DNA of 64,000 nucleotides, from the NCBI RefSeq assembly GCF_006717095.1, contig NZ_VFQE01000001.1:3224001-3288000 (forward strand). The letters are read 5' to 3'. The stretch's first letter is position 1, and every line of letters begins with the position of its first letter. Both the position numbers and the translations under genes were made by a program. The notes under the pieces were generated by a model, which was not told the origin of the DNA, made no database searches, and was given only the letters and a program-made list of their open reading frames with translations. The DNA is from Blastococcus colisei (GTDB lineage: Bacteria > Actinomycetota > Actinomycetes > Mycobacteriales > Geodermatophilaceae). Of the stretch, positions 1 to 64,000 are shown in pieces.

Positions 1-281
1 AAGTCCGAGAGCAGGGCGAAGTCGAAGCCCTCCTTCTCGCGGAAGGCCTTGAGGCTGAAGACCGGGTCGGTGCTGATGGCCAGCACCCGCACGCCCGCGT
101 CGGTATAGACCGACAGCTCGTCCCGCAGCTGGCACAGCTCGCCGGTGCACAGGCCGGAGAAGGCGAAGGGGTAGAAGACCAGCAGGGCCGGCGTCCCACG
201 CAGCTCGGCGAGGGAGACGACCTGCCTGTCCTGGTCGGGGAGGCTGAACTCGGGTGCGACGTCGCCGACGGAGAGGCTCAT
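1..281 (-). CDS. ahpE: AhpE-type peroxiredoxin, C-terminal part outside the window
   Basis: The 93 visible residues begin MSLSVGDVAPEFSLPDQD and continue to a peroxidatic-cysteine region (FYPFAFSGLCTGELC), the thioredoxin-fold pattern of one-cysteine AhpE peroxiredoxins, which reduce peroxides in the cytoplasm. The active cysteine follows the FYPFAFSGL strand as in the family. The gene runs leftward out of the window, so the C-terminal half is missing. It lies directly downstream of the DUF3052 gene on the same strand, 15 bp away, so the two are probably co-transcribed. The same pair sits beside aceE in Mycobacterium (Rv2238c, Rv2239c), which supports the identification. Confidence 0.85.
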   Translation of the reverse strand, partial: MSLSVGDVAPEFSLPDQDRQVVSLAELRGTPALLVFYPFAFSGLCTGELCQLRDELSVYTDAGVRVLAISTDPVFSLKAFREKEGFDFALLSD

Positions 282-296
282 GCCCCCGATCGTGCC

Positions 297-716
297 TCAG
301 CGCCGGGAGCGGGCGGCCTTCGGGGTGACGAGCCGGATGCCCGACCAGTCCTTGGCGGCGGAGATGCTGCTCGTCTGCGAGAGGCCGGCCGTGGGCGCGA
401 CCTCCGTGACGTCGCCGGGCTCGACGTGCCCGGGCCGGCCGGACTTGGGCACCAGCAGCCAGACGACGCCGTCGTCGGCCAGCGAGGTGATCGCGTCGGT
501 CAGCGCATCGAAGAGGTCACCGTCGTCCTCGCGCCACCACAGCACGACGACGTCGGCCACCTCGTCGGTGTCCTCGTCGACCATCTCGCCGCCGGAGACC
601 TCGATGATCGCGTCGCGCAGATCCTCGTCGGCGTCCTCGTCCCACCCGAGCTCCTGCACGACCATGCCCGGCTTGATGCCCAACCGGGCCGCCATGCCGG
701 TGCTGTCGACGCTCAT
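297..716 (-). CDS. DUF3052 family protein
   Basis: A protein of 139 residues starting MSVDSTGMAARLGIKPGMVVQELGW, very acidic in the middle (DEDADEDLRD, EDTDEVAD), with a C-terminal segment ending in basic residues. These are features of the actinobacterial DUF3052 family; its function is not known. The start at 716 is chosen because GGAGG lies 10 bases upstream and the family begins near this methionine; the frame is open for 49 codons further upstream but that part looks non-coding. It is the upstream partner of ahpE and is divergent from aceE, an arrangement conserved in mycobacteria. Confidence 0.8.
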   Translation of the reverse strand: MSVDSTGMAARLGIKPGMVVQELGWDEDADEDLRDAIIEVSGGEMVDEDTDEVADVVVLWWREDDGDLFDALTDAITSLADDGVVWLLVPKSGRPGHVEPGDVTEVAPTAGLSQTSSISAAKDWSGIRLVTPKAARSRR

Positions 717-1165
717 CCCTGCTGATCCTCCATGGAGTGGTCTGCTGCTGACCGGTCGTGGGGTGGATGGTGCCCTGTCGCGGCGCCGAGCGCGCGCGGA
801 CGCGTCACAGTCGCTGTTCCTCGTCGTCCCGACGAAGGAAGCAACCGCCGAGCCGGGCTGCACCGGCGATGTCGAGGGACAGGGCGCACGCGACGGACAC
901 GACCGGCGGGTGGCTTCCCCGCTGCCTGGTCATGTCACCCCTCTCGCTCTCTCCGACGTCCGCTGCCCGGATCGACTCCGGGTATGCGGTGCGGAACCCG
1001 TCACGCCGAGCCACCGCTGGCGGAAGCGTAGGGCATGACACGTCTGGCGCAAGCCGCCCGTAGCGGGCGACGACCCGTGGAGGACGATCAGCGGGAACGC
1101 ACGACTCGGCACACAAGCGGCCGGTGGACGTGACGACGGTGGCCCCGACGGGAGACGATGGACAC
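717..1165. other. Divergent intergenic region between DUF3052 and aceE
   Basis: About 450 bases separate the two divergent genes and should hold promoters for both. I see no clear -35/-10 pair or strong inverted repeat. All long open frames here look like GC-driven shadows, except for one short frame listed separately at 805-933. Confidence 0.5.
805..933 (-). CDS. Possible small ORF upstream of DUF3052
   Basis: An ATG at 933 is preceded by a purine-rich stretch (AGAGAGAGGGGTGAC) that could serve as a ribosome binding site. It opens a 42-codon frame beginning MTRQRGSHPPVVSVACALS with two cysteines. It lies in the leader of the DUF3052-ahpE unit, so it might be a leader peptide. I recognise no family and coding potential is uncertain; it may be chance. 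Confidence 0.2.
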   Translation of the reverse strand: MTRQRGSHPPVVSVACALSLDIAGAARLGGCFLRRDDEEQRL

Positions 1166-3985
1166 ATGAGCGCACCGCAGCAGTCGGACGGCGACCCCGC
1201 CCGCGAAGCCGGCACGCCCCGCGCGGTCATCACCGACGGGCTGCCGAGCCAACTTCCCGACACCGATCCCGACGAGACGCAGGAGTGGCTGGACTCGCTC
1301 GACGCCGTCGTCGACAACGCCGGCCGCGAACGCGCCCGGTACGTGATGCTCCGGCTGCTCGAGCGCAGCCGCGAGCAGCAGGTCGGCGTGCCGGGCCTGC
1401 GCAGCACCGACTACATCAACACGATCGCGCCCTCCCGCGAGCCGTGGTTCCCCGGTGACGAGCACGTCGAGCGCCGCATCCGCGCCTACATCCGCTGGAA
1501 CGCCGCGATCATGGTGCACCGCGCGCAGCGGCCGGGGATCGCCGTCGGCGGGCACATCTCCTCCTACGCCAGCTCCGCCTCGCTCTACGAGGTCGGCTTC
1601 AACCACTTCTTCCGCGGCAAGGACCACCCGGGCGGCGGCGACCAGATCTGGTTCCAGGGTCACGCCTCTCCCGGCATCTACGCGCGCGCCTACCTCGAGG
1701 GCCGGCTGAGCGAGCAGCAGCTCGACGGCTTCCGCCAGGAGGTCAGCCACCCCGGAGGCGGACTGTCCTCCTACCCGCACCCGCGGCTGATGCCGGACTT
1801 CTGGGAGTTCCCCACCGTCTCCATGGGCCTGGGCCCGCTCAACGCGATCTACCAGGCCCGGTTCAACCGCTACCTGCACGACCGCGGCGTCAAGGACACC
1901 TCCGACCAGCACGTCTGGGCGTTCCTGGGCGACGGCGAGATGGACGAGCCGGAGTCGCTCGGCGCGATCGGCCTGGCCGCCCGCGAGGAGCTGGACAACC
2001 TCACGTTCGTCATCAACTGCAACCTGCAGCGGCTCGACGGCCCGGTCCGCGGCAACGGCAAGATCATCCAGGAGATGGAGTCGTTCTTCCGAGGCGCGGG
2101 CTGGAACGTCATCAAGGTCATCTGGGGCCGGGAGTGGGACGCGCTGCTGTCCGCCGACCGCGACGGCGCCCTGGTCAACCTGATGAATCAGACGCCCGAC
2201 GGCGACTACCAGACCTACAAGGCCGAGGACGGCGCCTACGTCCGCGAGCACTTCTTCGGGCGCGACCCGCGGACCCGCAAGCTCGTGGAGAACATGAGCG
2301 ACAAGGAGATCTGGAACCTCTCCCGCGGCGGGCACGACTACCGCAAGGTCTATGCGGCGTTCAAGGCGGCACAGGAGCACAAGGGTCAGCCCACGGTCAT
2401 CCTCGCCAAGACCATCAAGGGCTGGACGCTGGGCAGCCACTTCGAGGGCCGCAACTCCACCCACCAGATGAAGAAGCTGACCGCCGAGGATCTCGCCGCC
2501 TTCCGCGACCGGCTCTACCTCGACATCCCCGACTCGGCGCTCGACAAGACCCTGCCGCCGTACTACAGGCCGGAGCCGGGGTCCGACGAGCTGGAGTACA
2601 TGCTCGAGCGGCGCCGTCAGCTGGGCGGCGCGGTCCCGCGGCGCCGCTCGGAGGCCAAGCTGCTCAAGGCCCCCGAGGACAAGGCGCTCGAGGTCCTGCG
2701 CCGGGGTTCCGGCAAGCAGGAGGTGGCGACGACGATGGCGTTCGTCCGCCTGCTGAAGGAGCTGCTCAAGGACAAGGAGCTCGGCCCGCGCTTCGTGCCG
2801 ATCATCCCGGACGAGGCCCGCACGTTCGGCCTCGATTCGCTCTTCTCGAGCCACAAGATCTACAACCCGGCCGGCCAGCGCTACACCTCGGTCGACCGCG
2901 AGCTGATGCTGGCCTACAAGGAGTCCGAGCAGGGCGTGATCCTGCACGAGGGCATCAACGAGGCCGGCTCCACCGCGTCGTTCACCGCCGTCGGCACCTC
3001 GTACTCCACGCACGGCGAGCCGATGATCCCGATCTACATCTTCTACTCGATGTTCGGGTTCCAGCGGACCGGTGACGGTTTCTGGGCGGCCGCCGACCAG
3101 ATGACGCGCGGCTTCATCCTGGGCGCCACCGCCGGGCGGACGACGCTCAACGGCGAGGGCCTCCAGCACGAGGACGGGCACTCGCTGCTGCTCGCCCACA
3201 CCAACCCCGCGGTGGTGTCCTACGACCCGGCGTTCTCCTTCGAGGTCGCCCACATCACCCGGGACGCCCTCGTGCGGATGTACGGCGACGACCCGGGCGC
3301 CCCGCTCGGCGGGCACCGCTCCCCCGACGTCATGTACTACCTGACGGTCTACAACGAGCCGTTCGTGCAGCCGGCCGAGCCGGAGGACCTCGACGTCCAG
3401 GGTGTGCTGGCGGGCATGTACCGCTACGCCGAGGGGCCGCAGAGCGCTGCTGACGGAGCCCACCCACCCAAGGCGCAGGTGCTCGCCTCGGGTGTCGCGG
3501 TGCCGTGGGCGCTGCGGGCACAGGAGCTGCTGGCCAACGACTGGAACGTCTCCGCCGACGTCTGGTCGGTGACCTCGTGGGGCGAGCTGCGCCGCCAGGC
3601 CGACGCGGTGGCCGAGCACAACCTCCTGCACCCCGAGGAGGACCCGCAGGTCCCCTACGTCACCTCGCGGCTGCAGGACGCCGAGGGCCCGGTCATCGCG
3701 GTGTCTGACTGGATGCGCGCGGTTCCCGACCTGATCGCGCCGTACGCGCCGCACGGGCTGCACTCGCTGGGCACCGACGGGTTCGGTCTCTCCGACACCC
3801 GCCCGGCGCTGCGCCGGCACTTCCACGTGGACGCCGAGACGATCGTCGTCCGCACGCTGGCCTCGCTGGCCGACTGGGGTCATGTGGACCGCTCGGTCGT
3901 GCGGCAGGCGGTGGAGAAGTACCAGGTCCGCGACGTGCAGGCGGCGCCGACGGACGAGCGTTCGGACCCCAGCCCGGCCACCTGA
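1166..3985 (+). CDS. aceE: Pyruvate dehydrogenase E1 component (homodimeric)
   Basis: A 939-residue protein of the homodimeric AceE type. It decarboxylates pyruvate with thiamine diphosphate and passes the acetyl group to the lipoyl domain of E2, linking glycolysis to the citrate cycle in the cytoplasm. The thiamine-binding motif is visible as [10 protein letters not shown] followed by [14 protein letters not shown], and conserved blocks such as [24 protein letters not shown] and [10 protein letters not shown] are present. Length matches the family (about 890-940). The start at 1166 (MSAPQQSDG) is preferred to an upstream in-frame ATG at 1124 because GGGAGA precedes it and actinobacterial AceE proteins begin with this kind of short acidic leader. 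Confidence 0.95.
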
Positions 3986-3990
3986 CCCCA

Positions 3991-4049
3991 GGCATAGGAA
4001 CCTATACGTGCGGAATGGAGCCCATGCCGCATGTATAGGTTCCTATGCC
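3991..4049. terminator. Large nested palindrome between convergent aceE and GH1 gene
   Basis: Arms 3991-4007 and 4033-4049 are a perfect 17-bp inverted repeat (GGCATAGGAACCTATAC and its complement). After one G-T pair the stem continues for five more pairs, so nearly the whole 59 bases folds into one hairpin. Each arm is itself palindromic (ATAGG-AA-CCTAT). It is AT-rich against its surroundings and lies 6 bp after the aceE stop and 55 bp from the stop of the convergent gene, so a bidirectional terminator is the simplest role. No T-tract follows. Confidence 0.7.
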
Positions 4050-4104
4050 CGACGACGTGAGAGAGCGGGCGGCGGCGCAGACCCTTGCGCCGCCGAACCC
4101 CCGC

Positions 4105-5511
4105 TCAGCCTTCTTGCGCCTGCCGGTGGCGACGGAGGAGGTCGGCGTACACGCGGGCGCTGTCCTTGAGGATGCGCTGCTGGGTCGCGTAGTCGACGTG
4201 CACCAGCCCGAACCGCTGCTCGTAGCCCCGCGCCCACTCGAAGTTGTCCAGCAGCGACCAGGCGAAGTAGCCGCGGACGTCGGCGCCCTGGTCCATGGCC
4301 GTGCTCATCGCGTCGAGGTGACGGAGCAGGAAGTCGGTGCGCTCCGGATCGTGCACGGCCCCGTCGTCGGAGATCTCGTCGGGCCATGCGGACCCGTTCT
4401 CGGTCACCACCAGCGGCAGGTCCGGCGCCTGGTCGCGCAGCCACAGCAGCAGCCGGGTGAACGCCTCGGGGCTGACGCCCCAGCCCATCGACGTCGTCGG
4501 GCCCGTCGGGTCGAGGTCGACCACGTCCTCGCCGCCGATGAACGACGTCGGCGGCTTGTCGGCGGGGCGTGCGCCGGCCCGCACGGTCTGCTCGAAGTAG
4601 TAGTTCACGCCCAGCCACTCGATCGGGGCAGCGATCACCGCGAGGTCCCCGTCCTCGACCGGCAGGGGCGCCCCGGCCGCGGCGAGGTCGGCCTCGACGT
4701 CGGCGGGGTAGGCGCCGCGGACGATCGGCTCGAGGAACATGCGGTTCTGCTGGCCGTCCAGGCGCCGGGCCGCGTCGACGTCCTCGGGCCGGTCGCTCGC
4801 CGGCGTCATCGGCGTGAAGTTGAGGGTGACGCCGAGGTGGTCGGCGCCCCTGTCGCGCAGGACCTGGGTGGCCAGTCCGTGCCCCAGCAGCAGGTGGTGC
4901 ACCGCCCGGGCCGCCGAGACGGGGTTGCGCACGCCCGGTGCGTGCTCGCCGGACTGGTGCCCGAGCAGCGCGCTGACCATCGGCTCGTTCAGCGTCGACC
5001 AGTGCCGGACGCGGTCCCCGAGCGCGTCGTGGACGATTCCGGCGTAGTCGGCGAAACGGGCCGAGGTGTCCCGCGCGGTCCAGCCGCCCTGTTCCTGCAA
5101 TGCCTGCGGGAGGTCCCAGTGGTAGAGCGTGAGCCACGGGTCGACGCCGGCGGCGAGGAGCTCGTCGACCAGCCGGCGGTAGAAGTCCAGGCCGCGCTGC
5201 TCCACCCGGCCGGCACCCTCGGGCAGCACCCGCGACCAGGCGACGGAGAACCGGTAGGCCGACAGCCCGAGCTCGACCATCAGCGCGACGTCGTCCCGGT
5301 AGCGGGTGTAGTGCTCGACGGCGACGTCGCCGGTGTCGCCCCGGAAGGTCCGGCCCGGCGTGTGGCTGAAGGTGTCCCAGATGGAGGGGCCCCGTCCGTC
5401 CGCGTCGACCGCACCCTCGATCTGGTAGGCGGCCGTGGCCGCACCGAAGACGAAGTCCGGCGGGAAGGTCAGCCCGGCGGCGAGGTCGGGCCGGCCGTCG
5501 GTCGAGGTCAT
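4105..5511 (-). CDS. Glycoside hydrolase family 1 beta-glucosidase
   Basis: A 468-residue GH1 (beta/alpha)8-barrel enzyme that should hydrolyse beta-glucosides or related disaccharides by a retaining mechanism. The acid/base glutamate is E176 in TLNEPM and the nucleophile is E371 in VTENGSAW. The N-terminal family signature (FVFGAATAAYQIEGA, then GPSIWDTF) is complete, and the length is typical for bacterial GH1 enzymes. No signal peptide is visible, so it acts in the cytoplasm on imported sugar. No sugar transporter lies beside it. It reads leftward toward aceE, with the palindrome between them. Substrate cannot be fixed from sequence. Confidence 0.9.
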   Translation of the reverse strand: MTSTDGRPDLAAGLTFPPDFVFGAATAAYQIEGAVDADGRGPSIWDTFSHTPGRTFRGDTGDVAVEHYTRYRDDVALMVELGLSAYRFSVAWSRVLPEGAGRVEQRGLDFYRRLVDELLAAGVDPWLTLYHWDLPQALQEQGGWTARDTSARFADYAGIVHDALGDRVRHWSTLNEPMVSALLGHQSGEHAPGVRNPVSAARAVHHLLLGHGLATQVLRDRGADHLGVTLNFTPMTPASDRPEDVDAARRLDGQQNRMFLEPIVRGAYPADVEADLAAAGAPLPVEDGDLAVIAAPIEWLGVNYYFEQTVRAGARPADKPPTSFIGGEDVVDLDPTGPTTSMGWGVSPEAFTRLLLWLRDQAPDLPLVVTENGSAWPDEISDDGAVHDPERTDFLLRHLDAMSTAMDQGADVRGYFAWSLLDNFEWARGYEQRFGLVHVDYATQQRILKDSARVYADLLRRHRQAQEG

Positions 5512-5610
5512 GCGCGCTCCTTCACAAGGACGAACGACGCCGGCGGAGGCCCGCGGCGAGGGATGACGACGTTCTCACGGGCCCTCCGCCGACCCCGCGA
5601 GCCGTGCGGC

Positions 5611-6816
5611 TCAGCCGGCGAGCGCCCGCATCGCCATCTGCGCGTACAGCGCCACCCCGGCCGGCAGCGGCTCCTCGTCGAAGACGACCAGGTTGGAGTG
5701 GTTGGCCGGCGCGGTCGCCGGGTCCAGTCCCGGGGGGCACGCCCCCAGCCAGGCCATCGCGCCGGGCACCCGCTGCAGCACGTAGGAGAAGTCCTCGGCG
5801 CCCATCAGCGGCGCCGGCGCGAGCGTGCTCGCCCGCTCCCCCAGCAGCTCGGCCGCCACCTCCAGCACCGTGGCCGCCGCGGCCGGGTCGTTGACCGTGA
5901 CCGGGTAGCCCTCCTCGTGCTCGAACTCGACCTCGAGGCCGTGCGCCGCGCCGATGTTCACGGCGACCCGCCGTACAGCGGCGAGCACCTCCGCGCGGTT
6001 CCTCGCCGAGAGCGTCCGGATCGTCCCCTCGAGGAACGCCGTGTCGGGGATGACGTTGTTGGTCGTACCGGCCTCGATGTGCGCGACGGTGACGACGGCC
6101 GGGTCGAAGACGTCGACCCTCCGGGTCACCATCGACTGGAGGGCCAGGACGATCTCGGCAGCCACCGGGATGGGGTCGGCCGCGGCGGACGGGTCGGACG
6201 CGTGACCGCCCCGGCCGCGGACGGTCATCCGCCACGTGTCGCCGGCGGCCATCATCGGTCCGGGCCGCACGTGCACGCTCCCGCTGGGCAGGGTCGAGAA
6301 GACGTGCAGCGCGAACGCGCCGCTGACCGGCGCTCCGGGGACGACGTCGAGCAGCCCCTCCTCGAGCATGTAGCGGGCGCCGTGGAACCCCTCCTCGCCC
6401 GGCTGGACCATGAAGACGACCTGGCCGGTCAGCTCGTCACGCCGCTCGGCCAGCAGGCGAGCGGCGCCGAGCAGCATCGCCACGTGCGTGTCGTGCCCGC
6501 ACGCGTGCATGGCGCCGGGGTGCTCGGAGGCGAAGGGCAGCCCGCTGTCCTCCTGCACCGGGAGCCCGTCCATGTCGGCACGCAGCAGGTGGGTGGGGCC
6601 GGGTCGCCCGCCGCGGAGCACGGCGACCACCGAACTGGTCGACGTCCCCGTGGTGATCTCGACGGGCAGATCGGCGAAGGCCCCGAGCACCAGCTCCTGG
6701 GTGAGCGGCAGGTGCAGGCCGATCTCGGGACGGCGGTGCAGCCGGCGGCGCAGGTCGATGGTGCGGTCGGCGTCGTTGTAGGCGGCGGAGAGCAGATCCG
6801 CGGCACTGGTCGGCAT
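5611..6816 (-). CDS. M20D family amidohydrolase
   Basis: A 401-residue metal-dependent amidohydrolase of the IAA-amino-acid/hippurate hydrolase type. The metal ligands are visible in HACGHDTHV and QPGEEGFHGA, with a dimerisation domain (VRGRGGHASDP) in the middle and a final conserved histidine in PANHSNLVVF. Such enzymes hydrolyse N-acyl amino acids or related amides in the cytoplasm. The ATG at 6816 is preferred because GAGAGAG lies 8 bases upstream; an in-frame GTG at 6825 is possible. It lies 99 bp upstream of the GH1 gene on the same strand. The natural substrate is unknown. Confidence 0.88.
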   Translation of the reverse strand: MPTSAADLLSAAYNDADRTIDLRRRLHRRPEIGLHLPLTQELVLGAFADLPVEITTGTSTSSVVAVLRGGRPGPTHLLRADMDGLPVQEDSGLPFASEHPGAMHACGHDTHVAMLLGAARLLAERRDELTGQVVFMVQPGEEGFHGARYMLEEGLLDVVPGAPVSGAFALHVFSTLPSGSVHVRPGPMMAAGDTWRMTVRGRGGHASDPSAAADPIPVAAEIVLALQSMVTRRVDVFDPAVVTVAHIEAGTTNNVIPDTAFLEGTIRTLSARNRAEVLAAVRRVAVNIGAAHGLEVEFEHEEGYPVTVNDPAAAATVLEVAAELLGERASTLAPAPLMGAEDFSYVLQRVPGAMAWLGACPPGLDPATAPANHSNLVVFDEEPLPAGVALYAQMAMRALAG

Positions 6817-6852
6817 GCGGCCCACTCTCTCGCAACCGGTCTCCGGGCGCCG

Positions 6853-7401
6853 TCAGCCCCTCGCCCACGCCGGACGGTCGGTGTCCAGCTGCCAGACCAG
6901 CAGCACACCCGGGCCGGTCACCCGGCGGCCGGTCTGCTGCTCGACGACGACGCCGTCCACCCCCCGCACCACGAGCAGCCCGGCCGGCACGCGGACCGAC
7001 TCCCCGGGGGCGGCCCGGCCGAGCCAGAGGCGGGCGTCGTCCCGGCCCAGGTCCACCCAGCCCGAGGCCGCGCGGTGCACGTCGTGGGCAGGGGCGGCGG
7101 CCGGGTCGGCGCTGCGCAGGTAGCACTGCAGCACCCGCACGCCGTCGGGCCCGGCCACCTCGTCGTGCTCCAGCCCCGTGCCGGCCCGCAGCACGGCGAC
7201 GTCCCCGGCGGCCAGCTCCGCGCCGCCGGCCCAGCGGTGCCGCAGCGACCCGGAGAGGACGACCGCCACGACGTCGACCGCCCGGTGCACGTGGCGGCCG
7301 TACCCGGCGTGCGGATCGAGCCGGTCGTCGGCGAGGCGCAGCAGCGGGCCGAGCGACCCGTCCTCCGGCGCCAGGACGACGCGCTGGTCGACTCCGGTCA
7401 C
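6853..7401 (-). CDS. Pirin-like cupin protein
   Basis: A 182-residue protein with an N-terminal cupin pattern: DPHAGYGRHVHRAVDVV supplies histidines expected for metal binding, followed by beta-strands ending in GTGLEHDEV. The pattern fits the pirin/YhaK group of cupins, some of which are quercetinases; the exact activity is not deducible. The GTG start at 7401 overlaps the stop of the upstream PAP2 gene by 4 bp (GTGA), so the two are translationally coupled. The amidohydrolase gene lies 36 bp further downstream on the same strand. Pirins are usually longer, about 230-300 residues. Confidence 0.65.
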   Translation of the reverse strand: MTGVDQRVVLAPEDGSLGPLLRLADDRLDPHAGYGRHVHRAVDVVAVVLSGSLRHRWAGGAELAAGDVAVLRAGTGLEHDEVAGPDGVRVLQCYLRSADPAAAPAHDVHRAASGWVDLGRDDARLWLGRAAPGESVRVPAGLLVVRGVDGVVVEQQTGRRVTGPGVLLVWQLDTDRPAWARG

Positions 7402-8093
7402 CGGAGGGCCGCCCGGCCACCGGGGAGGGCCCCGAAGAGCAACGCGGTCCCGAGCGTCCACGCCAACCCGAACGACCAGCCGCCCAGGACGTCGGACAGG
7501 TAGTGCACGCCCAGCCACATGCGCGTGAAGCCGACGAGCAGGACGATCCCGGCACCGGCGACGAGGGACCAGCGCCGGGCACGGGCGCGCAGCAGCGGCC
7601 AGGCCAGCACCAGGGCGACCGCGACGAGGGCGGCGATGCCCGCCGAGTGACCACTGGGGTAACTCAGCGACTCGTACCGCGCACCCCCCTCGTCGAAGGC
7701 CGGCCGGACCCGCCCGACGTACTCCTTCAGGACGGTCGTCAGCGGGCCCACCAGGACGACGGCGGTGACCAGCCACGCCGCCGTCCACCAGCTGCGCTGC
7801 AGGAGCAGCCAGAGGAGCACCGGCAGGAACACGAGATACCGCACCCACGACACGCCCGGAGCGGTCAGCACCTCCAGCAGCCCGTCGAGGCCGGCGGCCC
7901 GGCCGTCCCCGGCGTACATCGCCTCGCTGACCGCCGCGTCCACGCGCAGGAGCGGCGCGACGTCGCTCCAGACGGCCGCGCCGAGCAGGGCGAGCACGAC
8001 CAGGCACAGCGCGGTGCTCACCCAGGCGACACGGACCGTGCCGGCGGTACGCGTCCGGGTGAGGGCGACGGCGCCGTCCGGGGGAACCTCCAC
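7398..8093 (-). CDS. PAP2-family membrane phosphatase
   Basis: About 231 residues with five or six hydrophobic segments and the three PAP2 acid-phosphatase motifs: KEYVGRVRP, YPSGHSAG and RMWLGVHYLSDVLGG. These place the catalytic histidines and arginines on the outer face of the membrane. Likely substrates are lipid phosphates such as phosphatidate or undecaprenyl pyrophosphate. The start is uncertain: GTG at 8093 has a purine-rich GGGGAGAG 8 bases upstream, while GTG at 8120 would leave only 17 bp to the divergent regulator gene. It overlaps the cupin gene by 4 bp. Confidence 0.82.
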   Translation of the reverse strand: MEVPPDGAVALTRTRTAGTVRVAWVSTALCLVVLALLGAAVWSDVAPLLRVDAAVSEAMYAGDGRAAGLDGLLEVLTAPGVSWVRYLVFLPVLLWLLLQRSWWTAAWLVTAVVLVGPLTTVLKEYVGRVRPAFDEGGARYESLSYPSGHSAGIAALVAVALVLAWPLLRARARRWSLVAGAGIVLLVGFTRMWLGVHYLSDVLGGWSFGLAWTLGTALLFGALPGGRAALR

Positions 8094-8137
8094 CGCCCCA
8101 CTCTCCCCGACGGCGCGCACCGTGACACGCTGGCCCG

Positions 8138-9319
8138 GTGAGGAGCCGGGTGACCGACCGCCCGCCGACCGAGGCCACGATCCGTCGGCTGGAGCGCTCC
8201 TCCGGCGCGCTCGCGACCCGCGCCGTGGCCCGGATGGACGACCAGCTCCCCTGGTTCCGGGCCATGCCCGCCGACCGCCGGTCGTGGGTGACCCTCGTGG
8301 CGCAGGCCGGGATCGCCTCCCTGGTGGAGTGGTGCCGCAACCCCGGACGCCCGCCACGGCTCACCGGCGACGTCTTCGGCGCGGCACCCCGCGAGCTCGT
8401 CCGCGTGGTCGCGCTCAAGCAGACCGTCGACCTCATCCAGGTCGTGGTCGACGTGCTGGAGGATCACGTCGCCTCGGTCGCCGAACCCGGTGACGAGGAG
8501 GCCCTCCACCTCGCCGTCCTGCAGTTCAGCCGCGAGGTCGCCTTCGCCACCGCCCACGTCTACGCCAGCTTCGCCGAGAACCGCGGTGCCTGGGACGCAC
8601 GGCTGGAAGCGCTGGTCGTGGACGCGCTGGTCCGGGGCGAGCGGTCCGAGGAGCTCTCCGGGCGGGCCGCCGCGCTGGGCTGGGCGACGAGCACCCCCGT
8701 CCTCGTCCTCGTGGGCCCGACCCCGACCGGCGAGGACGATCCGCACGCCGCCGTCCGCCGCGCTGCCCGGTCGTTGGGCAGCGAGGTCCTCGTCGGCGTG
8801 CATGCCGAGCAGCTGGTCGTCGTCCTGGGGCGCAGCGACGACCTCGACGAGGTGGCGGAACGGGTCAGCGACGAGTTCGGCGAGGGGCCGGTGGTCACCG
8901 GGCCGGTGGTGGACGGGCTCGGCCGGGCCGGTGAGTCCGCGGCGGCCGCGCTCGCGGCGCTGCGGGCCGCGCGGGCCTGGCCCGAGGCGCCCCGCCCCGT
9001 GGCCGCCGACGCGCTGCTGGCCGAACGGGCCCTGGACGGCGACCCCCTGGCCCGTGCCGCGCTCTACGAGCGGGTGGCCGCCCCGCTCCGGGCCGCCGGC
9101 GGAGAGGTGCTCGAGACCGTGCGGGCGGTGCTGAGCAGCGGCGGGAACCTGGAGGCCAGCGCCCGCGCGATCTTCGTGCACCCGAACACGGTGCGATACC
9201 GCCTGAAGCGGGCCGCCGAGATCACCGGTGTCTCGGCCACCGATCCCCGCGGCAGCTGGACGCTGCAGGTCGCCCTCGCGCTCGCGGAGCTGGACCGCGA
9301 GCGGTCGCTCTGGCATTGA
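8138..9319 (+). CDS. fasR: PucR-type activator of fatty acid synthesis (FasR-like)
   Basis: A 393-residue regulator with a C-terminal helix-turn-helix of the PucR/CdaR type (SARAIFVHPNTVRYRLKRA near residue 355) and a long N-terminal region without a recognised ligand domain. It stands immediately upstream of fabD, as do Rv2242 in Mycobacterium and SCO2386 (FasR) in Streptomyces coelicolor, where the protein activates the fabD-fabH-acpP-fabF operon. The position makes the same role likely here. Start is GTG 8138; a second GTG at 8150 is in frame. It is divergent from the PAP2 gene. Confidence 0.82.
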   Translation: MRSRVTDRPPTEATIRRLERSSGALATRAVARMDDQLPWFRAMPADRRSWVTLVAQAGIASLVEWCRNPGRPPRLTGDVFGAAPRELVRVVALKQTVDLIQVVVDVLEDHVASVAEPGDEEALHLAVLQFSREVAFATAHVYASFAENRGAWDARLEALVVDALVRGERSEELSGRAAALGWATSTPVLVLVGPTPTGEDDPHAAVRRAARSLGSEVLVGVHAEQLVVVLGRSDDLDEVAERVSDEFGEGPVVTGPVVDGLGRAGESAAAALAALRAARAWPEAPRPVAADALLAERALDGDPLARAALYERVAAPLRAAGGEVLETVRAVLSSGGNLEASARAIFVHPNTVRYRLKRAAEITGVSATDPRGSWTLQVALALAELDRERSLWH

Positions 9320-9457
9320 TGGGGTGTTTCCCACGAGTCGCGGCGGTGAACGGGCCGTTGCAGGCCGCGAGTCTTGGAGGGTTCCTACAAAGATCACCGG
9401 TGTCCTTTCGTGGCGAACGCAGCCGCGCGCCCGGATGATCACTGGCACGGTGAAGGG
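9320..9457 (+). promoter_or_regulatory. fabD operon promoter region
   Basis: These 138 bases between fasR and fabD contain the only non-coding gap long enough for the fab operon promoter and FasR binding. There is an AT-richer patch around 9376-9400 (TTCCTACAAAGATC). No repeat stands out clearly enough to call an operator. Confidence 0.4.
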
Positions 9458-10660
9458 GTGCTGGCCGTACTCGCTCCCGGACAGGGCGCGCAGAAACCCG
9501 GAATGCTCACCGACTGGCTCGACCTCCCCGGCGCCGAGTCCTTCTTCCGCTGGGCCGGCGCGATCGCCGATGCCGATCTCCTGACCCTCGGCACGACCGG
9601 CGACGCCGAGGCGATCAAGGACACCGCGGTCACCCAGCCGCTGGTCGTGGCGATGAGCCTCTTCGTCGCCCGCGAGCTCGGCGGCCTGCCCGGTCCGGTG
9701 AACCACAGCCCGCACGCCGGCCGCGACGTCGTCATCACCGGGCACAGCGTCGGCGAGCTGACCGCGGCCGCGCTGGCCGGCGTCCTCTCCGTCGAGGCCG
9801 CGATCGCCCTGACCGCCGTCCGGGGCCGGGCGATGGCCGCGGCCTGCGCGCAGACGCCGACCGGCATGTCCGCCGTCCTGGGTGGCGAGCCGGACGACGT
9901 GCTGGCCGCGATCGAGAAGCACGGCCTCACCCCGGCCAACATGAACGGCGGCGGGCAGATCGTGGCCGCCGGTGCGCTCGACGGCCTGGCCGCCCTCAAG
10001 GCGGACCCGCCCGCGAAGGCCCGGATCATGCCGCTGTCGGTCGCCGGCGCCTTCCACACCGAGTACATGGCCCCGGCACGCACCGAGCTCGAGGGCCTGA
10101 TCGACGGGCTGACCCCGGCCGAGCCGAGCCGCCTCCTGCTCTCCAACGCCGACGGCCACGCGGTGCCCACGGGCGCCGGGACGGTGTCCCGGCTGGTCAG
10201 CCAGGTGACCAGCCCGGTGCGCTTCGACGCCTGCCTGGCCACCATGCGGGAACTCGGCGTCACCGCCGTCATCGAGCTGCCGCCGGCCGGCGCGCTGGCC
10301 GGGCTGGCGAAGCGGGAGTGGAAGGGTGCCGGGATCGAGATCCTCGCGCTGACGAGCCCCGCCGACCTCGACCGCGCCCGCGAGCTCATCGCCGCCGAGC
10401 GCGGCCGCACCGAGGCCGAGCACCTGCCCGACTGGCGGGTCGTCGTCTCCCCCGTGCGCGGCACGGTCAGCCCGGCCGAGGTCGCCGAGGGCACGCATCT
10501 GCCCGCCGGGACGCCGCTGGGCCTGGTGCGCAGTCGTCGCGACGAGGTTCATGTCTCCGCGGGCTACGACGGGGTATTGGCGGAGTGGCTCGTCCACGAA
10601 GGCGATCTCGTGGACGCCGGTGATCCGATCGCCCGCCTCTACCCGGAGGCGTCGTCGTGA
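9458..10660 (+). CDS. fabD: Malonyl-CoA:ACP transacylase with C-terminal biotinyl/lipoyl-like domain
   Basis: The first ~310 residues are FabD, which loads malonyl groups onto acyl carrier protein: GQGAQ at the start, nucleophile S97 in GHSVGEL and H200 in AFHTEYM. A further ~80 residues (about 325-400) have the beta-barrel pattern of biotinyl/lipoyl domains, with paired half-motifs (SPVRGTVSPAEV; VHEGDLVDAGDPIARLYP). The lysine that would carry the cofactor is replaced by an arginine-rich turn (VRSRRDEV), so the domain is probably not modified. Typical FabD is about 300-315 residues. GTG 9458 matches the usual FabD N-terminus, although AAGG sits unusually close to it; upstream GTG 9410 is an alternative. 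Confidence 0.9.
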   Translation: MLAVLAPGQGAQKPGMLTDWLDLPGAESFFRWAGAIADADLLTLGTTGDAEAIKDTAVTQPLVVAMSLFVARELGGLPGPVNHSPHAGRDVVITGHSVGELTAAALAGVLSVEAAIALTAVRGRAMAAACAQTPTGMSAVLGGEPDDVLAAIEKHGLTPANMNGGGQIVAAGALDGLAALKADPPAKARIMPLSVAGAFHTEYMAPARTELEGLIDGLTPAEPSRLLLSNADGHAVPTGAGTVSRLVSQVTSPVRFDACLATMRELGVTAVIELPPAGALAGLAKREWKGAGIEILALTSPADLDRARELIAAERGRTEAEHLPDWRVVVSPVRGTVSPAEVAEGTHLPAGTPLGLVRSRRDEVHVSAGYDGVLAEWLVHEGDLVDAGDPIARLYPEASS

Positions 10661-10727
10661 GCGAACGCGCACGACCGCCAGTCACGGCGCGACACATGCC
10701 CACGACGAGCGCCAGCGAGGAGCAAGC

Positions 10728-11696
10728 ATGACCACACTGACACTGCCGGCCGGCGCTCCCGGCGCGCGCATCCTCGGGTTCGGGAGCTACCGGCCCCGCC
10801 GCCGGGTCACCAACGACGAGCTGGCCCAGCGCATGGACACCAACGACGAGTGGGTCCAGTCGCGGGTGGGCATCGCCGAGCGCCGGTGGGCCGAACCGGA
10901 CGAGACGCTCGTCGAGATGTCGGTCGCCGCCGGCGGCAAGGCGCTGGCGGCGAGCGGCCTGGGCGCCGACGACATCGACCTGGTGCTGCTGGCCACCACC
11001 AGCCCGCCGAAGGCCATCCCCGGGCTCGCCCCGCGGATCGCCTACCAGATCGGCGTGCCCCGGCCGGGCGCCTTCGACGTCAACGCCGGCTGCGCGGGCT
11101 GGTGCTATGCCCTCAGCGCCGCGGCCGATGCGATCCGCTCCGGGTCCGCGCGCAACGCCCTGGTCATCGGCGGCGAGCGGCTCACCGACTACACCGACCT
11201 CGACGACCGGTCGACGGCGGTCATCTTCGCCGACGGCGCCGGAGCCGCCGTCGTCGGGCCGTCCGACGAGCCGGCCGTGGGCCCGGTCGTCTGGGGCAGC
11301 GACGGCGACCTCCACGAGGCGATCGCCATCCCCGAGAACGAGACCGGCATGAGCATGGCCGGCCAGGCGGTGTACCGCTGGGCCACCACGAAGCTCACCG
11401 ACACCCTCGTCGAGGCCATGCGCCGCGCCGGAGTCGGCCCCGACGACATCGACGTCTTCGCACCGCACCAGGCCAACCTGCGCATCATCGAGCTCATGGC
11501 CAAGCGGCTGAAGCTGCCCGAGCGCACGGTCATCGCCCGCGACGTCGTGCGCTCCGGCAACACGTCGTCGGCGTCGGTGCCCCTGGCCCTGTCGGCCCTG
11601 CAGGAGAGCGGCGAGGCCAAGAGCGGGGACGTCGCCCTGCTGCTCGGCTACGGCGCCGGGCTGACCTTCGCCGGCCAGGTCGTCGTCCTGCCGTGA
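10728..11696 (+). CDS. fabH: Beta-ketoacyl-ACP synthase III
   Basis: A 322-residue thiolase-fold enzyme that condenses an acyl-CoA primer with malonyl-ACP to start fatty acid elongation. The catalytic triad is visible as C122 (NAGCAGWCYA), H247 (PHQANLRI) and N278 (GNTSSAS). The ATG at 10728 has GAGGAG 8 bases upstream and lies 67 bp after fabD. Its primer preference (acetyl or branched) sets membrane lipid type but cannot be read from sequence. Second enzyme gene of the operon; mycobacteria lack fabH at this position while Streptomyces has it here. Confidence 0.93.
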   Translation: MTTLTLPAGAPGARILGFGSYRPRRRVTNDELAQRMDTNDEWVQSRVGIAERRWAEPDETLVEMSVAAGGKALAASGLGADDIDLVLLATTSPPKAIPGLAPRIAYQIGVPRPGAFDVNAGCAGWCYALSAAADAIRSGSARNALVIGGERLTDYTDLDDRSTAVIFADGAGAAVVGPSDEPAVGPVVWGSDGDLHEAIAIPENETGMSMAGQAVYRWATTKLTDTLVEAMRRAGVGPDDIDVFAPHQANLRIIELMAKRLKLPERTVIARDVVRSGNTSSASVPLALSALQESGEAKSGDVALLLGYGAGLTFAGQVVVLP

Positions 11697-11814
11697 GCGC
11701 CACCACCCTCATGGGCGACCTTCCAGCGAACAGCCCCACCCCAGATTGCCGGGACACCGTGTCCCGGACGACGGCGGTTTCCACCCGCCCCATCCGAGAG
11801 AGAGGACCCGCCGC

Positions 11815-12060
11815 ATGAGCAGCACGCAGGAGATCCAGTCCGGTCTGGCCGAGATCCTGGAGGAGGTCGCCGGGGTGACCCCCGCCGACGCGACTCCCGA
11901 GAAGTCGTTCACCGACGACCTCGACGTCGACTCGCTGTCGATGGTCGAGATCGCCACCGCCGTCGAGGACAAGTTCGGCGTCGCCATCCCCGACGACGAG
12001 CTCGGCAACATCAAGACCGTCGGCGACGCCATCAGCTACATCGAGAAGAACCAGGGCTGA
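11815..12060 (+). CDS. acpP: Acyl carrier protein
   Basis: An acidic 81-residue four-helix protein with the phosphopantetheine attachment serine S40 in DLDVDSLSMVEI. It carries growing acyl chains between the FAS II enzymes encoded on either side. The start at 11815 is preceded by GAGAGAGGA. A gap of 118 bp separates it from fabH and 86 bp from fabF; the downstream gap holds a strong hairpin that may help set the high ACP level relative to its neighbours. Confidence 0.95.
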   Translation: MSSTQEIQSGLAEILEEVAGVTPADATPEKSFTDDLDVDSLSMVEIATAVEDKFGVAIPDDELGNIKTVGDAISYIEKNQG

Positions 12061-12066
12061 GTCCCT

Positions 12067-12098
12067 CGGGCCCTGCCGCCGGCGCGGCGGCGGGCCCG
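12067..12098 (+). terminator. Hairpin between acpP and fabF
   Basis: CGGGCCC-T-GCCGCC (12067-12080) pairs with GGCGGCGGGCCCG (12086-12098) around a 5-base loop, giving 13 pairs with one bulged T. It lies 7 bp after the acpP stop, inside the operon. It could be a partial terminator or an RNA-stabilising element that raises acpP transcript over downstream genes. No T-tract follows. Confidence 0.55.
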
Positions 12099-12146
12099 GA
12101 CCGCTGAACCCCCGGCCGCCCGGCCGACGTCCCAGGAGGAATCGTC

Positions 12147-13388
12147 ATGAGCACGCCCGTCACCGACGTCGTCGTCACCGGACTCGGTGCCACCACGCCC
12201 CTCGGCGGCGACGTCGCCAGCACCTGGGACGCGCTGCTCGCCGGGCGGTCCGGGGTCAGCCGCATCACCGACGACTGGATCAAGGACTACCCCGCCCAGC
12301 TCGTCGCCCGCCTGGCCACCGACCCGGTCGGCCAGATCGATCGGGTCCGGGCCCGCCGCCTCGACCGCAGTCAGCAGGTGGCCGTGATCGCCGCCGAGGA
12401 GGCCTGGCGCGACTCCGGGGCCGCCGAGGCCGGTGTCCCGGCCGAGCGGGTCGCCGTCGTCGTCGGCACCGGCATCGGTGGGGCGCTCACCCTGCTCGGT
12501 CAGGACGACGTGCTGGAGGAGAAGGGCCCCAAGCGGGTCTCCCCCTTCACCATCCCCATGCTCATGCCCAACGGCCCCGCCGCCGCCGTCGGTCTGGCGA
12601 TCGGCGCCAAGGGGGGCGTGCACGCGCCGGTCAGTGCCTGCGCCTCCGGCGCCGAGGCGATCCGCTGGGGGCTGGACCTGCTGCGCTTCGACCGGGCGGA
12701 CGTCGTCCTGGTCGGCGGCACCGAGGCCTGCGTGCACCCGCTGCCCATGGCCGGGTTCGCGGCGATGCGGGCGATGTCCACCCGCAACGACGAGCCCGAG
12801 CGCGCCTCCAGGCCGTTCGACAAGGCTCGCGACGGCTTCGTGCTCGGTGAAGGCGCGGCCTGCATCGTGCTGGAGAAGGCCGACGCCGCCAAGGCCCGCG
12901 GCGCGCGCATCCACGCCCGGCTCGCCGGCGCCGGGGGGACCGCCGACGGCTACGACCTCGTCGCGCCGCACCCGGAGGGCGAGGGCGCGTCCCGGGCGAT
13001 CTCGGCCGCCCTCCGCGACGCCGGGCTCTCCCCCACCGACGTCGGCCACGTGAACGCCCACGCCACCTCGACCCCGGTCGGCGACACGGCCGAGGCGGCC
13101 GCGATCCGCTCGTCGCTGGGCGACCACGTGCTGGTCAGCGCCACCAAGAGCCAGACCGGGCACCTGCTCGGTGCGGCCGGCGCCCTGGAATCGGTCTTCA
13201 CCATCCTGGCGCTGCGCGAGCAGATCGTGCCCGCGACCGCGAACCTGGACGATCCGGACGACGACGCGGCCGTCCAGGCCCTCGACATCGTGCGCCACGA
13301 GCCACGGCGCGCCACCCTCTCCGCCGCCGTCAACGACTCCTTCGGCTTCGGCGGCCACAACATCGCGCTGGTCTTCACGACGGCCTAG
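12147..13388 (+). CDS. fabF: Beta-ketoacyl-ACP synthase II (KasA/FabF type)
   Basis: A 413-residue elongating ketosynthase that adds two-carbon units from malonyl-ACP. The Cys-His-His triad is C165 (SACASGAEAI), H305 (NAHATSTPVGD) and H339 (KSQTGHLLGAAG). AGGAGG-type ribosome binding site (CCCAGGAGGAATCGTC) precedes the ATG. It follows acpP in the same order as acpM-kasA in mycobacteria, but there is only one ketosynthase here where Mycobacterium has kasA and kasB, consistent with ordinary fatty acids and no mycolate synthesis. Confidence 0.93.
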   Translation: MSTPVTDVVVTGLGATTPLGGDVASTWDALLAGRSGVSRITDDWIKDYPAQLVARLATDPVGQIDRVRARRLDRSQQVAVIAAEEAWRDSGAAEAGVPAERVAVVVGTGIGGALTLLGQDDVLEEKGPKRVSPFTIPMLMPNGPAAAVGLAIGAKGGVHAPVSACASGAEAIRWGLDLLRFDRADVVLVGGTEACVHPLPMAGFAAMRAMSTRNDEPERASRPFDKARDGFVLGEGAACIVLEKADAAKARGARIHARLAGAGGTADGYDLVAPHPEGEGASRAISAALRDAGLSPTDVGHVNAHATSTPVGDTAEAAAIRSSLGDHVLVSATKSQTGHLLGAAGALESVFTILALREQIVPATANLDDPDDDAAVQALDIVRHEPRRATLSAAVNDSFGFGGHNIALVFTTA

Positions 13389-13396
13389 CAGAAGGA

Positions 13397-13445
13397 CCCC
13401 GTCCCACTCACCCCTCGCAGGCTCGGGGCGAGCCTCCGGACGGGG
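13397..13445 (+). terminator. Nested hairpins between fabF and accD
   Basis: CCCCGTCC (13397-13404) pairs with GGACGGGG (13438-13445); inside it AGGCTCG (13419-13425) pairs with CGAGCCT (13429-13435) around a GGG loop. The structure ends 20 bp before the accD start codon and 14 bp before its GGAGG, so it could modulate accD expression or read-through. Role is inferred. Confidence 0.45.
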
Positions 13446-13465
13446 CCACACGACCCGGAGGACAT

Positions 13466-14878
13466 GTGACCACCGTTCAGGCTGCCCCCACCCTGCCCAC
13501 CCCGGATCCGCGCGACCCCGAGGACCGCCTGCAGCGGTTCTTCGACGACGGTTCGATGGAGCTGCTCGCCGCCCGCGACACGTCCGGTGTCCTGGCCGCC
13601 CGGGGCACGGTGAGCGGCGCGCCGGTGGTCGCGTTCTGCACCGACGCCACCGTCATGGGCGGGGCGATGGGGGTCGACGGCTGCCGGCACATCGTCGACG
13701 CGATCGACACCGCCCTGCGCGAGCGCGTGCCCTCGGTCGGGATCTGGCACTCCGGTGGCGCCCGCCTGGCCGAGGGCGTCACCGCTCTGCACGCGGTCGG
13801 TGAGGTGTTCGCGGCCATGGTCCGCGCCTCGGGCCGGGTGCCGCAGATCTCCGTCGTCCTGGGCGCGGCGGCCGGCGGCGCCGCCTACGGCCCCGCCCTC
13901 ACCGACCTGGTGATCATGGGGCCGGCCGGCCGGGTGTTCGTCACCGGACCGGACGTCGTCCGCTCGGTCACCGGCGAGGAGGTCGACCAGGAGAAGCTCG
14001 GCGGCCCCGACACACACGGCCGGCGCAGCGGCGTCGTCCACGTGGTCACCGACTCCGAACCCGCCGCCCTGGAGACCGCCCGCCTGGCCGTCGACCTGCT
14101 GGCGAACCAGGGCACGTTCGCGCCGCCCGACACCGCGCCGGACACCGACCTCAGCGCGCTGCTGCCCGAGCAGAAGCAGCGCGCCTACGACGTCAAGCCG
14201 GTGATCTCCAACCTGCTGGACGGTCCAGGGCTCGAGATGCACCCCCGCTTCGCACCCAACGTCGTCACCACCCTCGGGCGGCTGGCCGGCCGGACCGTCG
14301 GCGTCATCGCCAACAACCCGCTGCGCCTGGGCGGCTGCCTGGACTCCGCGTCGGCGGAGAAGGCGGCCCGCTTCGTGCGGATGTGCGACGCCTTCGGGGT
14401 GCCGCTGGTCGTGCTGGTCGACGTGCCCGGCTACCTGCCCGGCGTCGGCCAGGAGTGGGACGGCGTGGTGCGGCGCGGGGCCAAGCTGCTGCACGCCTTC
14501 GCCGAGGCGGTCGTGCCGCGGGTGACGCTGGTGACACGCAAGTCCTTCGGCGGGGCCTACATCGCGATGAACGCCCGCTCCCTGGGGGCGACAGCGGTGT
14601 TCGCATGGCCGGGCGCAGAGGTCGCCGTCATGGGCGCCAAGGCCGCCGTCGGCATCCTGCACCGCAAGAAGCTGGCCGCCGTCCCGCCCGGCGAGCGCGA
14701 GGCCCTGCACGCGCAGCTGGCCGAGGAGCACGAACGGATCGCCGGCGGCGTCAACCGGGCACTCCAGATCGGCGTGGTCGACGAGGTCGTGGAGCCCTCG
14801 CAGACCAAGCGCCGGCTGATCGCGGCACTCGCCGCCGCGCCGCCCGGGCGCGGAGCGCACGGCAACATCCCGCTGTAG
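13466..14878 (+). CDS. accD: Acyl-CoA carboxylase carboxyltransferase (beta) subunit
   Basis: A 470-residue carboxyltransferase with the two crotonase-like halves of the AccD/PccB family. Conserved segments include GIWHSGGARLAEG, GAAAGGAAYGPALTD and, in the second half, VDVPGYLPGVGQEWDG and RKSFGGAYIAMN. It transfers carboxybiotin CO2 to acetyl- or propionyl-CoA, making the malonyl-CoA consumed by FabD and FabF. Position matches accD6 of Mycobacterium, the last gene of the fab operon. GTG start at 13466 has GGAGG 4 bases upstream. The biotinylated alpha subunit is not in the window. Confidence 0.92.
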   Translation: MTTVQAAPTLPTPDPRDPEDRLQRFFDDGSMELLAARDTSGVLAARGTVSGAPVVAFCTDATVMGGAMGVDGCRHIVDAIDTALRERVPSVGIWHSGGARLAEGVTALHAVGEVFAAMVRASGRVPQISVVLGAAAGGAAYGPALTDLVIMGPAGRVFVTGPDVVRSVTGEEVDQEKLGGPDTHGRRSGVVHVVTDSEPAALETARLAVDLLANQGTFAPPDTAPDTDLSALLPEQKQRAYDVKPVISNLLDGPGLEMHPRFAPNVVTTLGRLAGRTVGVIANNPLRLGGCLDSASAEKAARFVRMCDAFGVPLVVLVDVPGYLPGVGQEWDGVVRRGAKLLHAFAEAVVPRVTLVTRKSFGGAYIAMNARSLGATAVFAWPGAEVAVMGAKAAVGILHRKKLAAVPPGEREALHAQLAEEHERIAGGVNRALQIGVVDEVVEPSQTKRRLIAALAAAPPGRGAHGNIPL

Positions 14879-14945
14879 CGCCACTAACGATCAGGTTCGC
14901 TGATCATCGGTGCGGCCACCGTGGAATCGGTCCGGGCAAAGAGAA

Positions 14946-14988
14946 AGGTCGTCCGGACGCCGCTTCCCCGACGGCGCCCGGACGACCT
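14946..14988. terminator. Bidirectional terminator after accD
   Basis: AGGTCGTCCGG (14946-14956) pairs perfectly with CCGGACGACCT (14978-14988), and CGCCG (14958-14962) with CGGCG (14972-14976) inside it, around a CTTCCCCGA loop. AAA precedes the stem, giving a short U-tract for leftward transcripts. It lies between convergent accD and the DUF3145 gene. Confidence 0.8.
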
Positions 14989-15057
14989 CTGTCCCAGGCT
15001 ACGACGCGCCGCCGAGTCGACCCGGGGTGTCGTAGTGCATTCGTGACCTGCGCGACC

Positions 15058-15558
15058 TCAGACGACCTGGTGCAGCCAGGTGGCCGGGCTGCCGTCGCCG
15101 GCGTGGCGGTACACCTCGAGGTCGGAGTCCCACGCGGCACCGAGCAGCTCGTCGACGCCGTGGCGGAAGGCCTCGGCGGACGACGCGGTGGCCGCCAGGT
15201 GCCGCAGCTGCTGCTCGCTGATCATGATGTCGCCGTTCGCGCTCGTGGGCGCACGGAAGACACCGTGACCGGGCACGTAGGACATGCGCTCGCCGTCGTT
15301 GCCGTGACTGGCTTCCTCGGTGACCTCGAAGCGCAGCATCGGCCACGCGCGCAGCGCAGCAACCAGCCGGGCGCCGGTTCCGGGCGAACCGGTCCAGGCG
15401 ACCTCGGCACGGTAGGACCCGTGCGCCGCGGGCTGGTCAGCCCACGACAGGGAGACCGGCGCGCCGACGACGCGTTCCAGCGCCCACTCGACGTGCTGGC
15501 AGAGCGCCTTCGGGCACGCGTGCACGAAGACGACACCCTGGGTAGACCGTCGCTGCAC
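15058..15558 (-). CDS. DUF3145 family protein
   Basis: A 166-residue protein starting VQRRSTQGVVFVHACPKALC and ending ATWLHQVV, the pattern of DUF3145, a family restricted to actinobacteria and often found close to the fab operon. Function is unknown. GTG 15558 is chosen because GGAGG lies 6 bases upstream and the conserved family sequence begins here; the frame upstream is open but lacks coding character. It is convergent with accD. Confidence 0.82.
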   Translation of the reverse strand: MQRRSTQGVVFVHACPKALCQHVEWALERVVGAPVSLSWADQPAAHGSYRAEVAWTGSPGTGARLVAALRAWPMLRFEVTEEASHGNDGERMSYVPGHGVFRAPTSANGDIMISEQQLRHLAATASSAEAFRHGVDELLGAAWDSDLEVYRHAGDGSPATWLHQVV

Positions 15559-15944
15559 GAGGCACCTCCATCGACTCGATTGGTCTCGTCTTCCCCTACG
15601 GACCATCGATTCGGTGACGCGCTGTATTCGGCAGTGGCGGAACAGGGCTCCCGGCAACAGTCTGCACGATGAGGTGCCCATCGCGCCAGCCCGGCTGAGG
15701 TAGATGAGGCGAATGTGACGGATGGTCACCGCTGGTGTGTCTTATCGCTGGTCAGACGCCTTTACCACGATGCTGGGCGCGGCGTCCAGCGGATGGGGCG
15801 CGTTCCGGAGGGGCACGCCAGAGAGCCGTGACCGCTGCTCGGGTGCCTCATCCGGCTGTGTGAGCGGCATCGCATCGTCGCTCACGCAACGTAACCGGTC
15901 GGGTCAAGAGCCGGTCGATCCGGCGCGCGGAAACTCGGACCGAC
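15559..15944. other. Intergenic stretch, no gene seen
   Basis: Some 386 bases upstream of the DUF3145 gene and downstream of the GGDEF gene, with lower GC than its surroundings (for example 15700-15775). It should hold the DUF3145 promoter and the end of the GGDEF transcript. I see no RNA gene or strong repeat. Confidence 0.5.
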
Positions 15945-17084
15945 TCAGTGCGCGAGGCTGGTGACGCGGTCGCCGCCGGCGGTCTTGGACCGGTACATGG
16001 CGACGTCGGCGCGGTGCAGCAGATCCTCGACGGCGTCGCCGGGCTCGACCTCGGCGACGCCGACGCTGGCGGTCACCCCGAGCGGACCGCCCACCTGGGC
16101 GACGGCGGCGCGGAGCCGCTCGGCGAGCATCTCGCCGGATGCGCTGACCGAGGTGTCGGCCAGGACGGCGAACTCGTCACCGCCCAGCCGAGCGACGGTG
16201 TCGGTCTCGCGGACGACGCCGCCGAGGGCGATGCCCACCGCCTTGAGCATGGCGCCACCCGCGGCGTGCCCGCCGGCGTCGTTGACGGCCTTGAAGCCGT
16301 CTAGGTCCACGAGGCAGACGACGCTCTGGTGTCCCCAGGCGGCGTCGTGCACCGCGCCGGTGACGCGGTCGATGAACGCCCGCCGGTTCGGGATCCCGGT
16401 CAGCGGGTCGGTCGCGGCCAGCGTCACCTGGATGCGGATCAGCTCGACCTGGCGGTCGTAGGCGGCCCACGAGTTGGCCGAGGCCATCGCGCAGATCATG
16501 GTGATCGAGGCCATGAGGGTGAAGAAGAACAGACCCGAGGTGGTGACGTCCGGGAGCTCGACGAAGAGGAAGTAGCCACCGGTCATCACGCTGCCCATCG
16601 CCACCACGCCGTACGGCGAGTACGCGACGGCCATGTAGGTCAGCGTGACGAAGAGCAGCCCGTCGAGAGGGCTCGAGGAGCCCCCGTCGAGTCGGGTGCC
16701 GATGATGACCAGCACCGTGGTCGCGATGCTCCAGGCATAGAAGAGGGTCGGCCCGCGGGAGTCCCGCATCATCGCCTGCAGCGGCAGCAGCAGCAGGCAG
16801 GGGACGGTGAGGATCGCCAGGACGGCCACGCCCAGGAGCACCGGGTGGTGGCGGCCAGGGGTGTCGGTCAGGAACACGTAACCGACGACCGACCAGGCGG
16901 CGACCTCGGTGAGCAGCACGCCGTTGCGCACGTGGCGCACCCAGTAGGCGGCGCGCGTCTCGTCCTCGGCGAGCGGGCGGTAGAGGCCGGCCCGGACCGT
17001 GCCGACCAGCCGGCGGAGGCGGCTCGGCCGGGCGGCGTCGGGCGCCCTGCTGGCCCGGCGGTCTCCAGGCGGTCGTTCGGTCAC
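15945..17084 (-). CDS. Membrane-bound GGDEF diguanylate cyclase
   Basis: About 379 residues: five or six hydrophobic segments in the first ~200 residues, then a GGDEF domain. The active motif GGDEF is at residues 301-305 in ARLGGDEFAVLAD, and an inhibitory I-site RETD sits exactly five residues before it, so product inhibition by c-di-GMP is expected. The enzyme should make cyclic di-GMP in response to a signal sensed by the membrane region, which resembles no sensor domain I can name. Start GTG 17084 lacks a good ribosome binding site and is uncertain. Confidence 0.85.
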   Translation of the reverse strand: MTERPPGDRRASRAPDAARPSRLRRLVGTVRAGLYRPLAEDETRAAYWVRHVRNGVLLTEVAAWSVVGYVFLTDTPGRHHPVLLGVAVLAILTVPCLLLLPLQAMMRDSRGPTLFYAWSIATTVLVIIGTRLDGGSSSPLDGLLFVTLTYMAVAYSPYGVVAMGSVMTGGYFLFVELPDVTTSGLFFFTLMASITMICAMASANSWAAYDRQVELIRIQVTLAATDPLTGIPNRRAFIDRVTGAVHDAAWGHQSVVCLVDLDGFKAVNDAGGHAAGGAMLKAVGIALGGVVRETDTVARLGGDEFAVLADTSVSASGEMLAERLRAAVAQVGGPLGVTASVGVAEVEPGDAVEDLLHRADVAMYRSKTAGGDRVTSLAH

Positions 17085-17250
17085 GGTGGTGCGATCGGCG
17101 CCCTGACCAGCTTCCTTGACGGTCGGGTCACCCCTCGGAGGGAGGGAGGTTGCCGGGCGGACGTGGCGCGTGCCACCTGCGCATCGGGGCCCCCCATGCC
17201 TGGTCCGCGACGGGACGGGTAGAGCGGCAACCGTGGGACGACACCAGGGA

Positions 17251-18126
17251 ATGGCGGACGCCGGACGCGACGAGATCGCCCGCCGGGTGCTGACCGCGTG
17301 GGACGCGTTCATCGAGCGCGCGGAGACCGTCGACCTGGACCGCCCGTCGCGGCTGTCCGGCTGGCGGGCGCAGGAGATCTGCGTCCACCTGGGGTGCTGG
17401 GACGACCACACCGCCATGGCGGACCTGATCGCCTCGGCGCGGGCCGGTGGCACGGGCACTCCCCCGGACGTCGACGGCACCAACGCGCGCGTGACCGCCG
17501 CCCACCGCGACGCGTCCAGGAGCGAGGTGCTCGACGCGCTGCGACGCAACCGCGAGGCCACCGCCCGCTACCTGGCCGAGGAGCCGGAGGAGCTCGACAC
17601 CGCTCTCACGGTGTCGGTCGTGGGGCGCATCCCGCTGCTCAGCGTCGTCCTCGGGCAGGCCTACGAGCTCGCCGTCCACGGGCTGGATCTGGTGTCCTGC
17701 GGCGCCGCTCCCCCGCCGCCCGAGGTCCTGCAGTCCGGGCTCGCCGCCCTCGCCGATGTCACCGGCGGGCTGGCCGCGTCGATGGACATCGACGGCGAGG
17801 TCGCCCTCGTCACGCCGGACGGCGGCTGGAGCTTCGTGTCCACGAGCGGCGGCTGGACCGTCGCGCAGGTGCCGCCCGGCCGCATCGACGGCCCTGCGGT
17901 GGAAGGGGCGGCCGATCTGCTGCTGGAGGCAGCGTCCGGTCGCATCAACCCGGTGCCCGCGGTCGCCCGGCGCAGGCTCAAGGTCCACCACGTCGGCGGG
18001 CTGCTCCAGCTGGCGCCGATCGTGCAGGCGGTGCCGGGCATCCCGGGCGGCCCGATCCTCCAGCTCGCCGCGCGCACCGTCGGTGGCGCGGGGGGCATGC
18101 TCGGCCGGGTGTTCGGGAGGGGCTAG
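17251..18126 (+). CDS. Maleylpyruvate isomerase/DinB-like mycothiol-dependent protein
   Basis: A 291-residue protein. The N-terminal ~150 residues form a DinB-like four-helix bundle with the conserved tryptophan-rich segment LSGWRAQEICVHLGCWDDH, whose histidines would bind a divalent metal. The C-terminal half resembles the sterol-carrier-like domain that often follows it. Members use mycothiol in isomerisation or detoxification reactions; the substrate here is unknown. The ATG at 17251 or GTG at 17233 could be the start. The stop overlaps by 4 bp the stop of the convergent membrane protein gene. Confidence 0.7.
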   Translation: MADAGRDEIARRVLTAWDAFIERAETVDLDRPSRLSGWRAQEICVHLGCWDDHTAMADLIASARAGGTGTPPDVDGTNARVTAAHRDASRSEVLDALRRNREATARYLAEEPEELDTALTVSVVGRIPLLSVVLGQAYELAVHGLDLVSCGAAPPPPEVLQSGLAALADVTGGLAASMDIDGEVALVTPDGGWSFVSTSGGWTVAQVPPGRIDGPAVEGAADLLLEAASGRINPVPAVARRRLKVHHVGGLLQLAPIVQAVPGIPGGPILQLAARTVGGAGGMLGRVFGRG

Positions 18127-18791
18127 GCCGGTTTCCGGCCGAGGCGCCGACGTCGCCGGGCAAGGGTTCCGACGGCTCCGAGCACGAGCACGGCGACCAC
18201 CGCCGGCACGACGGTGAACGTCGTGGCGTGGGCCACGAGTACTCCCGCCGACGCGCCGACGCCGACCTGGACGGCGGTGCTGGGGATCAACCCGAGGGCC
18301 GTCGAGAGCGCGTACGGGGGAAGCCGGACGGCGGTGAGGCCTGCGCCGTAGCTGAGTGCGACGAACGGGATGATCGGGATGAGCCGCCCGGCCAGCAGCG
18401 CCCAGAACCCGCGGTCGACCATCAGCCGGTCCACGCTCGCCATCCGCCGGCCGGCGAGTCGTGCCACGGCGGGGCGGCCGAGGGCCCGACCGAGCCCGAA
18501 CGCGGCCAGCCCGCCGAGCAGGCCGCCGGCGAGCGCGACCGCCAGGCCCGCCGGGAAGCCGGCGACGAGGCCGAGGAGAACCGAGACCGCCGAGCGCGGC
18601 ACCGGCGCCAGGAGCACCAGCGCCACGCCCAGCACGATGCCGGCCCAGCCCCAGGGCCCCGCTCCGTCCACCCAACCGCGGACCGATGCGACGTCGGGCA
18701 CGTCGACGGCGACCACGAGCACCAGGGAGACGAGCAGGAGCAGGGCCAGGACGGCGGCGCGCACCCAGGTGCTGTCCACCGCCGTCCGCAC
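18123..18791 (-). CDS. TVP38/TMEM64 (DedA-like) membrane protein
   Basis: A 222-residue protein with about six hydrophobic helices and the VTT-domain core: LAPVPRSAVSVLLGLVAGFPAG followed by FGLGRALGRP and RLIPIIPFVALSYGAG. Family members are proposed lipid scramblases or transporters of the cytoplasmic membrane. The C-terminus is strongly basic (RRRRRLGRKPA). GTG start. It lies downstream of the M23 peptidase gene on the same strand, 32 bp away, so may share its riboswitch-controlled transcript. Confidence 0.78.
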   Translation of the reverse strand: MRTAVDSTWVRAAVLALLLLVSLVLVVAVDVPDVASVRGWVDGAGPWGWAGIVLGVALVLLAPVPRSAVSVLLGLVAGFPAGLAVALAGGLLGGLAAFGLGRALGRPAVARLAGRRMASVDRLMVDRGFWALLAGRLIPIIPFVALSYGAGLTAVRLPPYALSTALGLIPSTAVQVGVGASAGVLVAHATTFTVVPAVVAVLVLGAVGTLARRRRRLGRKPA

Positions 18792-18823
18792 CGGCCCGTC
18801 GTCGCTCAGGCGACGTGCTGTGC

Positions 18824-20059
18824 TCAGCAGCCCCCGCCGAGGGAGATGCCGCGGGCGCTCAGCCAGGGCACGGGGTTGCCCCGGTTGGCGTAGAGGCCGC
18901 CGGTGTGCACCTCGAAGTGCAGGTGCGGGCCGGTGGACTGACCGCGGTTGCCGACCTCGGCGATCTGGTGACCGGCCGAGACCACCTCGCCGGCGGACAC
19001 GAACATCTGGTTGACGTGCCCGTAGAGCGTGATGGAGCCGTCACCGTGCTCCACCGCGACGGCCAGGCCGAAGCCGCTGGCCGGGCCGGCCTGGAGCACG
19101 ATGCCGTCCTCGGGGGTGTAGACCGGCGTCCCGATCGGCGCCGCGATGTCGATCCCGGCGTGCAGGGTTCCCCAGCGGGAGCCGTAGCAGGAGGTGACCC
19201 GGCCGCTGGTGGGGGCGACGGCTCCGCCGGCGGAGCTCAGCGTGTTCACGGCAGCGGCGGTCGCCTGCTGCGCCGACCACGCGGCCTCGGCGTCGTCGGC
19301 ACCCTGGAGCGTCAGCAGCCGGATCTCGGCCTCGCGCAGCTCCGCGTCGAGCGCTGCCTTCTCGGCGGCGACGGCGTCGTAGGTGCCCTGGGCGGCGGCG
19401 AGCTGCGCGTCGGCGGTGGTCGCAGCCTCCTCGGCCGCCCGGGCGAGCTCGTTCCGCTCGGCGACGGCGGTGCGGGCCGCGCGGTCGGCACGCGCCTCCA
19501 TGGCCTCCACCGCCTCCATCTCCTCGAGCACCTTGGTCCGCTCCAGACCGAGGTGCTCGAGGGTGGCCGCCTGTTGGAGCACCTCGGTCGGGCTGTCGGC
19601 GTCGAGCAGGATCGCGACGTCGCCGAATGTGTCGTCGGCGCCCATGTAGGCCTCACGGCCGATCGCCGAGACCTCGTCCTCGGTCTCGGCGACGGCAGTG
19701 CGGGCCTCGGCGAGCTGGGTCGCGGTGGCGGTGGCCTCTTCCTGCGCGGCGGCGAGCGCGGCCTGCGCGGCGAGAGCCTCGCCGCTGGCGGCCTCGGCCT
19801 CGATGGTCATCCGCTGCAGCGTCTGCTCGGCCTCGCTGACGCGGGCGGCGATGGCGGCCACCCGGGCGGCGGCCGCGTCGTGAGCGGACTGCGCCTCCGC
19901 GGTGCGGGCGCTGGGCGCGGCCTGGGCGATGGAGCCGCTCAGGAGAGCGGCGGTGAGGGCGCCGGCGACGAGGGTGGCTCGTCGGACGCGCTGTCGGGGA
20001 CGGCGCCGGCTGGGCGGCTGGACGGGTGCGGGTGTGACCGTGTGGTGCAGGGTCGCCAA
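18824..20059 (-). CDS. Secreted M23 peptidase with coiled-coil domain
   Basis: A 411-residue murein hydrolase-like protein. Residues ~25-50 form a signal peptide ending at AQAAPS, residues ~55-270 are alanine/glutamate-rich coiled coil, and the C-terminal ~120 residues are a LytM/M23 domain with zinc ligands in HAGIDIAAP and HLHFEVH. This is the RipC/EnvC-like plan in which the coiled coil positions or activates cell-wall cleavage. TTG 20059 is chosen because AGGAGA lies 13 bases upstream in the transcript leader and no ATG fits. The leader carries a c-di-AMP riboswitch, so expression should fall or rise with c-di-AMP. Confidence 0.9.
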   Translation of the reverse strand: MATLHHTVTPAPVQPPSRRRPRQRVRRATLVAGALTAALLSGSIAQAAPSARTAEAQSAHDAAAARVAAIAARVSEAEQTLQRMTIEAEAASGEALAAQAALAAAQEEATATATQLAEARTAVAETEDEVSAIGREAYMGADDTFGDVAILLDADSPTEVLQQAATLEHLGLERTKVLEEMEAVEAMEARADRAARTAVAERNELARAAEEAATTADAQLAAAQGTYDAVAAEKAALDAELREAEIRLLTLQGADDAEAAWSAQQATAAAVNTLSSAGGAVAPTSGRVTSCYGSRWGTLHAGIDIAAPIGTPVYTPEDGIVLQAGPASGFGLAVAVEHGDGSITLYGHVNQMFVSAGEVVSAGHQIAEVGNRGQSTGPHLHFEVHTGGLYANRGNPVPWLSARGISLGGGC

Positions 20060-20084
20060 GGCGACGCGTCTCCTGTTCTTCGCG

Positions 20085-20222
20085 ACCGCCTACCGAGTTA
20101 GCTGACGGGTTCGGGCCGGAAGTGCCCTACTCACCCGCGTCCCCCAACGCGGGCGTGATTCACCCCAGTACTGCGGTGGTTCCCCGGTCCACGCGGCCAT
20201 CGGGCCGACGCGGTTCGGCGGG
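20085..20222 (-). promoter_or_regulatory. c-di-AMP riboswitch (ydaO/yuaA type)
   Basis: Read leftward, the leader contains the consensus blocks in order: GCCGAACC near 20219, ACCGGGGAACCA near 20187-20176, GGGGTGAAT at about 20166-20158, a GGGCA segment, then CCGAACCCGTCAGC and TAACTCGGTAGGCG ending near 20087. This is the ydaO-type aptamer, which binds two c-di-AMP molecules. It lies 26 bp before the start codon of the M23 peptidase gene; in actinobacteria this class commonly controls cell-wall hydrolase genes, usually switching them off when c-di-AMP is high. Confidence 0.93.
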
Positions 20223-20415
20223 GCCCGTTCGATGCCCTCGGGTGCGAGGGGCGGAGCTCGTCCGGGCCGCGGATGAAGCTACATCGGGATCGACCGGATG
20301 TCACAGGCGGATAACAAGACGCACGTCAGGTCACAACCGATGGTTCCGGTACCGCTCAGAGCACGTCGGGACGGCGCTCCGCGGGGCGGACGGCGTCTGG
20401 CAGGCTGTCGGCATC

Positions 20416-20492
20416 GGGGCGGTAGCTCAGCCGGTCAGAGCATGGGACTCATAATCCCTGGGTCGTGGGTTCGAGCCCCACCCGCCCCACCA
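20416..20492 (+). tRNA. tRNA-Met (CAT anticodon)
   Basis: Acceptor stem GGGGCGG (20416-20422) pairs with CCGCCCC (20482-20488), followed by discriminator A and an encoded CCA. D-loop TAGCTCAGCCGGTCAGAGC, anticodon stem-loop GGGA-CTCATAA-TCCC with anticodon CAT, and T-arm GTGGGTTCGAGCCCCAC are all complete. The acceptor stem and D-arm fit an elongator tRNA-Met better than an initiator. An integrase gene begins 71 bp downstream, so this tRNA 3' end is the probable attachment site. Confidence 0.95.
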
Positions 20493-20562
20493 CCAGGCAA
20501 TACGCGGGTACTGAATCCCGCACAGCGCTCCAACAGACGGGGATTCGGCTAGTCTGTACGGC

Positions 20563-21489
20563 ATGTCTTCGGCCCCGTCTCCGCGTGTCGCGGTGGCCGT
20601 CGATGACCTGGCGGTGCTGCTGCCCGACTGGCGCACCCACCTGCGCGCCCGCAATGTCGCCCCGTCCACCATCGCCAGCTACCTACGCGTTGGTGAGAAC
20701 TTGGTCGGGTTCCTGCGGGAGGCGGGGATGCCGACCACCGCGGGCGCGATCACTCGCGACCACCTTGAGGCCTTCTTGGCCGCCCTCGTCGAGCGCGTGT
20801 CCCCAGCGACCGTCGCCAAGCACTACCGATCCATGCAGCAGCTCTTCCGCTGGCTGACCGAGGACGGCGAGATTCCACGGTCCCCGATGGAGCGGATGCG
20901 CCCGCCGACTGTGCCCGAGCAGCCGGTCGACATCCTCACCGATGACGAGCTGCGGGCCCTGTTGGACGCTGCCCGCGGCAACACCTTCGAGAACCGCCGG
21001 GACACCGCGATGCTGCGCATGCTCATCGACACCGGCATGCGCGCCGGCGAGCTGGCCGGGCTGAACGTCGACGACCTGGATTCCGAGCAGAGCGTGGCCC
21101 TGGTGATGGGCAAGGGACGGCGCGGCCGTGCGGTGCCTTACGGCGCCAAGACCGCCGACGCCTTGCGCCGCTACTTGCGCGCCCGCACAACACACCCCCA
21201 GGCCGCCCTCCCGGCACTGTGGCTGGGCAAGAAGGGAAGGGTGACCGACTCGGGCGTCCGGCAGATGCTCGAACGCCGTGCTGCCGAAGCCGGTGTCTCT
21301 AACGTGCACCCGCACCGCTTCCGGCACACCTACGCCCATACCTGGCTGGCCAGCGGCGGACAAGAGCAGGACCTCATGCGGCTCGCCGGCTGGCGTTCGC
21401 GAGAGATGGTCGGCCGTTACGCTGCGAGCGCCGCCGACGAGCGGGCCCGTGCCGCGTTCCATCGCGCCGCCCTCGGCGACCGGCTGTAG
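20563..21489 (+). CDS. Tyrosine recombinase/integrase
   Basis: A 308-residue phage-type integrase. An N-terminal SAM-like core-binding domain (LRARNVAPSTIASYLR) precedes the catalytic domain with all key residues: R160 (TGMRAGEL), H251 and R254 (HRFRHTYAH), W277 (LAGWRS) and nucleophile Y286 (VGRYAAS). The compact length resembles XerC/D-like integrases of integrative elements. Its position 71 bp downstream of tRNA-Met and in the same direction is typical of an element integrated in the tRNA 3' end. No excisionase gene is evident next to it. Confidence 0.92.
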   Translation: MSSAPSPRVAVAVDDLAVLLPDWRTHLRARNVAPSTIASYLRVGENLVGFLREAGMPTTAGAITRDHLEAFLAALVERVSPATVAKHYRSMQQLFRWLTEDGEIPRSPMERMRPPTVPEQPVDILTDDELRALLDAARGNTFENRRDTAMLRMLIDTGMRAGELAGLNVDDLDSEQSVALVMGKGRRGRAVPYGAKTADALRRYLRARTTHPQAALPALWLGKKGRVTDSGVRQMLERRAAEAGVSNVHPHRFRHTYAHTWLASGGQEQDLMRLAGWRSREMVGRYAASAADERARAAFHRAALGDRL

Positions 21490-22068
21490 CGAACGTTGTG
21501 CTGGGTGCCGCGGGTTGCGGCGATCTCCCCGAGTCGCGTTGTCCCCACTGGCGCGGCGGGCCAGCCGAGGGACGCGCAGCCTCGTGTCGGAAGGGCAGGT
21601 GGGCCGATACTCGGTTCCGGACGGGGGCGCTCCGGGCGAAGAGGCGGGCCGGCTGAAGGGCGCGAGACCGGGCAAACAGCGCCTACAGCCTGAGCGAACC
21701 GTCCGCGCATGTCGCTGCTGCGGCTCCTCCTGCGAATGATCGCTCCCGCCCGCGCTACATCGACCAGCCCTGGCTCGACCCGGAGGTCGGTCAGCATCTC
21801 GTCTACCGACGAGCCACCTCCTACGGACCCGTGCTGTCCCGGTCGGATAGAGGCCGTTGACGGCGAACGCGCCGAGCTGGCGGAGGAGTCCGTCCGACAC
21901 CGCAACGGCTACGGGGCCACTCTCGCCGACACGAAGCGACGCTGGACGCCAAAGCTGAATTGATCGCAGCCAGCCGCGTACAGGGGGCATGTCCCGATGT
22001 GGGTGTGGATGAGGGAGAGCCCCCTGGAGTGGTGTAGATCGGCCCTCGGCAAGCGGCGCGCCGCGAAC
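21490..22068. other. Gene-poor stretch after the integrase
   Basis: About 580 bases without an intact gene. GC is lower than in the core genome. One orphan reading frame with protein-like content is listed separately at 21652-21860. No copy of the tRNA 3' end (attachment repeat) was seen here. Confidence 0.5.
21652..21860 (+). pseudogene. Orphan coding-like fragment
   Basis: In the frame running from a TGA near 21651 to a TGA at 21858 the translation includes YIDQPWLDPEVGQHLVYRR followed by ATSYGPVLSRSD, which looks like real protein rather than GC-driven noise, but there is no start codon or ribosome binding site. It may be the remnant of a gene eroded inside the element. Family not recognised. 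Confidence 0.3.
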
Positions 22069-22449
22069 CTATGCCTCGCCTCCAGCCGAAAACCTCGAAC
22101 CGCCACCGCCGCTGCGGCGCAAGCCACGAGCGTGGCTTGAGGCGAGCGCAAGACGGACGAAGTACGCCTTGCGTGCATGCTCGGCCCGACGAGCTCGCTC
22201 ACGGGGATCAAGAGATCCGTCGGGGTCCACCTCCCGTTCGAACCGCGACAAGAACGCAGCCCGCGCAGGCGCCGTATGTGCTGCGGCGTCCCGCACCCTC
22301 GCATGGAGCTGATGTGCTGCCATGCGTGCCCGCAGCGCCCGCTGGCTGACAGCGGACGGGCTTGCAAGATCGCGGTGCTTGCGTCCGGCCCGCCCGGCGC
22401 CAGCAAGGTGGCACTCGCGCTCCTGCGGCGACGACTGATGACCCGCCAT
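22069..22449 (-). CDS. Small basic actinobacterial protein of unknown function
   Basis: A 126-residue protein starting MAGHQSSPQEREC. The middle contains FLSRFEREVDPDGSLDPRER followed by an Ala/Arg-rich helix (ARRAEHARKAYFVRLAL), a pattern I associate with small helical proteins on actinobacterial mobile and accessory DNA, without known function. AGGAG lies 5 bases before the ATG at 22449. Its leader carries the element described at 22527-22563, which is also found before the divergent cassette starting at 23004. Confidence 0.6.
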   Translation of the reverse strand: MAGHQSSPQERECHLAGAGRAGRKHRDLASPSAVSQRALRARMAAHQLHARVRDAAAHTAPARAAFLSRFEREVDPDGSLDPRERARRAEHARKAYFVRLALASSHARGLRRSGGGGSRFSAGGEA

Positions 22450-22526
22450 GGCGACTCCTTCGATCGCTGTTTTTGCGTCAACTTGGCGGCTCAGCCGTCT
22501 CTCCTCGGCGTCCGCTGCCTTCACGA

Positions 22527-22563
22527 AGGAGAAGGCGCTATTCGATGCCGTTTGGTGACACCG
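22527..22563 (-). repeat. Shared upstream element, copy 1
   Basis: Read leftward: GGTGTCACCAAACGGC then ATCGAATAGCGCCTTCTCC. It lies about 78-114 bp upstream of the start of the gene ending at 22069. A near-identical copy in opposite orientation lies at 22936-22973 upstream of the divergent gene. The leading GGTG-T-CACC is a small inverted repeat. The common position before two divergent genes suggests a promoter or operator; as a pair they also form inverted repeats 372 bp apart, so terminal repeats of a small element cannot be excluded. Confidence 0.65.
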
Positions 22564-22935
22564 CTTGAGCGTCTTATCGAGGTTTCCTACATCCCCCGGT
22601 GCGGCCTCCTCGGCCGCGACGCCGCCGGTGCGCAGCGCCGCGGCCCACAGCGGCGGGAGCGCCGCTGCCTGCGCGGTGCTGGGTGGGCGGCATCCCGGAG
22701 CTCGGGCGCACCGCGACCCATTGACCAGGCGGGCGCCAGCTCGCGCCGGGCGCCAACCAGCCCGCCAGACCGGCGGTCCCACCGCCCGAACCAGCCGATG
22801 TCAACGCCCTATAGGTGCACCAGCGCCTTGACCGCCCCGAACCCCACGAGCAGGGGCCTGACCACCGGACTTCTGCCGCGACCGGGCCTCTTGGCAGATA
22901 GCTGATCCGCGGCACCCGGCATCCCCAATTCTTCG
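22564..22935. other. Spacer between the two shared elements
   Basis: These 372 bases contain only overlapping open frames rich in Arg, Pro and Ala on both strands, with no ribosome binding site or recognisable protein. I see no gene. Confidence 0.4.
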
Positions 22936-22973
22936 GCGGGTGTCACCAATCGGCTCCGAATAGCGCCTTCTTC
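22936..22973 (+). repeat. Shared upstream element, copy 2
   Basis: GGGTGTCACCAATCGGC then TCCGAATAGCGCCTTCTTCC, matching copy 1 at all but about five positions. It ends 30 bp before the ATG at 23004. The conserved core CGAATAGCG could contain a -10 (TAGCGC region) with GGTGTCACC as upstream box; this is inference. See copy 1. Confidence 0.65.
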
Positions 22974-23003
22974 CGGTGAGCGGTCCTCACCCAAGGAGCA
23001 GCC

Positions 23004-23534
23004 ATGTGCAGTCGGCCGGGAGAACCGGCAGCGGCAACCGTTGCGCCGCACTCCCCCAGCAGCGAAACGCTTCGCTCGCCGGCCTGTGCCGCCGGCATCG
23101 CTTGCGAGCACGCGCGGCACGACGGGCTGACTGGCGGCGGCGACCACGGCAGCCAGCTGTCCTGGACCGTCCTGGGCGTCCGGATGGGCTTCACGAGCGA
23201 GCAGTCGCAGCGCATCGAAATCCTCACCGCGATCGACCGACTGAGCTGGACCGAGGGTCCACCTCAGCATCCCTGCCTCGACGGCTCGGCCGCCCGTGCG
23301 GTCGTCAACGTCGTTGTCTGCCGACGCCCCCACAGGCGGCTGTACCGGATTGGTATGGCCGATCTTGGCGAGAAGCGCCGGCTGATCGGTCTGGAGGACA
23401 CCGCCGGTGTCAGCAGCTTCGTGCTCGACCTCGGCGTCGAAGTGATTCACGTGCTGACCATCTCCCGCGACCCCTTCCCCGCACCGACGCCGTCTTCGGC
23501 TCGTCACTGCGGCGCCGTCGAGGAGGCTCGATGA
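23004..23534 (+). CDS. Hypothetical protein, first gene of coupled cassette
   Basis: A 176-residue protein with a perfectly placed AAGGAG 6 bases before the ATG. Nothing in it matches a family I know. The C-terminal half (from about residue 60) has alternating strands and helices, including RAVVNVVVCRRPHRRLYRIG and FVLDLGVEVIHVLTISRDP. Its stop overlaps the next start by 4 bp (ATGA). Being preceded by the same upstream element as the gene at 22069-22449 suggests common control. The coding call rests on the ribosome binding site and the coupling. Confidence 0.55.
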   Translation: MCSRPGEPAAATVAPHSPSSETLRSPACAAGIACEHARHDGLTGGGDHGSQLSWTVLGVRMGFTSEQSQRIEILTAIDRLSWTEGPPQHPCLDGSAARAVVNVVVCRRPHRRLYRIGMADLGEKRRLIGLEDTAGVSSFVLDLGVEVIHVLTISRDPFPAPTPSSARHCGAVEEAR

Positions 23535-23983
23535 GGGAGAAGGTCACCCTCTCACCGGAGCAGGCCTGCCCCCGTGACGTGCTGGCCACTGGCAACAGCC
23601 GGGCGATCAGCCGCCGGGCCTGCAACGCCGCACTACTTCCTCAACTCCGGCGGCAGACTGCCTGCCGGGGGGTGCTGCAGGCCCTCGTCGACAGCTACGG
23701 CGGCGACACTCACCGGCTGCTCGCCGACCTGGCCGACGTCATCGGCGCCAGCATCGCCTACGTCGACCGGCCCACCGTCGAGGCCCACCTCGAGCGGCCC
23801 CTGTCCGACCGGGAGTGGGCCGCCGCCGCCCAACAGTTCACAGCCATGGCCTTCGACGACCACGTCGGAGACGCCGGCAGCCTCCGCACCGATTGGATCG
23901 AGGACGTCCTGGCCAGGGCCGACCTGCCCGGTCGTGGCCACACCGGTCAGCCGGTCGCCGTATGTCCATTGGGCGGGGCATGA
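23531..23983 (+). CDS. Hypothetical protein, second gene of coupled cassette
   Basis: A 150-residue protein starting MREKVTLSPEQACP. From residue ~50 it reads LQALVDSYGGDTHRLLADLA and further acidic helical sequence ending near GQPVAVCPLGGA. No family recognised. The length and composition (acidic, with tryptophans in REWAAAAQQF and RTDWIEDVL) resemble small phage or element proteins. It overlaps both neighbours by 4 bp (ATGA at each junction), so the three genes are translated from one message. Confidence 0.55.
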   Translation: MREKVTLSPEQACPRDVLATGNSRAISRRACNAALLPQLRRQTACRGVLQALVDSYGGDTHRLLADLADVIGASIAYVDRPTVEAHLERPLSDREWAAAAQQFTAMAFDDHVGDAGSLRTDWIEDVLARADLPGRGHTGQPVAVCPLGGA

Positions 23984-25044
23984 ACGCCACCCTGACCTGC
24001 CCCGCCTGCGGCTACAGCGGCACGTACGCCAGCGACGCCCTCGCCGACGTCCACCACGCGCGCCATTCCTGTGCGAAACACCGACAGGCCATCGAGCGAG
24101 CACGTCGCCGTGTCCACCGCGCTCAGGGGCGGGTGAAGCGGGACTGCATTCATCCGCGTGCTCGGCATGTGCACGGAACCCGCGTCGCCTATGTGAAGGA
24201 CCGCTGCCGATGCACCGACTGCACTGCCGCCAACACCGCGGCCGGCCGTGCCGTGCACCGCGCGCAGACCTTCGGCCGATGGCGGCCATTCGTAGACGCC
24301 GCTCCGGTGCGCGAGCACATCCGCGCGCTACGCGCGGCCGGCATCGGCGTCGAGCAGATCGCCAGGCTCGCGGGCATCTCCAACAGCCACGTCCGCGAGC
24401 TGGCCGACCCCGGACGCAACGGCAACCCAGGCATCCGGCGGGTCCGGCCCCAGACCGCCCAGCGGGTCTTGCGCATCCGGGTCGACCAAGCCAGCCGGGC
24501 GCCGCGCAGTCACGTCGTCGCCACGGGCACCCATCGCCGACTGCAGGCCCTGATCGCCGTCGGCTGGCCCCACGACGAGCTGGCCGCCAGACTCGGCCGA
24601 AGCTCCGCCGGCCTCCGACGCAGCATGCTCAGCGACTCCGTCACCGCGCAGACCGCGCAGGACGTCGGCACCCTTTACGAGCAGCTGTGGAACCTGCGGC
24701 CACCGCAGTCCACCCATGACCAGCGCGCCGCCGCCGACGCCGCCCGAGCCCTCGCCGCAGAACGGGGCTGGCTGCCGCCTCTGGCTTGGGACGACATCGA
24801 CACCGACCCAGATCCCCGACACCACGCTCAGCATGCAGAAACAGACGATGACCTGGATGAGATCGCCGTCGAGCGCGCCCTCGCCGGCGACGGCGTCCGC
24901 CTCGAGCACCTGACCCCGGCTGAGCAAGACGAAGTCGTCCGACGCCTCACCGAACGCGGCAGGTCCATCCGCGACATCGCCCAACAGCTCGCCACCACCA
25001 AACGCACGATCTCCCGCCGGCGTGCGTCCATCAACGTGGCATGA
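23980..25044 (+). CDS. Zinc-finger and helix-turn-helix protein of phage/element type
   Basis: A 354-residue protein, third gene of the cassette. The N-terminus has a zinc-finger-like CPACGYSGTYASDALADVHH (then RHSC), followed by a Cys/His cluster (HGTRVAYVKDRCRCTDC) that I have seen in actinophage and element proteins. The middle contains an HTH-like AAGIGVEQIARLAGISNSHV and the C-terminus a second one (RSIRDIAQQLATTKRTISRR). DNA binding is therefore likely; a role as regulator or replication-associated protein of the integrated element is inference. ATG 23980 overlaps the preceding stop; an in-frame ATG at 23962 is possible. Confidence 0.65.
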   Translation: MNATLTCPACGYSGTYASDALADVHHARHSCAKHRQAIERARRRVHRAQGRVKRDCIHPRARHVHGTRVAYVKDRCRCTDCTAANTAAGRAVHRAQTFGRWRPFVDAAPVREHIRALRAAGIGVEQIARLAGISNSHVRELADPGRNGNPGIRRVRPQTAQRVLRIRVDQASRAPRSHVVATGTHRRLQALIAVGWPHDELAARLGRSSAGLRRSMLSDSVTAQTAQDVGTLYEQLWNLRPPQSTHDQRAAADAARALAAERGWLPPLAWDDIDTDPDPRHHAQHAETDDDLDEIAVERALAGDGVRLEHLTPAEQDEVVRRLTERGRSIRDIAQQLATTKRTISRRRASINVA

Positions 25045-25130
25045 CCATGTGAGCACCGGCTTCGTCCCCTGCCACATGCTGGACCGCCTCCCACGCCAAG
25101 CGCGCATCGGCATCCGGATCGTCCATGTCG

Positions 25131-25451
25131 TCAGTACCTGCAGCGAGCTGGGTGCCTCATCGTCGCGACGCCGAGCACGAAGGCGTCGACCTGCGCTGGA
25201 AGATCACGGAAGCAGGAGCAGCACAGATGGTGGCGTTGAACCTGTGAGACGCAAAGCGGTTCGGGATCGAAGCCGAGTCCCGGTGGCGTCAGGAGCATCA
25301 CGTCGAGCAGAGCGGCGTTCGGGTCGGACTCCACCGCCACCGCCACCGCCACCGTGCCGTCGTCCGCCGTGCGGACCTCAGACCCCTCGTAGCCCAACAG
25401 CGGCAGCTCCAGCACCTCGCGGATGCTCGGCTCGTCATCCACGACGAGCAC
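25131..25451 (-). pseudogene. Response regulator receiver fragment
   Basis: From 25451 leftward the frame begins RVLVVDDEPSIREVLELPL and reaches NAALLDVMLL, the receiver-domain pattern with acidic pocket and phosphoacceptor aspartate. After this the sequence loses similarity and no output domain follows. It has no start of its own: it joins directly to a fragment of an alcohol dehydrogenase gene upstream. A truncated, non-functional relic. Confidence 0.7.
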
Positions 25452-25517
25452 CCGGGCGGGCCGTCAGCGGGCACGTCGCGGATCGGGTGCTGGAGTGCTG
25501 CAGTCGTCGTCATCGTC

Positions 25518-25616
25518 GCGCGGCGGCTCCAGCACCACCGGCGCCAGCTGGAACGCGCCCTTCTCCCGGACGACGGCCGCGGTGATCTCCCGGCTCGCGG
25601 CTGCCGAGTCGCTCAT
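25518..25616 (-). pseudogene. Alcohol dehydrogenase N-terminal fragment
   Basis: An ATG at 25616 opens MSDSAASREITAAVVREKGA followed by PVVLEPPRDD, the N-terminal strand pattern of zinc-dependent medium-chain alcohol dehydrogenases. The similarity stops after about 33 residues, where VLVRIVATGVCHTD-like sequence would be expected, and the DNA passes into the response regulator fragment. An internal deletion fusing two genes explains this. It follows the broken metallo-beta-lactamase-fold gene by 11 bp, as in an operon. Confidence 0.6.
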
Positions 25617-25627
25617 GGCGGCCACGC

Positions 25628-26511
25628 TCAGCGGTACTCATACATGGCCCACGCGACCATCTCGGCGTTGGGCAAGGTTGCTTCCTCGAAGCCGTACAGC
25701 TGGCCGTACTTTCCGCGCAGCGCCTCGGTGGCCTCCCGCGAGATGGTCGCGAAGAAGTTGGCCAGGAAGCCGGTGTGCGCCCGGGCCGTGGGGTCGACGA
25801 AGTCGGTGAACGGGTGCACGCCCATCGCCTGTCCGACCGCTGCCTTGAGATCGGCGATGAACGAGAGCTCGAAGTCGATGTCGACGCGGGTACCGAGGGG
25901 TGCCGTGGCTGCCGGACAGGTGGTCCCAGCCCACGTAGTAGATCTGCTTGAGGTTGTCCTCGTGCCAGTGGAACCGCTCGTTGCCGGCGAACCGCCAGAA
26001 CGGGCGGCTGGTCGGGGTTGATCAGGTCCGAGGAGTGGATGATGCGCTCGTCGGCGAGCAGCCAGGCGGCGTGGTCGTCGGTGTGGGCGGCCCATTCGAA
26101 GCCGTGCAGCTCCACGGCGAGTCCCTCCAAGTCGAACTGGCCGCGCGGCCAGTCGAGCAGCTCGGTGGGCCGGGGGAAGGAGCTGTGGCTCAGGTGCATC
26201 GCCTGGGCGGTCATGGCGCTGCCGCTGATGCGCACGCTCGGTGACCGAGGTGATCGCCTGGACGACGCTGTCGTAGACGCCCTCCAGGGCGTCCAGGACG
26301 AGCACTCCCTGCTCCCCGACGTGGAACAACGTGCCGTAGTTGAACGACTGCACCCACCACGCCCGCTCTGACAGTCGCTGCAGCACGTATGGCTGGCTCA
26401 TGTTCCGCCGGAACGGCTCCCGATCTTCAGGCCCGGCTGCAGCACCTCCTCCGCGGACGGCTCCACGTAGCTGGCGCCGCCGGTGGACGGAACAGAGTTC
26501 GACTCGTCCAT
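25628..26511 (-). pseudogene. Broken metallo-beta-lactamase-fold hydrolase
   Basis: Protein-like segments are spread over all frames: MDESNSVPSTGGASYVEP near 26511, then MSQPYVLQRLSERAWWVQSF from 26401, then FEWAAHTDDHAAWLLADER in another frame near 26100, then VDIDFELSFIADLKAAVGQ near 25870 to the stop. Together they resemble an MBL-fold hydrolase. At least three frameshifts separate them, and the HxHxDH metal motif expected after ITSVTE is missing by deletion. The gene cannot give a functional protein. Confidence 0.75.
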
Positions 26512-26730
26512 GGCAGGCGCCCAGGGTGTCGCCTCCGGGCACCCGTACATCCCCGTCGCCCGCATCCCCGTCGCCCGGTCGGTGCTGGAGGAGTGAAGCG
26601 CCCCTGGGGACGGCGTCACCATCCTGCCGATGTCAGGGAGGCCCTGCTCGACGAAGACGGGCGGGATGCCACGGTGAGCACGGCGTGGCGTTCCGTCGCG
26701 CCGGCCACTGGAAGCCGACGACGAGGACTC

Positions 26731-28122
26731 ATGCCCACAATCGACCTCTCACCACTCCGCCCCGAGCGTCGCCGGACCAGCCGGACCGACCCCCGTGCCA
26801 ACCGCGCGACGGAACCCGTGGCTGCCGGGCGGTCGGGGTTCCGCCGCGGCGCACGGGCGCTGAGCCGGGCGTGGCTGGGACGCTTGGTGGAGCGCCGGAT
26901 CCGCAGGAAGGGCCTCGACCTCTCCGAGCTGACGTTCCTCCCGGAGGGCGCGCGGCTGCCGCTGCTGCGGATCGGCACCGACCCGGTGCCGGAGCTCGCC
27001 GAGCTGCGGGCGCGTTGTCCGGTGGAGCGGCTGGACATGCCTTTCGGCTTCGCCGTCCACCTCGTGACCGGCTACGAGCAGGCCCGCACCATCCTGGCCG
27101 ACCGCGACTCCTACAGCAACGACATCCGGCACCTGTTCCGCGATGCCGGCCCGGGCTCGACCGCGGACATCGGCGGGCTGGGCTTCACCGATCCGCCGCT
27201 GCACACCCGGCTGCGCAAGCTCGTGGCCCCGGAGTTCACCCGGCGCCGGCTGGACCAGCTCGAGCCCACGATCGAGGCGGTCGTGACCCGCCGGCTCGAC
27301 GAGCTCGCGGCCGCCGGATCGCCTGCGGACCTGGCCGAGTACGTCTCCTGGCGGGTTCCCATGGACGTGATCTGCGGGCTGCTCGGGCTCGACGACGCCG
27401 ACCACGAGGCCTTCGTCCGGCTGGGCACCCAGCGGTTCGACGCCACGGGAGGTACGGCCGCGGCGCTCGGCGCGGTGTCCGCCCAGAAGCAACTGCTCCT
27501 CGACGTAGTGGCCCGGCAGCGCAGCGCCCCCGGAACCGGCCTGATCGGACGGATCCTCCAGGCCGAGGGGGACGCGATCAGCGACAACGACCTCGCCGGC
27601 CTGGTAGACGGGATCGTCACCGGCGGCTACGACACCACGGCCAGCTCGATCTCGCTGGGCACCATGGTGCTGCTGCGCGACCCCGCCCACGCCGCGATCG
27701 TCCGCGACGGTTCACCCGCCGACGTCGACCGCCTGGTGGAAGAGCTGCTGCGCTACCTGTCGGTCGTCCAGGTGGCCTTCCCGCGGTTCGCCAAGCGGGA
27801 TCTGGAACTGTCCGGGTGCCCGATCCGGAAGGACGACGTCGTCGCGGTCTCGCTCAGCGGGGCCGACCGCGACCCGGCCTGGGCGGGCCCGGAGGCCGAT
27901 CGGTTCGACCCGACACGGTCCCCCGCCGGCGGGCACCTGGCGTTCGGCCACGGGATGCACCGCTGCGTCGGAGCCGAACTCGCCCGCATTGAGCTGCGGA
28001 TCGTGTTGCCGGCGCTGTTCCGCCGCTTCCCGGATCTGGCTCTCGCCGTCCCCGAGGAAGGGCTCCCCTGGCGCCGGCTCTCCTTCGTCTACGGCGTGGA
28101 GGAGCTCCCGGTCTCCTTCTGA
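26731..28122 (+). CDS. Cytochrome P450
   Basis: A 463-residue P450 with the haem-binding loop LAFGHGMHRCVGAELAR (thiolate C412), the I-helix oxygen-activation motif GGYDTTASS and the K-helix ExxR in EELLR. An extended N-terminal region of ~75 basic residues (RRGARALSRAWLGRL) precedes the usual bacterial P450 core. It should mono-oxygenate a hydrophobic substrate using an external ferredoxin; none is encoded nearby. The ATG at 26731 has GAGGA 5 bases upstream. It is divergent from the broken MBL-fold and alcohol dehydrogenase genes, which may once have formed the same pathway. Confidence 0.9.
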   Translation: MPTIDLSPLRPERRRTSRTDPRANRATEPVAAGRSGFRRGARALSRAWLGRLVERRIRRKGLDLSELTFLPEGARLPLLRIGTDPVPELAELRARCPVERLDMPFGFAVHLVTGYEQARTILADRDSYSNDIRHLFRDAGPGSTADIGGLGFTDPPLHTRLRKLVAPEFTRRRLDQLEPTIEAVVTRRLDELAAAGSPADLAEYVSWRVPMDVICGLLGLDDADHEAFVRLGTQRFDATGGTAAALGAVSAQKQLLLDVVARQRSAPGTGLIGRILQAEGDAISDNDLAGLVDGIVTGGYDTTASSISLGTMVLLRDPAHAAIVRDGSPADVDRLVEELLRYLSVVQVAFPRFAKRDLELSGCPIRKDDVVAVSLSGADRDPAWAGPEADRFDPTRSPAGGHLAFGHGMHRCVGAELARIELRIVLPALFRRFPDLALAVPEEGLPWRRLSFVYGVEELPVSF

Positions 28123-28130
28123 CGGCACAG

Positions 28131-29153
28131 TCAGTGGGCGCCCAGCGGCTCCCGATGGGCCGGGTACGCGTGGATGGCGGCCGCCTCCAACTTGGGGAGG
28201 TCGAGGGTCAATCGGTGCTCGGCGTCGTGGGCCAACCGGTGGGCGTCGGTAACGCTGAGCCGGCCGTCGATGTCCAGGTCGGCCTCGGCGTGCAGGCGGT
28301 GGCCGATCCAGCGCATCCGGATGGCACGAACCTCGAGCACACCGGGCGTCGCGCGCAGTGCGCTCTCGGCCCGGTCGACGAGGTCGGGGTCGACGGCGTC
28401 CATGATGCGGCGGTAGACGTCGCGGACGGCGGTGCGCAGCACGGCGAGGATGGCGACGGTGATCAGCAGGCCGACGATCGGGTCGGCGAGCGGGAAGCCG
28501 GCGGCGACGCCGGCCGCGCCGCCCAGGACGGCCAGCGACGTGAACCCGTCGGCCCGTGCGTGCAGTCCGTCGGCGACCAGGGCCGCCGAGCCGATGCGCC
28601 GCCCCACGCGGATGCGGTAGACGGCGACCAGCTCGTTCCCGATGAAGCCGATCAGCCCGGCCAGCGCAACCCAGCCCACGTACTCGATGGGCACCGGGTC
28701 GATCAACCGGCGGATGGCCTGGACTCCAGCGACGACCGCCGAGAGGGCGATCATCGCCACGATGAACAGCCCGGCGAGGTCCTCGGCGCGCCCGTAGCCG
28801 TAGGTGTAGCGACGGTTGGCCGCCCGGCGACCCAGTACGAAGGCGATCCAGAGCGGCACCGCGGTCAGCGCGTCGGAGAAGTTGTGGACGGTGTCCGCGA
28901 GCAGCGCGACCGATCCGCTGACCGCCACGACAAGGATCTGCAGCCCCGCGGTGACGGCCAGGGCGACAAGGCTGATCTTGACCGCCCGGATGCCCTGGGC
29001 GCTGGACTCCAGCGCCGAGTCGACCGAGTCGGCCGCGTCATGACTGTGCGGCCGGAACAGACCGCTCAGCCAGCCGCCCAGACCACCCGAGTGCTCGTGG
29101 TGATCGTGGTCGTGGTGGGCGTCCGCGTGGTCGTGGTCGTGCTGGTGTGTCAT
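28131..29153 (-). CDS. CDF family metal cation exporter
   Basis: A 340-residue cation diffusion facilitator. The cytoplasmic N-terminus is strongly histidine-rich (MTHQHDHDHADAHHDHDHH), then six membrane helices carry the metal site HNFSD in helix 2 and HARADG in helix 5, and the C-terminal ~90 residues form the ferredoxin-like cytoplasmic domain. It exports zinc or a similar divalent ion against protons. It follows an ArsR-type repressor gene with a single base between stop and start, so both are one operon and metal-induced. Confidence 0.92.
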   Translation of the reverse strand: MTHQHDHDHADAHHDHDHHEHSGGLGGWLSGLFRPHSHDAADSVDSALESSAQGIRAVKISLVALAVTAGLQILVVAVSGSVALLADTVHNFSDALTAVPLWIAFVLGRRAANRRYTYGYGRAEDLAGLFIVAMIALSAVVAGVQAIRRLIDPVPIEYVGWVALAGLIGFIGNELVAVYRIRVGRRIGSAALVADGLHARADGFTSLAVLGGAAGVAAGFPLADPIVGLLITVAILAVLRTAVRDVYRRIMDAVDPDLVDRAESALRATPGVLEVRAIRMRWIGHRLHAEADLDIDGRLSVTDAHRLAHDAEHRLTLDLPKLEAAAIHAYPAHREPLGAH

Positions 29154-29154
29154 C

Positions 29155-29544
29155 TCAGGCGCCCTCGGCGTCGCGGTGCAGTTGCACCAGGTCGGTGTCG
29201 GCCAGGTGGTGGCCCGGTACGTCCGGCCCGCCGTGCTCGGCGTTGTGGATGGCGTCGGTGACCAGCTGGGCGACGTGCTCGTTCTCCAGCCGGTAGAAGA
29301 CCGTGGTGCCTTCCCGGCGGGTCTGCACCAGCCGGGTCATCCGCAGCTTGGCCAGATGCTGGGACACCGCGGCGGGCAGCTTCCCGACCTGCGTGGCGAG
29401 CTCGTTCACCGACAGTTCCCGGCCGATCAGGGCCCAGAGGATCCGGATCCGCGTGCCGTCGGCGAGCATTCGGAACACCTCGACCGCGAGGTCAACCTGG
29501 TCCTCAGGGAGCTCGCGACGGCATGTCTGGTTATCTGCGCGCAC
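29155..29544 (-). CDS. ArsR/SmtB metal-responsive repressor
   Basis: A 129-residue winged-helix repressor. The DNA-binding helix is visible in LPAAVSQHLAKLRMTRLV, and the last helix carries histidines (EHVAQLVTDAIHNAEHG) suited to the alpha-5 zinc/nickel site, with more in the tail (GHHLADTDLVQLH). It should repress its own operon with the CDF exporter and release when metal binds. GTG start at 29544. An inverted repeat TCTGCG-N6-CGCAGA at 29535-29552 overlaps the start region and could be an operator. Confidence 0.88.
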   Translation of the reverse strand: MRADNQTCRRELPEDQVDLAVEVFRMLADGTRIRILWALIGRELSVNELATQVGKLPAAVSQHLAKLRMTRLVQTRREGTTVFYRLENEHVAQLVTDAIHNAEHGGPDVPGHHLADTDLVQLHRDAEGA

Positions 29545-29607
29545 ACGCAGACAGTACCACCGTGGAACGGCGGGAACTTACCGACCGTGAGGAACGACTA
29601 TTACTGC

Positions 29608-30309
29608 GTGATCTTCTCCCCTACCTCCATCTGTCGACGCGGTGCCGTGATGGCCGCTTCCGTTGTCGGGCTCGTGCTGATGAGTGCCGGTTCCGCGGGC
29701 GCCCACATCGAGGTGTTCACCGACGCTCCTGTCCAGGCCGGGACGGGGCCGGTGACGCTGCATTTCATGGCGGAGTCGGAATCGCAGACCGTCGGGATCG
29801 TGAGCGTCAAGACACAGCTGCCCGAGGGCATCGCTCCCGGGGACGTGGCGCTGGCCAGTGGGCCGGAGGGCTGGGCACTGACGCCGACTGCGGACGGCTT
29901 CGAACTGGGCGGGCCACCCGTCGCGCCGGGAGTGGACGCGGAGTACAGCGTCACCGTCGCCCTGCTGCCCGCCGACAGCACCGAGCTGCCGTTCAAGACG
30001 TTGCAGCGCTACGCGGACGGCCGCGAGGACGCCTGGATCGAGCTTCCCAGCGATGCAGCGCCGGAGCCCCAGATGCCCGCACCCGTCCTGACCGTGACAC
30101 CGGCGGCCCCGGGCGCGGCGACTCCGTCGGCCCCGACCGCTGACGAGACGGCCACCTCCGGCAGCGCTGATACTGCCGCGCCCGTAGAGGCGTCGCAGTC
30201 CACCGACGAAGAGTCGAACGCCGGAACCATCGCGCTCGTCGCCGGCCTGCTGGTGGCCGTGGCCATCGGTGCGGGCGTCTGGTTCTGGCGGGCGCGCCGC
30301 AGCTCCTAG
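29608..30309 (+). CDS. YcnI-like (DUF1775) copper-binding membrane protein
   Basis: About 233 residues: signal peptide with RR before a hydrophobic stretch and cleavage before HIEVFTDAPV, a DUF1775 domain, a Pro/Ala/Thr-rich linker, and a C-terminal membrane helix (IALVAGLLVAVAIGAGVWFW). In YcnI the exposed N-terminal histidine and a conserved tryptophan bind copper, and both are present here (mature N-terminus H, and W in DAWIEL). A role in extracellular copper handling is likely. The start is uncertain: GTG 29608 or GTG 29587, since the arginines must lie in the signal peptide. Confidence 0.78.
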   Translation: MIFSPTSICRRGAVMAASVVGLVLMSAGSAGAHIEVFTDAPVQAGTGPVTLHFMAESESQTVGIVSVKTQLPEGIAPGDVALASGPEGWALTPTADGFELGGPPVAPGVDAEYSVTVALLPADSTELPFKTLQRYADGREDAWIELPSDAAPEPQMPAPVLTVTPAAPGAATPSAPTADETATSGSADTAAPVEASQSTDEESNAGTIALVAGLLVAVAIGAGVWFWRARRSS

Positions 30310-30317
30310 CACCGGCC

Positions 30318-30349
30318 GGGCAGGTGAGGCGTGGATGCCTCACCTGCCC
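30318..30349 (+). terminator. Terminator after the YcnI-like gene
   Basis: GGGCAGGTGAGGC (30318-30330) pairs perfectly with GCCTCACCTGCCC (30337-30349) around a six-base loop, 8 bp after the stop codon. With one bulge the stem can extend two more pairs. No T-tract, as usual in high-GC actinobacteria. Confidence 0.82.
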
Positions 30350-30572
30350 CGGGCCGGGCATTGCTGGTGCACCGGCCTGATGGCGATCGTCGTGGCGCGA
30401 CTGCTGCTCTCACATGGGCTGCCAGACGTCGACACGCTGTGGACGGCGGTCGCGCTGCCGACCGGCCGGACACCTCCTCGCTGGCGGGTCCGGGATGCAG
30501 AGGCGCCCGGGGAGCTGACCCAGGCGGCTGCCTGAGCCCAGAGCGCAGGCCGGCCTGGGCCTCACATCGAGG

Positions 30573-31154
30573 TCACAACACCGGCGGCCAGCCGGGTTGG
30601 GGAAGCTGCCGTCCGCGCCAGCCGGCGACGAGCCATCCGGGGCTGAGGAGCGGTGCTCGCCGGACCGCGAGCGGCCAGCACGGAAGAGCCGACGCCGACG
30701 CCGAGTTCAGCTCCTTAGCCGGCCCGACGCCGGAGATGTGGGTCTCGGGCCCGGTGAGGGCCGCGGACGGCACGACCACGACGAGCTCGTGTCGGGCGTC
30801 CAGCACCCGCGGTCGGCTGCCGACCGAGAAGCGCCCGGTACGCCCGACGTCATAGCCGGCCAGATGTGCCAGCACCGAGCGCTCGAACAGCGGCCACTGA
30901 GCCTGCGCGGTGTCGCCCGCCGCGAGGGCATCTGCCACGTCGGAGCTGCAACCCTGCGGCAGGATGCCGCTCTCGAGCCCTCGATGCACGAATGCCTGTG
31001 CGACAGCGAGGCGTAGTTCCGGCGTGCACTGTGCCGCGGCTCGGTCCCACCGCGCCAGCTCGAAGACGGCTCTCAGCCACAGCGCCACCACCAAGGTTGG
31101 CCCCTCCGGCGACAGGCAGGCGGCGACCTCCTCATGGCTCTGGTGGTCACTCAT
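30573..31154 (-). CDS. Hypothetical protein
   Basis: A 193-residue protein starting MSDHQSHEEVAACL with GAGG 5 bases before the ATG. The first ~120 residues are helical and protein-like (LRAVFELARWDRAAAQCTPE); the last ~40 residues (from about PLLSPGWLVAG) are Pro/Trp-rich and less convincing, so a frameshift near the end is possible. No family recognised. It is divergent from the chromate genes, 132 bp away. Confidence 0.5.
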   Translation of the reverse strand: MSDHQSHEEVAACLSPEGPTLVVALWLRAVFELARWDRAAAQCTPELRLAVAQAFVHRGLESGILPQGCSSDVADALAAGDTAQAQWPLFERSVLAHLAGYDVGRTGRFSVGSRPRVLDARHELVVVVPSAALTGPETHISGVGPAKELNSASASALPCWPLAVRRAPLLSPGWLVAGWRGRQLPQPGWPPVL

Positions 31155-31286
31155 CTCGGCCTCACGCGGCAGGCGCCCCATGCAGCACTGTAGGACCGTC
31201 GACGGCCGATTGGGGCCTCCCGACAGCGACACGGACGCGACAGACCGACGGCCCTGCCTCGCGGCAGCAAGTGGGGGCTGGACGAG

Positions 31287-31847
31287 ATGCTGCAACCGTG
31301 GTTGCATCGTCATGTGTCTGATAGGTCGTCCCGTCCGCCCGGTGCCGGCGAATGGGTGCTGCTCTCCTACCGGTTGCCGCGCGAGCCGTCCGGGCCACGG
31401 ACCACGCTGTGGCGGCGGTTGAAGCGGCTGGGCGTGGCCCAGCTGGCCGACGGCCTGGTCGCGCTGCCGGCAGACGCCCGGACGCGGGAGCAGTTGGAGT
31501 GGCTGGCCGGGGACGTGCAGGAGGCCGACGGGACCGCGGGACTCTGGGTCGCGCGGCCGGCCACCGCGGAGCAGGAGCGAGAACTGGCGGCCGGGATGGC
31601 GGCCGCCCGGGCTCAGGAGTACCGAGCCCTGGCCGAGGCATGCCGCGCGGCAGCCGACGCGGACCAGCCCGACCGGGTCCGGGCGCTGCGCCGGTTGCGG
31701 ACCGAGTGGCGAGCAGTGAACCGGCGGGACTTCTTCCCGCCGCTGGAGCGCGAGCTGGCCGCCGCGGCCATGCGCGATCTCGCGGCTGCAGTGGCGGACG
31801 TAGAGCATGGCGATCCGGCCGCCCTCGCGTCGGAGCCGGCACCGTGA
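31287..31847 (+). CDS. chrB: ChrB N-terminal domain protein (chromate resistance)
   Basis: A 186-residue protein matching the N-terminal domain of ChrB: WVLLSYRLPREPSGPRTTLWRR near the start and a helical C-terminus (FFPPLERELAAAAMRDLAAA). ChrB is a chromate-responsive regulator or enzyme that controls chrA. Here the C-terminal domain is a separate gene overlapping by 4 bp. ATG 31287 is used, but an inverted repeat TGCAACC-GT-GGTTGCA (31291-31306) overlaps the first codons, and GTG 31314 would place that repeat just upstream as an operator; this is a real alternative. Confidence 0.8.
   Translation: MLQPWLHRHVSDRSSRPPGAGEWVLLSYRLPREPSGPRTTLWRRLKRLGVAQLADGLVALPADARTREQLEWLAGDVQEADGTAGLWVARPATAEQERELAAGMAAARAQEYRALAEACRAAADADQPDRVRALRRLRTEWRAVNRRDFFPPLERELAAAAMRDLAAAVADVEHGDPAALASEPAP
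31291..31306. promoter_or_regulatory. Inverted repeat at the chrB start, possible operator
   Basis: TGCAACC and GGTTGCA separated by two bases, flanked by GATGC and GCATC as a second overlapping inverted repeat. It is the only clear palindrome between the divergent genes. Autoregulation by ChrB through this site is an inference from position. Confidence 0.45.
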
Positions 31848-32275
31848 AGTGGGCGACCCGGATCGGCGTGCACATCGATCGTGCCGCCTGCGCCTGGCTG
31901 ATCCGGCGCTTCCTCGATTCGGGGGCCGAGTTCCTCTTCGTCGCCGACCCGACCCAGGTGCCGGCCGACGCGATCCCGTTCGACATGCGCGGGGTCGACC
32001 TCGGCCACCACGGCGGTGACTGCTCCTTCGAGACGATCCTGCGCCGCCGCGACTTGACCGACCCGGTGCTCTGGCGGATCGCCGAGGCCGTCCACGAGGC
32101 GGACCTCGAGGACGAGCGCTTCGACGCCCCCGAGGCCGCCGGCCTGGACGTCATCCTGCGCGGATTGTCGATGACCGGCACCGACGAGCACACCCTGGCG
32201 GTCTCCGGCCCGATCTTCGACGGGCTCTACGAGTACCACCGCCGCCGCCTGCTGCTCGGCCGCGAGCCGGCCTGA
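31844..32275 (+). CDS. ChrB C-terminal domain protein
   Basis: A 143-residue protein matching the C-terminal half of ChrB: VKWATRIGVHIDRAACAWLI at the start and FDMRGVDLGHHGGDCSFE in the middle, the cysteine/histidine-rich part conserved in the family. GTG start overlapping the upstream stop by 4 bp. Full-length ChrB is one polypeptide of about 300 residues in proteobacteria; the split into two coupled genes is seen directly. It is followed 14 bp later by chrA. Confidence 0.85.
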   Translation: MKWATRIGVHIDRAACAWLIRRFLDSGAEFLFVADPTQVPADAIPFDMRGVDLGHHGGDCSFETILRRRDLTDPVLWRIAEAVHEADLEDERFDAPEAAGLDVILRGLSMTGTDEHTLAVSGPIFDGLYEYHRRRLLLGREPA

Positions 32276-32289
32276 ATCCGGGGAAGCCC

Positions 32290-33735
32290 ATGAACCGCGA
32301 CGCCCGCCCCGAGCAGGACCCCGGCCGCTCAGCGCCGGCCGAAGTCTCGGAACCCGAACCCTCGGTGGTGCGACCGCACGAGCAGACGGTGGTGCCCTTC
32401 GGCACCGCGGTGCGTGCCTGGTTCGCCATCTCGCTGCAGACCTTCGGCGGTCCGGCCGGCCAGATCGCTGTCATGCAGCGCTCCCTGGTCGACGAGAAGC
32501 GCTGGATCGGCCAGCGCCGCTTCCTGCATGCCCTCAACTACTGCACGCTGCTGCCCGGCCCCGAGGCCCAACAGCTCGCGACCTACGTGGGCTGGTTGCT
32601 GCATGGGACCCGCGGTGGACTCGTCGCCGGCGGCCTGTTCGTTCTCCCCGGAATGGTCGCGCTGCTGGCGCTCTCGGCGATCTACGTCGCCTTCGGCACC
32701 ACGACCGCGATCACCGCCGTGTTCGCCGGGCTCGGCGCGGCCGTGCTGGCCATCGTCGTGCAGGCCGTCATCCGCGTGGCCAAGAAGGCGCTGGACAGTC
32801 GAGCATTGGTCGTCCTCGCGGTCGCCTCGTTCGTCGCGCTGGCGCTTTTCGGCGTGCCCTTCCCGGTGGTCGTTGCCCTCGCCGGGGTGGCCGGCTGGGC
32901 ACTCGGCCGGTGGTTGCCGTCCGCGCTCCCCGACAAGAAGGCATCCGACGGTCCGGACGAGGGTCCGCCGCCGGTGATCTCCGACGACGTGCTGCACCAC
33001 GAGGCTCCCACCACCCGCCGCACGCTCAAGGTGCTGCTCGTCGGGCTGCTCGTGTGGGGCGTGCCGATCGCGGCGGTCGCGCTGCTGACCGGCGCGGGCA
33101 GCGTCTTCACCGAGCAGGGCCTGTTCTTCTCGGGTGCCGCCGTGGTGACGTTCGGCGGCGCCTACGCGGTGTTGGCCTACGTCGCCCAGCAGGCCGTCGA
33201 GGTCTACGGCTGGTTGGCCCCGCGCGAGATGGTCCGCGGCCTGGCGCTGGCCGAGACGACGCCAGGCCCGCTGATCATGGTGGTGCAGTTCGTCGCCTTC
33301 CTCGGCGCCTACCGCAACCCCGGCGACCTCGACCCGTGGGTGGCCGCCGTCCTGGCTTCGCTGCTGGTCACCTGGGTGACGTTCGTGCCGAGCTTCCTGT
33401 TCGTTCTGCTCGGCGCGCCGTACATGGAGCGGCTGCGCGGCAACCGGTCGCTGTCCGCGGCGCTGACCGGCATCACCGCCGCCGTCGTCGGCGTCATCGC
33501 CAACCTGGGCGTCTACTTCGCCGTCCACACGCTGTTCTCCGACACCGTCGACGTCGACAGCGGCCCCCTGGCGTTCGAGCTGCCCGACCTGACCACGCTG
33601 CGGCCCGTCGCCGTCGCGATCGCCGTCGTGGCCGCCGTCCTGCTGCTCAGGGTCAAGTGGTCGGTGCTGCGAACCCTGGGCGTCTGCGCCGTTCTCGGTC
33701 TTCTGGCCGGGCTCACGGGACTACCGGTCGCCTAG
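32290..33735 (+). CDS. chrA: Chromate transporter, two-domain
   Basis: A 481-residue long-chain ChrA with two homologous membrane halves. The first half has SLQTFGGPAGQIAVMQRSLV and LPGPEAQQLATYVGW, the second GGAYAVLAYVAQQAV and ETTPGPLIMVVQFVAF, the duplicated motifs that line the transport path. It exports chromate from the cytoplasm and also tolerates sulfate as competitor. It follows chrB within an operon and is followed closely by a small membrane protein gene. Confidence 0.95.
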   Translation: MNRDARPEQDPGRSAPAEVSEPEPSVVRPHEQTVVPFGTAVRAWFAISLQTFGGPAGQIAVMQRSLVDEKRWIGQRRFLHALNYCTLLPGPEAQQLATYVGWLLHGTRGGLVAGGLFVLPGMVALLALSAIYVAFGTTTAITAVFAGLGAAVLAIVVQAVIRVAKKALDSRALVVLAVASFVALALFGVPFPVVVALAGVAGWALGRWLPSALPDKKASDGPDEGPPPVISDDVLHHEAPTTRRTLKVLLVGLLVWGVPIAAVALLTGAGSVFTEQGLFFSGAAVVTFGGAYAVLAYVAQQAVEVYGWLAPREMVRGLALAETTPGPLIMVVQFVAFLGAYRNPGDLDPWVAAVLASLLVTWVTFVPSFLFVLLGAPYMERLRGNRSLSAALTGITAAVVGVIANLGVYFAVHTLFSDTVDVDSGPLAFELPDLTTLRPVAVAIAVVAAVLLLRVKWSVLRTLGVCAVLGLLAGLTGLPVA

Positions 33736-33752
33736 CCACCGCCGGCACGACG

Positions 33753-34130
33753 ATGCTCACCTACGCGCAGATCCTGTACGGCGTCGCGTTGACGGCCGTC
33801 GGCGTGGCCGTACTCACCGTGCTGGTGCCCCGATGGCGCCGCCTCGAGCTGGTCCTCACGGCCGTCGTCGTAGCGTCCGTCGCGGTGCTCGCTTGGCAGT
33901 TCGTCCTGCGTGCCACCCATGCGTCGCAGTTCTTCACCGACCTTCCGTTCCGGCTGTTCCCGATCAGTCGGCAGGACCCCGGCAGCGGTGTGGCCGCGTT
34001 CGCGCTGACCGCGCTGGTCCTGGCCTACGGGCCATGCGCAAGCAGCCCGCACCAGAAGTCGCGAACCTTGCGCTGGCCGCTGGGGCGGTTGCCCTGCTGG
34101 TGGACGTCTACCTCTACTGATTGGGGATGA
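33753..34130 (+). CDS. Small membrane protein, probably frameshifted
   Basis: Starts MLTYAQILYGVALTAVGVAV with a second hydrophobic segment (LELVLTAVVVASVAVLAW) and a third (GVAAFALTALVLAYG). After about 34031 this frame turns into unlikely Cys/Ser/Trp-rich sequence, while the +1 frame continues convincingly as MRKQPAPEVANLALAAGAVA to a stop at 34118-34120, completing a fourth helix. A single frameshift near 34031 (or a sequencing error) would explain this; two overlapping genes are less likely. Function unknown; it sits directly after chrA. Confidence 0.6.
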   Translation: MLTYAQILYGVALTAVGVAVLTVLVPRWRRLELVLTAVVVASVAVLAWQFVLRATHASQFFTDLPFRLFPISRQDPGSGVAAFALTALVLAYGPCASSPHQKSRTLRWPLGRLPCWWTSTSTDWG

Positions 34131-34136
34131 GTGCTG

Positions 34137-35138
34137 ATGGGGCGCGCCGATGTGTACAGCCAGCCGGACGCGCCGGACCCGGTGCTGCCTGCCGCGCTCG
34201 TGGCGGAGCTGGGCCGAGGCCATCTCCCCGACGACCTCGTACTCGATGGGGACGCGACGGTGGAGGTGGACGAGTCGGGCGGTGAGGCCCGCGTCTACCT
34301 GCTCAACGGGGCGGCACGTGACGGGCGGGGACCGGCGCCGGCACGCGGCCACGGCGGTGTGGTGGTCAAGACGCAGCGGCCGCACCGGCTGCGGCCGCGC
34401 ACGAGCCTGGCGAAGGAAGCCGCGCTGCTGACCGCGCTGGCGGGTGCGCTGGCCGGCCGGATCCCGCGGGTGTACGGCTACGACTGCGTGGAGACCGACG
34501 TCGGCTGGGTCGAGTTCATCGTCATGAGCCGGATCCCCGGGCGGGCCGTGGGGCGCACCTCGCTGCCGCCCCCGACGCGGCGTGAGCTGCTGCGCGAGCT
34601 GGCCGGGGTGCTGCGGGTCGTGCACGCCCTCGACGCCGGCGGCCTCCGGACGGCCGGGGTGCTGCCGGTCGCGGAGGGCGCGGCCGGGCTTCGGGAGCGG
34701 TTGGAGCCCAACTTCGCCGACCTCGTCGAGAACCTGACGAGCCGGCCGGACCGGTGGCCGCTCGACGTGTCTCCCGGTCACGTCGCGGAGAGGGCGCTGG
34801 CGGCGCTCCCCCGGCACCTGGACCAGCCGCCCGTGGCGCTGCACTCCAACCCGGGTCCCACGCACGCGTTCACCGACCCGGCCGGCCGGTTCACGGGGCT
34901 GATCGACTTCGGTGACGCCTACGCATCCCACCCCGCGCTGGACCTCCGGTCGTGGCCGGACCCGCACGACCGACTCGCGCTGCGCGAGCACTACCTGCAG
35001 GGGGCAGCCCCGAGCGCCGAGTGGGACGCGGTCTGGACGGCAGCGATGATCTACGCGGACCTGGCCGCGCTGGCCGGCTCGTCGGCGCACGCACACAGGG
35101 CGGCTGCCGACCTGACCGACCGGCTCGGGCAGGTGTGA
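34137..35138 (+). CDS. Phosphotransferase-like (APH fold) protein with altered catalytic loop
   Basis: A 333-residue aminoglycoside-phosphotransferase-like protein. The ATP-lobe lysine region (GVVVKTQRPHRLRPR) and the metal-binding motif LIDFGDAYASHPALDL are present. The catalytic loop, normally HGDxxxxN, reads HSNPGPTH: the aspartate is Asn and the asparagine is His, so catalysis may be lost or changed. Start ATG 34137 (GTG 34131 also possible). The stop overlaps the following ABC exporter gene by 4 bp, so the kinase-like protein is produced with the exporter and may be an accessory or modifying partner. Confidence 0.72.
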   Translation: MGRADVYSQPDAPDPVLPAALVAELGRGHLPDDLVLDGDATVEVDESGGEARVYLLNGAARDGRGPAPARGHGGVVVKTQRPHRLRPRTSLAKEAALLTALAGALAGRIPRVYGYDCVETDVGWVEFIVMSRIPGRAVGRTSLPPPTRRELLRELAGVLRVVHALDAGGLRTAGVLPVAEGAAGLRERLEPNFADLVENLTSRPDRWPLDVSPGHVAERALAALPRHLDQPPVALHSNPGPTHAFTDPAGRFTGLIDFGDAYASHPALDLRSWPDPHDRLALREHYLQGAAPSAEWDAVWTAAMIYADLAALAGSSAHAHRAAADLTDRLGQV

Positions 35139-37066
35139 GCCGAGCCGCCGTGGCTGTGCACGAGCCCCGCAGGACGGCGGCTCCGTCGCTGTGGCGGGGC
35201 ATGCGCCCCTACGCCCGCCAGGTCGCGGGGCTGCTCACCATCGGATCGCTGTGCGGCCTGCTGATGAACACCGCGGTCGTGCTGCCCGCCGTACTGCTCG
35301 GCCACGCCGTGGACACCGTGCTGGCCCACGACCGAGGTGCGGTGAACGGCGGCGCGGTGACCCGCGCCGTCCTCCTCCTGATCGCCGGAACCCTGGCCAC
35401 CGAGATCCCCAGGATCGGGAAGCGCTACTGGCTCGGCGTCTGCCGAAACCGGATCAAGGCCAACGTGCGGGCCGACGCCGTCCGCGGGGTGCTGTCCTGG
35501 CCGGCCGACCGGCTGCACCGGACCTCGGTCGGCGAGGTCATGGGCCGCGTCGTCGGCGACGTCGAGGTGCTGGGTCGCGGCGTCGGCGAGGTGATCGTGG
35601 AGACCTGGGACACGCTGCTGTTCTCGCTCGCCCTCGCGGTCGCCATGCTGATCTACGACCCCAGCCTGGGCCTGCTGGCGCTCGCGCCCGTCCCGATCGC
35701 GCTGGCACTGGCGAAGGCGGTCGGCGCGAGGGTCAGCCGTCGCACGCTGCGGGCCCGGGAAGCGAACGCCGCGGTGACGACGTTCGCCCAGGAGGGGCTG
35801 ACCGGTCTGCGGGCACTGCGTGCGTCGGGCCGGGGTGGCGCCTACGCAGCGCGGCTCCGCGCACTCGCCGTCGAGCAGGCGGACGCCGAGCTCGCCGCGG
35901 CCCGCCTCGAAGCCGTCTTGGCGCCGGTCTACACGCTGCTGGTCACCAGCGGCGTCCTGGCCATCATCGGGGTCGGCGGCGGGCGGGTCATCGCCGGGGA
36001 GCTCAGCGTCGGCGACCTGGTCGCCCTACTGGGGCTCTTCGGCCGGTTCACCGGCCGGGCCTTCCGGATCCCGCAGATGGTCAACCGGGTGCAGGCGGCC
36101 GGAGTCGCCTACACCCGGCTCGCGCCGCTGCTGGCCACCCCACCGCCGCTCGCCGCGGAGCCCCGGCGGGCCAGCTGGCTCACCGACCGGATCGCGGGGA
36201 TGCCCGACGACGACCCACCCACGCCCCGACTCCCTGTGCCCTCGCCCCGCGCCGGGCCGGCCGAGGTGAGCCTGCGACGCGTGACCTTCGCCTATCCCGG
36301 AGCCGGCACGCCGGCGCTGCGCGACGTCACCCTGGACATCCCACCGGGCGCCCTTGTCGCGGTGACCGGCTCGGTCGGATCGGGCAAGTCGGCGCTGGCC
36401 CGCCTGGTGGCGGGTCTGTATCCGCCCGGCACCGGGCAGGTGACGGTGGACGGCGTAGAACCGCACGCCTGGCCGCCGAGGAACCGCGACTCCGTCGGCT
36501 ACCTCCCGCAGGGCCATCCGGTGTTCTCCGGAACCGTCGCCGACAACGTGCTGCTGCACGACCCCGGGCAACCCGCCGACCGCGCCCGGCTCGACGAGGC
36601 CCTGACCGTCGCCGCGCTGAAGGAGGAGGTTGCCGCCATGCCGGCCGGGGCCTGCACCGGCATCGGAGAGCTGGGCGTGCAGGTGTCCGGTGGGCAACGG
36701 CAGCGGATCGCCCTGGCCCGCAGCCTGGCCGCACCGGCGCTCCGTCCCCGGTTGCTGGTGTTGGACGACCCGTTCTCCGCCCTGGACCTGCAGACCGAGG
36801 TCCGCATCATCGGCGCACTGCGCGCCGCGGTCGGCCCCGACGCGCCGGCCGAGCACCGCGCCACGGTGCTGCTGTTCTCCACCCGCCTGGCCTCCTTTCC
36901 CTGCGCCGAACTCGTGGTGGTGCTCGACGCTGGCCAGGTCGCCGAGCAGGGCAGCCACGAGGCCCTGCTGGGCAGCGGGGGCCTCTACGCGCGGATCTTC
37001 CAGGCCCAGCGGCACGCCAGGCAGACGCCGGTGATGGCCGGGCCCCCTCCCGGGGTCGACCAGTGA
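35135..37066 (+). CDS. ABC exporter half-transporter, degenerate-site subunit
   Basis: A 643-residue membrane-ATPase fusion: six membrane helices in the first ~330 residues, then an ATPase domain. Walker A is GSVGSGKSAL and the signature is VSGGQRQRIALARS, but Walker B reads LLVLDDPFSAL (Asp in place of the catalytic Glu) and the H-loop histidine is replaced (LLFSTRLASF). This is the usual state of the non-hydrolysing subunit of a heterodimeric exporter. GTG start overlaps the upstream kinase-like gene; the stop overlaps the second subunit by 4 bp. Substrate could be a drug, lipid or peptide. Confidence 0.9.
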   Translation: MSRAAVAVHEPRRTAAPSLWRGMRPYARQVAGLLTIGSLCGLLMNTAVVLPAVLLGHAVDTVLAHDRGAVNGGAVTRAVLLLIAGTLATEIPRIGKRYWLGVCRNRIKANVRADAVRGVLSWPADRLHRTSVGEVMGRVVGDVEVLGRGVGEVIVETWDTLLFSLALAVAMLIYDPSLGLLALAPVPIALALAKAVGARVSRRTLRAREANAAVTTFAQEGLTGLRALRASGRGGAYAARLRALAVEQADAELAAARLEAVLAPVYTLLVTSGVLAIIGVGGGRVIAGELSVGDLVALLGLFGRFTGRAFRIPQMVNRVQAAGVAYTRLAPLLATPPPLAAEPRRASWLTDRIAGMPDDDPPTPRLPVPSPRAGPAEVSLRRVTFAYPGAGTPALRDVTLDIPPGALVAVTGSVGSGKSALARLVAGLYPPGTGQVTVDGVEPHAWPPRNRDSVGYLPQGHPVFSGTVADNVLLHDPGQPADRARLDEALTVAALKEEVAAMPAGACTGIGELGVQVSGGQRQRIALARSLAAPALRPRLLVLDDPFSALDLQTEVRIIGALRAAVGPDAPAEHRATVLLFSTRLASFPCAELVVVLDAGQVAEQGSHEALLGSGGLYARIFQAQRHARQTPVMAGPPPGVDQ

Positions 37067-38979
37067 CCGCCCGCATCGTCGGCCGGCCCCCGCCGGTTCG
37101 GCTGAGCCGCCACCTGGGGTCTCTGGTCTCGCCCTGGCGGGCGCGGCTGCTGGCCGTCGGAGTGCTGGTGCTCGCCGCCGCCGTCGTGGAACTCGTGCCG
37201 CCCCTGGTGGTGCGCCACGTCATCGACCACAGCCTGGTCCGAGGCAACGTTCGGGAGCTGGGCACCGCCGCCGCGGTCTACCTAGCCGCGGCGACCGCGG
37301 TCGCCGCGCTCAGTGCCGGATACGGCTATCTCGCGGCCACCGTCGCGCAACGCAGCCTCGCCGTGCTCCGGACGCGGCTGTTCTCCCACCTGCTCGCTCT
37401 CCCCACCGGCTATCACGACCGCACCCCCGTCGGGGACTCGATCTCCCGGACGACCGCCGACATCGACGCCATCGACGACCTGTTCTCCTCCTCGGTCGCC
37501 GGACTCCTCGGCCAGGTCGTCCGACTGCTCACCTTGGCCGTGGCCATGACCGTGCTCAGCCCGATCCTGGCGGCTGCGGCCGCCCTGGTCATCCCGCCGC
37601 TGCTGCTCGTCACGAACGTGCTGCGCCGCCGTGTCCGGGACGCCGAGCGCGCCACCCGGATCGCGGTCGGCGCGGTGAACGCCCGGCTCGCAGAGGACCT
37701 GTCCGGTGTCGAGGTCATCCGCGCCTTCGGACGCCAGCTCAGCTTCGCCGACCGGGTCCGCCGCGCACTGCGGACCTGGCTGCAGGCGGGCAACCGCTCC
37801 GTGCTGTTCAACGCCTTCTACGCGCCCGTGCTCGGAGTGCTCGCCGCGGTCGTGACCGCACTGCTGCTGTGGCTGGGCGGGCGGGACGCCCTCGGCGCAT
37901 TCGGCGTCACGGTCGGCACGCTGACCGCGTTCGTGCTCCTGTTCGCCCGCTTCTTCACCCCGCTGGTCAACCTCGGCGACGAGTGGCAGACCGTGCAGGG
38001 GGCACTCGCCGGGGCCGAACGCGTCTTCGCCGTCCTCGAGCTGCCCACCGACGCCGGCGGCCCCACCGGTCCGGCCGATCTCGCCGTAGGCGGGAGCCCG
38101 CCGGCGGCTGCGGCCCCGAGCGCGCCCGGCGCAGCGTGCCCCCGCACTCGGCCGGTCATCGAGGTGGAGGACGTCAGCTTCGGCTACCTGCCCGGCCGGC
38201 CGGTCCTGCACGGGATCAGCCTGACCGTCTCCGCGGGTCAGCACGTCGCGATCGTGGGGCGCACCGGCGCGGGCAAGTCGAGCATCCTCTCGCTGCTGGC
38301 GGGACTGCACGCGCCGTGGAGCGGGCGGGTAGCCCTCGCCGGCGGCGATCCCACCGGGATGGACGACGGCACCCGCCGGGCTCTGCTCGGGTACGTCCCG
38401 CAGACCGTCGCCCTGTTCAGCGGCACTGTCGCCGACAACATCACCCTCGGCGATCCCGAGCTGACCGCCGAGCAGGTCCGCGGAGCCGCTCGCATCTCCG
38501 GCGCGGACTCGTTCATCGAGGCTCTGCCGGACCGGTACGACACCGTGCTGTCGGACACCGGCCGTGGCTGTGGCGTCCAGCTGTCCGCGGGCCAGCGCCA
38601 GCTGCTCGCCCTGAGCCGAGCCCTGGTGACCGAGCCCGCCGTGCTGCTCCTCGACGAGCCCACCTCCGTCGTCGACGGTGCCGGCGACGCGGCCTTCCGG
38701 GACGCGCTGCGCGACCGGGTCCTTCCCGGCGGCACAGCCGTGCTCACGGTCGCCCATCGGCTGGCGACTGCCCGGGACGCCGATCACGTGCTCGTGGTCG
38801 CCCACGGCCGCGTCGTGGAAGAGGGTGATCCGTCATCGCTCCTTGCCAGGCAGAGCCGACTCGCTGATCTGGCCGCCCTGGAGCTGGCGGGGTGGGACTG
38901 GCAGGACCAGCCCGACGCGTCGGGCGCCGACGACGGAAGGCCGTCGCTGCAGAGATCGCCCGGGGCCGGTCAGGGATAG
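37063..38979 (+). CDS. ABC exporter half-transporter, catalytic subunit
   Basis: A 638-residue half-transporter with six membrane helices followed by an ATPase with all hydrolysis residues: Walker A GRTGAGKSS, Walker B LLLDEPTSVVD and H-loop VAHRLAT. Its signature is LSAGQRQLLAL, one change from LSGGQ. Together with the upstream gene it forms a heterodimeric exporter with one active site (this Walker A/B with the partner's normal signature) and one degenerate site. The C-terminal ~35 residues are a hydrophilic tail. Confidence 0.92.
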   Translation: MTARIVGRPPPVRLSRHLGSLVSPWRARLLAVGVLVLAAAVVELVPPLVVRHVIDHSLVRGNVRELGTAAAVYLAAATAVAALSAGYGYLAATVAQRSLAVLRTRLFSHLLALPTGYHDRTPVGDSISRTTADIDAIDDLFSSSVAGLLGQVVRLLTLAVAMTVLSPILAAAAALVIPPLLLVTNVLRRRVRDAERATRIAVGAVNARLAEDLSGVEVIRAFGRQLSFADRVRRALRTWLQAGNRSVLFNAFYAPVLGVLAAVVTALLLWLGGRDALGAFGVTVGTLTAFVLLFARFFTPLVNLGDEWQTVQGALAGAERVFAVLELPTDAGGPTGPADLAVGGSPPAAAAPSAPGAACPRTRPVIEVEDVSFGYLPGRPVLHGISLTVSAGQHVAIVGRTGAGKSSILSLLAGLHAPWSGRVALAGGDPTGMDDGTRRALLGYVPQTVALFSGTVADNITLGDPELTAEQVRGAARISGADSFIEALPDRYDTVLSDTGRGCGVQLSAGQRQLLALSRALVTEPAVLLLDEPTSVVDGAGDAAFRDALRDRVLPGGTAVLTVAHRLATARDADHVLVVAHGRVVEEGDPSSLLARQSRLADLAALELAGWDWQDQPDASGADDGRPSLQRSPGAGQG

Positions 38980-39986
38980 GGCCAGGGGTTCTTCGCGCAC
39001 CCGTTCAGGCCCAGCGTCTGCTGCTGCATCACCGGCGCGAGCTGACCGGGGCCGGGGCACGGCGGGTGCTCCCGATTCCCGATTGCATGACCGACCTCGT
39101 GGTTCACGACGTAGTGGCGGTAGGTGGCGACGTCGCCCTCGTAGTCCGGGACGGCGGTCGCCCAGCGGGCCAGGTTGATGACAGCCCGCTCGCCGTACCG
39201 GCAGGAGGTGTATCCGCCGGTCCCGACGCCCGGGCAGTACGTCTCCATGCTCCCGGGGCTGACCAGACTCACCCGGAAGTCGTACTGCCCCGCCGTCGCC
39301 TCGGCCGCCCCGACGCGCTGGAAGGACATCCGGCCACCGTTACCCCACGACCGTGGGTCGGCGAGCGTCCCCTCCACAGCCTGCGCGAACGTCACACCGT
39401 CGACCCCGATGCCGTCCTCGACCTCCACGACGAAGCGCTGCAGGGGGCCGGTCCCGTAGACCGCTGAGGCGCCGTCGACGACGGCGAGGCTGCCGGCGCC
39501 CTGCTCGACGTAGGTCTCCAGGCCGGCGACCTGCGGCGGCAGGCTGGGCCCGACCTCTCCCTCGGCCGGGGCGGTAGGCAACGGGGTCTCCTCCAGGAGA
39601 GGCAGCGTGACGGCTGGCACCGCCTCCGCCGCGCCCTCACCGGTGGGCGAGCGCACCGCCGCGTCGCGGAACGCCACATCGACCAGGACGGCAACCGTGG
39701 CGACGATGAGCAGGGGGATGGCATAGGCGCGCCAGCCGTACTGCCGGGCGAAGCGGCGGACCCGACCCTCCCGAGAATTCGATTCCCGCAGACGGGGGCT
39801 CTCCCGCAGGTCGAGCCGGGCCACGAGGGGGCCGCTGGGAGCACCAGTCGAGGATCGGGGCGGAAGTGGGGGCCGGCCCCCGGCTACCCGCTGTACGTCT
39901 GCGGAGCGGCCGTCGGTCTGTCCTCTTCGCACAGACCGCCTCCTGCGTCTCGTTAGTGTGCCGCCGTCCGCGAGTGAGCGTCCCAC
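38970..39986 (-). CDS. DUF3152 protein, membrane-anchored metalloprotease-like
   Basis: About 338 residues: a long basic cytoplasmic N-terminus, one membrane helix (YAIPLLIVATVAVLVDVAF near 90-110), then an extracellular DUF3152 domain. The end of the domain has HYVVNHEVGHAIGNREH, an HExxH zinc motif with a further histidine like metzincins, followed by conserved CPGPGQLAPVM and LNGC. A cell-surface zinc peptidase is likely but unproven for the family. The GTG start at 39986 is uncertain and could be up to 70 residues too early. Its stop overlaps the end of the ABC gene by 10 bp, convergent. Confidence 0.75.
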   Translation of the reverse strand: MGRSLADGGTLTRRRRRSVRRGQTDGRSADVQRVAGGRPPLPPRSSTGAPSGPLVARLDLRESPRLRESNSREGRVRRFARQYGWRAYAIPLLIVATVAVLVDVAFRDAAVRSPTGEGAAEAVPAVTLPLLEETPLPTAPAEGEVGPSLPPQVAGLETYVEQGAGSLAVVDGASAVYGTGPLQRFVVEVEDGIGVDGVTFAQAVEGTLADPRSWGNGGRMSFQRVGAAEATAGQYDFRVSLVSPGSMETYCPGVGTGGYTSCRYGERAVINLARWATAVPDYEGDVATYRHYVVNHEVGHAIGNREHPPCPGPGQLAPVMQQQTLGLNGCAKNPWPYP

Positions 39987-40047
39987 GCACCGTGGCGGGG
40001 GGCCGAGGGCCTCGGGCGGGCGCGCCGCATGGCCACGACGCCTCTGC

Positions 40048-41889
40048 CTAGCGAACCCGGATGTCCGTGCTGGCGCTCGCGGCGGTGAACTCGTCCAGCC
40101 GGACGATTACCGTGAGCGCCCAGGTGCCCGGACCGGGGATGGAGAAGCCGCTGCCCGCGAGGTGTCCGGGGCCACGGCGGACCAGCTCGACATCGAGCGG
40201 GCCGACCTCCTGCTCGGCCTCGGTGAGCGTGACTCGGATCCCCCGCGGTTGCACGAGTCCTCCGACCTCATCGAAGAGGTAGACGTCCAGTGCGTTCTGA
40301 CCGGGTTCGGCGGGGGCGACCGAGATCCGGACCGAGCCGGTCGTGGCGCCGGCGTCCGACTGCAGCGGCACGGTCACGTCAACGGCTTGCGAGAGCGCCG
40401 ATCGGGCCGGCGGCGTGCCGACCAGGAAGGCCGAGGCGACGAGGACGACGGCCCCGATCGCGACCTCCAGCAGCACTGAGCCGCAGAGGGACCGGATGTC
40501 GTCGACCCCCGCCGTGGCGGGCACATCGACCTGCGGGTCCGGCACCTCGTCGCCGACCGCCTCGCCGCCGACCGCGGCGAAGGCGTGCGCTGTGACCCGA
40601 CGACTGGGCGGACGCCGTCGGGCCGTGCCGAGATGCCGCTGCACCCAGGCCCTGGAGACGCCGGCGACCCCGAGCAGGCAGAGGACCACGACCAGCTTGG
40701 CCATCAGCAGCCGGCCGTAGGTCGTCGACACCAGGGCGGACAGGGCGCCGACCTCACGCACCGCCTGAACAAGACCCGTGAGGGCCAGCGCGACGACGGC
40801 CCCGAAGGCCAGGACGGAGAACCTTGGGAGCACGCTGTGGAGGTCGTGCACGGCGGCGCCGGTCCGGAGGACGCCGACCAGCAGTGCGATGAGTCCCCCG
40901 AGCCACACGGCCATCGCGGCGACGTGAACGGCGGCGACGGCGACGGCGAGTCCGGGTAACGGACCAGCGGCAGGATGCCCAGCCGCGGCCGTCGTAGCGA
41001 CCACCTCGCTGGCCATGAACGCGAAGCTCGCGACCACCGGAGCTGACGGCGCTTCTCCCCAGTCCCACGCCAACTGGAGCAGCATGGCGAGCATCACCGC
41101 CACGACCACCCGGGCGATCACGGCCACGCCGAACAGGGACGCGGCCGTGGCCTCCAACAGCAACGGGTCGAACACGGAGCCCAGCCCGGTGCCTGCCGTG
41201 TACGGGCCCTGCAGCAGGAAGGTGGCGGCTCCCCCGACGACGATGCCCGTCAGCCCGACCGAGGTCAGCCTCTGCATCCGCGGCACGGCCCAACCACTCG
41301 GCCAGCACACGAGCAGGAACACCGGCACCCCGATCGCCAACGCGACGCCGGTGAAGCCGAGCCAGCGAGCCAGAGGGAGCAGGGCGGCCACCAGCGGGTC
41401 GGTGTCCTGGCCGGCCGCCGCCTCTACCGCGGACACCAGCTCGCCGTCGCCGACGACGAAGGCGTACCCGCCGGAGATCGGGTGCGCGTCCGCGGAGACC
41501 ACCCGATAGGTGACGACGTAGCTCCCCTCGGGCACGTCGTCCCGCATGGGAACCGTGATGACGGCGCCGTCCACGGTGGCTGCATCGGCGTCCAGCCGTC
41601 GGCCCTCGACGCTCAGCACCCGCACGAATCCAGCACCGAGTGACACGCCCTCCGAGAACTGCAGCGTCACCTCGCGGGGGGCGGCCGCGAGCCGCGCAGA
41701 CTCCCCCGGCGTCGTGGCGACCAAAGTGGCGTGCGCTGCAGCGGGCGGAGCGGTGACGATGTCCGCCGACAGACCGCCGACGACCGATGCCACGAGCATG
41801 AGGGCAACGATTCCGAGCCGTCTCGTGCGGCCACCGGGACGAGGCGGCGGTCGCTGGGGCGACCCCGGCCGGATGCTGACGCACCGCAT
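40048..41889 (-). CDS. CopC-CopD fusion copper resistance protein
   Basis: A 613-residue protein: signal peptide ending AAAHATLVATTPGES, a CopC domain whose mature N-terminal histidine and DAHPISGGYAF motif bind copper, eight or nine membrane helices of the CopD domain (histidines in AVHVAAMAVWLGG), and a C-terminal extracellular beta-domain of ~120 residues. CopC/D proteins bind copper outside the cell and may import it. It is alone on its strand, divergent from the secreted repeat protein. Confidence 0.88.
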   Translation of the reverse strand: MRCVSIRPGSPQRPPPRPGGRTRRLGIVALMLVASVVGGLSADIVTAPPAAAHATLVATTPGESARLAAAPREVTLQFSEGVSLGAGFVRVLSVEGRRLDADAATVDGAVITVPMRDDVPEGSYVVTYRVVSADAHPISGGYAFVVGDGELVSAVEAAAGQDTDPLVAALLPLARWLGFTGVALAIGVPVFLLVCWPSGWAVPRMQRLTSVGLTGIVVGGAATFLLQGPYTAGTGLGSVFDPLLLEATAASLFGVAVIARVVVAVMLAMLLQLAWDWGEAPSAPVVASFAFMASEVVATTAAAGHPAAGPLPGLAVAVAAVHVAAMAVWLGGLIALLVGVLRTGAAVHDLHSVLPRFSVLAFGAVVALALTGLVQAVREVGALSALVSTTYGRLLMAKLVVVLCLLGVAGVSRAWVQRHLGTARRRPPSRRVTAHAFAAVGGEAVGDEVPDPQVDVPATAGVDDIRSLCGSVLLEVAIGAVVLVASAFLVGTPPARSALSQAVDVTVPLQSDAGATTGSVRISVAPAEPGQNALDVYLFDEVGGLVQPRGIRVTLTEAEQEVGPLDVELVRRGPGHLAGSGFSIPGPGTWALTVIVRLDEFTAASASTDIRVR

Positions 41890-42229
41890 GCCGTGATCCT
41901 CCCCGCAGGGTGGCGGTCACGGGGCTCGTGTTTCCCTGGCGCAATCCCCCCGCGCTCGACTCACGCCGCGCTCCCATAGCAACTCCTATCGAACAGCAGC
42001 GCGCCGGACCGCGGCGTCGGCGAAGGCGAGCGGGATCTCACGCTCCTCGCTTGGCGCCTTCGCACGAGGTGGCGGTGCACCACGCCATCCCTGCGCTCAC
42101 CGGCCAGGCGGTGACGCCCGGGGCGCACGTCGGAGGGGCTTCGGCTCGTCACGACTCTCAGGGCTGGTGTCGGCGACGGTAACGAGTAGGGCAAACGGGG
42201 GTCACCAAGAGAGACGCTATGGTGGCCTC
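41890..42229. other. Divergent intergenic region
   Basis: About 340 bases between the CopC-CopD gene and the secreted repeat protein gene. Both promoters must lie here. I see no convincing palindrome or coding frame. Confidence 0.45.
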
Positions 42230-43564
42230 ATGAAAACGCGTATCATTATCGGTAAGCATCGTGCACTGCGCCTCGCCGCGGCGTGCACCGTTGCCTCTCT
42301 CGGAACACTCGGGGTCATCGGTCCTGCGCATGCGCGGGGCAGCGAGCCGGCGGTGCTCCCTCAAGGAAGTGAGGTCCTGGTCAACACCACCACGGCCGGT
42401 GACCAGTACTTCCCTGCGGTGGCCACCAATGCCTCCGGGCTGACGCTGGTCGCCTGGACCGATACCAGCGAGCTCGCGACCGGGCACTCGCACGGAGCTG
42501 ACGCGGGGCACGTCGTCGTGCGGGCCCGCCTGCTCGACAGAAGTGGCAGCCCCATGGGCGAGGACTTCGAGGTGGCCCACGGTGACGGCGGCAACCGGCT
42601 CTACCCCGCTGTGACCGCCTTGGACAACGGCGACTTCGTGGTGGTGCACCTCGGCGTGGTCCCGGGCAACCTGAACGAGGTGTGGGCCCAGCGGGTCGGT
42701 GCCGACGGCCTCCTCGCGGGCGATCCGGTGCTGCTCAGCGAGCAGGCCACCAGCGTCCAGTTCGCGCCGGCGGTCGCCGCGCTGCCGGGCAACCGCTACG
42801 TCGCAGCGTGGACCGGGTCCCAGGAGGCGGACCGGAACGACTGGGACGCCAAGGCCCGCGTGCTGCAGTTCGACGGGACGCCCATCACGGGCGAGATTCG
42901 GCTCAACGAGGTGATGACCGGCCGCCAGTCCCGGCCGGCAGTCACCCCGGTACGCGGCGGGTTCGCAGCCGCCTGGACCGACGCGTCGCTCACCACGGAC
43001 ACGTCCGTCTCCGGGATCGCGGGCCGGTCCTTCACCGTCGACGGCACGCCGCTCGCGCCCGATGTCCCACTCAACGAGGTCACGCCCGGCGCCCAGTCGC
43101 GGCCCTCGCTGACCACGCTGCGCTCGGGGCGCGTCGCCGCGGCCTGGGAGGACGGCAACACCGGGCGGGACGGCGCCGGCTCGGCCGTGATCGGGCGCAC
43201 CTTCGCCGCAGACCTAAGCTCGCCGGATACCGAGCGGGTCCTCAACACAACCACGGTAGGGAACCAGCAGAAGCCACGCGTGGCGGCCACCGGGGACGGC
43301 GGCTGGATGGTCGTGTGGGAGGACTCCAGTCGCAAGGACGACCCGATCTGGCTCGGCATCCGCGGCCGGGCACTGCCCGGCGACGGCGAGCCCATCGGCG
43401 GCGACCTCCCGGTCAACACGGCGACGGCCAACAACCAGCAGCAGCCGGCGGTCACCGTGGTCCGCGACCGAGGTGTGGTCGTGTGGACGGACGAGAGCCA
43501 CGCGTTCGCCGACACCGACCGCACAGGCGTGGTCACGCGCGCATTCACCGTCACCACCCGCTGA
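42230..43564 (+). CDS. Secreted repeat protein of unknown function
   Basis: A 444-residue exported protein: MKTRIII start, signal peptide ending GPAHARG, then about six repeats of ~60 residues with the pattern LVNTTTAGDQYFPAVAT ... VAWTD, recurring as LNEVMTGRQSRPAVTPV, LNEVTPGAQSRPSLTTL, LNTTTVGNQQKPRVAAT and VNTATANNQQQPAVTVV. Each repeat looks like one blade of a beta-propeller. Similar repeats occur in large secreted bacterial proteins without assigned function. No anchor is visible, so it is probably released. It is followed by a strong terminator. Confidence 0.75.
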   Translation: MKTRIIIGKHRALRLAAACTVASLGTLGVIGPAHARGSEPAVLPQGSEVLVNTTTAGDQYFPAVATNASGLTLVAWTDTSELATGHSHGADAGHVVVRARLLDRSGSPMGEDFEVAHGDGGNRLYPAVTALDNGDFVVVHLGVVPGNLNEVWAQRVGADGLLAGDPVLLSEQATSVQFAPAVAALPGNRYVAAWTGSQEADRNDWDAKARVLQFDGTPITGEIRLNEVMTGRQSRPAVTPVRGGFAAAWTDASLTTDTSVSGIAGRSFTVDGTPLAPDVPLNEVTPGAQSRPSLTTLRSGRVAAAWEDGNTGRDGAGSAVIGRTFAADLSSPDTERVLNTTTVGNQQKPRVAATGDGGWMVVWEDSSRKDDPIWLGIRGRALPGDGEPIGGDLPVNTATANNQQQPAVTVVRDRGVVVWTDESHAFADTDRTGVVTRAFTVTTR

Positions 43565-43615
43565 CCCGCCGGGGGCCGTGCAGTGTTCGCCCGAACAAGG
43601 CTCGGCCCCCGCGGG
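43565..43615 (+). terminator. Terminator after the secreted repeat protein
   Basis: CCCGC plus GGGGGCCG (43565-43578, one bulged C) pairs with CGGCCCCC plus GCGGG (43603-43615), 13 pairs. An inner hairpin GTTCG-CC-CGAAC (43585-43596) lies in the loop. It begins right after the stop codon. Confidence 0.8.
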
Positions 43616-43735
43616 CACCTATCGTCCGACTCGGCAAGCCTCGACGCTTCTGCGGGAGCTATCTCGTCACCATCCACCACCTGAAGAACGCCGCCGCACC
43701 ACGGCAGATCTGACTCTGAGCGCTATCATCGCCAT

Positions 43736-44119
43736 GTGACGATGGGAGTGCGGCGGTCGGGGACGACTTTGGAGCCGCAGATCAGTGAGGCCGCGGCACT
43801 GTCCGCCGCGGCGTGCATGTTCCGCAGCCTGGGCGATCCGGCCCGCCTGGCGATCCTGCGCCACCTGGCGTTGGGCGAGCACCGGGTCGTCGACCTGACA
43901 GCCCACCTGGGTCTGGCTCAGTCGACGGTGTCGGCACACCTGGCGTGCCTTCGCGACTGCGGCCTGGTCACGTCCCGGCCGCAGGGGCGGGCGTCGATGT
44001 GGTCGCTCGCCACCGCGCCGGAACTGCTCGACGTGCTGGCCGCTGCCGAGCGATTGCTCGCGACAACCGGTGATGCCGTCGCACTCTGCCCCGCCTATGG
44101 CGAGGCGGCGACGCAGTGA
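43736..44119 (+). CDS. cmtR: CmtR-like ArsR family cadmium/lead sensor
   Basis: A 127-residue winged-helix repressor. The recognition helix segment is LAQSTVSAHLACLRDCGLV, and the two cysteines in LACLRDCGLV match C57 and C61 of Mycobacterium CmtR, with a third near the C-terminus (AVALCPAYG) able to serve as C102. This predicts cadmium or lead sensing. GTG start. The stop overlaps the exporter gene by 4 bp. A -10-like TATCAT lies just upstream at about 43723, so the transcript leader is very short. Confidence 0.8.
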   Translation: MTMGVRRSGTTLEPQISEAAALSAAACMFRSLGDPARLAILRHLALGEHRVVDLTAHLGLAQSTVSAHLACLRDCGLVTSRPQGRASMWSLATAPELLDVLAAAERLLATTGDAVALCPAYGEAATQ

Positions 44120-44886
44120 GCGGCACCCGGACTCACACCAGTCCCCCGCTGACCTCCGCGGAGCGCACGCGGCTCGGGCGGCGGGCCCGCATGCTGGCCG
44201 GAGCCTCGGTGGCCTACAACATCGTCGAGGCGGTCATCGCTGTCGCTGCGGGCATCGCCGCGGGATCGGTCGCGCTCATCGGTTTCGGCCTGGACTCGGT
44301 CGTGGAGGTGTCCAGCGGTCTGATCATCCTCTGGCAGTTCGGCCACCGGCTGCCGGAGACCCGGGAGCGTCGGGCGCTGCGGCTGATGGCGTTCGCGTTC
44401 TTCGCCTTGGCCGGCTACGTGGTCTTCGAGTCGGTCCGCGCCCTGCTGTTCCGAAGCGAACCGGAGCCCTCGCCGCTCGGGATCGGTCTGGCGATCGCCT
44501 CCTTGGTGATCATGCCGTTCCTGTCCTGGGCGCAGCGACGCACCGGCCGGGCGCTCGGGTCCCACGCGGTGGTCGCCGACGCGATCCAGACGCTGCTGTG
44601 CACCTATCTTTCCGCGGTGCTGTTGGTCGGTCTGATCCTGAACGCGACCCTGGGGTGGGGCTGGGCCGACCCGATCGCCGGGCTCGTCATCGCCGCGGTC
44701 GCGGTCCGGGAAGGCGTGGCAGCGTGGCGCGGCAACGGATGCTGCGCGCCGACGCCACCGGGCCAGGACGGCGAGGACTTCCCGCCGCGGTGCGACGGCG
44801 ACGATGGGGACGGCGACGCCTGCTGCACCCCCACCGCCGACACGGCACCGGCCATCCGGATCACCACACAGCAACCCGCCGGGTGA
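44116..44886 (+). CDS. CDF-type metal exporter with cysteine-rich tail
   Basis: A 256-residue membrane protein with six helices. The metal sites are GFGLDSVVEVSSG in helix 2 and VVADAIQTLLC in helix 5, a variant of the cation diffusion facilitator pattern with aspartates and no histidine. The cytoplasmic domain of ordinary CDF proteins is absent; instead the C-terminus has cysteine pairs (GNGCCAPTPP and DACCTPTADT). Being controlled by the CmtR-like sensor, it probably exports cadmium or lead. GTG start at 44116, coupled to the repressor gene. Confidence 0.82.
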   Translation: MSGTRTHTSPPLTSAERTRLGRRARMLAGASVAYNIVEAVIAVAAGIAAGSVALIGFGLDSVVEVSSGLIILWQFGHRLPETRERRALRLMAFAFFALAGYVVFESVRALLFRSEPEPSPLGIGLAIASLVIMPFLSWAQRRTGRALGSHAVVADAIQTLLCTYLSAVLLVGLILNATLGWGWADPIAGLVIAAVAVREGVAAWRGNGCCAPTPPGQDGEDFPPRCDGDDGDGDACCTPTADTAPAIRITTQQPAG

Positions 44887-45033
44887 GCCGCCGCGGTCCC
44901 GGACGGCGCCTCTTCGAGCTTGTCGCTCCCGCCGCCGCGGCTCCACATAAAGGCCGCAGCCTGATCCGCCAGTCCGGACGCCCGACTCCTGCCCCTCGCG
45001 AAGCGGCCCCCAAGGGCGGGAACGGCGGCTGGA

Positions 45034-46209
45034 TCACCGCAGACGCCTGTGATCCGGTGACGAACTCGGCGTCGGGTACTGCCGGCGCGGAGGCTCGACG
45101 CCGGTGATCGCCTCCGCGTAGCGCTCAGCCGCCATCCGTGCGCCGGCGAGGCCGCGGGCCGCCGGTCCGATCTGCAGCGCGGCCAGGCCGCCGCTCAGGT
45201 GCACCCGCGTCGCTCCCCAGGCCAGGTCGGTACCGAGCAGTGGCAGACCGGCCACCGTCGCCACGGGCACCTCGGCGGCGAGGGCGGCGGTCAGCGGGTC
45301 CCCGTCCACCGCGTAGGAGTAGCCGGTCGCCCACCAGAGGTGGTCGGCGGCGACCTCCCGGCCGTCGTCGAGCCGGACGCGGCCGCAGGCGGTCGCGTCC
45401 GTGACGGCGCCGAGGTGCACGTCAATGCGGGGGTCGGAGAGCAGGGCGTGGCGCACGCCCGCGGGCACCGTTCCCGGCCGGGCACGCCGGACCTCCTGGG
45501 CGCGGGCCGACGCAGGCAGGGCCGCGAAGCGCAGCAGGTCGGCACCCAGCCACCCGGCCTCGACGTCCATCGTCCGGGCGCGCAGCGGCGCGCGGACGAC
45601 GAGGTGGACACGCGCGCCGCGCGCGGCGGCGCGCAGCGCGAGATGCCCCGCGGTCAAGCCAGCGCCGACCACGACCACGACCTGACCGGCCCGGACCTCG
45701 GCGGGTTGGACCGTCTCGCTGTGCCGGCCGATCTGGCCCGCGTCGCCGGCCGGCGCCGGCTCGCACACCGAAGCACCCCCGGTGGCCAGCACGACCGAGC
45801 CGGCGCGCAGCCGGCGAGCGCCGAGCACGACGTCGATCCGACCGTCGTCGCGGGGGTGGAGGCCGGTGACCGACGCCGGGACGCGGGCGGCGGCGAGGCC
45901 GTGGCGGAGGACCAGCCACCGGCAGAAGTCGGCGAACAGCCCGGCCGTGGGCGTCCCCACGGTCCCGGTGAGCTCCGGTGAGCGTCCCCGCGCCTGGGCC
46001 CAGTGCAGCATCGCGTACGGCTGCGGGTCCGGGTGGTGCACGCAGGCCGATCGAAGAGCGGTCAGCTCGAGCCGGGCGAACTGCGCCTGCCATGCCGCCA
46101 GCCAGGGCCGCGGATCGGCGACCGCGATCCGCCCCGCCAGCGCCGGATCGGCGGCGAGGAGATAGCAGGCGGCGGTGAGCCCGTGTGGCCCGGCGCCGAC
46201 GATGAGCAC
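45034..46209 (-). CDS. FAD/NAD(P)-binding oxidoreductase-like protein in Zur operon
   Basis: About 391 residues with a dinucleotide-binding VLIVGAGPHGLTAACYLL at the very start and a second one (VVVVGAGLTAGHLALRAA) in the middle, the two-Rossmann plan of flavin monooxygenases and lysine N-hydroxylase-like proteins. Its reaction is unknown. Start GTG 46209 is the first usable codon; the WD40 gene upstream ends 21 bp inside, so they are tightly packed. It is the last gene of a four-gene operon preceded by a Zur box, which suggests a role in low zinc, for example making a metal ligand; this is inference. Confidence 0.72.
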   Translation of the reverse strand: MLIVGAGPHGLTAACYLLAADPALAGRIAVADPRPWLAAWQAQFARLELTALRSACVHHPDPQPYAMLHWAQARGRSPELTGTVGTPTAGLFADFCRWLVLRHGLAAARVPASVTGLHPRDDGRIDVVLGARRLRAGSVVLATGGASVCEPAPAGDAGQIGRHSETVQPAEVRAGQVVVVVGAGLTAGHLALRAAARGARVHLVVRAPLRARTMDVEAGWLGADLLRFAALPASARAQEVRRARPGTVPAGVRHALLSDPRIDVHLGAVTDATACGRVRLDDGREVAADHLWWATGYSYAVDGDPLTAALAAEVPVATVAGLPLLGTDLAWGATRVHLSGGLAALQIGPAARGLAGARMAAERYAEAITGVEPPRRQYPTPSSSPDHRRLR

Positions 46210-46229
46210 CTCCGGGGTCGACGGCGCGG

Positions 46230-47252
46230 TCAGGACGGCGTCACCGCTAGCAGCGCACCGTCGACGGTGGCGGCGGCCACCCGCGTCCCGTCGGGGCTCC
46301 AGGCCAGGGACGTCACCCGTGACCGCGCGTCCAGTCGCAGCCGCGGCGTGCGGCGTGCCGGCGTCCCGGGCGCCCACACCGCGACGCCGCCGTCCCGGCC
46401 GGCGGAGGCCAGCAGGTCGCCGGTGGGTTGCCAGGCGAGCGCACTCAGCTGCGCGTCGTGCCCGGGCAGTCGCCGGGGGGCCCGCCCCATGGGCCCGGGG
46501 CCGGAGAAGTCCCACAGGTGGACCTCGTTCGTGCCCCCGTTGGCCATCCACCGGCTGGTGCGGTCGAAGGCGAGGATGTCGACCTTCTCGGGGTACCCGG
46601 TCATCTCGGCGTCCTCGCCCGACCACAGCCGCCAGACGTGCACGCTGGCGTCCTGGTTGCCCGACGCCACCCAGCGCCCGTCCGGGCTGACGCGGGCCAG
46701 GAGGAGCGAGCCCTTCCAGTCGAACACCCGTACCGGGTCGGCCGCCGGTCTCGCGGCTGCGTACCAGCGCAACCCGCCGTAGGCCGCGGCGCCGACCCGG
46801 TTGCCGTCGCGGCTCCAGACCACGTCGGTGACCGTGCTGGGCTGGGCGTCCCAGCGCGCCACGAGGGCACCGTCGGCGGCGAGCAGCACCAGGCTGCGGC
46901 CGGCCCCGACGGCCAGGTGGCCGCCGGAGCGCGACCAGGCCAGCGCCTGCACCCAGCCGCCGACGTCGACGTACGTCGGCACAGTGCGGTCGGTGCCGAG
47001 CAGGGCCACGCGGCCGTCGGCGCCGCCGGTGGCCAGGACCGATCCGCCGGGTTGCCAGGCGAGCGCGAACGCCCCGCCGTCGTGGCGGGGGCCGGGGTCC
47101 AGGACGACGCCGTCGCGGCCGTCGAGCAGGGTGACCTGCCCCCCGAGGTCGGCCACGGCGATCCGCGCGTCGTCGGCCGACCAGCCGACGACGCTGATCG
47201 ACTCCTCGACCTGCGCCCGCCAGGCGGTGGCCTCCTTCGTCGGGCTGGTCAC
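46230..47252 (-). CDS. WD40 beta-propeller protein in Zur operon
   Basis: A 340-residue protein made almost wholly of WD40 repeats, about seven, with typical ends such as VHVWRLW, VHLWDF and VAVWAPG, and openings such as LAWQPTGDLLASAG. No signal peptide, so it is cytoplasmic. The GTG start at 47252 overlaps the GTPase stop by 4 bp. Prokaryotic WD40 proteins are usually scaffolds; its coupling to a COG0523 metal GTPase suggests a partner-binding or chaperone-assembly role in zinc delivery. The exact partner is unknown. Confidence 0.82.
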   Translation of the reverse strand: MTSPTKEATAWRAQVEESISVVGWSADDARIAVADLGGQVTLLDGRDGVVLDPGPRHDGGAFALAWQPGGSVLATGGADGRVALLGTDRTVPTYVDVGGWVQALAWSRSGGHLAVGAGRSLVLLAADGALVARWDAQPSTVTDVVWSRDGNRVGAAAYGGLRWYAAARPAADPVRVFDWKGSLLLARVSPDGRWVASGNQDASVHVWRLWSGEDAEMTGYPEKVDILAFDRTSRWMANGGTNEVHLWDFSGPGPMGRAPRRLPGHDAQLSALAWQPTGDLLASAGRDGGVAVWAPGTPARRTPRLRLDARSRVTSLAWSPDGTRVAAATVDGALLAVTPS

Positions 47253-48244
47253 GCCGGCACCGGCTGTGCCAGGCAGCCGCGCAGGCCGGCTTCGAGCGCG
47301 GCACGGTCCAGGTTCCGGCCGATGAAGACCGCCTTGCTGACCTTGTCCTCGCCACCCCACGGGACGCCCTGCGTGCCGTCGAAGAGCATGTGCACGCCCT
47401 GGAAGACGTAGCGCTCGGGCATGCCGCGGACGGCGAGGATCCCCTTGCTGCGGAAGATGTCGGCGCCCTTGGTCGCCAGCAACTCGCCGAGCCAGGCGTT
47501 GAGCTTCTCGATCTCCAGCTCGCCAGGGAGCTCGATGCCGACGCTGCCGACCGACGTGTCGTGCTGGTGCTCCCCCTCCTCGAGGAAGGCCGGGTCGAGG
47601 TCGAGCGCGCGGGAGAGGTCGAAGCCGCCGACGTCGAGCACGGCGGCGAGGTCGACGTCGGCCTGGACCGCCTCGTGGATCTCGGCGAGCGCGTTGATCT
47701 CGCGGACCCGGCGACGCACCTCGGCCAGCTGCGCTCCGTCGACCAGGTCGGTCTTGTTCAGCACGATGCGATCGGCGAAGGCGATCTGCTCGACCGCCTC
47801 GTTCTCGACACCGTCGGGCTTCTCGTCGTCGAGGTGGGGCAGCAGATGGGCGGCGTCGACGAGGGTGACGATGCCGTCGAGACGCAGCTGGCTGCCGATC
47901 TCGTCGTCCATGAAGAAGGTTTGCGCCACGGGGGCGGGGTCGGCCAGTCCGGTGGTCTCGATGAGGATGCGGTCGAACTTCTCTCTGCGCCGCATCAGGG
48001 TGCCGAGAATGCGGATGAGGTCACCCCGCACCGTGCAGCAGATGCACCCGTTGTTCATCTCGAACACCTCCTCCTCGGCGTCGATGACCAGCGCGTCGTC
48101 GATGCCGATCTCGCCGAACTCGTTCTCGATGACGGCGATCCGCTGTCCGTGCTGCTCGGTGAGGATGCGGTTGAGCAAGGTCGTCTTGCCCGAGCCGAGG
48201 AACCCGGTGAGAACGGTCACCGGGACGGTGGACGGTGAGGTCAT
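47249..48244 (-). CDS. COG0523 (CobW-like) zinc metallochaperone GTPase
   Basis: A 331-residue G3E GTPase: P-loop GFLGSGKTTLL, metal-binding NNGCICCTVRGD (CxCC), Walker B ILIETTGLADP and guanine-specificity NKTD. The C-terminal CobW domain spans about residues 235-320. Proteins of this group (ZigA, ZagA, ZNG1) bind zinc at CxCC and deliver it to client enzymes when zinc is scarce. A short His stretch (EGEHQHDTS) precedes the C-terminal domain. ATG 48244 overlaps the preceding stop by 4 bp. The Zur box at 48556 lies upstream of the operon. Confidence 0.92.
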   Translation of the reverse strand: MTSPSTVPVTVLTGFLGSGKTTLLNRILTEQHGQRIAVIENEFGEIGIDDALVIDAEEEVFEMNNGCICCTVRGDLIRILGTLMRRREKFDRILIETTGLADPAPVAQTFFMDDEIGSQLRLDGIVTLVDAAHLLPHLDDEKPDGVENEAVEQIAFADRIVLNKTDLVDGAQLAEVRRRVREINALAEIHEAVQADVDLAAVLDVGGFDLSRALDLDPAFLEEGEHQHDTSVGSVGIELPGELEIEKLNAWLGELLATKGADIFRSKGILAVRGMPERYVFQGVHMLFDGTQGVPWGGEDKVSKAVFIGRNLDRAALEAGLRGCLAQPVPA

Positions 48245-48540
48245 GAGGCACTCCTGTCGAGGCCGGAGGACACCGGGATGGCGAAGGCCGCCTGCACGTC
48301 GGCCACCGTGATGCGGTCAGCCGGCAGCGGGATGGTCCGATGCACGGTGGTTTTCGGGGTGAGGACCGCGAGAACCGTCTCGACCGGTGCGCAGCCGGCG
48401 TCCGGGCAGGCGAGCTGGGCGACGCTGACGACCACCTCGTCGTCCAGGCGCAGGCAGGTGCGCACCCAGTGGCGCAGACGGCCGACGACGTCCGGTGGCA
48501 GGCGGTCAGGGCGCCGCGCGGCGTTGGGAGGGGAAATCAT
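48241..48540 (-). CDS. Small cysteine-containing protein, first gene of Zur operon
   Basis: A 99-residue protein starting MISPPNAARRPDRLPPD. The only striking feature is a conserved-looking cysteine pair in SVAQLACPDAGCAPVETVLAVL, in a strand-turn-strand context that could bind a metal. I recall similar small proteins with CxxxGCxP next to CobW-type GTPases, but no function. The stop overlaps the GTPase start (ATGA). The Zur box at 48556-48570 ends 16 bp before the ATG. Confidence 0.65.
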   Translation of the reverse strand: MISPPNAARRPDRLPPDVVGRLRHWVRTCLRLDDEVVVSVAQLACPDAGCAPVETVLAVLTPKTTVHRTIPLPADRITVADVQAAFAIPVSSGLDRSAS

Positions 48541-48555
48541 GACGGACAGCGTAGT

Positions 48556-48570
48556 CAAGAATGATTCTCG
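48556..48570. promoter_or_regulatory. Zur box 1
   Basis: CAAGAATGATTCTCG, with perfect core AGAAT-G-ATTCT, 16 bp upstream of the leftward zinc-chaperone operon. One of five related boxes in the last 16 kb. It lies 40 bp from box 2, which serves the divergent znuABC operon. Confidence 0.82.
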
Positions 48571-48608
48571 AAATCATCTGACCTACCGCGAGGGTCGGCT
48601 AGGGACGT

Positions 48609-48623
48609 GCGAGAATGATTCCC
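48609..48623. promoter_or_regulatory. Zur box 2
   Basis: GCGAGAATGATTCCC, directly before the ATG at 48624 of znuA. A -10-like TAGGGA lies just upstream at about 48599-48604, so bound Zur would block transcription initiation. Confidence 0.82.
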
Positions 48624-49604
48624 ATGACTCTTCGCACGGCACGATGGACCACCCTGGCGGCCGGGTCCGCAGCGACTCTGCTGATCGCGGGATGCGGGGG
48701 CGGCGGGGGCTCCCCGGAGAACGCCGCCACCTCGGGCGAGGGCCTCACCGTCCTCGCCGGGTTCTACCCCCTGGAGTGGGCTGCGAGCCGGGTCGGGGGG
48801 GACCTGGCATCGGTCTCATCGCTCACCCCGGCTGGAGCGGAGGCGCACGACCTCGAGCTGACCCCGCAGGACGTCGCCGCGGTCTCGGAGGCCGACCTGC
48901 TCGTCTACATCGAAGGGTTCCAGCCGGCCCTGGACGAAGCCGCCGAGAGCGAGGCACGTGAGGCGGCGTGGGATGCCGGCCAGGCAGCGAGCCTGACGCT
49001 CACCGCCGAGGAGGACGAGGACGGTCACGGCGCCGAGGACCAGCACGCCGACGAGGAGGAGGAGCACGCCGACGAGGGCGAGATCGTCGATCCGCACTTC
49101 TGGCTCGACCCGACGCGTCTGGCCGACGTCGGCGACGCCCTGGCCGAGCGCATGGGCGAGCTGGACCCCGACAACGCCGCCGCCTACGCGGAGAACGCGG
49201 TCGCGCTGCGCGCCGACCTCGAGGAGCTCGACGGCGAAATGCAGGAGGCGTTGTCGGGCTGCGCGATCAACACGCTCGTCACCTCCCACGATGCCTTCGG
49301 TTACCTCGCCGACCGGTACGGGTTCGAGGTGGTTGGCATCAGCGGACTGGACCCCTCCGAGGAGCCGAGCCCCGCACAGATGGCCGAGATCGCCGAGCTC
49401 GTGCAGGAGCGAGGCGCGACCACCGTGTACACCGAGACGCTGGTCGACCCGGCCGTGGCCGAGACGGTCGCCGCCGAGGCCGGGGTCGGGACCGCCGTGC
49501 TGGACCCCCTGGAGGGGCTGACCGACGAGTCCGCGGGCGACGACTACCTCGAGGTCATGCGGGCCAACCTGGAGACCCTGCGCGAAGGCCAGTCCTGCGC
49601 ATGA
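48624..49604 (+). CDS. znuA: ZnuA-type zinc-binding lipoprotein
   Basis: A 326-residue solute-binding protein of cluster A-I. The lipobox LLIAGC near residue 25 anchors it to the membrane. Zinc ligands are seen in PAGAEAHDLELTP, VDPHFWLDP and VTSHDAFGYLA, with acidic ETLVDP near the end. A flexible acidic, histidine-containing loop (EDEDGHGAEDQHADEEEEHA) is typical of zinc rather than manganese binders. ATG 48624 is preferred; ATG 48615 lies inside the Zur box. Overlaps znuC by 4 bp. Confidence 0.93.
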   Translation: MTLRTARWTTLAAGSAATLLIAGCGGGGGSPENAATSGEGLTVLAGFYPLEWAASRVGGDLASVSSLTPAGAEAHDLELTPQDVAAVSEADLLVYIEGFQPALDEAAESEAREAAWDAGQAASLTLTAEEDEDGHGAEDQHADEEEEHADEGEIVDPHFWLDPTRLADVGDALAERMGELDPDNAAAYAENAVALRADLEELDGEMQEALSGCAINTLVTSHDAFGYLADRYGFEVVGISGLDPSEEPSPAQMAEIAELVQERGATTVYTETLVDPAVAETVAAEAGVGTAVLDPLEGLTDESAGDDYLEVMRANLETLREGQSCA

Positions 49605-50413
49605 GCTCCACCCGGGCCGCGGAGCCGGCGGTCGGTGACGCGTTCCGGCTCCGCGGCGCGAGCATCGGCTACGGCGACGTGCCGGTCGTGAAGGACGTCG
49701 ATCTGACCGTGGCCCGTGGCGAGGCGGTGGCCGTGCTCGGGTCCAACGGCTCGGGCAAGACCACGCTCGTCCGGGGTCTGCTCGGTCTCGCCGCCGTGCT
49801 CGGCGGCGAGGTGCGCGTGCTGGGTCATCCGGTCGGGCACGCTAGGGTGCGCCGAGCCATCGGCTATGTGCCGCAACGGCACACCGTCACCGGGGCCGTC
49901 CCGGCCACCGTGCGCGAGGTGGTCAGCGTGGGCCGGCTGGCGCGGCTGGGCGTGTTGCGCCGGCCGGGCGCGGCCGACCGCGCCGCCGTGGCCAACGCCG
50001 TGGCGGCCGTCGGCCTCGCCGACCGGCTCCGCGACCCGGTCGCCTCGCTCTCCGGAGGTCAACAGCGCCGCGTCCTCGTTGCTCGGGCACTGGCCGCCGA
50101 GCCCGAACTGCTCGTCATGGACGAGCCCACCGCCGGCGTCGACGCGGCCAGTCAGGCGACCCTGGCAGCTGTGCTGGCCCGGGTCGCCGCCACGGGGACG
50201 ACACTGGTCGTCGTGACCCACGAGCCCGGGGCCCTGGCTGACGTCCTCACCCGCGCCGTCGTGGCCGATCACGGGCGGATCAGCTACGACGGCCCGCTCG
50301 CTGGAGCCGACGGCTTCGCCAGCAGTGATCACCACCATCCGCCGACGGGACCGGCCGGTGACTATTTGGAGCCCGAGCACCTCCGCTTGCGCGCCTCGGG
50401 ACGGGAGTACTGA
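49601..50413 (+). CDS. znuC: ZnuC zinc ABC transporter ATPase
   Basis: A 270-residue ATPase with Walker A GSNGSGKTTL, signature LSGGQQRRVLVARAL, Walker B LLVMDEPTAGVD and H-loop VVTHE. It powers zinc import through ZnuB. The C-terminus carries a DHHHPP segment, possibly a metal sensor. ATG overlaps the znuA stop; znuB follows after one base. Confidence 0.93.
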   Translation: MSSTRAAEPAVGDAFRLRGASIGYGDVPVVKDVDLTVARGEAVAVLGSNGSGKTTLVRGLLGLAAVLGGEVRVLGHPVGHARVRRAIGYVPQRHTVTGAVPATVREVVSVGRLARLGVLRRPGAADRAAVANAVAAVGLADRLRDPVASLSGGQQRRVLVARALAAEPELLVMDEPTAGVDAASQATLAAVLARVAATGTTLVVVTHEPGALADVLTRAVVADHGRISYDGPLAGADGFASSDHHHPPTGPAGDYLEPEHLRLRASGREY

Positions 50414-50414
50414 C

Positions 50415-51440
50415 GTGGAGGTTCTCGAGTACGGCTTCATGCAGCGCGCCCTGCTGGCCTCGCTGATGGTCGGGCTGGCCGCGCCGGCTGTCGGCATCTT
50501 TCTGGTGCAGCGGCGCCTGTCACTGCTCGGCGACGGTCTCGGGCACATGGCGGTCACCGGCGTCGCCGTCGGCGTCCTCACCGCCACCGCACCGGTCGCG
50601 TCCGCGCTCGTCGCCGCCGTGCTGGGCGCCGTGCTCATCGAGCTGGTCCGCGCGCGCGGGCGGACCAGCGGTGACGTGGCCCTCGCCGTCCTGTTCTACG
50701 GCGGCATCGCCGGCGGCGTCGTCCTGCTGAGCCTGGCGCCTCGCGGGCAGTCGACCAACCTGGACGCCTATCTCTTCGGGGCGATCACCACCACCAGCCC
50801 GCAGGACGTGGCGGCCTTCGCCGTCATCACGGTCGTCGTCATCGGCGTGATGTGGCTGCTCGGGCAGCGGTTGTACGCCGTTAGCGACGACGAGGAGTAC
50901 GCGCGGGCCGTCGGCCTGCCGGTGCTCGCGCTCAACATCGTGCTGGCCGCTCTGGTGGCCGCCACCGTGGTGCTGTCCATGCGCGTGGTCGGCCTGCTGC
51001 TCATCAGCGCGCTCATGATCGTGCCGAGCGCCATCGCCCAGCTGGTGGCCCGGAGCTTCCGCCAGGCCGTCCTGCTGGCCTGCGGCGTCGGTCTGCTGGT
51101 CAGCCTCTCGGGCACCACGGCGTCCTACTACACCGGAACGCCGTCCGGAGGCACGATCGTGCTGCTCGCCATCGGGCTGTTCCTGGTGGTGACCGCCGGC
51201 GTCAGCCTGCGCGACGCGCTGAGGCACCGCCGGCACCGGCGCCGCACGAGGATCCACGCGGCCCATCCGCATGAGCACGGCTCCGGCTGCGGACACGCGG
51301 GGGTACCGCACGACGACCACGTCGACTACGACCATGATGGTCACCTGCACGCACCGCATACCACCCGCGGCGGCGTGCACTACGACGAGCACGGCGACCG
51401 GCAGGTGACCGCGTCGCCCACGGGACGGAGGGCGCCATGA
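50415..51440 (+). CDS. znuB: ZnuB zinc ABC transporter permease
   Basis: A 341-residue membrane protein with about eight helices of the ABC-3 permease family (EYGFMQRALLASLMVGLAA, GDGLGHMAVTGVAVG). The last ~70 residues are a cytoplasmic histidine-rich tail (AHPHEHGSGCGHAGVPHDDH and onward), unusual in length and probably metal-binding. GTG 50415. Overlaps zur by 4 bp. A shorter paralogue without the tail is encoded at 62162-63064. Confidence 0.92.
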   Translation: MEVLEYGFMQRALLASLMVGLAAPAVGIFLVQRRLSLLGDGLGHMAVTGVAVGVLTATAPVASALVAAVLGAVLIELVRARGRTSGDVALAVLFYGGIAGGVVLLSLAPRGQSTNLDAYLFGAITTTSPQDVAAFAVITVVVIGVMWLLGQRLYAVSDDEEYARAVGLPVLALNIVLAALVAATVVLSMRVVGLLLISALMIVPSAIAQLVARSFRQAVLLACGVGLLVSLSGTTASYYTGTPSGGTIVLLAIGLFLVVTAGVSLRDALRHRRHRRRTRIHAAHPHEHGSGCGHAGVPHDDHVDYDHDGHLHAPHTTRGGVHYDEHGDRQVTASPTGRRAP

Positions 51441-51853
51441 CCGCGGTCGACGGGCCCGATCCCGCTCCTCGCCGGGTGACCCGGCAGCGCACCGCCCTGG
51501 TCGGACTGCTGGACGAGCTCGACGACTTCCGCACCGCACAGGACCTCCACGCGCTGCTGCGCGAACGCGGCGAGGGCGTCGGCCTGGCGACGGTGTACCG
51601 CACCCTGCAGTCGCTGGTCGACGACGGACAGGTCGACGTCCTGCGCAGCGACGACGGCGAAGCCGCCTACCGGAGCTGCTCCCCCGCGCACCACCATCAC
51701 CTGGTGTGCCGGTCCTGCGGCAGGACCGTGGAGGTCGCCGATCCCCCGGTCGAACGCTGGGCCGCGAAGATCGCCGCCGAGCACGGCTTCGCCGACGTGG
51801 CGCACCATCTGGAAGTCTTCGGCACCTGCGCGACGTGCGCCACGCCGCGCTGA
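51437..51853 (+). CDS. zur: Zinc uptake regulator Zur (Fur family)
   Basis: A 138-residue Fur-family repressor: winged helix with GVGLATVYRTLQSLVDDG, a histidine-rich AHHHHLVCRSCGRTVEV metal site, and a C-terminal GTCATC, giving the two CxxC pairs of the structural zinc site. It represses zinc uptake genes when zinc is plentiful by binding the boxes found at 48556, 48609, 54061, 56870 and 63106. Its place at the end of znuABC predicts autoregulation. Confidence 0.93.
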   Translation: MTAVDGPDPAPRRVTRQRTALVGLLDELDDFRTAQDLHALLRERGEGVGLATVYRTLQSLVDDGQVDVLRSDDGEAAYRSCSPAHHHHLVCRSCGRTVEVADPPVERWAAKIAAEHGFADVAHHLEVFGTCATCATPR

Positions 51854-51868
51854 ACCGGCTGACCGCAA

Positions 51869-52318
51869 TCAGCCGTCAACGGGAGGCCGCCGCCCGTCCG
51901 CCAGCCGAGGCGGCGGCCCGACCCCGACGACCGCGTCGGCCAGCGCCGGGGGCACGGCCAGGTCGGGGCGCAGCCGCGGCGGCGGGCCACCGGCGCGCAC
52001 CCACTCGACGAGCGCGCCGGCCCGGCCGCGGTCGTCGACCCCGCTGAGCCAGACCGCCCGACCCGCCCCGCCCTCGCCGCCGTCCCAATGAGCAACGGCG
52101 GCCACGGCCGCCAGCGCGCACGCGCCCGGGCAGTCCAGAGTCACGAGCACGGCACCCCGTGTGCCTCCGACGGCGTCCCGCAGCTCCGGCACGGCGGCCT
52201 GCCCGCCGGCCAGCTCCCGCAGCGCGGAGCAGCGTCGCCCCTGGCACACCGCGACGAGCGGGCCGCCCGCGCCGCCGGCGTGCGCCGTGGCGGCCGCCGG
52301 CCGCGAGCGGCGGCTCAC
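51869..52318 (-). CDS. Thioredoxin-like ferredoxin (DUF1636-like) protein
   Basis: About 149 residues. The pattern [15 protein letters not shown] followed ~40 residues later by [15 protein letters not shown] is that of thioredoxin-like [2Fe-2S] or metal-binding proteins (CxxxxC and CxxxC). It starts with GTG at 52318, overlapping the L32 stop by 4 bp, so it is the last gene of the leftward Zur-controlled ribosomal operon. Similar proteins occur in zinc- and cobalamin-related clusters; a role in metal handling is inferred. It is convergent with zur, 15 bp apart. Confidence 0.7.
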
Positions 52319-52476
52319 CGCAGCAAGCCGCGCTCGGCGGCCTTCCTCAGCCGCAACGGCACCAGCATGGGCTTGCCGTCGACGATCACCCGGGTGAGCT
52401 GCACCGGCTGCGCCTTCCACTGCGCCCGCCGGGAGCGAGTGCGGGCCCGGGACGTCCTCCGCTTGGGAACCGCCAT
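52315..52476 (-). CDS. rpmF: Ribosomal protein L32, cysteine-free
   Basis: A 53-residue protein starting [20 protein letters not shown], the characteristic L32 N-terminus. It lacks any cysteine, so cannot bind zinc, and is shorter than the usual actinobacterial L32. It is encoded 2 bp after L31 on the same strand. As part of the Zur-controlled set it should replace the zinc-containing copy in starved cells. Confidence 0.88.
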
Positions 52477-52478
52477 GA

Positions 52479-52742
52479 TCAGCCCTTCCTCGATCGCGCG
52501 GTCCGGGTGCCGTACCGCTGGTTGAACCGCTCGACCCGTCCGGCGGTGTCGAGCACCCGCTGGTTGCCGGTCCAGAACGGGTGCGAGGCGGCGGAAATGT
52601 CGACGACGACGAGCGGCAGCGTCTCGCCGTCGAGGTCGATGGTCTGCGTCGCGGCGACCGTGGATCGCGTGCGGTACAGGGCGCCGCTGGCCGCGTCGCG
52701 GAACACGACGGTGCGGTACTCGGGGTGGATGCCGGGGCGCAT
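52479..52742 (-). CDS. rpmE: Ribosomal protein L31 type B, cysteine-free
   Basis: An 87-residue type-B L31 ([16 protein letters not shown] near the start, [20 protein letters not shown] near the end). It lacks the CxxC pairs of zinc-binding L31. In other bacteria this form is made under zinc limitation and displaces the zinc form, freeing zinc. ATG 52742 overlaps the GTPase stop by 4 bp. Confidence 0.93.
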
Positions 52743-54040
52743 CAGGAACGGTCCTCTCGGTAGGTGACGTGCGTGCTGTCGTCGTCGGCGGGCGTGCCGG
52801 CCTCGCAGGGCTCCTCGTGCCAGGCGCCGAAGGGATCGGGAAGCTCCGCCCAGGCGTCGGGTCCGAGCGCGTACTCCTCGTCGGTGAGCAGCGCCGCGTC
52901 GAGCGCCGCGATGACCGCGCCGGGGATCTGCTGGTGGACCAGCACGACGATCTCCACGTCGCGGTCGCCGTGCTCGGCGTCCCACCGGAGCGCTGCGGAC
53001 ACCTGCCGTTGGGGGTCCACGTCCACCCAGCGCTGCGGGTCGTCGCCGTAGGTGGCCAGCCACGGGCCGGCGTCACCGAGGCGCAACCCGGCGCCGGCCG
53101 ATTCGAGCCACAGCGCGGAGTCCTGCCGGCTGGCCAGCCAGAACCGCCCACGGCTGCAGACCACCCCGTCGAGCAGGACGTCGAGGGCGTCGTGCAGCCG
53201 CTCCGGGTGGAACGGGCGGCGTGCACGGAAGCGGACCAGGCAGACCCCGGCGTCCTCGCCGAGCGGCGGGGCGCCGCGCAGCAGCGGCTCGTGGGCGGTG
53301 AAGCACCGGCTCCACCGCCCTTCCGGGCCGAGTCCCGCCAGGACCTCGGCCGGTCGCCAGCGGTCCAGGTCGGCGCGCGCGGCGTCGGGCACGAGGCGGT
53401 CGAGGACGGCAGCCAGACGGACCGCCGACCAGGCGTCGTCGGGACGGCCGGCGAGGAGCACGACGTCGGCTATCGCCACCTGGCCGACGGCGAGCTGGGC
53501 CAGCGTGCGGTCGTCGTCAGGCGTTGCCGCGAGGCCTCGGTCGGCCAGGACGTCGGCACCCGTGGCGTCGTCCAGCCAGGTGCGGGCGTCGACGGTGGCG
53601 ACCACCGCCTCGACCTCGACGAAAGCGGCGGCCGGCTCCGCCCGGCCCGTAGCGGCCGCCCGTGGGGTGTCGTCGAGGAGGAGGTTGTCGATGGCCCAGC
53701 ACAGGTGCTCGGGCTCCAGCGTGGGGTCCAGCTGGAGGACTACGCGGGAGACGTCCGCCCGGTGCGCGAGGTCGACCAGGAGCGGCAGCAGGTCGAGGCG
53801 GAGGGTGCAGCTGAGGCATCCGTGCGCCAGCTCGACCGCGGTGGTTTCGGCACGGACGCCGTCGGCGGCGTGCATGTGCACGGTGCGGACCACGACTCCC
53901 TGTCCGAGCTCCCGGACGTCGTGGTGCACCAGAACGGCACCGGGGAGGTCACCGAAGAGGGCGGTCGCGGCGCGGGCGACCGCCGCACGGTCGACACCGG
54001 CCACCAGGACGAGCGGGGTACGCAGGGCGGAGGTGCTCAT
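52742..54040 (-). CDS. mrf: MRF-like ribosome-hibernation GTPase (CobW family, no P-loop)
   Basis: A 432-residue CobW-family protein encoded with the alternative ribosomal proteins. The Walker A site is degenerate ([20 protein letters not shown], no GK[ST]) and the metal motif is CLSC ([17 protein letters not shown]). The C-terminal CobW domain is present ([17 protein letters not shown]). In mycobacteria the homologous MRF recruits hibernation factor to zinc-depleted ribosomes and is encoded in the same kind of Zur operon. The Zur box at 54061 lies 21 bp upstream of the ATG. Confidence 0.85.
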
Positions 54041-54060
54041 GACTCCGACCCTAACTCATA

Positions 54061-54077
54061 CTGAGAATCGTTCTTAG
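54061..54077. promoter_or_regulatory. Zur box 3, bidirectional
   Basis: CTGAGAATCGTTCTTAG, core AGAA-TCG-TTCT. It lies 21 bp before the MRF gene and 42 bp before rpmB, so one site controls both divergent ribosomal operons. A rightward -10 TAAGGT (54079-54084) adjoins it and a leftward TAGGGT lies near 54048. Confidence 0.88.
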
Positions 54078-54118
54078 ATAAGGTCCTGTCTCATCGACCA
54101 CCGAGGAGGCAGAACAGC

Positions 54119-54385
54119 ATGGCGACCTACTGCGAGGTCACCGGACGCAGGCCCAGGTTCGGCAAGACGGTGAGCCACTCCCACCGGCGCACCAGCCGCC
54201 GCTTCGACCCCAACCTGCAGCGCAAGCGGTACTTCCTGCCGGGCGAGAACCGGTGGATCCGGCTGACCGTCTCGGCCAAGGGCATCAAGACCATCGACGC
54301 CCAGGGCATCGAGGCCGTCGTGGCGCGACTGCGCGCCACCGATCCCGACGTGCGCCGCCGCCTGGGCCCGGGGCGGTCGAGCTGA
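54119..54385 (+). CDS. rpmB: Ribosomal protein L28, zinc-independent
   Basis: An 88-residue L28 ([20 protein letters not shown], then [15 protein letters not shown]). It has a single cysteine and no CxxC pairs, so is the zinc-independent form. CGAGGAGG precedes the ATG. First gene of the rightward Zur-controlled operon rpmB-rpmG-rpsN-rpsR. Confidence 0.95.
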
Positions 54386-54552
54386 TGGCGCGCGCGACCG
54401 ACATCCGCCCGATCGTCCGGCTCAAGTCGACCGCGGGAACCGGCTACACCTACGTCACCCGCAAGAACCGGCGCAACGATCCCGATCGGCTCGTGCTGCG
54501 CAAGTACGACCCGATCATCCGCCGACACGTCGAGTTCCGGGAGGAGCGCTGA
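54385..54552 (+). CDS. rpmG: Ribosomal protein L33, cysteine-free
   Basis: A 55-residue L33 ([20 protein letters not shown], then [20 protein letters not shown]). It lacks the four cysteines of zinc-binding L33. The start shares one base with the rpmB stop (TGATG). Confidence 0.95.
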
Positions 54553-54553
54553 G

Positions 54554-54856
54554 ATGGCCAAGAAGTCGAAGATCGTCATGAACGACCGGCGCCGCGAGAT
54601 CGTCGGCCGCCATGCCGAGCGGCGGGCAGAACTCAAGGAGGCCGTTCGCACCGCGGCCACGGCTGAGGAGCGGGCCGCCGCCCAGGCGGCCCTCCAGAAG
54701 CTGCCGCGCGACGCCAGCCCCACCCGGCTGCGCAACCGGGACGTCGCCGACGGCCGGCCACGCGGGCACCTCCGGAAGTTCGGCCTCTCCCGGGTCCGAT
54801 TCCGGCAGATGGCCCACGACGGCGAGTTGCCCGGCATCCGGAAGTCCAGCTGGTGA
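54554..54856 (+). CDS. rpsN: Ribosomal protein S14, cysteine-free long form
   Basis: A 100-residue S14 ([17 protein letters not shown], then [20 protein letters not shown]). It is the long form without the zinc-binding CxxC motifs of the short form. One base separates it from rpmG; its stop overlaps rpsR by 4 bp. Confidence 0.95.
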
Positions 54857-55077
54857 GCGCCGAGCGCGGTAGCCCCAGACCGCTTCGGAAGCGCCGACTG
54901 GAGGGGCCGGTCAGCTATGCGGACGTGCACCTGCTACGCACCTTCGTCTCCGACCGCGGCAAGATCCGCTCCCGGCGGGTGACCGGCCTGGACCCGCAGC
55001 AGCAACGCCAGGTGGCGCGGGCCATCAAGAACGCCCGCGAGATGGCCCTGCTCCCCTATCCGACGAGAGGCCGCTGA
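54853..55077 (+). CDS. rpsR: Ribosomal protein S18, cysteine-free
   Basis: A 74-residue S18 with the conserved core [18 protein letters not shown] and [18 protein letters not shown]. No cysteine, unlike mycobacterial zinc-type S18. GTG start in the GTGA overlap with rpsN. Last gene of the rightward ribosomal operon. Confidence 0.94.
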
Positions 55078-55363
55078 GCTGTTCCCGCGCCGCTCGAGGC
55101 GGGGTCCCCCACGCGGCGACCCGGCCTCAGCGCTCCCTGCGGACGACACTCGCCACGGTCCCCAGAGCGCTCAGGCCGAGCGCCGGCACGGCGACCACCC
55201 AGCGTGTTCCGCCCCAGCAAGACGGCCGCATCAGCGAGCGTGCGGCCCGCACTCCAGCGACTCGGCACCGGCACCCGATGCCGAGGAACCTCAGTCCGGT
55301 GAGGCCAGTGCCGCTGAGCGGATGCCGGATCACAAGTGGCACGACCACCGGCAGCTTCCGCGG
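55078..55363. other. Stretch between rpsR and a broken ATPase gene
   Basis: About 286 bases between convergent rpsR and the P-type ATPase relic. A short leftward frame with hydrophobic end (WVVAVPALGLSALGTVAS) is open from about 55348 to 55127, but it has no ribosome binding site and no family I recognise; it may be another relic. Confidence 0.4.
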
Positions 55364-56760
55364 TCAACTGTGCTTCGTTCGCCATGCCGAGGCGCGCAGC
55401 AGCCGTAGGCCGTTGAGGGCCACGAGCACCGTCGACCCCTCGTGGCCGGCGACCGCGAGCGGCAGGGGCAGCGTGCCTACCAGGCCCCAGACGACGAGCA
55501 CGCCGATGAGGACGCCGGCGATGAGGAGGTTCTGCAGCACCACCCGACGCGCACGGCGGGAGAGCGCCACGACCGCGGGCACCGCGGACAGGTCGTCGCG
55601 GACGACGACGACGTCGGCGCTGTCGAGCGCCAGGTCCGATCCGACGCCGCCCATGGCCAGACCCACGTCCGCGCCGGCCAACGCCGGGGCGTCGTTCACG
55701 CCGTCCCCGACCACCAGGACGCGATGACCGCCGGCCTGCAGGGCCCGGACGGCCTCGACCTTGTGGTGCGGCAGCAGGCCCGCCCGGAGGTCGCGGATGC
55801 ACCTGGGCGGCCACCGTGCGGGCCGCCTGCTCGTTGTCGCCGGTCAGCAGCACGGGCTCGCCGGGCAGCAGTCCGCGCAGGGCGGCGACGCCGGCGCGCC
55901 TCCGGGCGCACCCGGTCGGACAGGCCCAGCGCCCCGGCGGGTCGGCCGCCCACGGCGACCACGACCACGGTCCGCCCCTGGGCCCGGAGAGCGTCGATGG
56001 CGGCGGCCGACTCGGCGTCGAGGTCATCCCCCGGCGCCCGCACCTCCACGACCCGCCCCCCACGGTCGCCGACACGCCGGACCCGACGTGCGCCCGGAAG
56101 CCGGATGCCTGGGCCAGCGGGACTCCGCGGCCGACGGCCTCGCGGACGATCGCCCGGCCGACCGGGTGCTCGCTGGCGGCCTCCGCCGACGCGGCCAGGC
56201 GCAGCAGCTCGTCCTCCGAACCCACGGCGCTCCCGATGAGCCGGACCTCGACCACCGCCGGCCGGCCGTCGGTCAGGGTGCCGGTCTTGTCCAGCGCTAC
56301 GACGACGGCGCCGCCCAGTTGCTCCATCGCCACCGCGGAGCGCACGAGGACGCCGTGCCGACCGGCGTTGGCGATGGCCGACAGCAGCGGCGGCATGGTC
56401 GCCAGCACGAGCGCGCAGGGGGAGGCGACGATCATGAATGTCATCGCCCGCAGCAGCGCGTCCTCGACCGCCGAGCCCAGCAGCATCGGCACGCCGAACA
56501 CCGCCAGGGTGGCGACGACGACACCCAGGGAGTACCGCTGCTCCACCCGCTCGATGAACAGCTGCGTCCTCGCCTTGGTGGAGCTCGCCTCCTCCACCAG
56601 CGCACCGATGCGGGCGATCACCGACTCGCGCGCGTCGCGCTCCACCCGGACGACGAGCGCGCCGGTGCCGTTGACCGTGCCGGCGAAGACCTCGTCGCCG
56701 GCACGCTTGTCCACCGGCAGGGCTCCCCGGTGATCGAGGCGTGGTCCCCTGGTGCACGCC
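55364..56760 (-). pseudogene. Decayed P1B-type metal ATPase
   Basis: Reading leftward, ATPase segments appear in three frames: ASITGEP then (shifted) LPVDKRAGDEVFAGTVNG, FMIVASPCALVLATMPPL, VVALDKTGTLTDGRP, SEHPVGRAIV; shifted near 56050 to VVEVRAPGDDLDAESAA; shifted near 55905 to LPGEPVLLTGDNEQAARTV; shifted near 55800 to a final part with VVGDGVNDAPALAGADVGLA and two C-terminal helices. At least four frameshifts are needed, and nothing before ITGEP (the first membrane helices) is present. The SPC motif suggests a zinc/cobalt-type P1B ATPase. Not functional as it stands. Confidence 0.82.
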
Positions 56761-56869
56761 GACCGCCTGCACGGACCCCGCACCGCCGCGCCGACCGGCA
56801 CCGGAGCCCCCGCCCAGGCCTGACCGCTCCCCCGACGAACGGCGAAGATTTGCACCGCCGCCGTAACTT

Positions 56870-56884
56870 TCGAGAACGACTCTC
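56870..56884. promoter_or_regulatory. Zur box 4 (diverged)
   Basis: TCGAGAACGACTCTC, like the other boxes but with AACGACT in the core. The following bases make a perfect 8-3-8 inverted repeat GAGAACGA-CTC-TCGTTCTC (56872-56890). It lies 78 bp before the small secreted protein at 56962 and just upstream of the decayed ATPase, so either or both could have been its targets. Confidence 0.6.
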
Positions 56885-56961
56885 GTTCTCTCGGTGACGT
56901 CGCCTCCCCGCGACGCCAACACCGGCCCGGGCGACGCCCCGGCCACCACCGAGAGGAACGC

Positions 56962-57159
56962 ATGTCCCGCACCCTGGCCCGCACCGCCGTCCTCACCGCG
57001 ACCGCCGCGACGGCGCTGCTCGCCTCCGCCGGCACGGCCGCCGCCGCACCTGCGTGCAGCGACCCCGTCGCGGACGCACTGCACACGGTCCACGACACGA
57101 CCGGCGACCCGGCCGGTGCCGTGCACGCGGTCGAGGAGACCTACTGCTCGGTGAGCTGA
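56962..57159 (+). CDS. Small secreted protein with one cysteine pair
   Basis: A 65-residue precursor: signal peptide (LARTAVLTATAATALLASAG) cleaved after TAAAA, leaving about 37 acidic residues with two cysteines (APACSDPVADALHTVHDT ... EETYCSVS) that could form a disulfide or bind metal. GAGAGGA lies 4 bases before the ATG. It lies between a Zur-like box and a strong hairpin, upstream of the VWA-FtsH genes. No known family. Confidence 0.65.
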   Translation: MSRTLARTAVLTATAATALLASAGTAAAAPACSDPVADALHTVHDTTGDPAGAVHAVEETYCSVS

Positions 57160-57177
57160 CGCGCGAAGGCTCGAGCG

Positions 57178-57210
57178 CCGCTCCCCACCGGTAGCGCCGG
57201 TGGGGAGCGG
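57178..57210 (+). terminator. Terminator or attenuator hairpin
   Basis: CCGCTCCCCACCGG (57178-57191) and CCGGTGGGGAGCGG (57197-57210) form a perfect 14-bp stem with a 5-base loop, 18 bp after the small gene's stop and 38 bp before the GTG of the next gene. With so little room for a new promoter, partial read-through into the VWA-FtsH genes is plausible. Confidence 0.82.
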
Positions 57211-57248
57211 CTTCCCGCATGGCCGTCGGCCCGCACCGGAGGAGACCC

Positions 57249-60191
57249 GTGAGAACCGCAGCCACCCGCACCGGAGCCGCACTCGCCGTCCTGGCGCTGA
57301 TCGCGGCGGTGTCGGTGACCCTCGCCCGTCCGGTCACGGCGGCACCGGCCTGCGCACAGGTGGTCCCGGGACAGGTCGGCACGTGGACCGTGCGCTCCGC
57401 CCCGGCCTTCCCCACCGGCGACGCCGTACTCCTCGGGCACGCCGTCGACCCACGGCAGCCGCTGCGGCAGTACGCGACCAACGGGGTCTCCCTGCTGGTC
57501 ACCGACGACGGCTGCGCCTGGCGGGAGACGTTCCGGCTGCAGGAGGCGCCGTCGGCCGAACTGCCGGCGTCGTCGCTGACCGACCGCATCCTGGAGGTGG
57601 TCGTGCACCCGCGGGCACCCGGCCGCATGTGGCTGGTCGTCGCCACGGGGAAGGAGGTCGTGGACCGGATCCGCGTCAGCGGCCACCGCCCCGGCATCCC
57701 GCTGAGCCCTGGTTATGAGGAGAAGCGCGACGGCACCCAGACCCTGATCCTGTCCAGCGCGGACGCCGGAGCCTCCTGGACCGCGATGGCCGGCGGGCCG
57801 CTGGTCGGCGCATCCGGGCCTCTGGCGCCCGCCCCCAGCACCCCGGCGGTGCTCTACATCCCGACCTTCTCCGGCTTGTACGCCAGCCTCGACGGTGGCC
57901 GGACGTGGACGGCCCGCCCGCCGGCGGTCACGCCGCCGGCGGAGGGCCCGCAGCAGGGCGCACTCGGCGGGGTCCGCGGGGTCGAGACGGTGCAGGTCGC
58001 CGTCGACCCCACCGCGCCCAGCACCCTCTACGGCCGCAGCGGCACCGCGATCCGCCGCTCCGACGACGGCGGCCTGACCTGGTCGGTCTACCCCCTGCCC
58101 GCCGAGTCGACCACCGGCCCGTTCGTCGACCGCAGCCTCTCCGACGCCCGCCGCATCCTGGTCACCACCCAGACGTACTCCACCGACCCGGTGCGGGCCC
58201 TGTGGTTGCACCGGCCCGGTGCCGATGGCTTCGCCGAGGTCCCGGTCCCACCGGACACGATCGCCGGCGTGCCGCACCACGCGGTGTGGCACCCCACGCG
58301 AGACGAGCTGGTGATGAACACCTGGGACCGGGGCAACGGGGCAGCCTTCCCCGACGTCTCGCTGTACCGGTCGAACTCCCGCGGCACGGTCGAGGACATC
58401 AACGAGCTCGACCTCCCAGCGGTGCACGCCGTCGACGTCGACGACTACGGCACCTACCACCTGCACACCAGCAGCGAGATCGTCACGCTCAGCACGTCCG
58501 CGGCACCGGGCGCCGCGGCGCCCGACCTGGGCCCCCCGCAGGTCGAGATGAACCCGTTCGCCTACCGGCCCCCGGATCCGCCGCGTCCGGCCACGCTCGA
58601 CGGCCCTGCCGCCGTCGAGTTGAACCCCGGCGAGACCACCGAGCTGACCTGGACCCTGGACCTGCCCCGCCGACCCACGCCGCTGGACACCTACTTCCTG
58701 GTCGACACCTCCAACAGCTTCGAGCCCGACATCCAGGCCATGGCCGACGGCATGGCCGACGTCGTGCGCACCCTCACCGGGGCCGGCATCGACGTCCACG
58801 CCGGCATCGGCGAGCTCGGCACCCGGGAGGCGCGCCGCTACAGCCGGCTCGCCGACATCGCGCCGCCGGGCACGCAGCTGCAGCGCGGCTTCGAGCGGCT
58901 GCGCACCGGCGGAGGCTACGAGTCCCACCTGATCGCCCTGCACCAGGCGGCCACCGGCTCCGGCGTCGAGGGCACCAGCGGCCCCGCCGTGGCTGCCGGC
59001 CAGGATCCCAGCTGGCGTACCGGGTCGCTGCGCACGCTGGTGGTCATCACCGACGTCCAGTACTGGGACGAGGACGACCCGGAGGCGCCGACCCGGCAGC
59101 AGGTGTACGACGCCCTGGTCGCCCGCGACGTCCAGGCGATCGGCCTCGAGGTCGTCCGGGAGGGCGGCGACGACGGGGTGCCGGGCAGCTACGCGGCCGT
59201 CGAGGCCGCCGACGCGGCCTCCACGACGGCGCCGACCCCGGCGCGGGCCGATCTGGAGGAGCTGGCCGCGGCCACCGGCTCCTTCGCCCCGCCGGGAGGC
59301 GTCGACTGTCGCGCCAACGGGACGACGGAGATCGAGGCCGGAGACCCCATGGTCTGCACCACCACGGCGCTGCAGGTGGCCCGGATCTCCACGCTGGCCG
59401 ACGTGCTCACCCGCGTCCTGCTCGCCCAGGTCGACGAGCGGCCGGTGACCCTGCGCGCGACGGGCGACCCGCCCGTCCGCCCCATCTCCCCGGCCGACTG
59501 GCGGTATCCGGCCGTCGACGTGAAGTCCGACCAGCGGCTGGACTTCACCGCCGAGGTCGGCTGCACGGAGGCGCAGGCTGGGCAGGCGCTGCCGGTGACC
59601 GTCGAGGCCCTGCTCGGGAACGGCGCCGGCGGCGAGGACGTCGTGGCGACGGCGGTCACCCGGGTGCAGTGCGGCCCGTCGTCATCCCCGGCCGCCGTCC
59701 TCCCGGGGAACGAGCCTGGGGCCGCACCGCCAGAGCCCGCACTCGCTCCGGAACCCGCGCCCGCCGCAGGACCGCCGGCCGCCCCGCACGCCGCCGCCGT
59801 CGTCCCAGGGGTGCCGCCGGTGGCACCCATCCCTGTCGGCGGCACCGCGACCGCTCCGGGCAGCGCGCCCGGAACAGCCCCGGGAACGGCTCCCGGGGCC
59901 GCCCCGGCGCCGGCCGCCGGCGCGGCGACCGCCCTGTCACCCGGGGTGTCGGTGCAGGCGGCTCCGGCGGGCAGTCCGGCGGCGGCCGCCGCGACTCAGC
60001 AGGAGGACGGCCCGGCGCTGGCCCACGCATCGCTGCAGATGACCGCCCGGCAGCGACATCCGGTCGGCGCGCCTCCCTGGCTGCTGCCTGCGGCCGGACT
60101 GATGACCGCCGCGGCCGCCGCCCGGTTGCGCTTCCCGCGCGCACTCCGCACCGGACCCATCCACGCAACGACCAGAGAGCGGAGACGATGA
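57249..60191 (+). CDS. Secreted, membrane-anchored beta-propeller/VWA-domain protein
   Basis: A 980-residue surface protein. Order: signal peptide (VLALIAAVSVTLARPVTA), a BNR/sialidase-like beta-propeller of ~400 residues (repeats such as SLDGGRTW, SSADAGASW, SDDGGLTW), a linker, a VWA domain with MIDAS residues D486, S488 and S490 (FLVDTSNSFEPD) and D602 (VVITDVQYWDEDD), a beta-domain, a long Pro/Ala linker, and a C-terminal helix (WLLPAAGLMTAAAAARL) with a basic tail. GTG 57249 has GGAGGAG 5 bases upstream. The stop overlaps ftsH by 4 bp. A metal-dependent adhesion or scaffold role is likely; the partner is unknown. Confidence 0.8.
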   Translation: MRTAATRTGAALAVLALIAAVSVTLARPVTAAPACAQVVPGQVGTWTVRSAPAFPTGDAVLLGHAVDPRQPLRQYATNGVSLLVTDDGCAWRETFRLQEAPSAELPASSLTDRILEVVVHPRAPGRMWLVVATGKEVVDRIRVSGHRPGIPLSPGYEEKRDGTQTLILSSADAGASWTAMAGGPLVGASGPLAPAPSTPAVLYIPTFSGLYASLDGGRTWTARPPAVTPPAEGPQQGALGGVRGVETVQVAVDPTAPSTLYGRSGTAIRRSDDGGLTWSVYPLPAESTTGPFVDRSLSDARRILVTTQTYSTDPVRALWLHRPGADGFAEVPVPPDTIAGVPHHAVWHPTRDELVMNTWDRGNGAAFPDVSLYRSNSRGTVEDINELDLPAVHAVDVDDYGTYHLHTSSEIVTLSTSAAPGAAAPDLGPPQVEMNPFAYRPPDPPRPATLDGPAAVELNPGETTELTWTLDLPRRPTPLDTYFLVDTSNSFEPDIQAMADGMADVVRTLTGAGIDVHAGIGELGTREARRYSRLADIAPPGTQLQRGFERLRTGGGYESHLIALHQAATGSGVEGTSGPAVAAGQDPSWRTGSLRTLVVITDVQYWDEDDPEAPTRQQVYDALVARDVQAIGLEVVREGGDDGVPGSYAAVEAADAASTTAPTPARADLEELAAATGSFAPPGGVDCRANGTTEIEAGDPMVCTTTALQVARISTLADVLTRVLLAQVDERPVTLRATGDPPVRPISPADWRYPAVDVKSDQRLDFTAEVGCTEAQAGQALPVTVEALLGNGAGGEDVVATAVTRVQCGPSSSPAAVLPGNEPGAAPPEPALAPEPAPAAGPPAAPHAAAVVPGVPPVAPIPVGGTATAPGSAPGTAPGTAPGAAPAPAAGAATALSPGVSVQAAPAGSPAAAAATQQEDGPALAHASLQMTARQRHPVGAPPWLLPAAGLMTAAAAARLRFPRALRTGPIHATTRERRR

Positions 60192-62128
60192 CCGACACAA
60201 TGACCGAGGCGGACCCCGCCACGAGACCGCGCCGCGCAGAGAGCCTGCACGGCCGGCCCGCCACGAGCGACCGACGCAGGGAGCCCTCCCCCCGCCGGCG
60301 ACCGACGCTGCCCCGGCTGTCGCCACGCCACTGGCTGGTCGCCGCCGTGGTCGGACTGCTCCTGCTGTTCGGCGCGGCCCTGGCGTACCTCACGGCCGAC
60401 CCCTCCGGCCGCGAGGTCGGTCTCGACAGGCTGAGCGAACTCGCCGGCGCCGGGGCCGTCGAGAAGGCGACGTTCCTCGACGAGGACGCACGCGTCGTCG
60501 TCACGACGGCCGGTGGTGAGCAGTTCTGGGTCGCCTACCCCGCCAGCGACTCGGCCACCTCGGCGCTGCTGCAGGAGCTGACGGCATCGGGGGCCCAGGT
60601 GAGCGTGGACGCCCAGCCCGGCAAGGCAGTCACCCGGATCGTCGCCACCGGCCTGCTGCCGCTGATGGTCCTGGCGGCCCTGTTCGGGCTGTTCTTCGTC
60701 GGCGGCCGCGACGGCGGGGCCTCGGACATCCGCGGCTTCGGCACGCTGGGCAAGCGCGGCGGTGGGCGCGCCACTCCCCCGGCCGTCACCTTCGCCGACG
60801 TCGCCGGTGCCGACGAGGCGGTGACCGAGCTGCGCGAGGTGGTGGAGTACCTGAACGACCCCGGCCGCTACGCGGCGCTCGGCGCCAACCCGCCCAAGGG
60901 GGTGCTGCTGTTCGGGCCGCCGGGAACCGGCAAGACGCTGATCGCGCGCGCGACAGCGGGTGAGGCCGGGGTGCCGTTCTTCTCCGTGGCCGGCGCGGAG
61001 TTCGTCGAGTCACTGGTCGGCGTGGGCGCGGCCCGCATCCGCGACCTGTTCGCCAGCGTGCGGGCCGTCGCCCCCGCGATCGTCTTCATCGACGAGCTCG
61101 ACGCCGCGGGCCGGCGTCGCGGGGGCGCGGAGACCGGCGGTTCCGAGGAGCGGGAGCAGACGCTCAACCAGCTTCTGGTCGAGCTGGACGGGTTCGCCGC
61201 GTCGGCCGGCATCGTGGTGATGGGCGCCACCAACCGCCCCGACATCCTCGACCCCGCCCTGCTGCGGCCGGGCCGGTTCGACCGGCACGTGACGGTCGAT
61301 CAGCCCGACCGGGCGGGCCGGGAGAAGATCCTCCAGGTGCACAGCCGCGGCAAGCCGCTGGCAGCCGACGTCGACCTGGCCGTGGTCGCCCGGCGCACGC
61401 CCGGCTTCACCGGCGCGGACCTGGCCAACGTGGTCAACGAGGCGACGCTGCTCGCCATCCGCGAGGGTCGGTCGCTCATCGGCATGCCGGACCTGGTCGA
61501 GGCCATCGAACGGGTGCTCGGGGGGCCGCAGCGGCGAGGCCGCATCCTCGGTGATGAGGTGCGCCGCCGCATCGCCGTCCACGAGGCCGGGCACGCCGTC
61601 GTCGCCGGAGCGATGGGCCAGGAGGTGCACCGGGTGTCCGTGGTCTCTCGCGGCAGCGGACTGGGCACCGTCGGGCTCGCCGGCGGCGAGGAGGCCGTGC
61701 TGCTCACGGCCGCCGAGCTCGCCGACCGGATCACCGTGGCCATGTCCGGGCGCGCGGCGGAGGAGATCCTGCTGGGCTCGGCATCGACCGGCAGTGAGGA
61801 TGACCTGGCACGAGCCACGGAAATCGCACGAGAGATGGTGCTCCGGCACGGCATGAGTCCCACGGTGGGCCGGGTGCGGCTGACCGGCTCGGCGGCCGAC
61901 GTGTTCCTCGGCGGGCAGGCGGCCACCGGGGAACTGTCCCAGGACCTGCGCCGGCGGGTGGAGTCGGAGACCGCCCGGCTGCTGGACGCAGGCTTCGAGC
62001 GGGCCGCTGACGTCCTGCTCGCACATCGCGCCGTCGTCGAAGGCCTCGTCAGCGTCCTGCTGGCAGAGGAGTCCCTGGAGGGATCGGCGCTGGAGCGGCA
62101 CCTGCAGGCGGTCGTCCCGACGACCTGA
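60188..62128 (+). CDS. ftsH: FtsH-like membrane AAA protease, variant
   Basis: A 646-residue FtsH: two membrane helices (about 49-68 and 152-171) around an extracellular segment, AAA domain with Walker A GPPGTGKT (243-250), Walker B IVFIDELDA and SRH ATNRPDILDPALLRPGRFD, and the zinc protease motif HEAGH (465-469). The pore loop usually reads FVG; here it is LVG (276-278). It should degrade membrane or short-lived proteins with ATP. ATG 60188 overlaps the VWA gene stop, so both are made together. It is likely a specialised copy beside a housekeeping ftsH elsewhere, though that is inference. Confidence 0.9.
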   Translation: MTDTMTEADPATRPRRAESLHGRPATSDRRREPSPRRRPTLPRLSPRHWLVAAVVGLLLLFGAALAYLTADPSGREVGLDRLSELAGAGAVEKATFLDEDARVVVTTAGGEQFWVAYPASDSATSALLQELTASGAQVSVDAQPGKAVTRIVATGLLPLMVLAALFGLFFVGGRDGGASDIRGFGTLGKRGGGRATPPAVTFADVAGADEAVTELREVVEYLNDPGRYAALGANPPKGVLLFGPPGTGKTLIARATAGEAGVPFFSVAGAEFVESLVGVGAARIRDLFASVRAVAPAIVFIDELDAAGRRRGGAETGGSEEREQTLNQLLVELDGFAASAGIVVMGATNRPDILDPALLRPGRFDRHVTVDQPDRAGREKILQVHSRGKPLAADVDLAVVARRTPGFTGADLANVVNEATLLAIREGRSLIGMPDLVEAIERVLGGPQRRGRILGDEVRRRIAVHEAGHAVVAGAMGQEVHRVSVVSRGSGLGTVGLAGGEEAVLLTAAELADRITVAMSGRAAEEILLGSASTGSEDDLARATEIAREMVLRHGMSPTVGRVRLTGSAADVFLGGQAATGELSQDLRRRVESETARLLDAGFERAADVLLAHRAVVEGLVSVLLAEESLEGSALERHLQAVVPTT

Positions 62129-62161
62129 GGGCCGCCGCGGACGGGACCAAGCGTCAGCCGC

Positions 62162-63064
62162 TCAGAGCAACAGGCTGACCTGGGAACGTATCCCCGGCCG
62201 AGCCGGGCCGACGGCGGGGCGACCGCGGCCCACGGCGGCGTTGCCGCGAGCGAGCAGTCGTCGCAGGATCAGGTGAGCACCCGGGGCACCACTAGCTCCA
62301 GCGAACAGCACGACGGCCAGAAGCACGATCGCCCCGCCCGCGGGCAGGCCCGCGTAGTAGGCAGCGGTCGTCCCGACGACCGCGACGACGGCGCCGATGG
62401 CCACCGCAGCCACCAGCGTGCCTCGGAAACTACGGGCCATCGCCATCGCAGCGGCAGCCGGAAGGACCATCAGGGCGCTGACCAACAACAGGCCCAGGAT
62501 GCGCATCGAGGCCACCACGGTCGCCGCCGTGGTGGCAGCGAACAGGAGGTTCAGCGGGACGACGGGCAGGCCCGCGGCGCGCGCGCACTCCTCGTCGACG
62601 GAGACGGCGAACAGCGCCCGGCGCCACCCGACGGTGACCGCCAGCACGGCGGCCACCGTCCCGCTGAGGACGAGGAGGTCGGTGCGGGTGGTCGTCAGGA
62701 TGGCGCCGAAGAGATAGGCATCCAGGTTCATCGAGCCGCCGGCGGGCGCCCAGGAGAGGACCACGACCCCGCCGGCGATGCCCCCCGCGAAGAGGATCGC
62801 CAGGAGGACGTCGGCCTCGCTGCGGCGCAGCCCTCGCAGCAGCTCCATCCCCACGGCTCCGGCCACGGCCACGGCCATCGCGGTGCCGGTCGGCGCCCAG
62901 CCGGCCACCACCCCGAGCGCCACGCCGGACAGCGCCACGTGCCCGATGCCGTCACCGATGATCGACATCCGACGCTGCACCAGATGCACCCCCACGGTCG
63001 GCGCCATGACACCCACCAGCACGCCCGCCACCAGCGCTGACTGCATGAAGCCGTACCTGAGCAC
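62162..63064 (-). CDS. znuB: Second ZnuB-type metal ABC permease
   Basis: A 300-residue ABC-3 family permease similar to the ZnuB at 50415 (LRYGFMQSALVAGVLVGVMA, GDGIGHVALSGVALGVVAG) but without its histidine-rich tail. The matching ATPase and binding protein are not beside it, so it may use those of znuAC or be the remainder of a second system. A GTG start at 63064 lies 42 bp from Zur box 5. It is convergent with ftsH. Confidence 0.88.
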   Translation of the reverse strand: MLRYGFMQSALVAGVLVGVMAPTVGVHLVQRRMSIIGDGIGHVALSGVALGVVAGWAPTGTAMAVAVAGAVGMELLRGLRRSEADVLLAILFAGGIAGGVVVLSWAPAGGSMNLDAYLFGAILTTTRTDLLVLSGTVAAVLAVTVGWRRALFAVSVDEECARAAGLPVVPLNLLFAATTAATVVASMRILGLLLVSALMVLPAAAAMAMARSFRGTLVAAVAIGAVVAVVGTTAAYYAGLPAGGAIVLLAVVLFAGASGAPGAHLILRRLLARGNAAVGRGRPAVGPARPGIRSQVSLLL

Positions 63065-63105
63065 GTCGCTGCCCTCCCAAGCCCTAGGGCCACCACATCG
63101 CGCTA

Positions 63106-63120
63106 TCGAGAATCGTTCTC
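63106..63120. promoter_or_regulatory. Zur box 5
   Basis: TCGAGAATCGTTCTC contains the perfect palindrome GAGAA-TCG-TTCTC. Upstream of the second znuB, oriented leftward with AT-rich TTATAT next to it (63121-63126). Confidence 0.85.
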
Positions 63121-63383
63121 ATATAAGACTAGACGAGACGGCGCCCAAGCGGACCTGGGGAGCAGCGATCCGTGCCCGGAGCACCCGAGCCGGCTCGGCG
63201 GCGGGCCAGCCGGAGGCGTGTCTCACCCGCTCCCGGGCCACGCTCGGGTCAGGACCATGCCGGGGGGCGATCATCGCGTCGGCCTGCCGGTCTCGGTCAG
63301 GAGCGCATCACGGTGGGGCACGAGGGATCCTGGGTCTGGTCGGGTGCTTGGCGGCTCCCCCCACCAAACCCGGAGGCCCCTCC
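63121..63383. other. Stretch upstream of Zur box 5, no gene seen
   Basis: About 260 bases between box 5 and the methyltransferase relic, with no convincing frame, repeat or RNA. Confidence 0.4.
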
Positions 63384-63720
63384 TCACATCAGGATCAGTC
63401 GCTCAGCGACTCCCCGCACCAACCTGTCCGAGCAGTCAGCTGCCGTGGGCCCGTGTGGCGTCACCTGCGTGCGCCGCAGCTGTCCGTGGCGCCGCGGGAC
63501 CAGCTCGGCCTCATCGCCGGGGAGGTCGACGGCATCGACGTGACCGGACGGACCCGACGGCAGGGCCGGCCAGCGCCGCCGAGGCACCGTCCCGCAGCAG
63601 GCGTCGAGCGCCGGCTCCCCGGGCTGCAGGTCGACCGGGACCACGGTGGCCTGATCCAGGGGATCCCACCGAAGCGGCGCTCAGACGGCAGAAGTCGCTG
63701 GCCGCTCGGTCAAACGCCCC
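63384..63720 (-). pseudogene. Decayed SAM-dependent methyltransferase
   Basis: Leftward from about 63715 one frame reads AFDRAASDFCRLSA; another then gives PLRWDPLDQATVVPVDLQPG followed by EPALDACCGT, the start and motif I of UbiE-like methyltransferases, then GPSGHVDAVDLPGDEAEL, the motif II region, before similarity fades and a stop follows. A frameshift lies between the first two pieces and the SAM-binding loop after CCGT is disturbed (missing glycine). A truncated relic. Confidence 0.65.
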
Positions 63721-63763
63721 GGCCCAGCGCGCCGGCGCCTCCGGCTCGGCTCCCCCGGGAGGT

Positions 63764-64000
63764 TCACGGTGCCGCCGCCTCCGGCTCGATCGCCGGGTCC
63801 GAGCGGGGCACGCCGCGGTAGCGCACCAGCCGGGAGGAGTTGAGCGCGACCGCCACCGAGGAGGCGTTGTGCAAGACGGCGGCGAGCACCGGCGACAGCG
63901 CGCCGCCGGCACCGGCCAGGAGCCCCGCGCCGTTGACGGCGATCGACATGCCGTAGTTCTGGCTGACGATGTCGAGGGTGCGGCCGCCCAACTGGCGCAG
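63764..64000 (-). CDS. P-type metal ATPase, C-terminal end only
   Basis: The visible 78 codons read SQNYGMSIAVNGAGLLAGAG and PVLAAVLHNASSVAVALNSS, the last two membrane helices of P1B-type heavy-metal ATPases (CtpC/ZntA-like), then a short tail and a stop. The helix residues N and HN(A)SS are typical of the family. The gene begins outside the window. It is a separate and apparently intact copy from the decayed ATPase at 55364-56760. Confidence 0.78.
   Translation of the reverse strand: MRQLGGRTLDIVSQNYGMSIAVNGAGLLAGAGGALSPVLAAVLHNASSVAVALNSSRLVRYRGVPRSDPAIEPEAAAP

Follow-up and report, generated by a model that had tools for sequence, protein, structure and literature searches.

A candidate zinc-controlled cassette of Blastococcus colisei pairs an integrin-beta-like surface protein with an FtsH of a separate clade

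Introduction

The animal integrin beta headpiece (PF00362) contains a VWA domain that is flanked by beta strands and carries MIDAS-type residues, and integrins further have a propeller on a separate alpha subunit, a PSI/EGF stalk, and signalling cytoplasmic tails. An element of the integrin headpiece has also been described in bacteria, and there it is the propeller of the alpha subunit (Chouhan et al. 2011, PMC3192720). FtsH proteases (TIGR01241) form a second well-known family, with two N-terminal hydrophobic segments, an AAA domain, and an M41 domain with an HExxH motif. Replacement of the aromatic residue of the FtsH pore with Ala drastically lowers unfolding (PMC5511170). Propeller-vWA proteins and FtsH-type AAA proteins come together in the MoxR-vWA FtsH ternary systems, which have a MoxR gene and a double-AAA FtsH (Kaur et al. 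2020, PMC7159879). In a review of actinobacterial Zur regulons, which share with the locus described here the presence of a Zur-like box, the Zur targets of Corynebacterium include secreted and surface-anchored proteins, and a search of the review text gave no occurrence of FtsH (PMC6103462).

Here we describe a three-gene cassette from the soil actinobacterium Blastococcus colisei that resembles parts of all of these. It lies in a stretch of 64,000 nucleotides, referred to below as the window (positions 3224001-3288000 of contig C1, from a genome of 5.16 Mb), and it encodes a small secreted protein, a VWA surface protein, and an FtsH. The hybrid/VWA part of the surface protein has animal integrin beta as its best profile and fold match, with aligned MIDAS-type residues and, in the predicted model, strands on both sides of the VWA, but the family is bacterial, and the protein carries a BNR propeller on the same chain. 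The integrin-type propellers already described from bacteria are reportedly of the FG-GAP type; the window protein, in contrast to those alpha-type elements, combines a beta-type head with a GH74/BNR-like propeller. Its FtsH has the domain layout of the family, yet differs from other FtsHs in belonging to a separate clade, in having Leu for the pore aromatic, and in being genetically tied to one surface protein. The 15 ORFs scanned in and around the locus included no match to a MoxR model, and its FtsH is not of the double-AAA kind. The component families are known; the combination is, as far as we have seen, not a known kind of system: the open-access literature yielded no description of a bacterial integrin-like VWA protein paired with an FtsH, nor of an FtsH with Zur or VWA. 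An earlier note on this DNA likewise knew of no described system linking a MIDAS-containing surface protein to a dedicated FtsH in a zinc-limitation region. The cassette looks like an undescribed, zinc-controlled surface system.

Results

The cassette and its surroundings

The features of the locus are collected in Table 1. Two elements of the earlier note, a 65-residue secreted cysteine protein and an ftsH start overlapping the VWA gene, are present as described, the ftsH ATG lying within the VWA stop codon (ATGA).

Table 1. Features of the cassette and its flanks, in window coordinates
Feature	Position	Strand	Description
Zur-like 15-bp box CGAGAACGACTCTCG	56871..56885		Promoter region of the cassette; weight matrix and Markov test
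Small secreted protein	56962..57159	+	65 aa; signal-like N-terminus, two Cys
Perfect hairpin	57177..57211	+	15 pairs, 5-nt loop; gap between small gene and VWA gene; counted on the sequence, then folded
VWA surface protein	57249..60191	+	980 aa from GTG (990 aa if started at the upstream ATG 57219); predicted signal peptide, BNR propeller, integrin-beta-like hybrid and VWA with MIDAS-type residues, low-complexity linker, weakly hydrophobic segment, basic tail
FtsH	60188..62128	+	646 aa; two N-terminal hydrophobic segments, AAA, M41 (HEAGH), pore loop ESLVG
ZntA-like P-type ATPase remnant and ArsR-type tail (outside the cassette)	55059..56822	-, then +	Remnant (- strand), deletion scar at ~56746, then ArsR-type tail (+ strand)
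Second zinc-type ABC permease (downstream)	62162..63064; also 63107		Own strong Zur-like box

The genes upstream of the cassette encode a CobW-type GTPase, the binding protein and permease of a zinc ABC system, a regulator of the Fur family (likely Zur), and an MRF GTPase, as well as the ribosomal proteins L28, L33, S14, and S18 (L33 assigned by eye). Past the second zinc-type permease, a heavy-metal P-type ATPase gene runs beyond the window end (L140 2160-2993). The ZntA-like ATPase upstream of the box is truncated and frameshifted in the window, and the ArsR-type identity of its neighbor was assigned by eye. In B. saxobsidens, a species of the same family, both frames are open 5' of the box (L046 11212-13690; a 761-codon ZntA-like ATPase and an ORF that is ArsR-type by eye); relative to this locus, about 1 kb is gone from the window and the two ends are fused. 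That the box was kept while its upstream neighbors decayed argues that it serves the cassette.

Distribution and linkage

The VWA protein is rare in the window's family, with matches in 2/112 genomes, and was matched in 10/397 genomes of the order sample, 11/24 of family f10, and 7/396 of the phylum sample, each at the E-limit of its own search. Duplicate records were counted once, and fragments or weak matches (L091-L094, L119 (L132), and L122) were left out. Searches of plasmids with the VWA protein and with the FtsH gave no match, as did a single-protein scan of genome contigs. In a search of 20 other genomes, weak matches in 9, each of the window's genus (E 2e-6 to 5e-5), covered only ~100 propeller residues and were set aside as other propeller proteins. 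In one of the searches, the sole match titled outside Actinomycetota is a distant relative of the VWA part on a Rokubacteriota MAG contig (L108 7220-7903).

An ftsH gene adjoins the VWA gene at 17 loci (the window, L046, L059, L062, L063, L064, L065, L087, L088, L089, L090, L095, L100, L105, L125, L127, and L130), so the adjacency in relatives on which the earlier note had staked its proposal beforehand is conserved. The pair occurs in three gene orders, with the VWA gene first in the window, B. saxobsidens, a Nocardioides MAG, and the genome G653, with ftsH first at twelve loci, and with the two genes divergent at one (G133); at several of these loci the genes overlap or are 2 bp apart. The cassette in its full order, i.e., box, small Cys/His protein, VWA protein, and FtsH, is found at the four VWA-first loci, and thus recurs in a few distant relatives. 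In B. saxobsidens (DSM 44509) it is located on NZ_POQT01000002.1, and only there and in the window does a zinc island surround it. In the Nocardioides MAG (JAUYLL010000112.1) it sits among unrelated genes, and neither there nor in G653, a distant actinobacterium of another family in the same phylum, was a zinc transporter gene seen by eye beside the cassette. The pair loci of other branches have neither the box nor the small gene.

At 14 further VWA-family loci (L057, L058, L060, L061, L086, L097, L098, L101, L103, L108, L110, L111, L112, and L129) there is no ftsH within the DNA seen, and at six of them (L057, L058, L061, L103, L108, and L112) a contig end cuts the flank close by; L108 comprises the VWA part only, and the frame of L110 looks broken. 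The surface protein may therefore stand without an adjacent FtsH. Five genomes (G120, G227, G434, G543, and G606) each carry a linked VWA copy alongside at least one that is unlinked, and the VWA tree mixes linked with unlinked copies (L057 and L058, for instance, fall inside the window branch) while the FtsHs remain one clade, as described below. This pattern is consistent with an ancient pairing and subsequent duplication of the VWA gene, and it implies that an unlinked receptor may share the FtsH or do without it.

In family f10 (L063, L064, and L087-L094), the ftsH-VWA pair lies in a context unlike zinc; a TetR-type gene follows it in several loci, and trehalose-synthesis-like genes also follow where visible (by eye). 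A MoxR-like ORF was seen by eye ~7 kb beyond the VWA gene of L063. Two contig ends of G120 (L057 1-284 and L058 1-2498) are possibly one tandem of two VWA-family genes, since by eye one starts with what could be the C-terminal part that the other lacks.

The surface protein

A profile of the hybrid/VWA region built from 16 family members retrieved 60 PDB matches at E up to 0.001, of which 59 were integrin beta (best E 1.8e-11) and the remaining one was collagen VI (5e-5). When the whole VWA protein was searched against PDB, GH74-type propellers came first (2e-19), followed by integrin beta-8 (4e-9). The Pfam Integrin_beta model matched 13/16 members and the generic VWA model 9/16 (E up to 0.01), and the Pfam scan of the 16 members, as opposed to what the PSI/EGF stalk of integrins would give, contained no EGF or PSI model. 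The window protein itself had no match to Pfam Integrin_beta, and it matched the integrin-beta-like model vWA_SIBA-E below that model's cut-off. Its propeller, which lies on its own chain, matches GH74, BNR, sortilin, and Ycf48 proteins.

Two predicted structures were generated with AlphaFold2, model 1 from 11 sequences (pLDDT 63.2) and model 2 from 28 sequences (pLDDT 84.8). In model 2, predicted beta strands flank the VWA domain on both sides, and a run of predicted beta strands at fragment residues 4-384 is taken as the propeller. Integrin beta led both fold searches; in Foldseek, the six first matches were integrin beta headpieces and the seventh was a GH74 enzyme. About 400-480 columns aligned with integrin headpieces at low TM-scores (TMt <=0.50) and rmsd values of ~6-20 Å, mostly 11, which indicates that the domains match better than their arrangement. 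By these profiles and predicted models, the VWA protein joins a BNR propeller and an integrin-beta-like head in a single chain. The propeller/VWA surface protein of 980 residues in the earlier note was correct, and understated only in that its head resembles that of integrin beta.

The positions that we take, by alignment and integrin residue numbering, to match the MIDAS residues of integrins (DxSxS, Glu, and Asp) are largely kept, with the first Asp in 28/28 rows, the Glu in 25/28, and the TD-like Asp in 27/28. The window protein holds every MIDAS-type residue; in L090, L105, L125, L127, and L130 the second Ser, Glu, or Asp differs, Thr replaces the second Ser in L087, and the G653 protein is without the second MIDAS serine. 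The earlier note had metal at the MIDAS and HEAGH sites tying the two proteins to metal supply; for the MIDAS a link to zinc is not supported, as such sites usually hold Mg, Mn, or Ca.

At the C-terminus, 24/24 intact members finish with a 17-mer that is hydrophobic to varying degrees, followed by a short basic tail, and these tails, unlike the signalling cytoplasmic tails of integrins, are 12-29 residues long. The 17-mer of the window protein is weakly hydrophobic (mean 1.27, the second weakest), with that of Nocardioides weaker still (1.00). By eye, many VWA members also have an AM[STV] plus Arg motif ~10-20 residues before the hydrophobic segment, and the order of motif, hydrophobic stretch, and basic tail resembles a C-terminal sorting signal.

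The partner FtsH

The window FtsH scores 618 bits against TIGR01241 (cut-off 600), with an AAA domain and an M41 domain containing HEAGH, and has N-terminal hydrophobic stretches at residues 46-72 and 147-175. It is 44% identical to the genome's other FtsH, and "variant FtsH" in the earlier note was an apt description. In a careful tree of 32 rows, 7/7 partner FtsHs formed one clade (support 100/99), and quick trees of 39 and 41 rows kept 14 and 16/16 placeable partner FtsHs, respectively, in one clade (SH-aLRT 99 for the 16). The FtsH of L127 is cut by a contig end, so that it was left out of the trees and its pore is not visible. A housekeeping FtsH is ruled out by these trees, in which the partner FtsHs stand apart from housekeeping and other FtsHs.

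The partner FtsHs also differ at the aromatic position of the pore (PhiXG), which is Leu in 16/16 with a visible pore; among 24 other FtsHs with a visible pore, the same position is Phe in 21, Ile in 3, and Leu in none. Because Ala at this position cuts unfolding (PMC5511170), the natural Leu points to a functional difference, and such a non-aromatic pore could have weak or altered unfolding. Distances among FtsHs correlate with those among VWA proteins over 14 pairs (Mantel test, r 0.86, permutation p 0.0001; L125, L127, and L130 not included), a correlation in which co-evolution and shared descent are not separated. One locus, L059, has a second odd FtsH (481-3849) on a long branch sister to the module clade; by eye, it adjoins an ORF with B-box-like Cys/His repeats.

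Zur-like boxes

We scored boxes with a weight matrix built on six other Zur-like boxes from the window and the B. saxobsidens locus, with the tested boxes left out. In the window, CGAGAACGACTCTCG scores 18.3 and ranks fifth among the 15-mers of the 64 kb, where the first background match scores 11.5. The four higher-scoring 15-mers are all at zinc or ribosomal-protein genes; three are training sites, and the one at 48610 is not. At the orthologous position B. saxobsidens has the perfect palindrome CGAGAACGGTTCTCG. Upstream of the cassette, the Nocardioides MAG keeps TGAGAATGAGTCTCG, the best 15-mer of 18.8 kb, and in G653 the best match of 18 kb, CGAGAACCGTTCTGG, precedes this same gene trio. 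In G133 the two best matrix matches of 19 kb sit between the divergent VWA and ftsH genes. First-order Markov versions of each locus's own upstream region reached the best box in 0/3000 cases for the window, 0/3000 for B. saxobsidens, 1/3000 for Nocardioides, 0/3000 for G653, and 3/3000 for G133. A candidate Zur-type operator is thus found in the promoter at 5/5 window-type loci with ftsH (4/4 full triads and the divergent G133), and the diverged Zur box that the earlier note placed at 56870 proves real by score, by the Markov comparison, and by its conservation at the triad loci.

The exact sequence GAGAANNNTTCTC occurs twice in the B. saxobsidens genome, once as the cassette box and once at a proA-type ORF with no obvious zinc gene. 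It also occurs twice in the Nocardioides MAG, where one site separates an MRF-like GTPase gene from rpmG, as would be expected for a Zur target. In G653 and G133 it is found nowhere in the genome, and the Zur of each may favor a different sequence. A Zur consensus published for mycobacteria resembles these boxes without being identical (PMC7174638).

None of the nine ftsH-first loci whose upstream DNA is visible has a Zur-like box there (highest score 7.8; L063, L090, and L127, which complete the twelve, begin at a contig end), and none was found at the four unlinked VWA loci scored (L057, L058, L060, and L086; highest 4.5). The missing box at 9/9 ftsH-first loci indicates that zinc control is limited to some branches and is not general to the pair. 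The connection to zinc limitation drawn in the earlier note is accordingly supported by Zur-like boxes at the triads and the divergent fifth locus, but does not extend to the ftsH-first loci. Judged from its operator sequences, the cassette is probably Zur-repressed and would respond to zinc.

The small protein and the hairpin

The small protein occurs at four loci, always as the first gene of the triad, and its mature part keeps the pattern C...A...H...T...H.VE..YC, the invariant residues being C, A, H, T, H, V, E, Y, and C (two Cys and two His). Its dN/dS over three pairs is 0.43, 0.25, and 0.50, which suggests constraint, weakly given the ~65 codons. The two Cys probably form a disulfide, and the protein may be a ligand or cofactor of the surface protein. 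Among 396 phylum genomes, strong matches occur only in that sample's two triad genomes; four weak matches outside the triad (E 1.4e-4 to 8.3e-4) are taken as chance because they lie inside longer frames. A search of the other VWA-family loci with the small-protein profile gave no strong match.

The hairpin between the first two genes is perfect, as the earlier note had it, although it has 15 pairs and not 14. B. saxobsidens has a different 15-pair hairpin at the shared position, and the Nocardioides gap between the small gene and the VWA gene has no hairpin of that kind. We therefore rejected the hairpin as a conserved element, its position being common to the window and B. saxobsidens only, and the suggestion that it meters read-through is not supported; it is possibly a weak terminator or attenuator.

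Discussion

Four points have been established by computation: the VWA-ftsH pairing, the single clade of partner FtsHs, the resemblance of the fold to integrin, and the conservation of the box. The reading that we prefer, tentatively and at a little short of even confidence, is that the three genes form a Zur-repressed cassette in which FtsH sets the surface level of an integrin-like receptor. Zinc-loaded Zur would repress the cassette and, when zinc is scarce, would leave the box so that the products are made, a step proposed because of the conserved boxes. The first product would be a tiny secreted Cys/His protein pinned by a disulfide. The second would be a single-chain receptor, anchored in the membrane once, at its C-terminus, and ending in a short basic tail on the cytoplasmic side, whose propeller and hybrid/VWA part would form a metal-dependent, ligand-binding head that binds something on a surface. 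The third, a private FtsH, would seize the surface protein, or its partner, by the tail or anchor and remove or process it, and so set the amount of receptor left on the surface. Control of the surface protein by FtsH is plausible, and we infer it from linkage, clade, and topology.

An alternative that we consider unlikely, though the strongest of its kind, is that FtsH and the VWA protein are co-regulated and not enzyme and substrate, with FtsH handling other membrane proteins under stress and the integrin-like protein acting alone. FtsH works as a general protease of the membrane, the Leu in the pore loop suggests that the range of substrates has changed, and the 14 loci with no ftsH in view would agree with independence; on the other hand, a single FtsH clade accompanies the VWA protein across three gene orders and several families.

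Quite improbable, in our estimate, is a zinc-capture system in which the small protein would bind zinc outside the cell and dock on the propeller/VWA protein as its surface receptor, with FtsH serving in maturation or recycling. The Zur-like box at 4/4 triad loci, the two invariant Cys and two invariant His, and the zinc ABC genes that surround the window cassette would all suit it. However, two invariant His are few, the two Cys are more likely in a disulfide, the Nocardioides and G653 cassettes have no zinc transporter gene beside them (by eye), and pair loci elsewhere lack both box and small gene.

Membership in the MoxR-vWA FtsH ternary conflict systems is suggested by the shared propeller, vWA, and FtsH, and some of those systems fuse an N-terminal propeller to vWA (Kaur et al. 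2020, PMC7159879). We hold it to be very improbable, as 15 ORFs in 47-63 kb, on either side of 49602-50324, gave no match to a MoxR model, the FtsH has a single AAA with M41, and the vWA protein has a signal-like N-terminus and an integrin-type VWA. That accessory genes merely drifted into a zinc island, as their presence in 2/112 family genomes might hint, deserves next to no credence, since linkage at 17 loci with a single FtsH clade rules out chance adjacency and the same boxed cassette lies outside a zinc island, as far as seen, in Nocardioides and G653.

If the preferred reading of FtsH-set receptor display is true, the cassette would provide a relative of the integrin beta head that comes with its own propeller and can be studied by bacterial genetics. 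It would also provide a dedicated protease for which that receptor is the one obvious partner, and a natural FtsH in which the pore aromatic considered essential for threading is gone. The actinobacterial zinc-starvation response could then include a surface-contact system with a specialised FtsH. A broader version, speculative and distinctly doubtful, is that actinobacteria have integrin-like receptors in which a single chain carries both the propeller and the betaI head, that a private AAA+ protease switches their surface display by drawing on the cytoplasmic tail, and that one branch has added a mini secreted ligand under Zur and would change contact or adhesion when zinc runs out.

Elsewhere in the window, a c-di-AMP riboswitch was detected on the - strand at 20072-20230 (63 bits against a gathering threshold of 38), with a tRNA-Met adjoining it at 20416.
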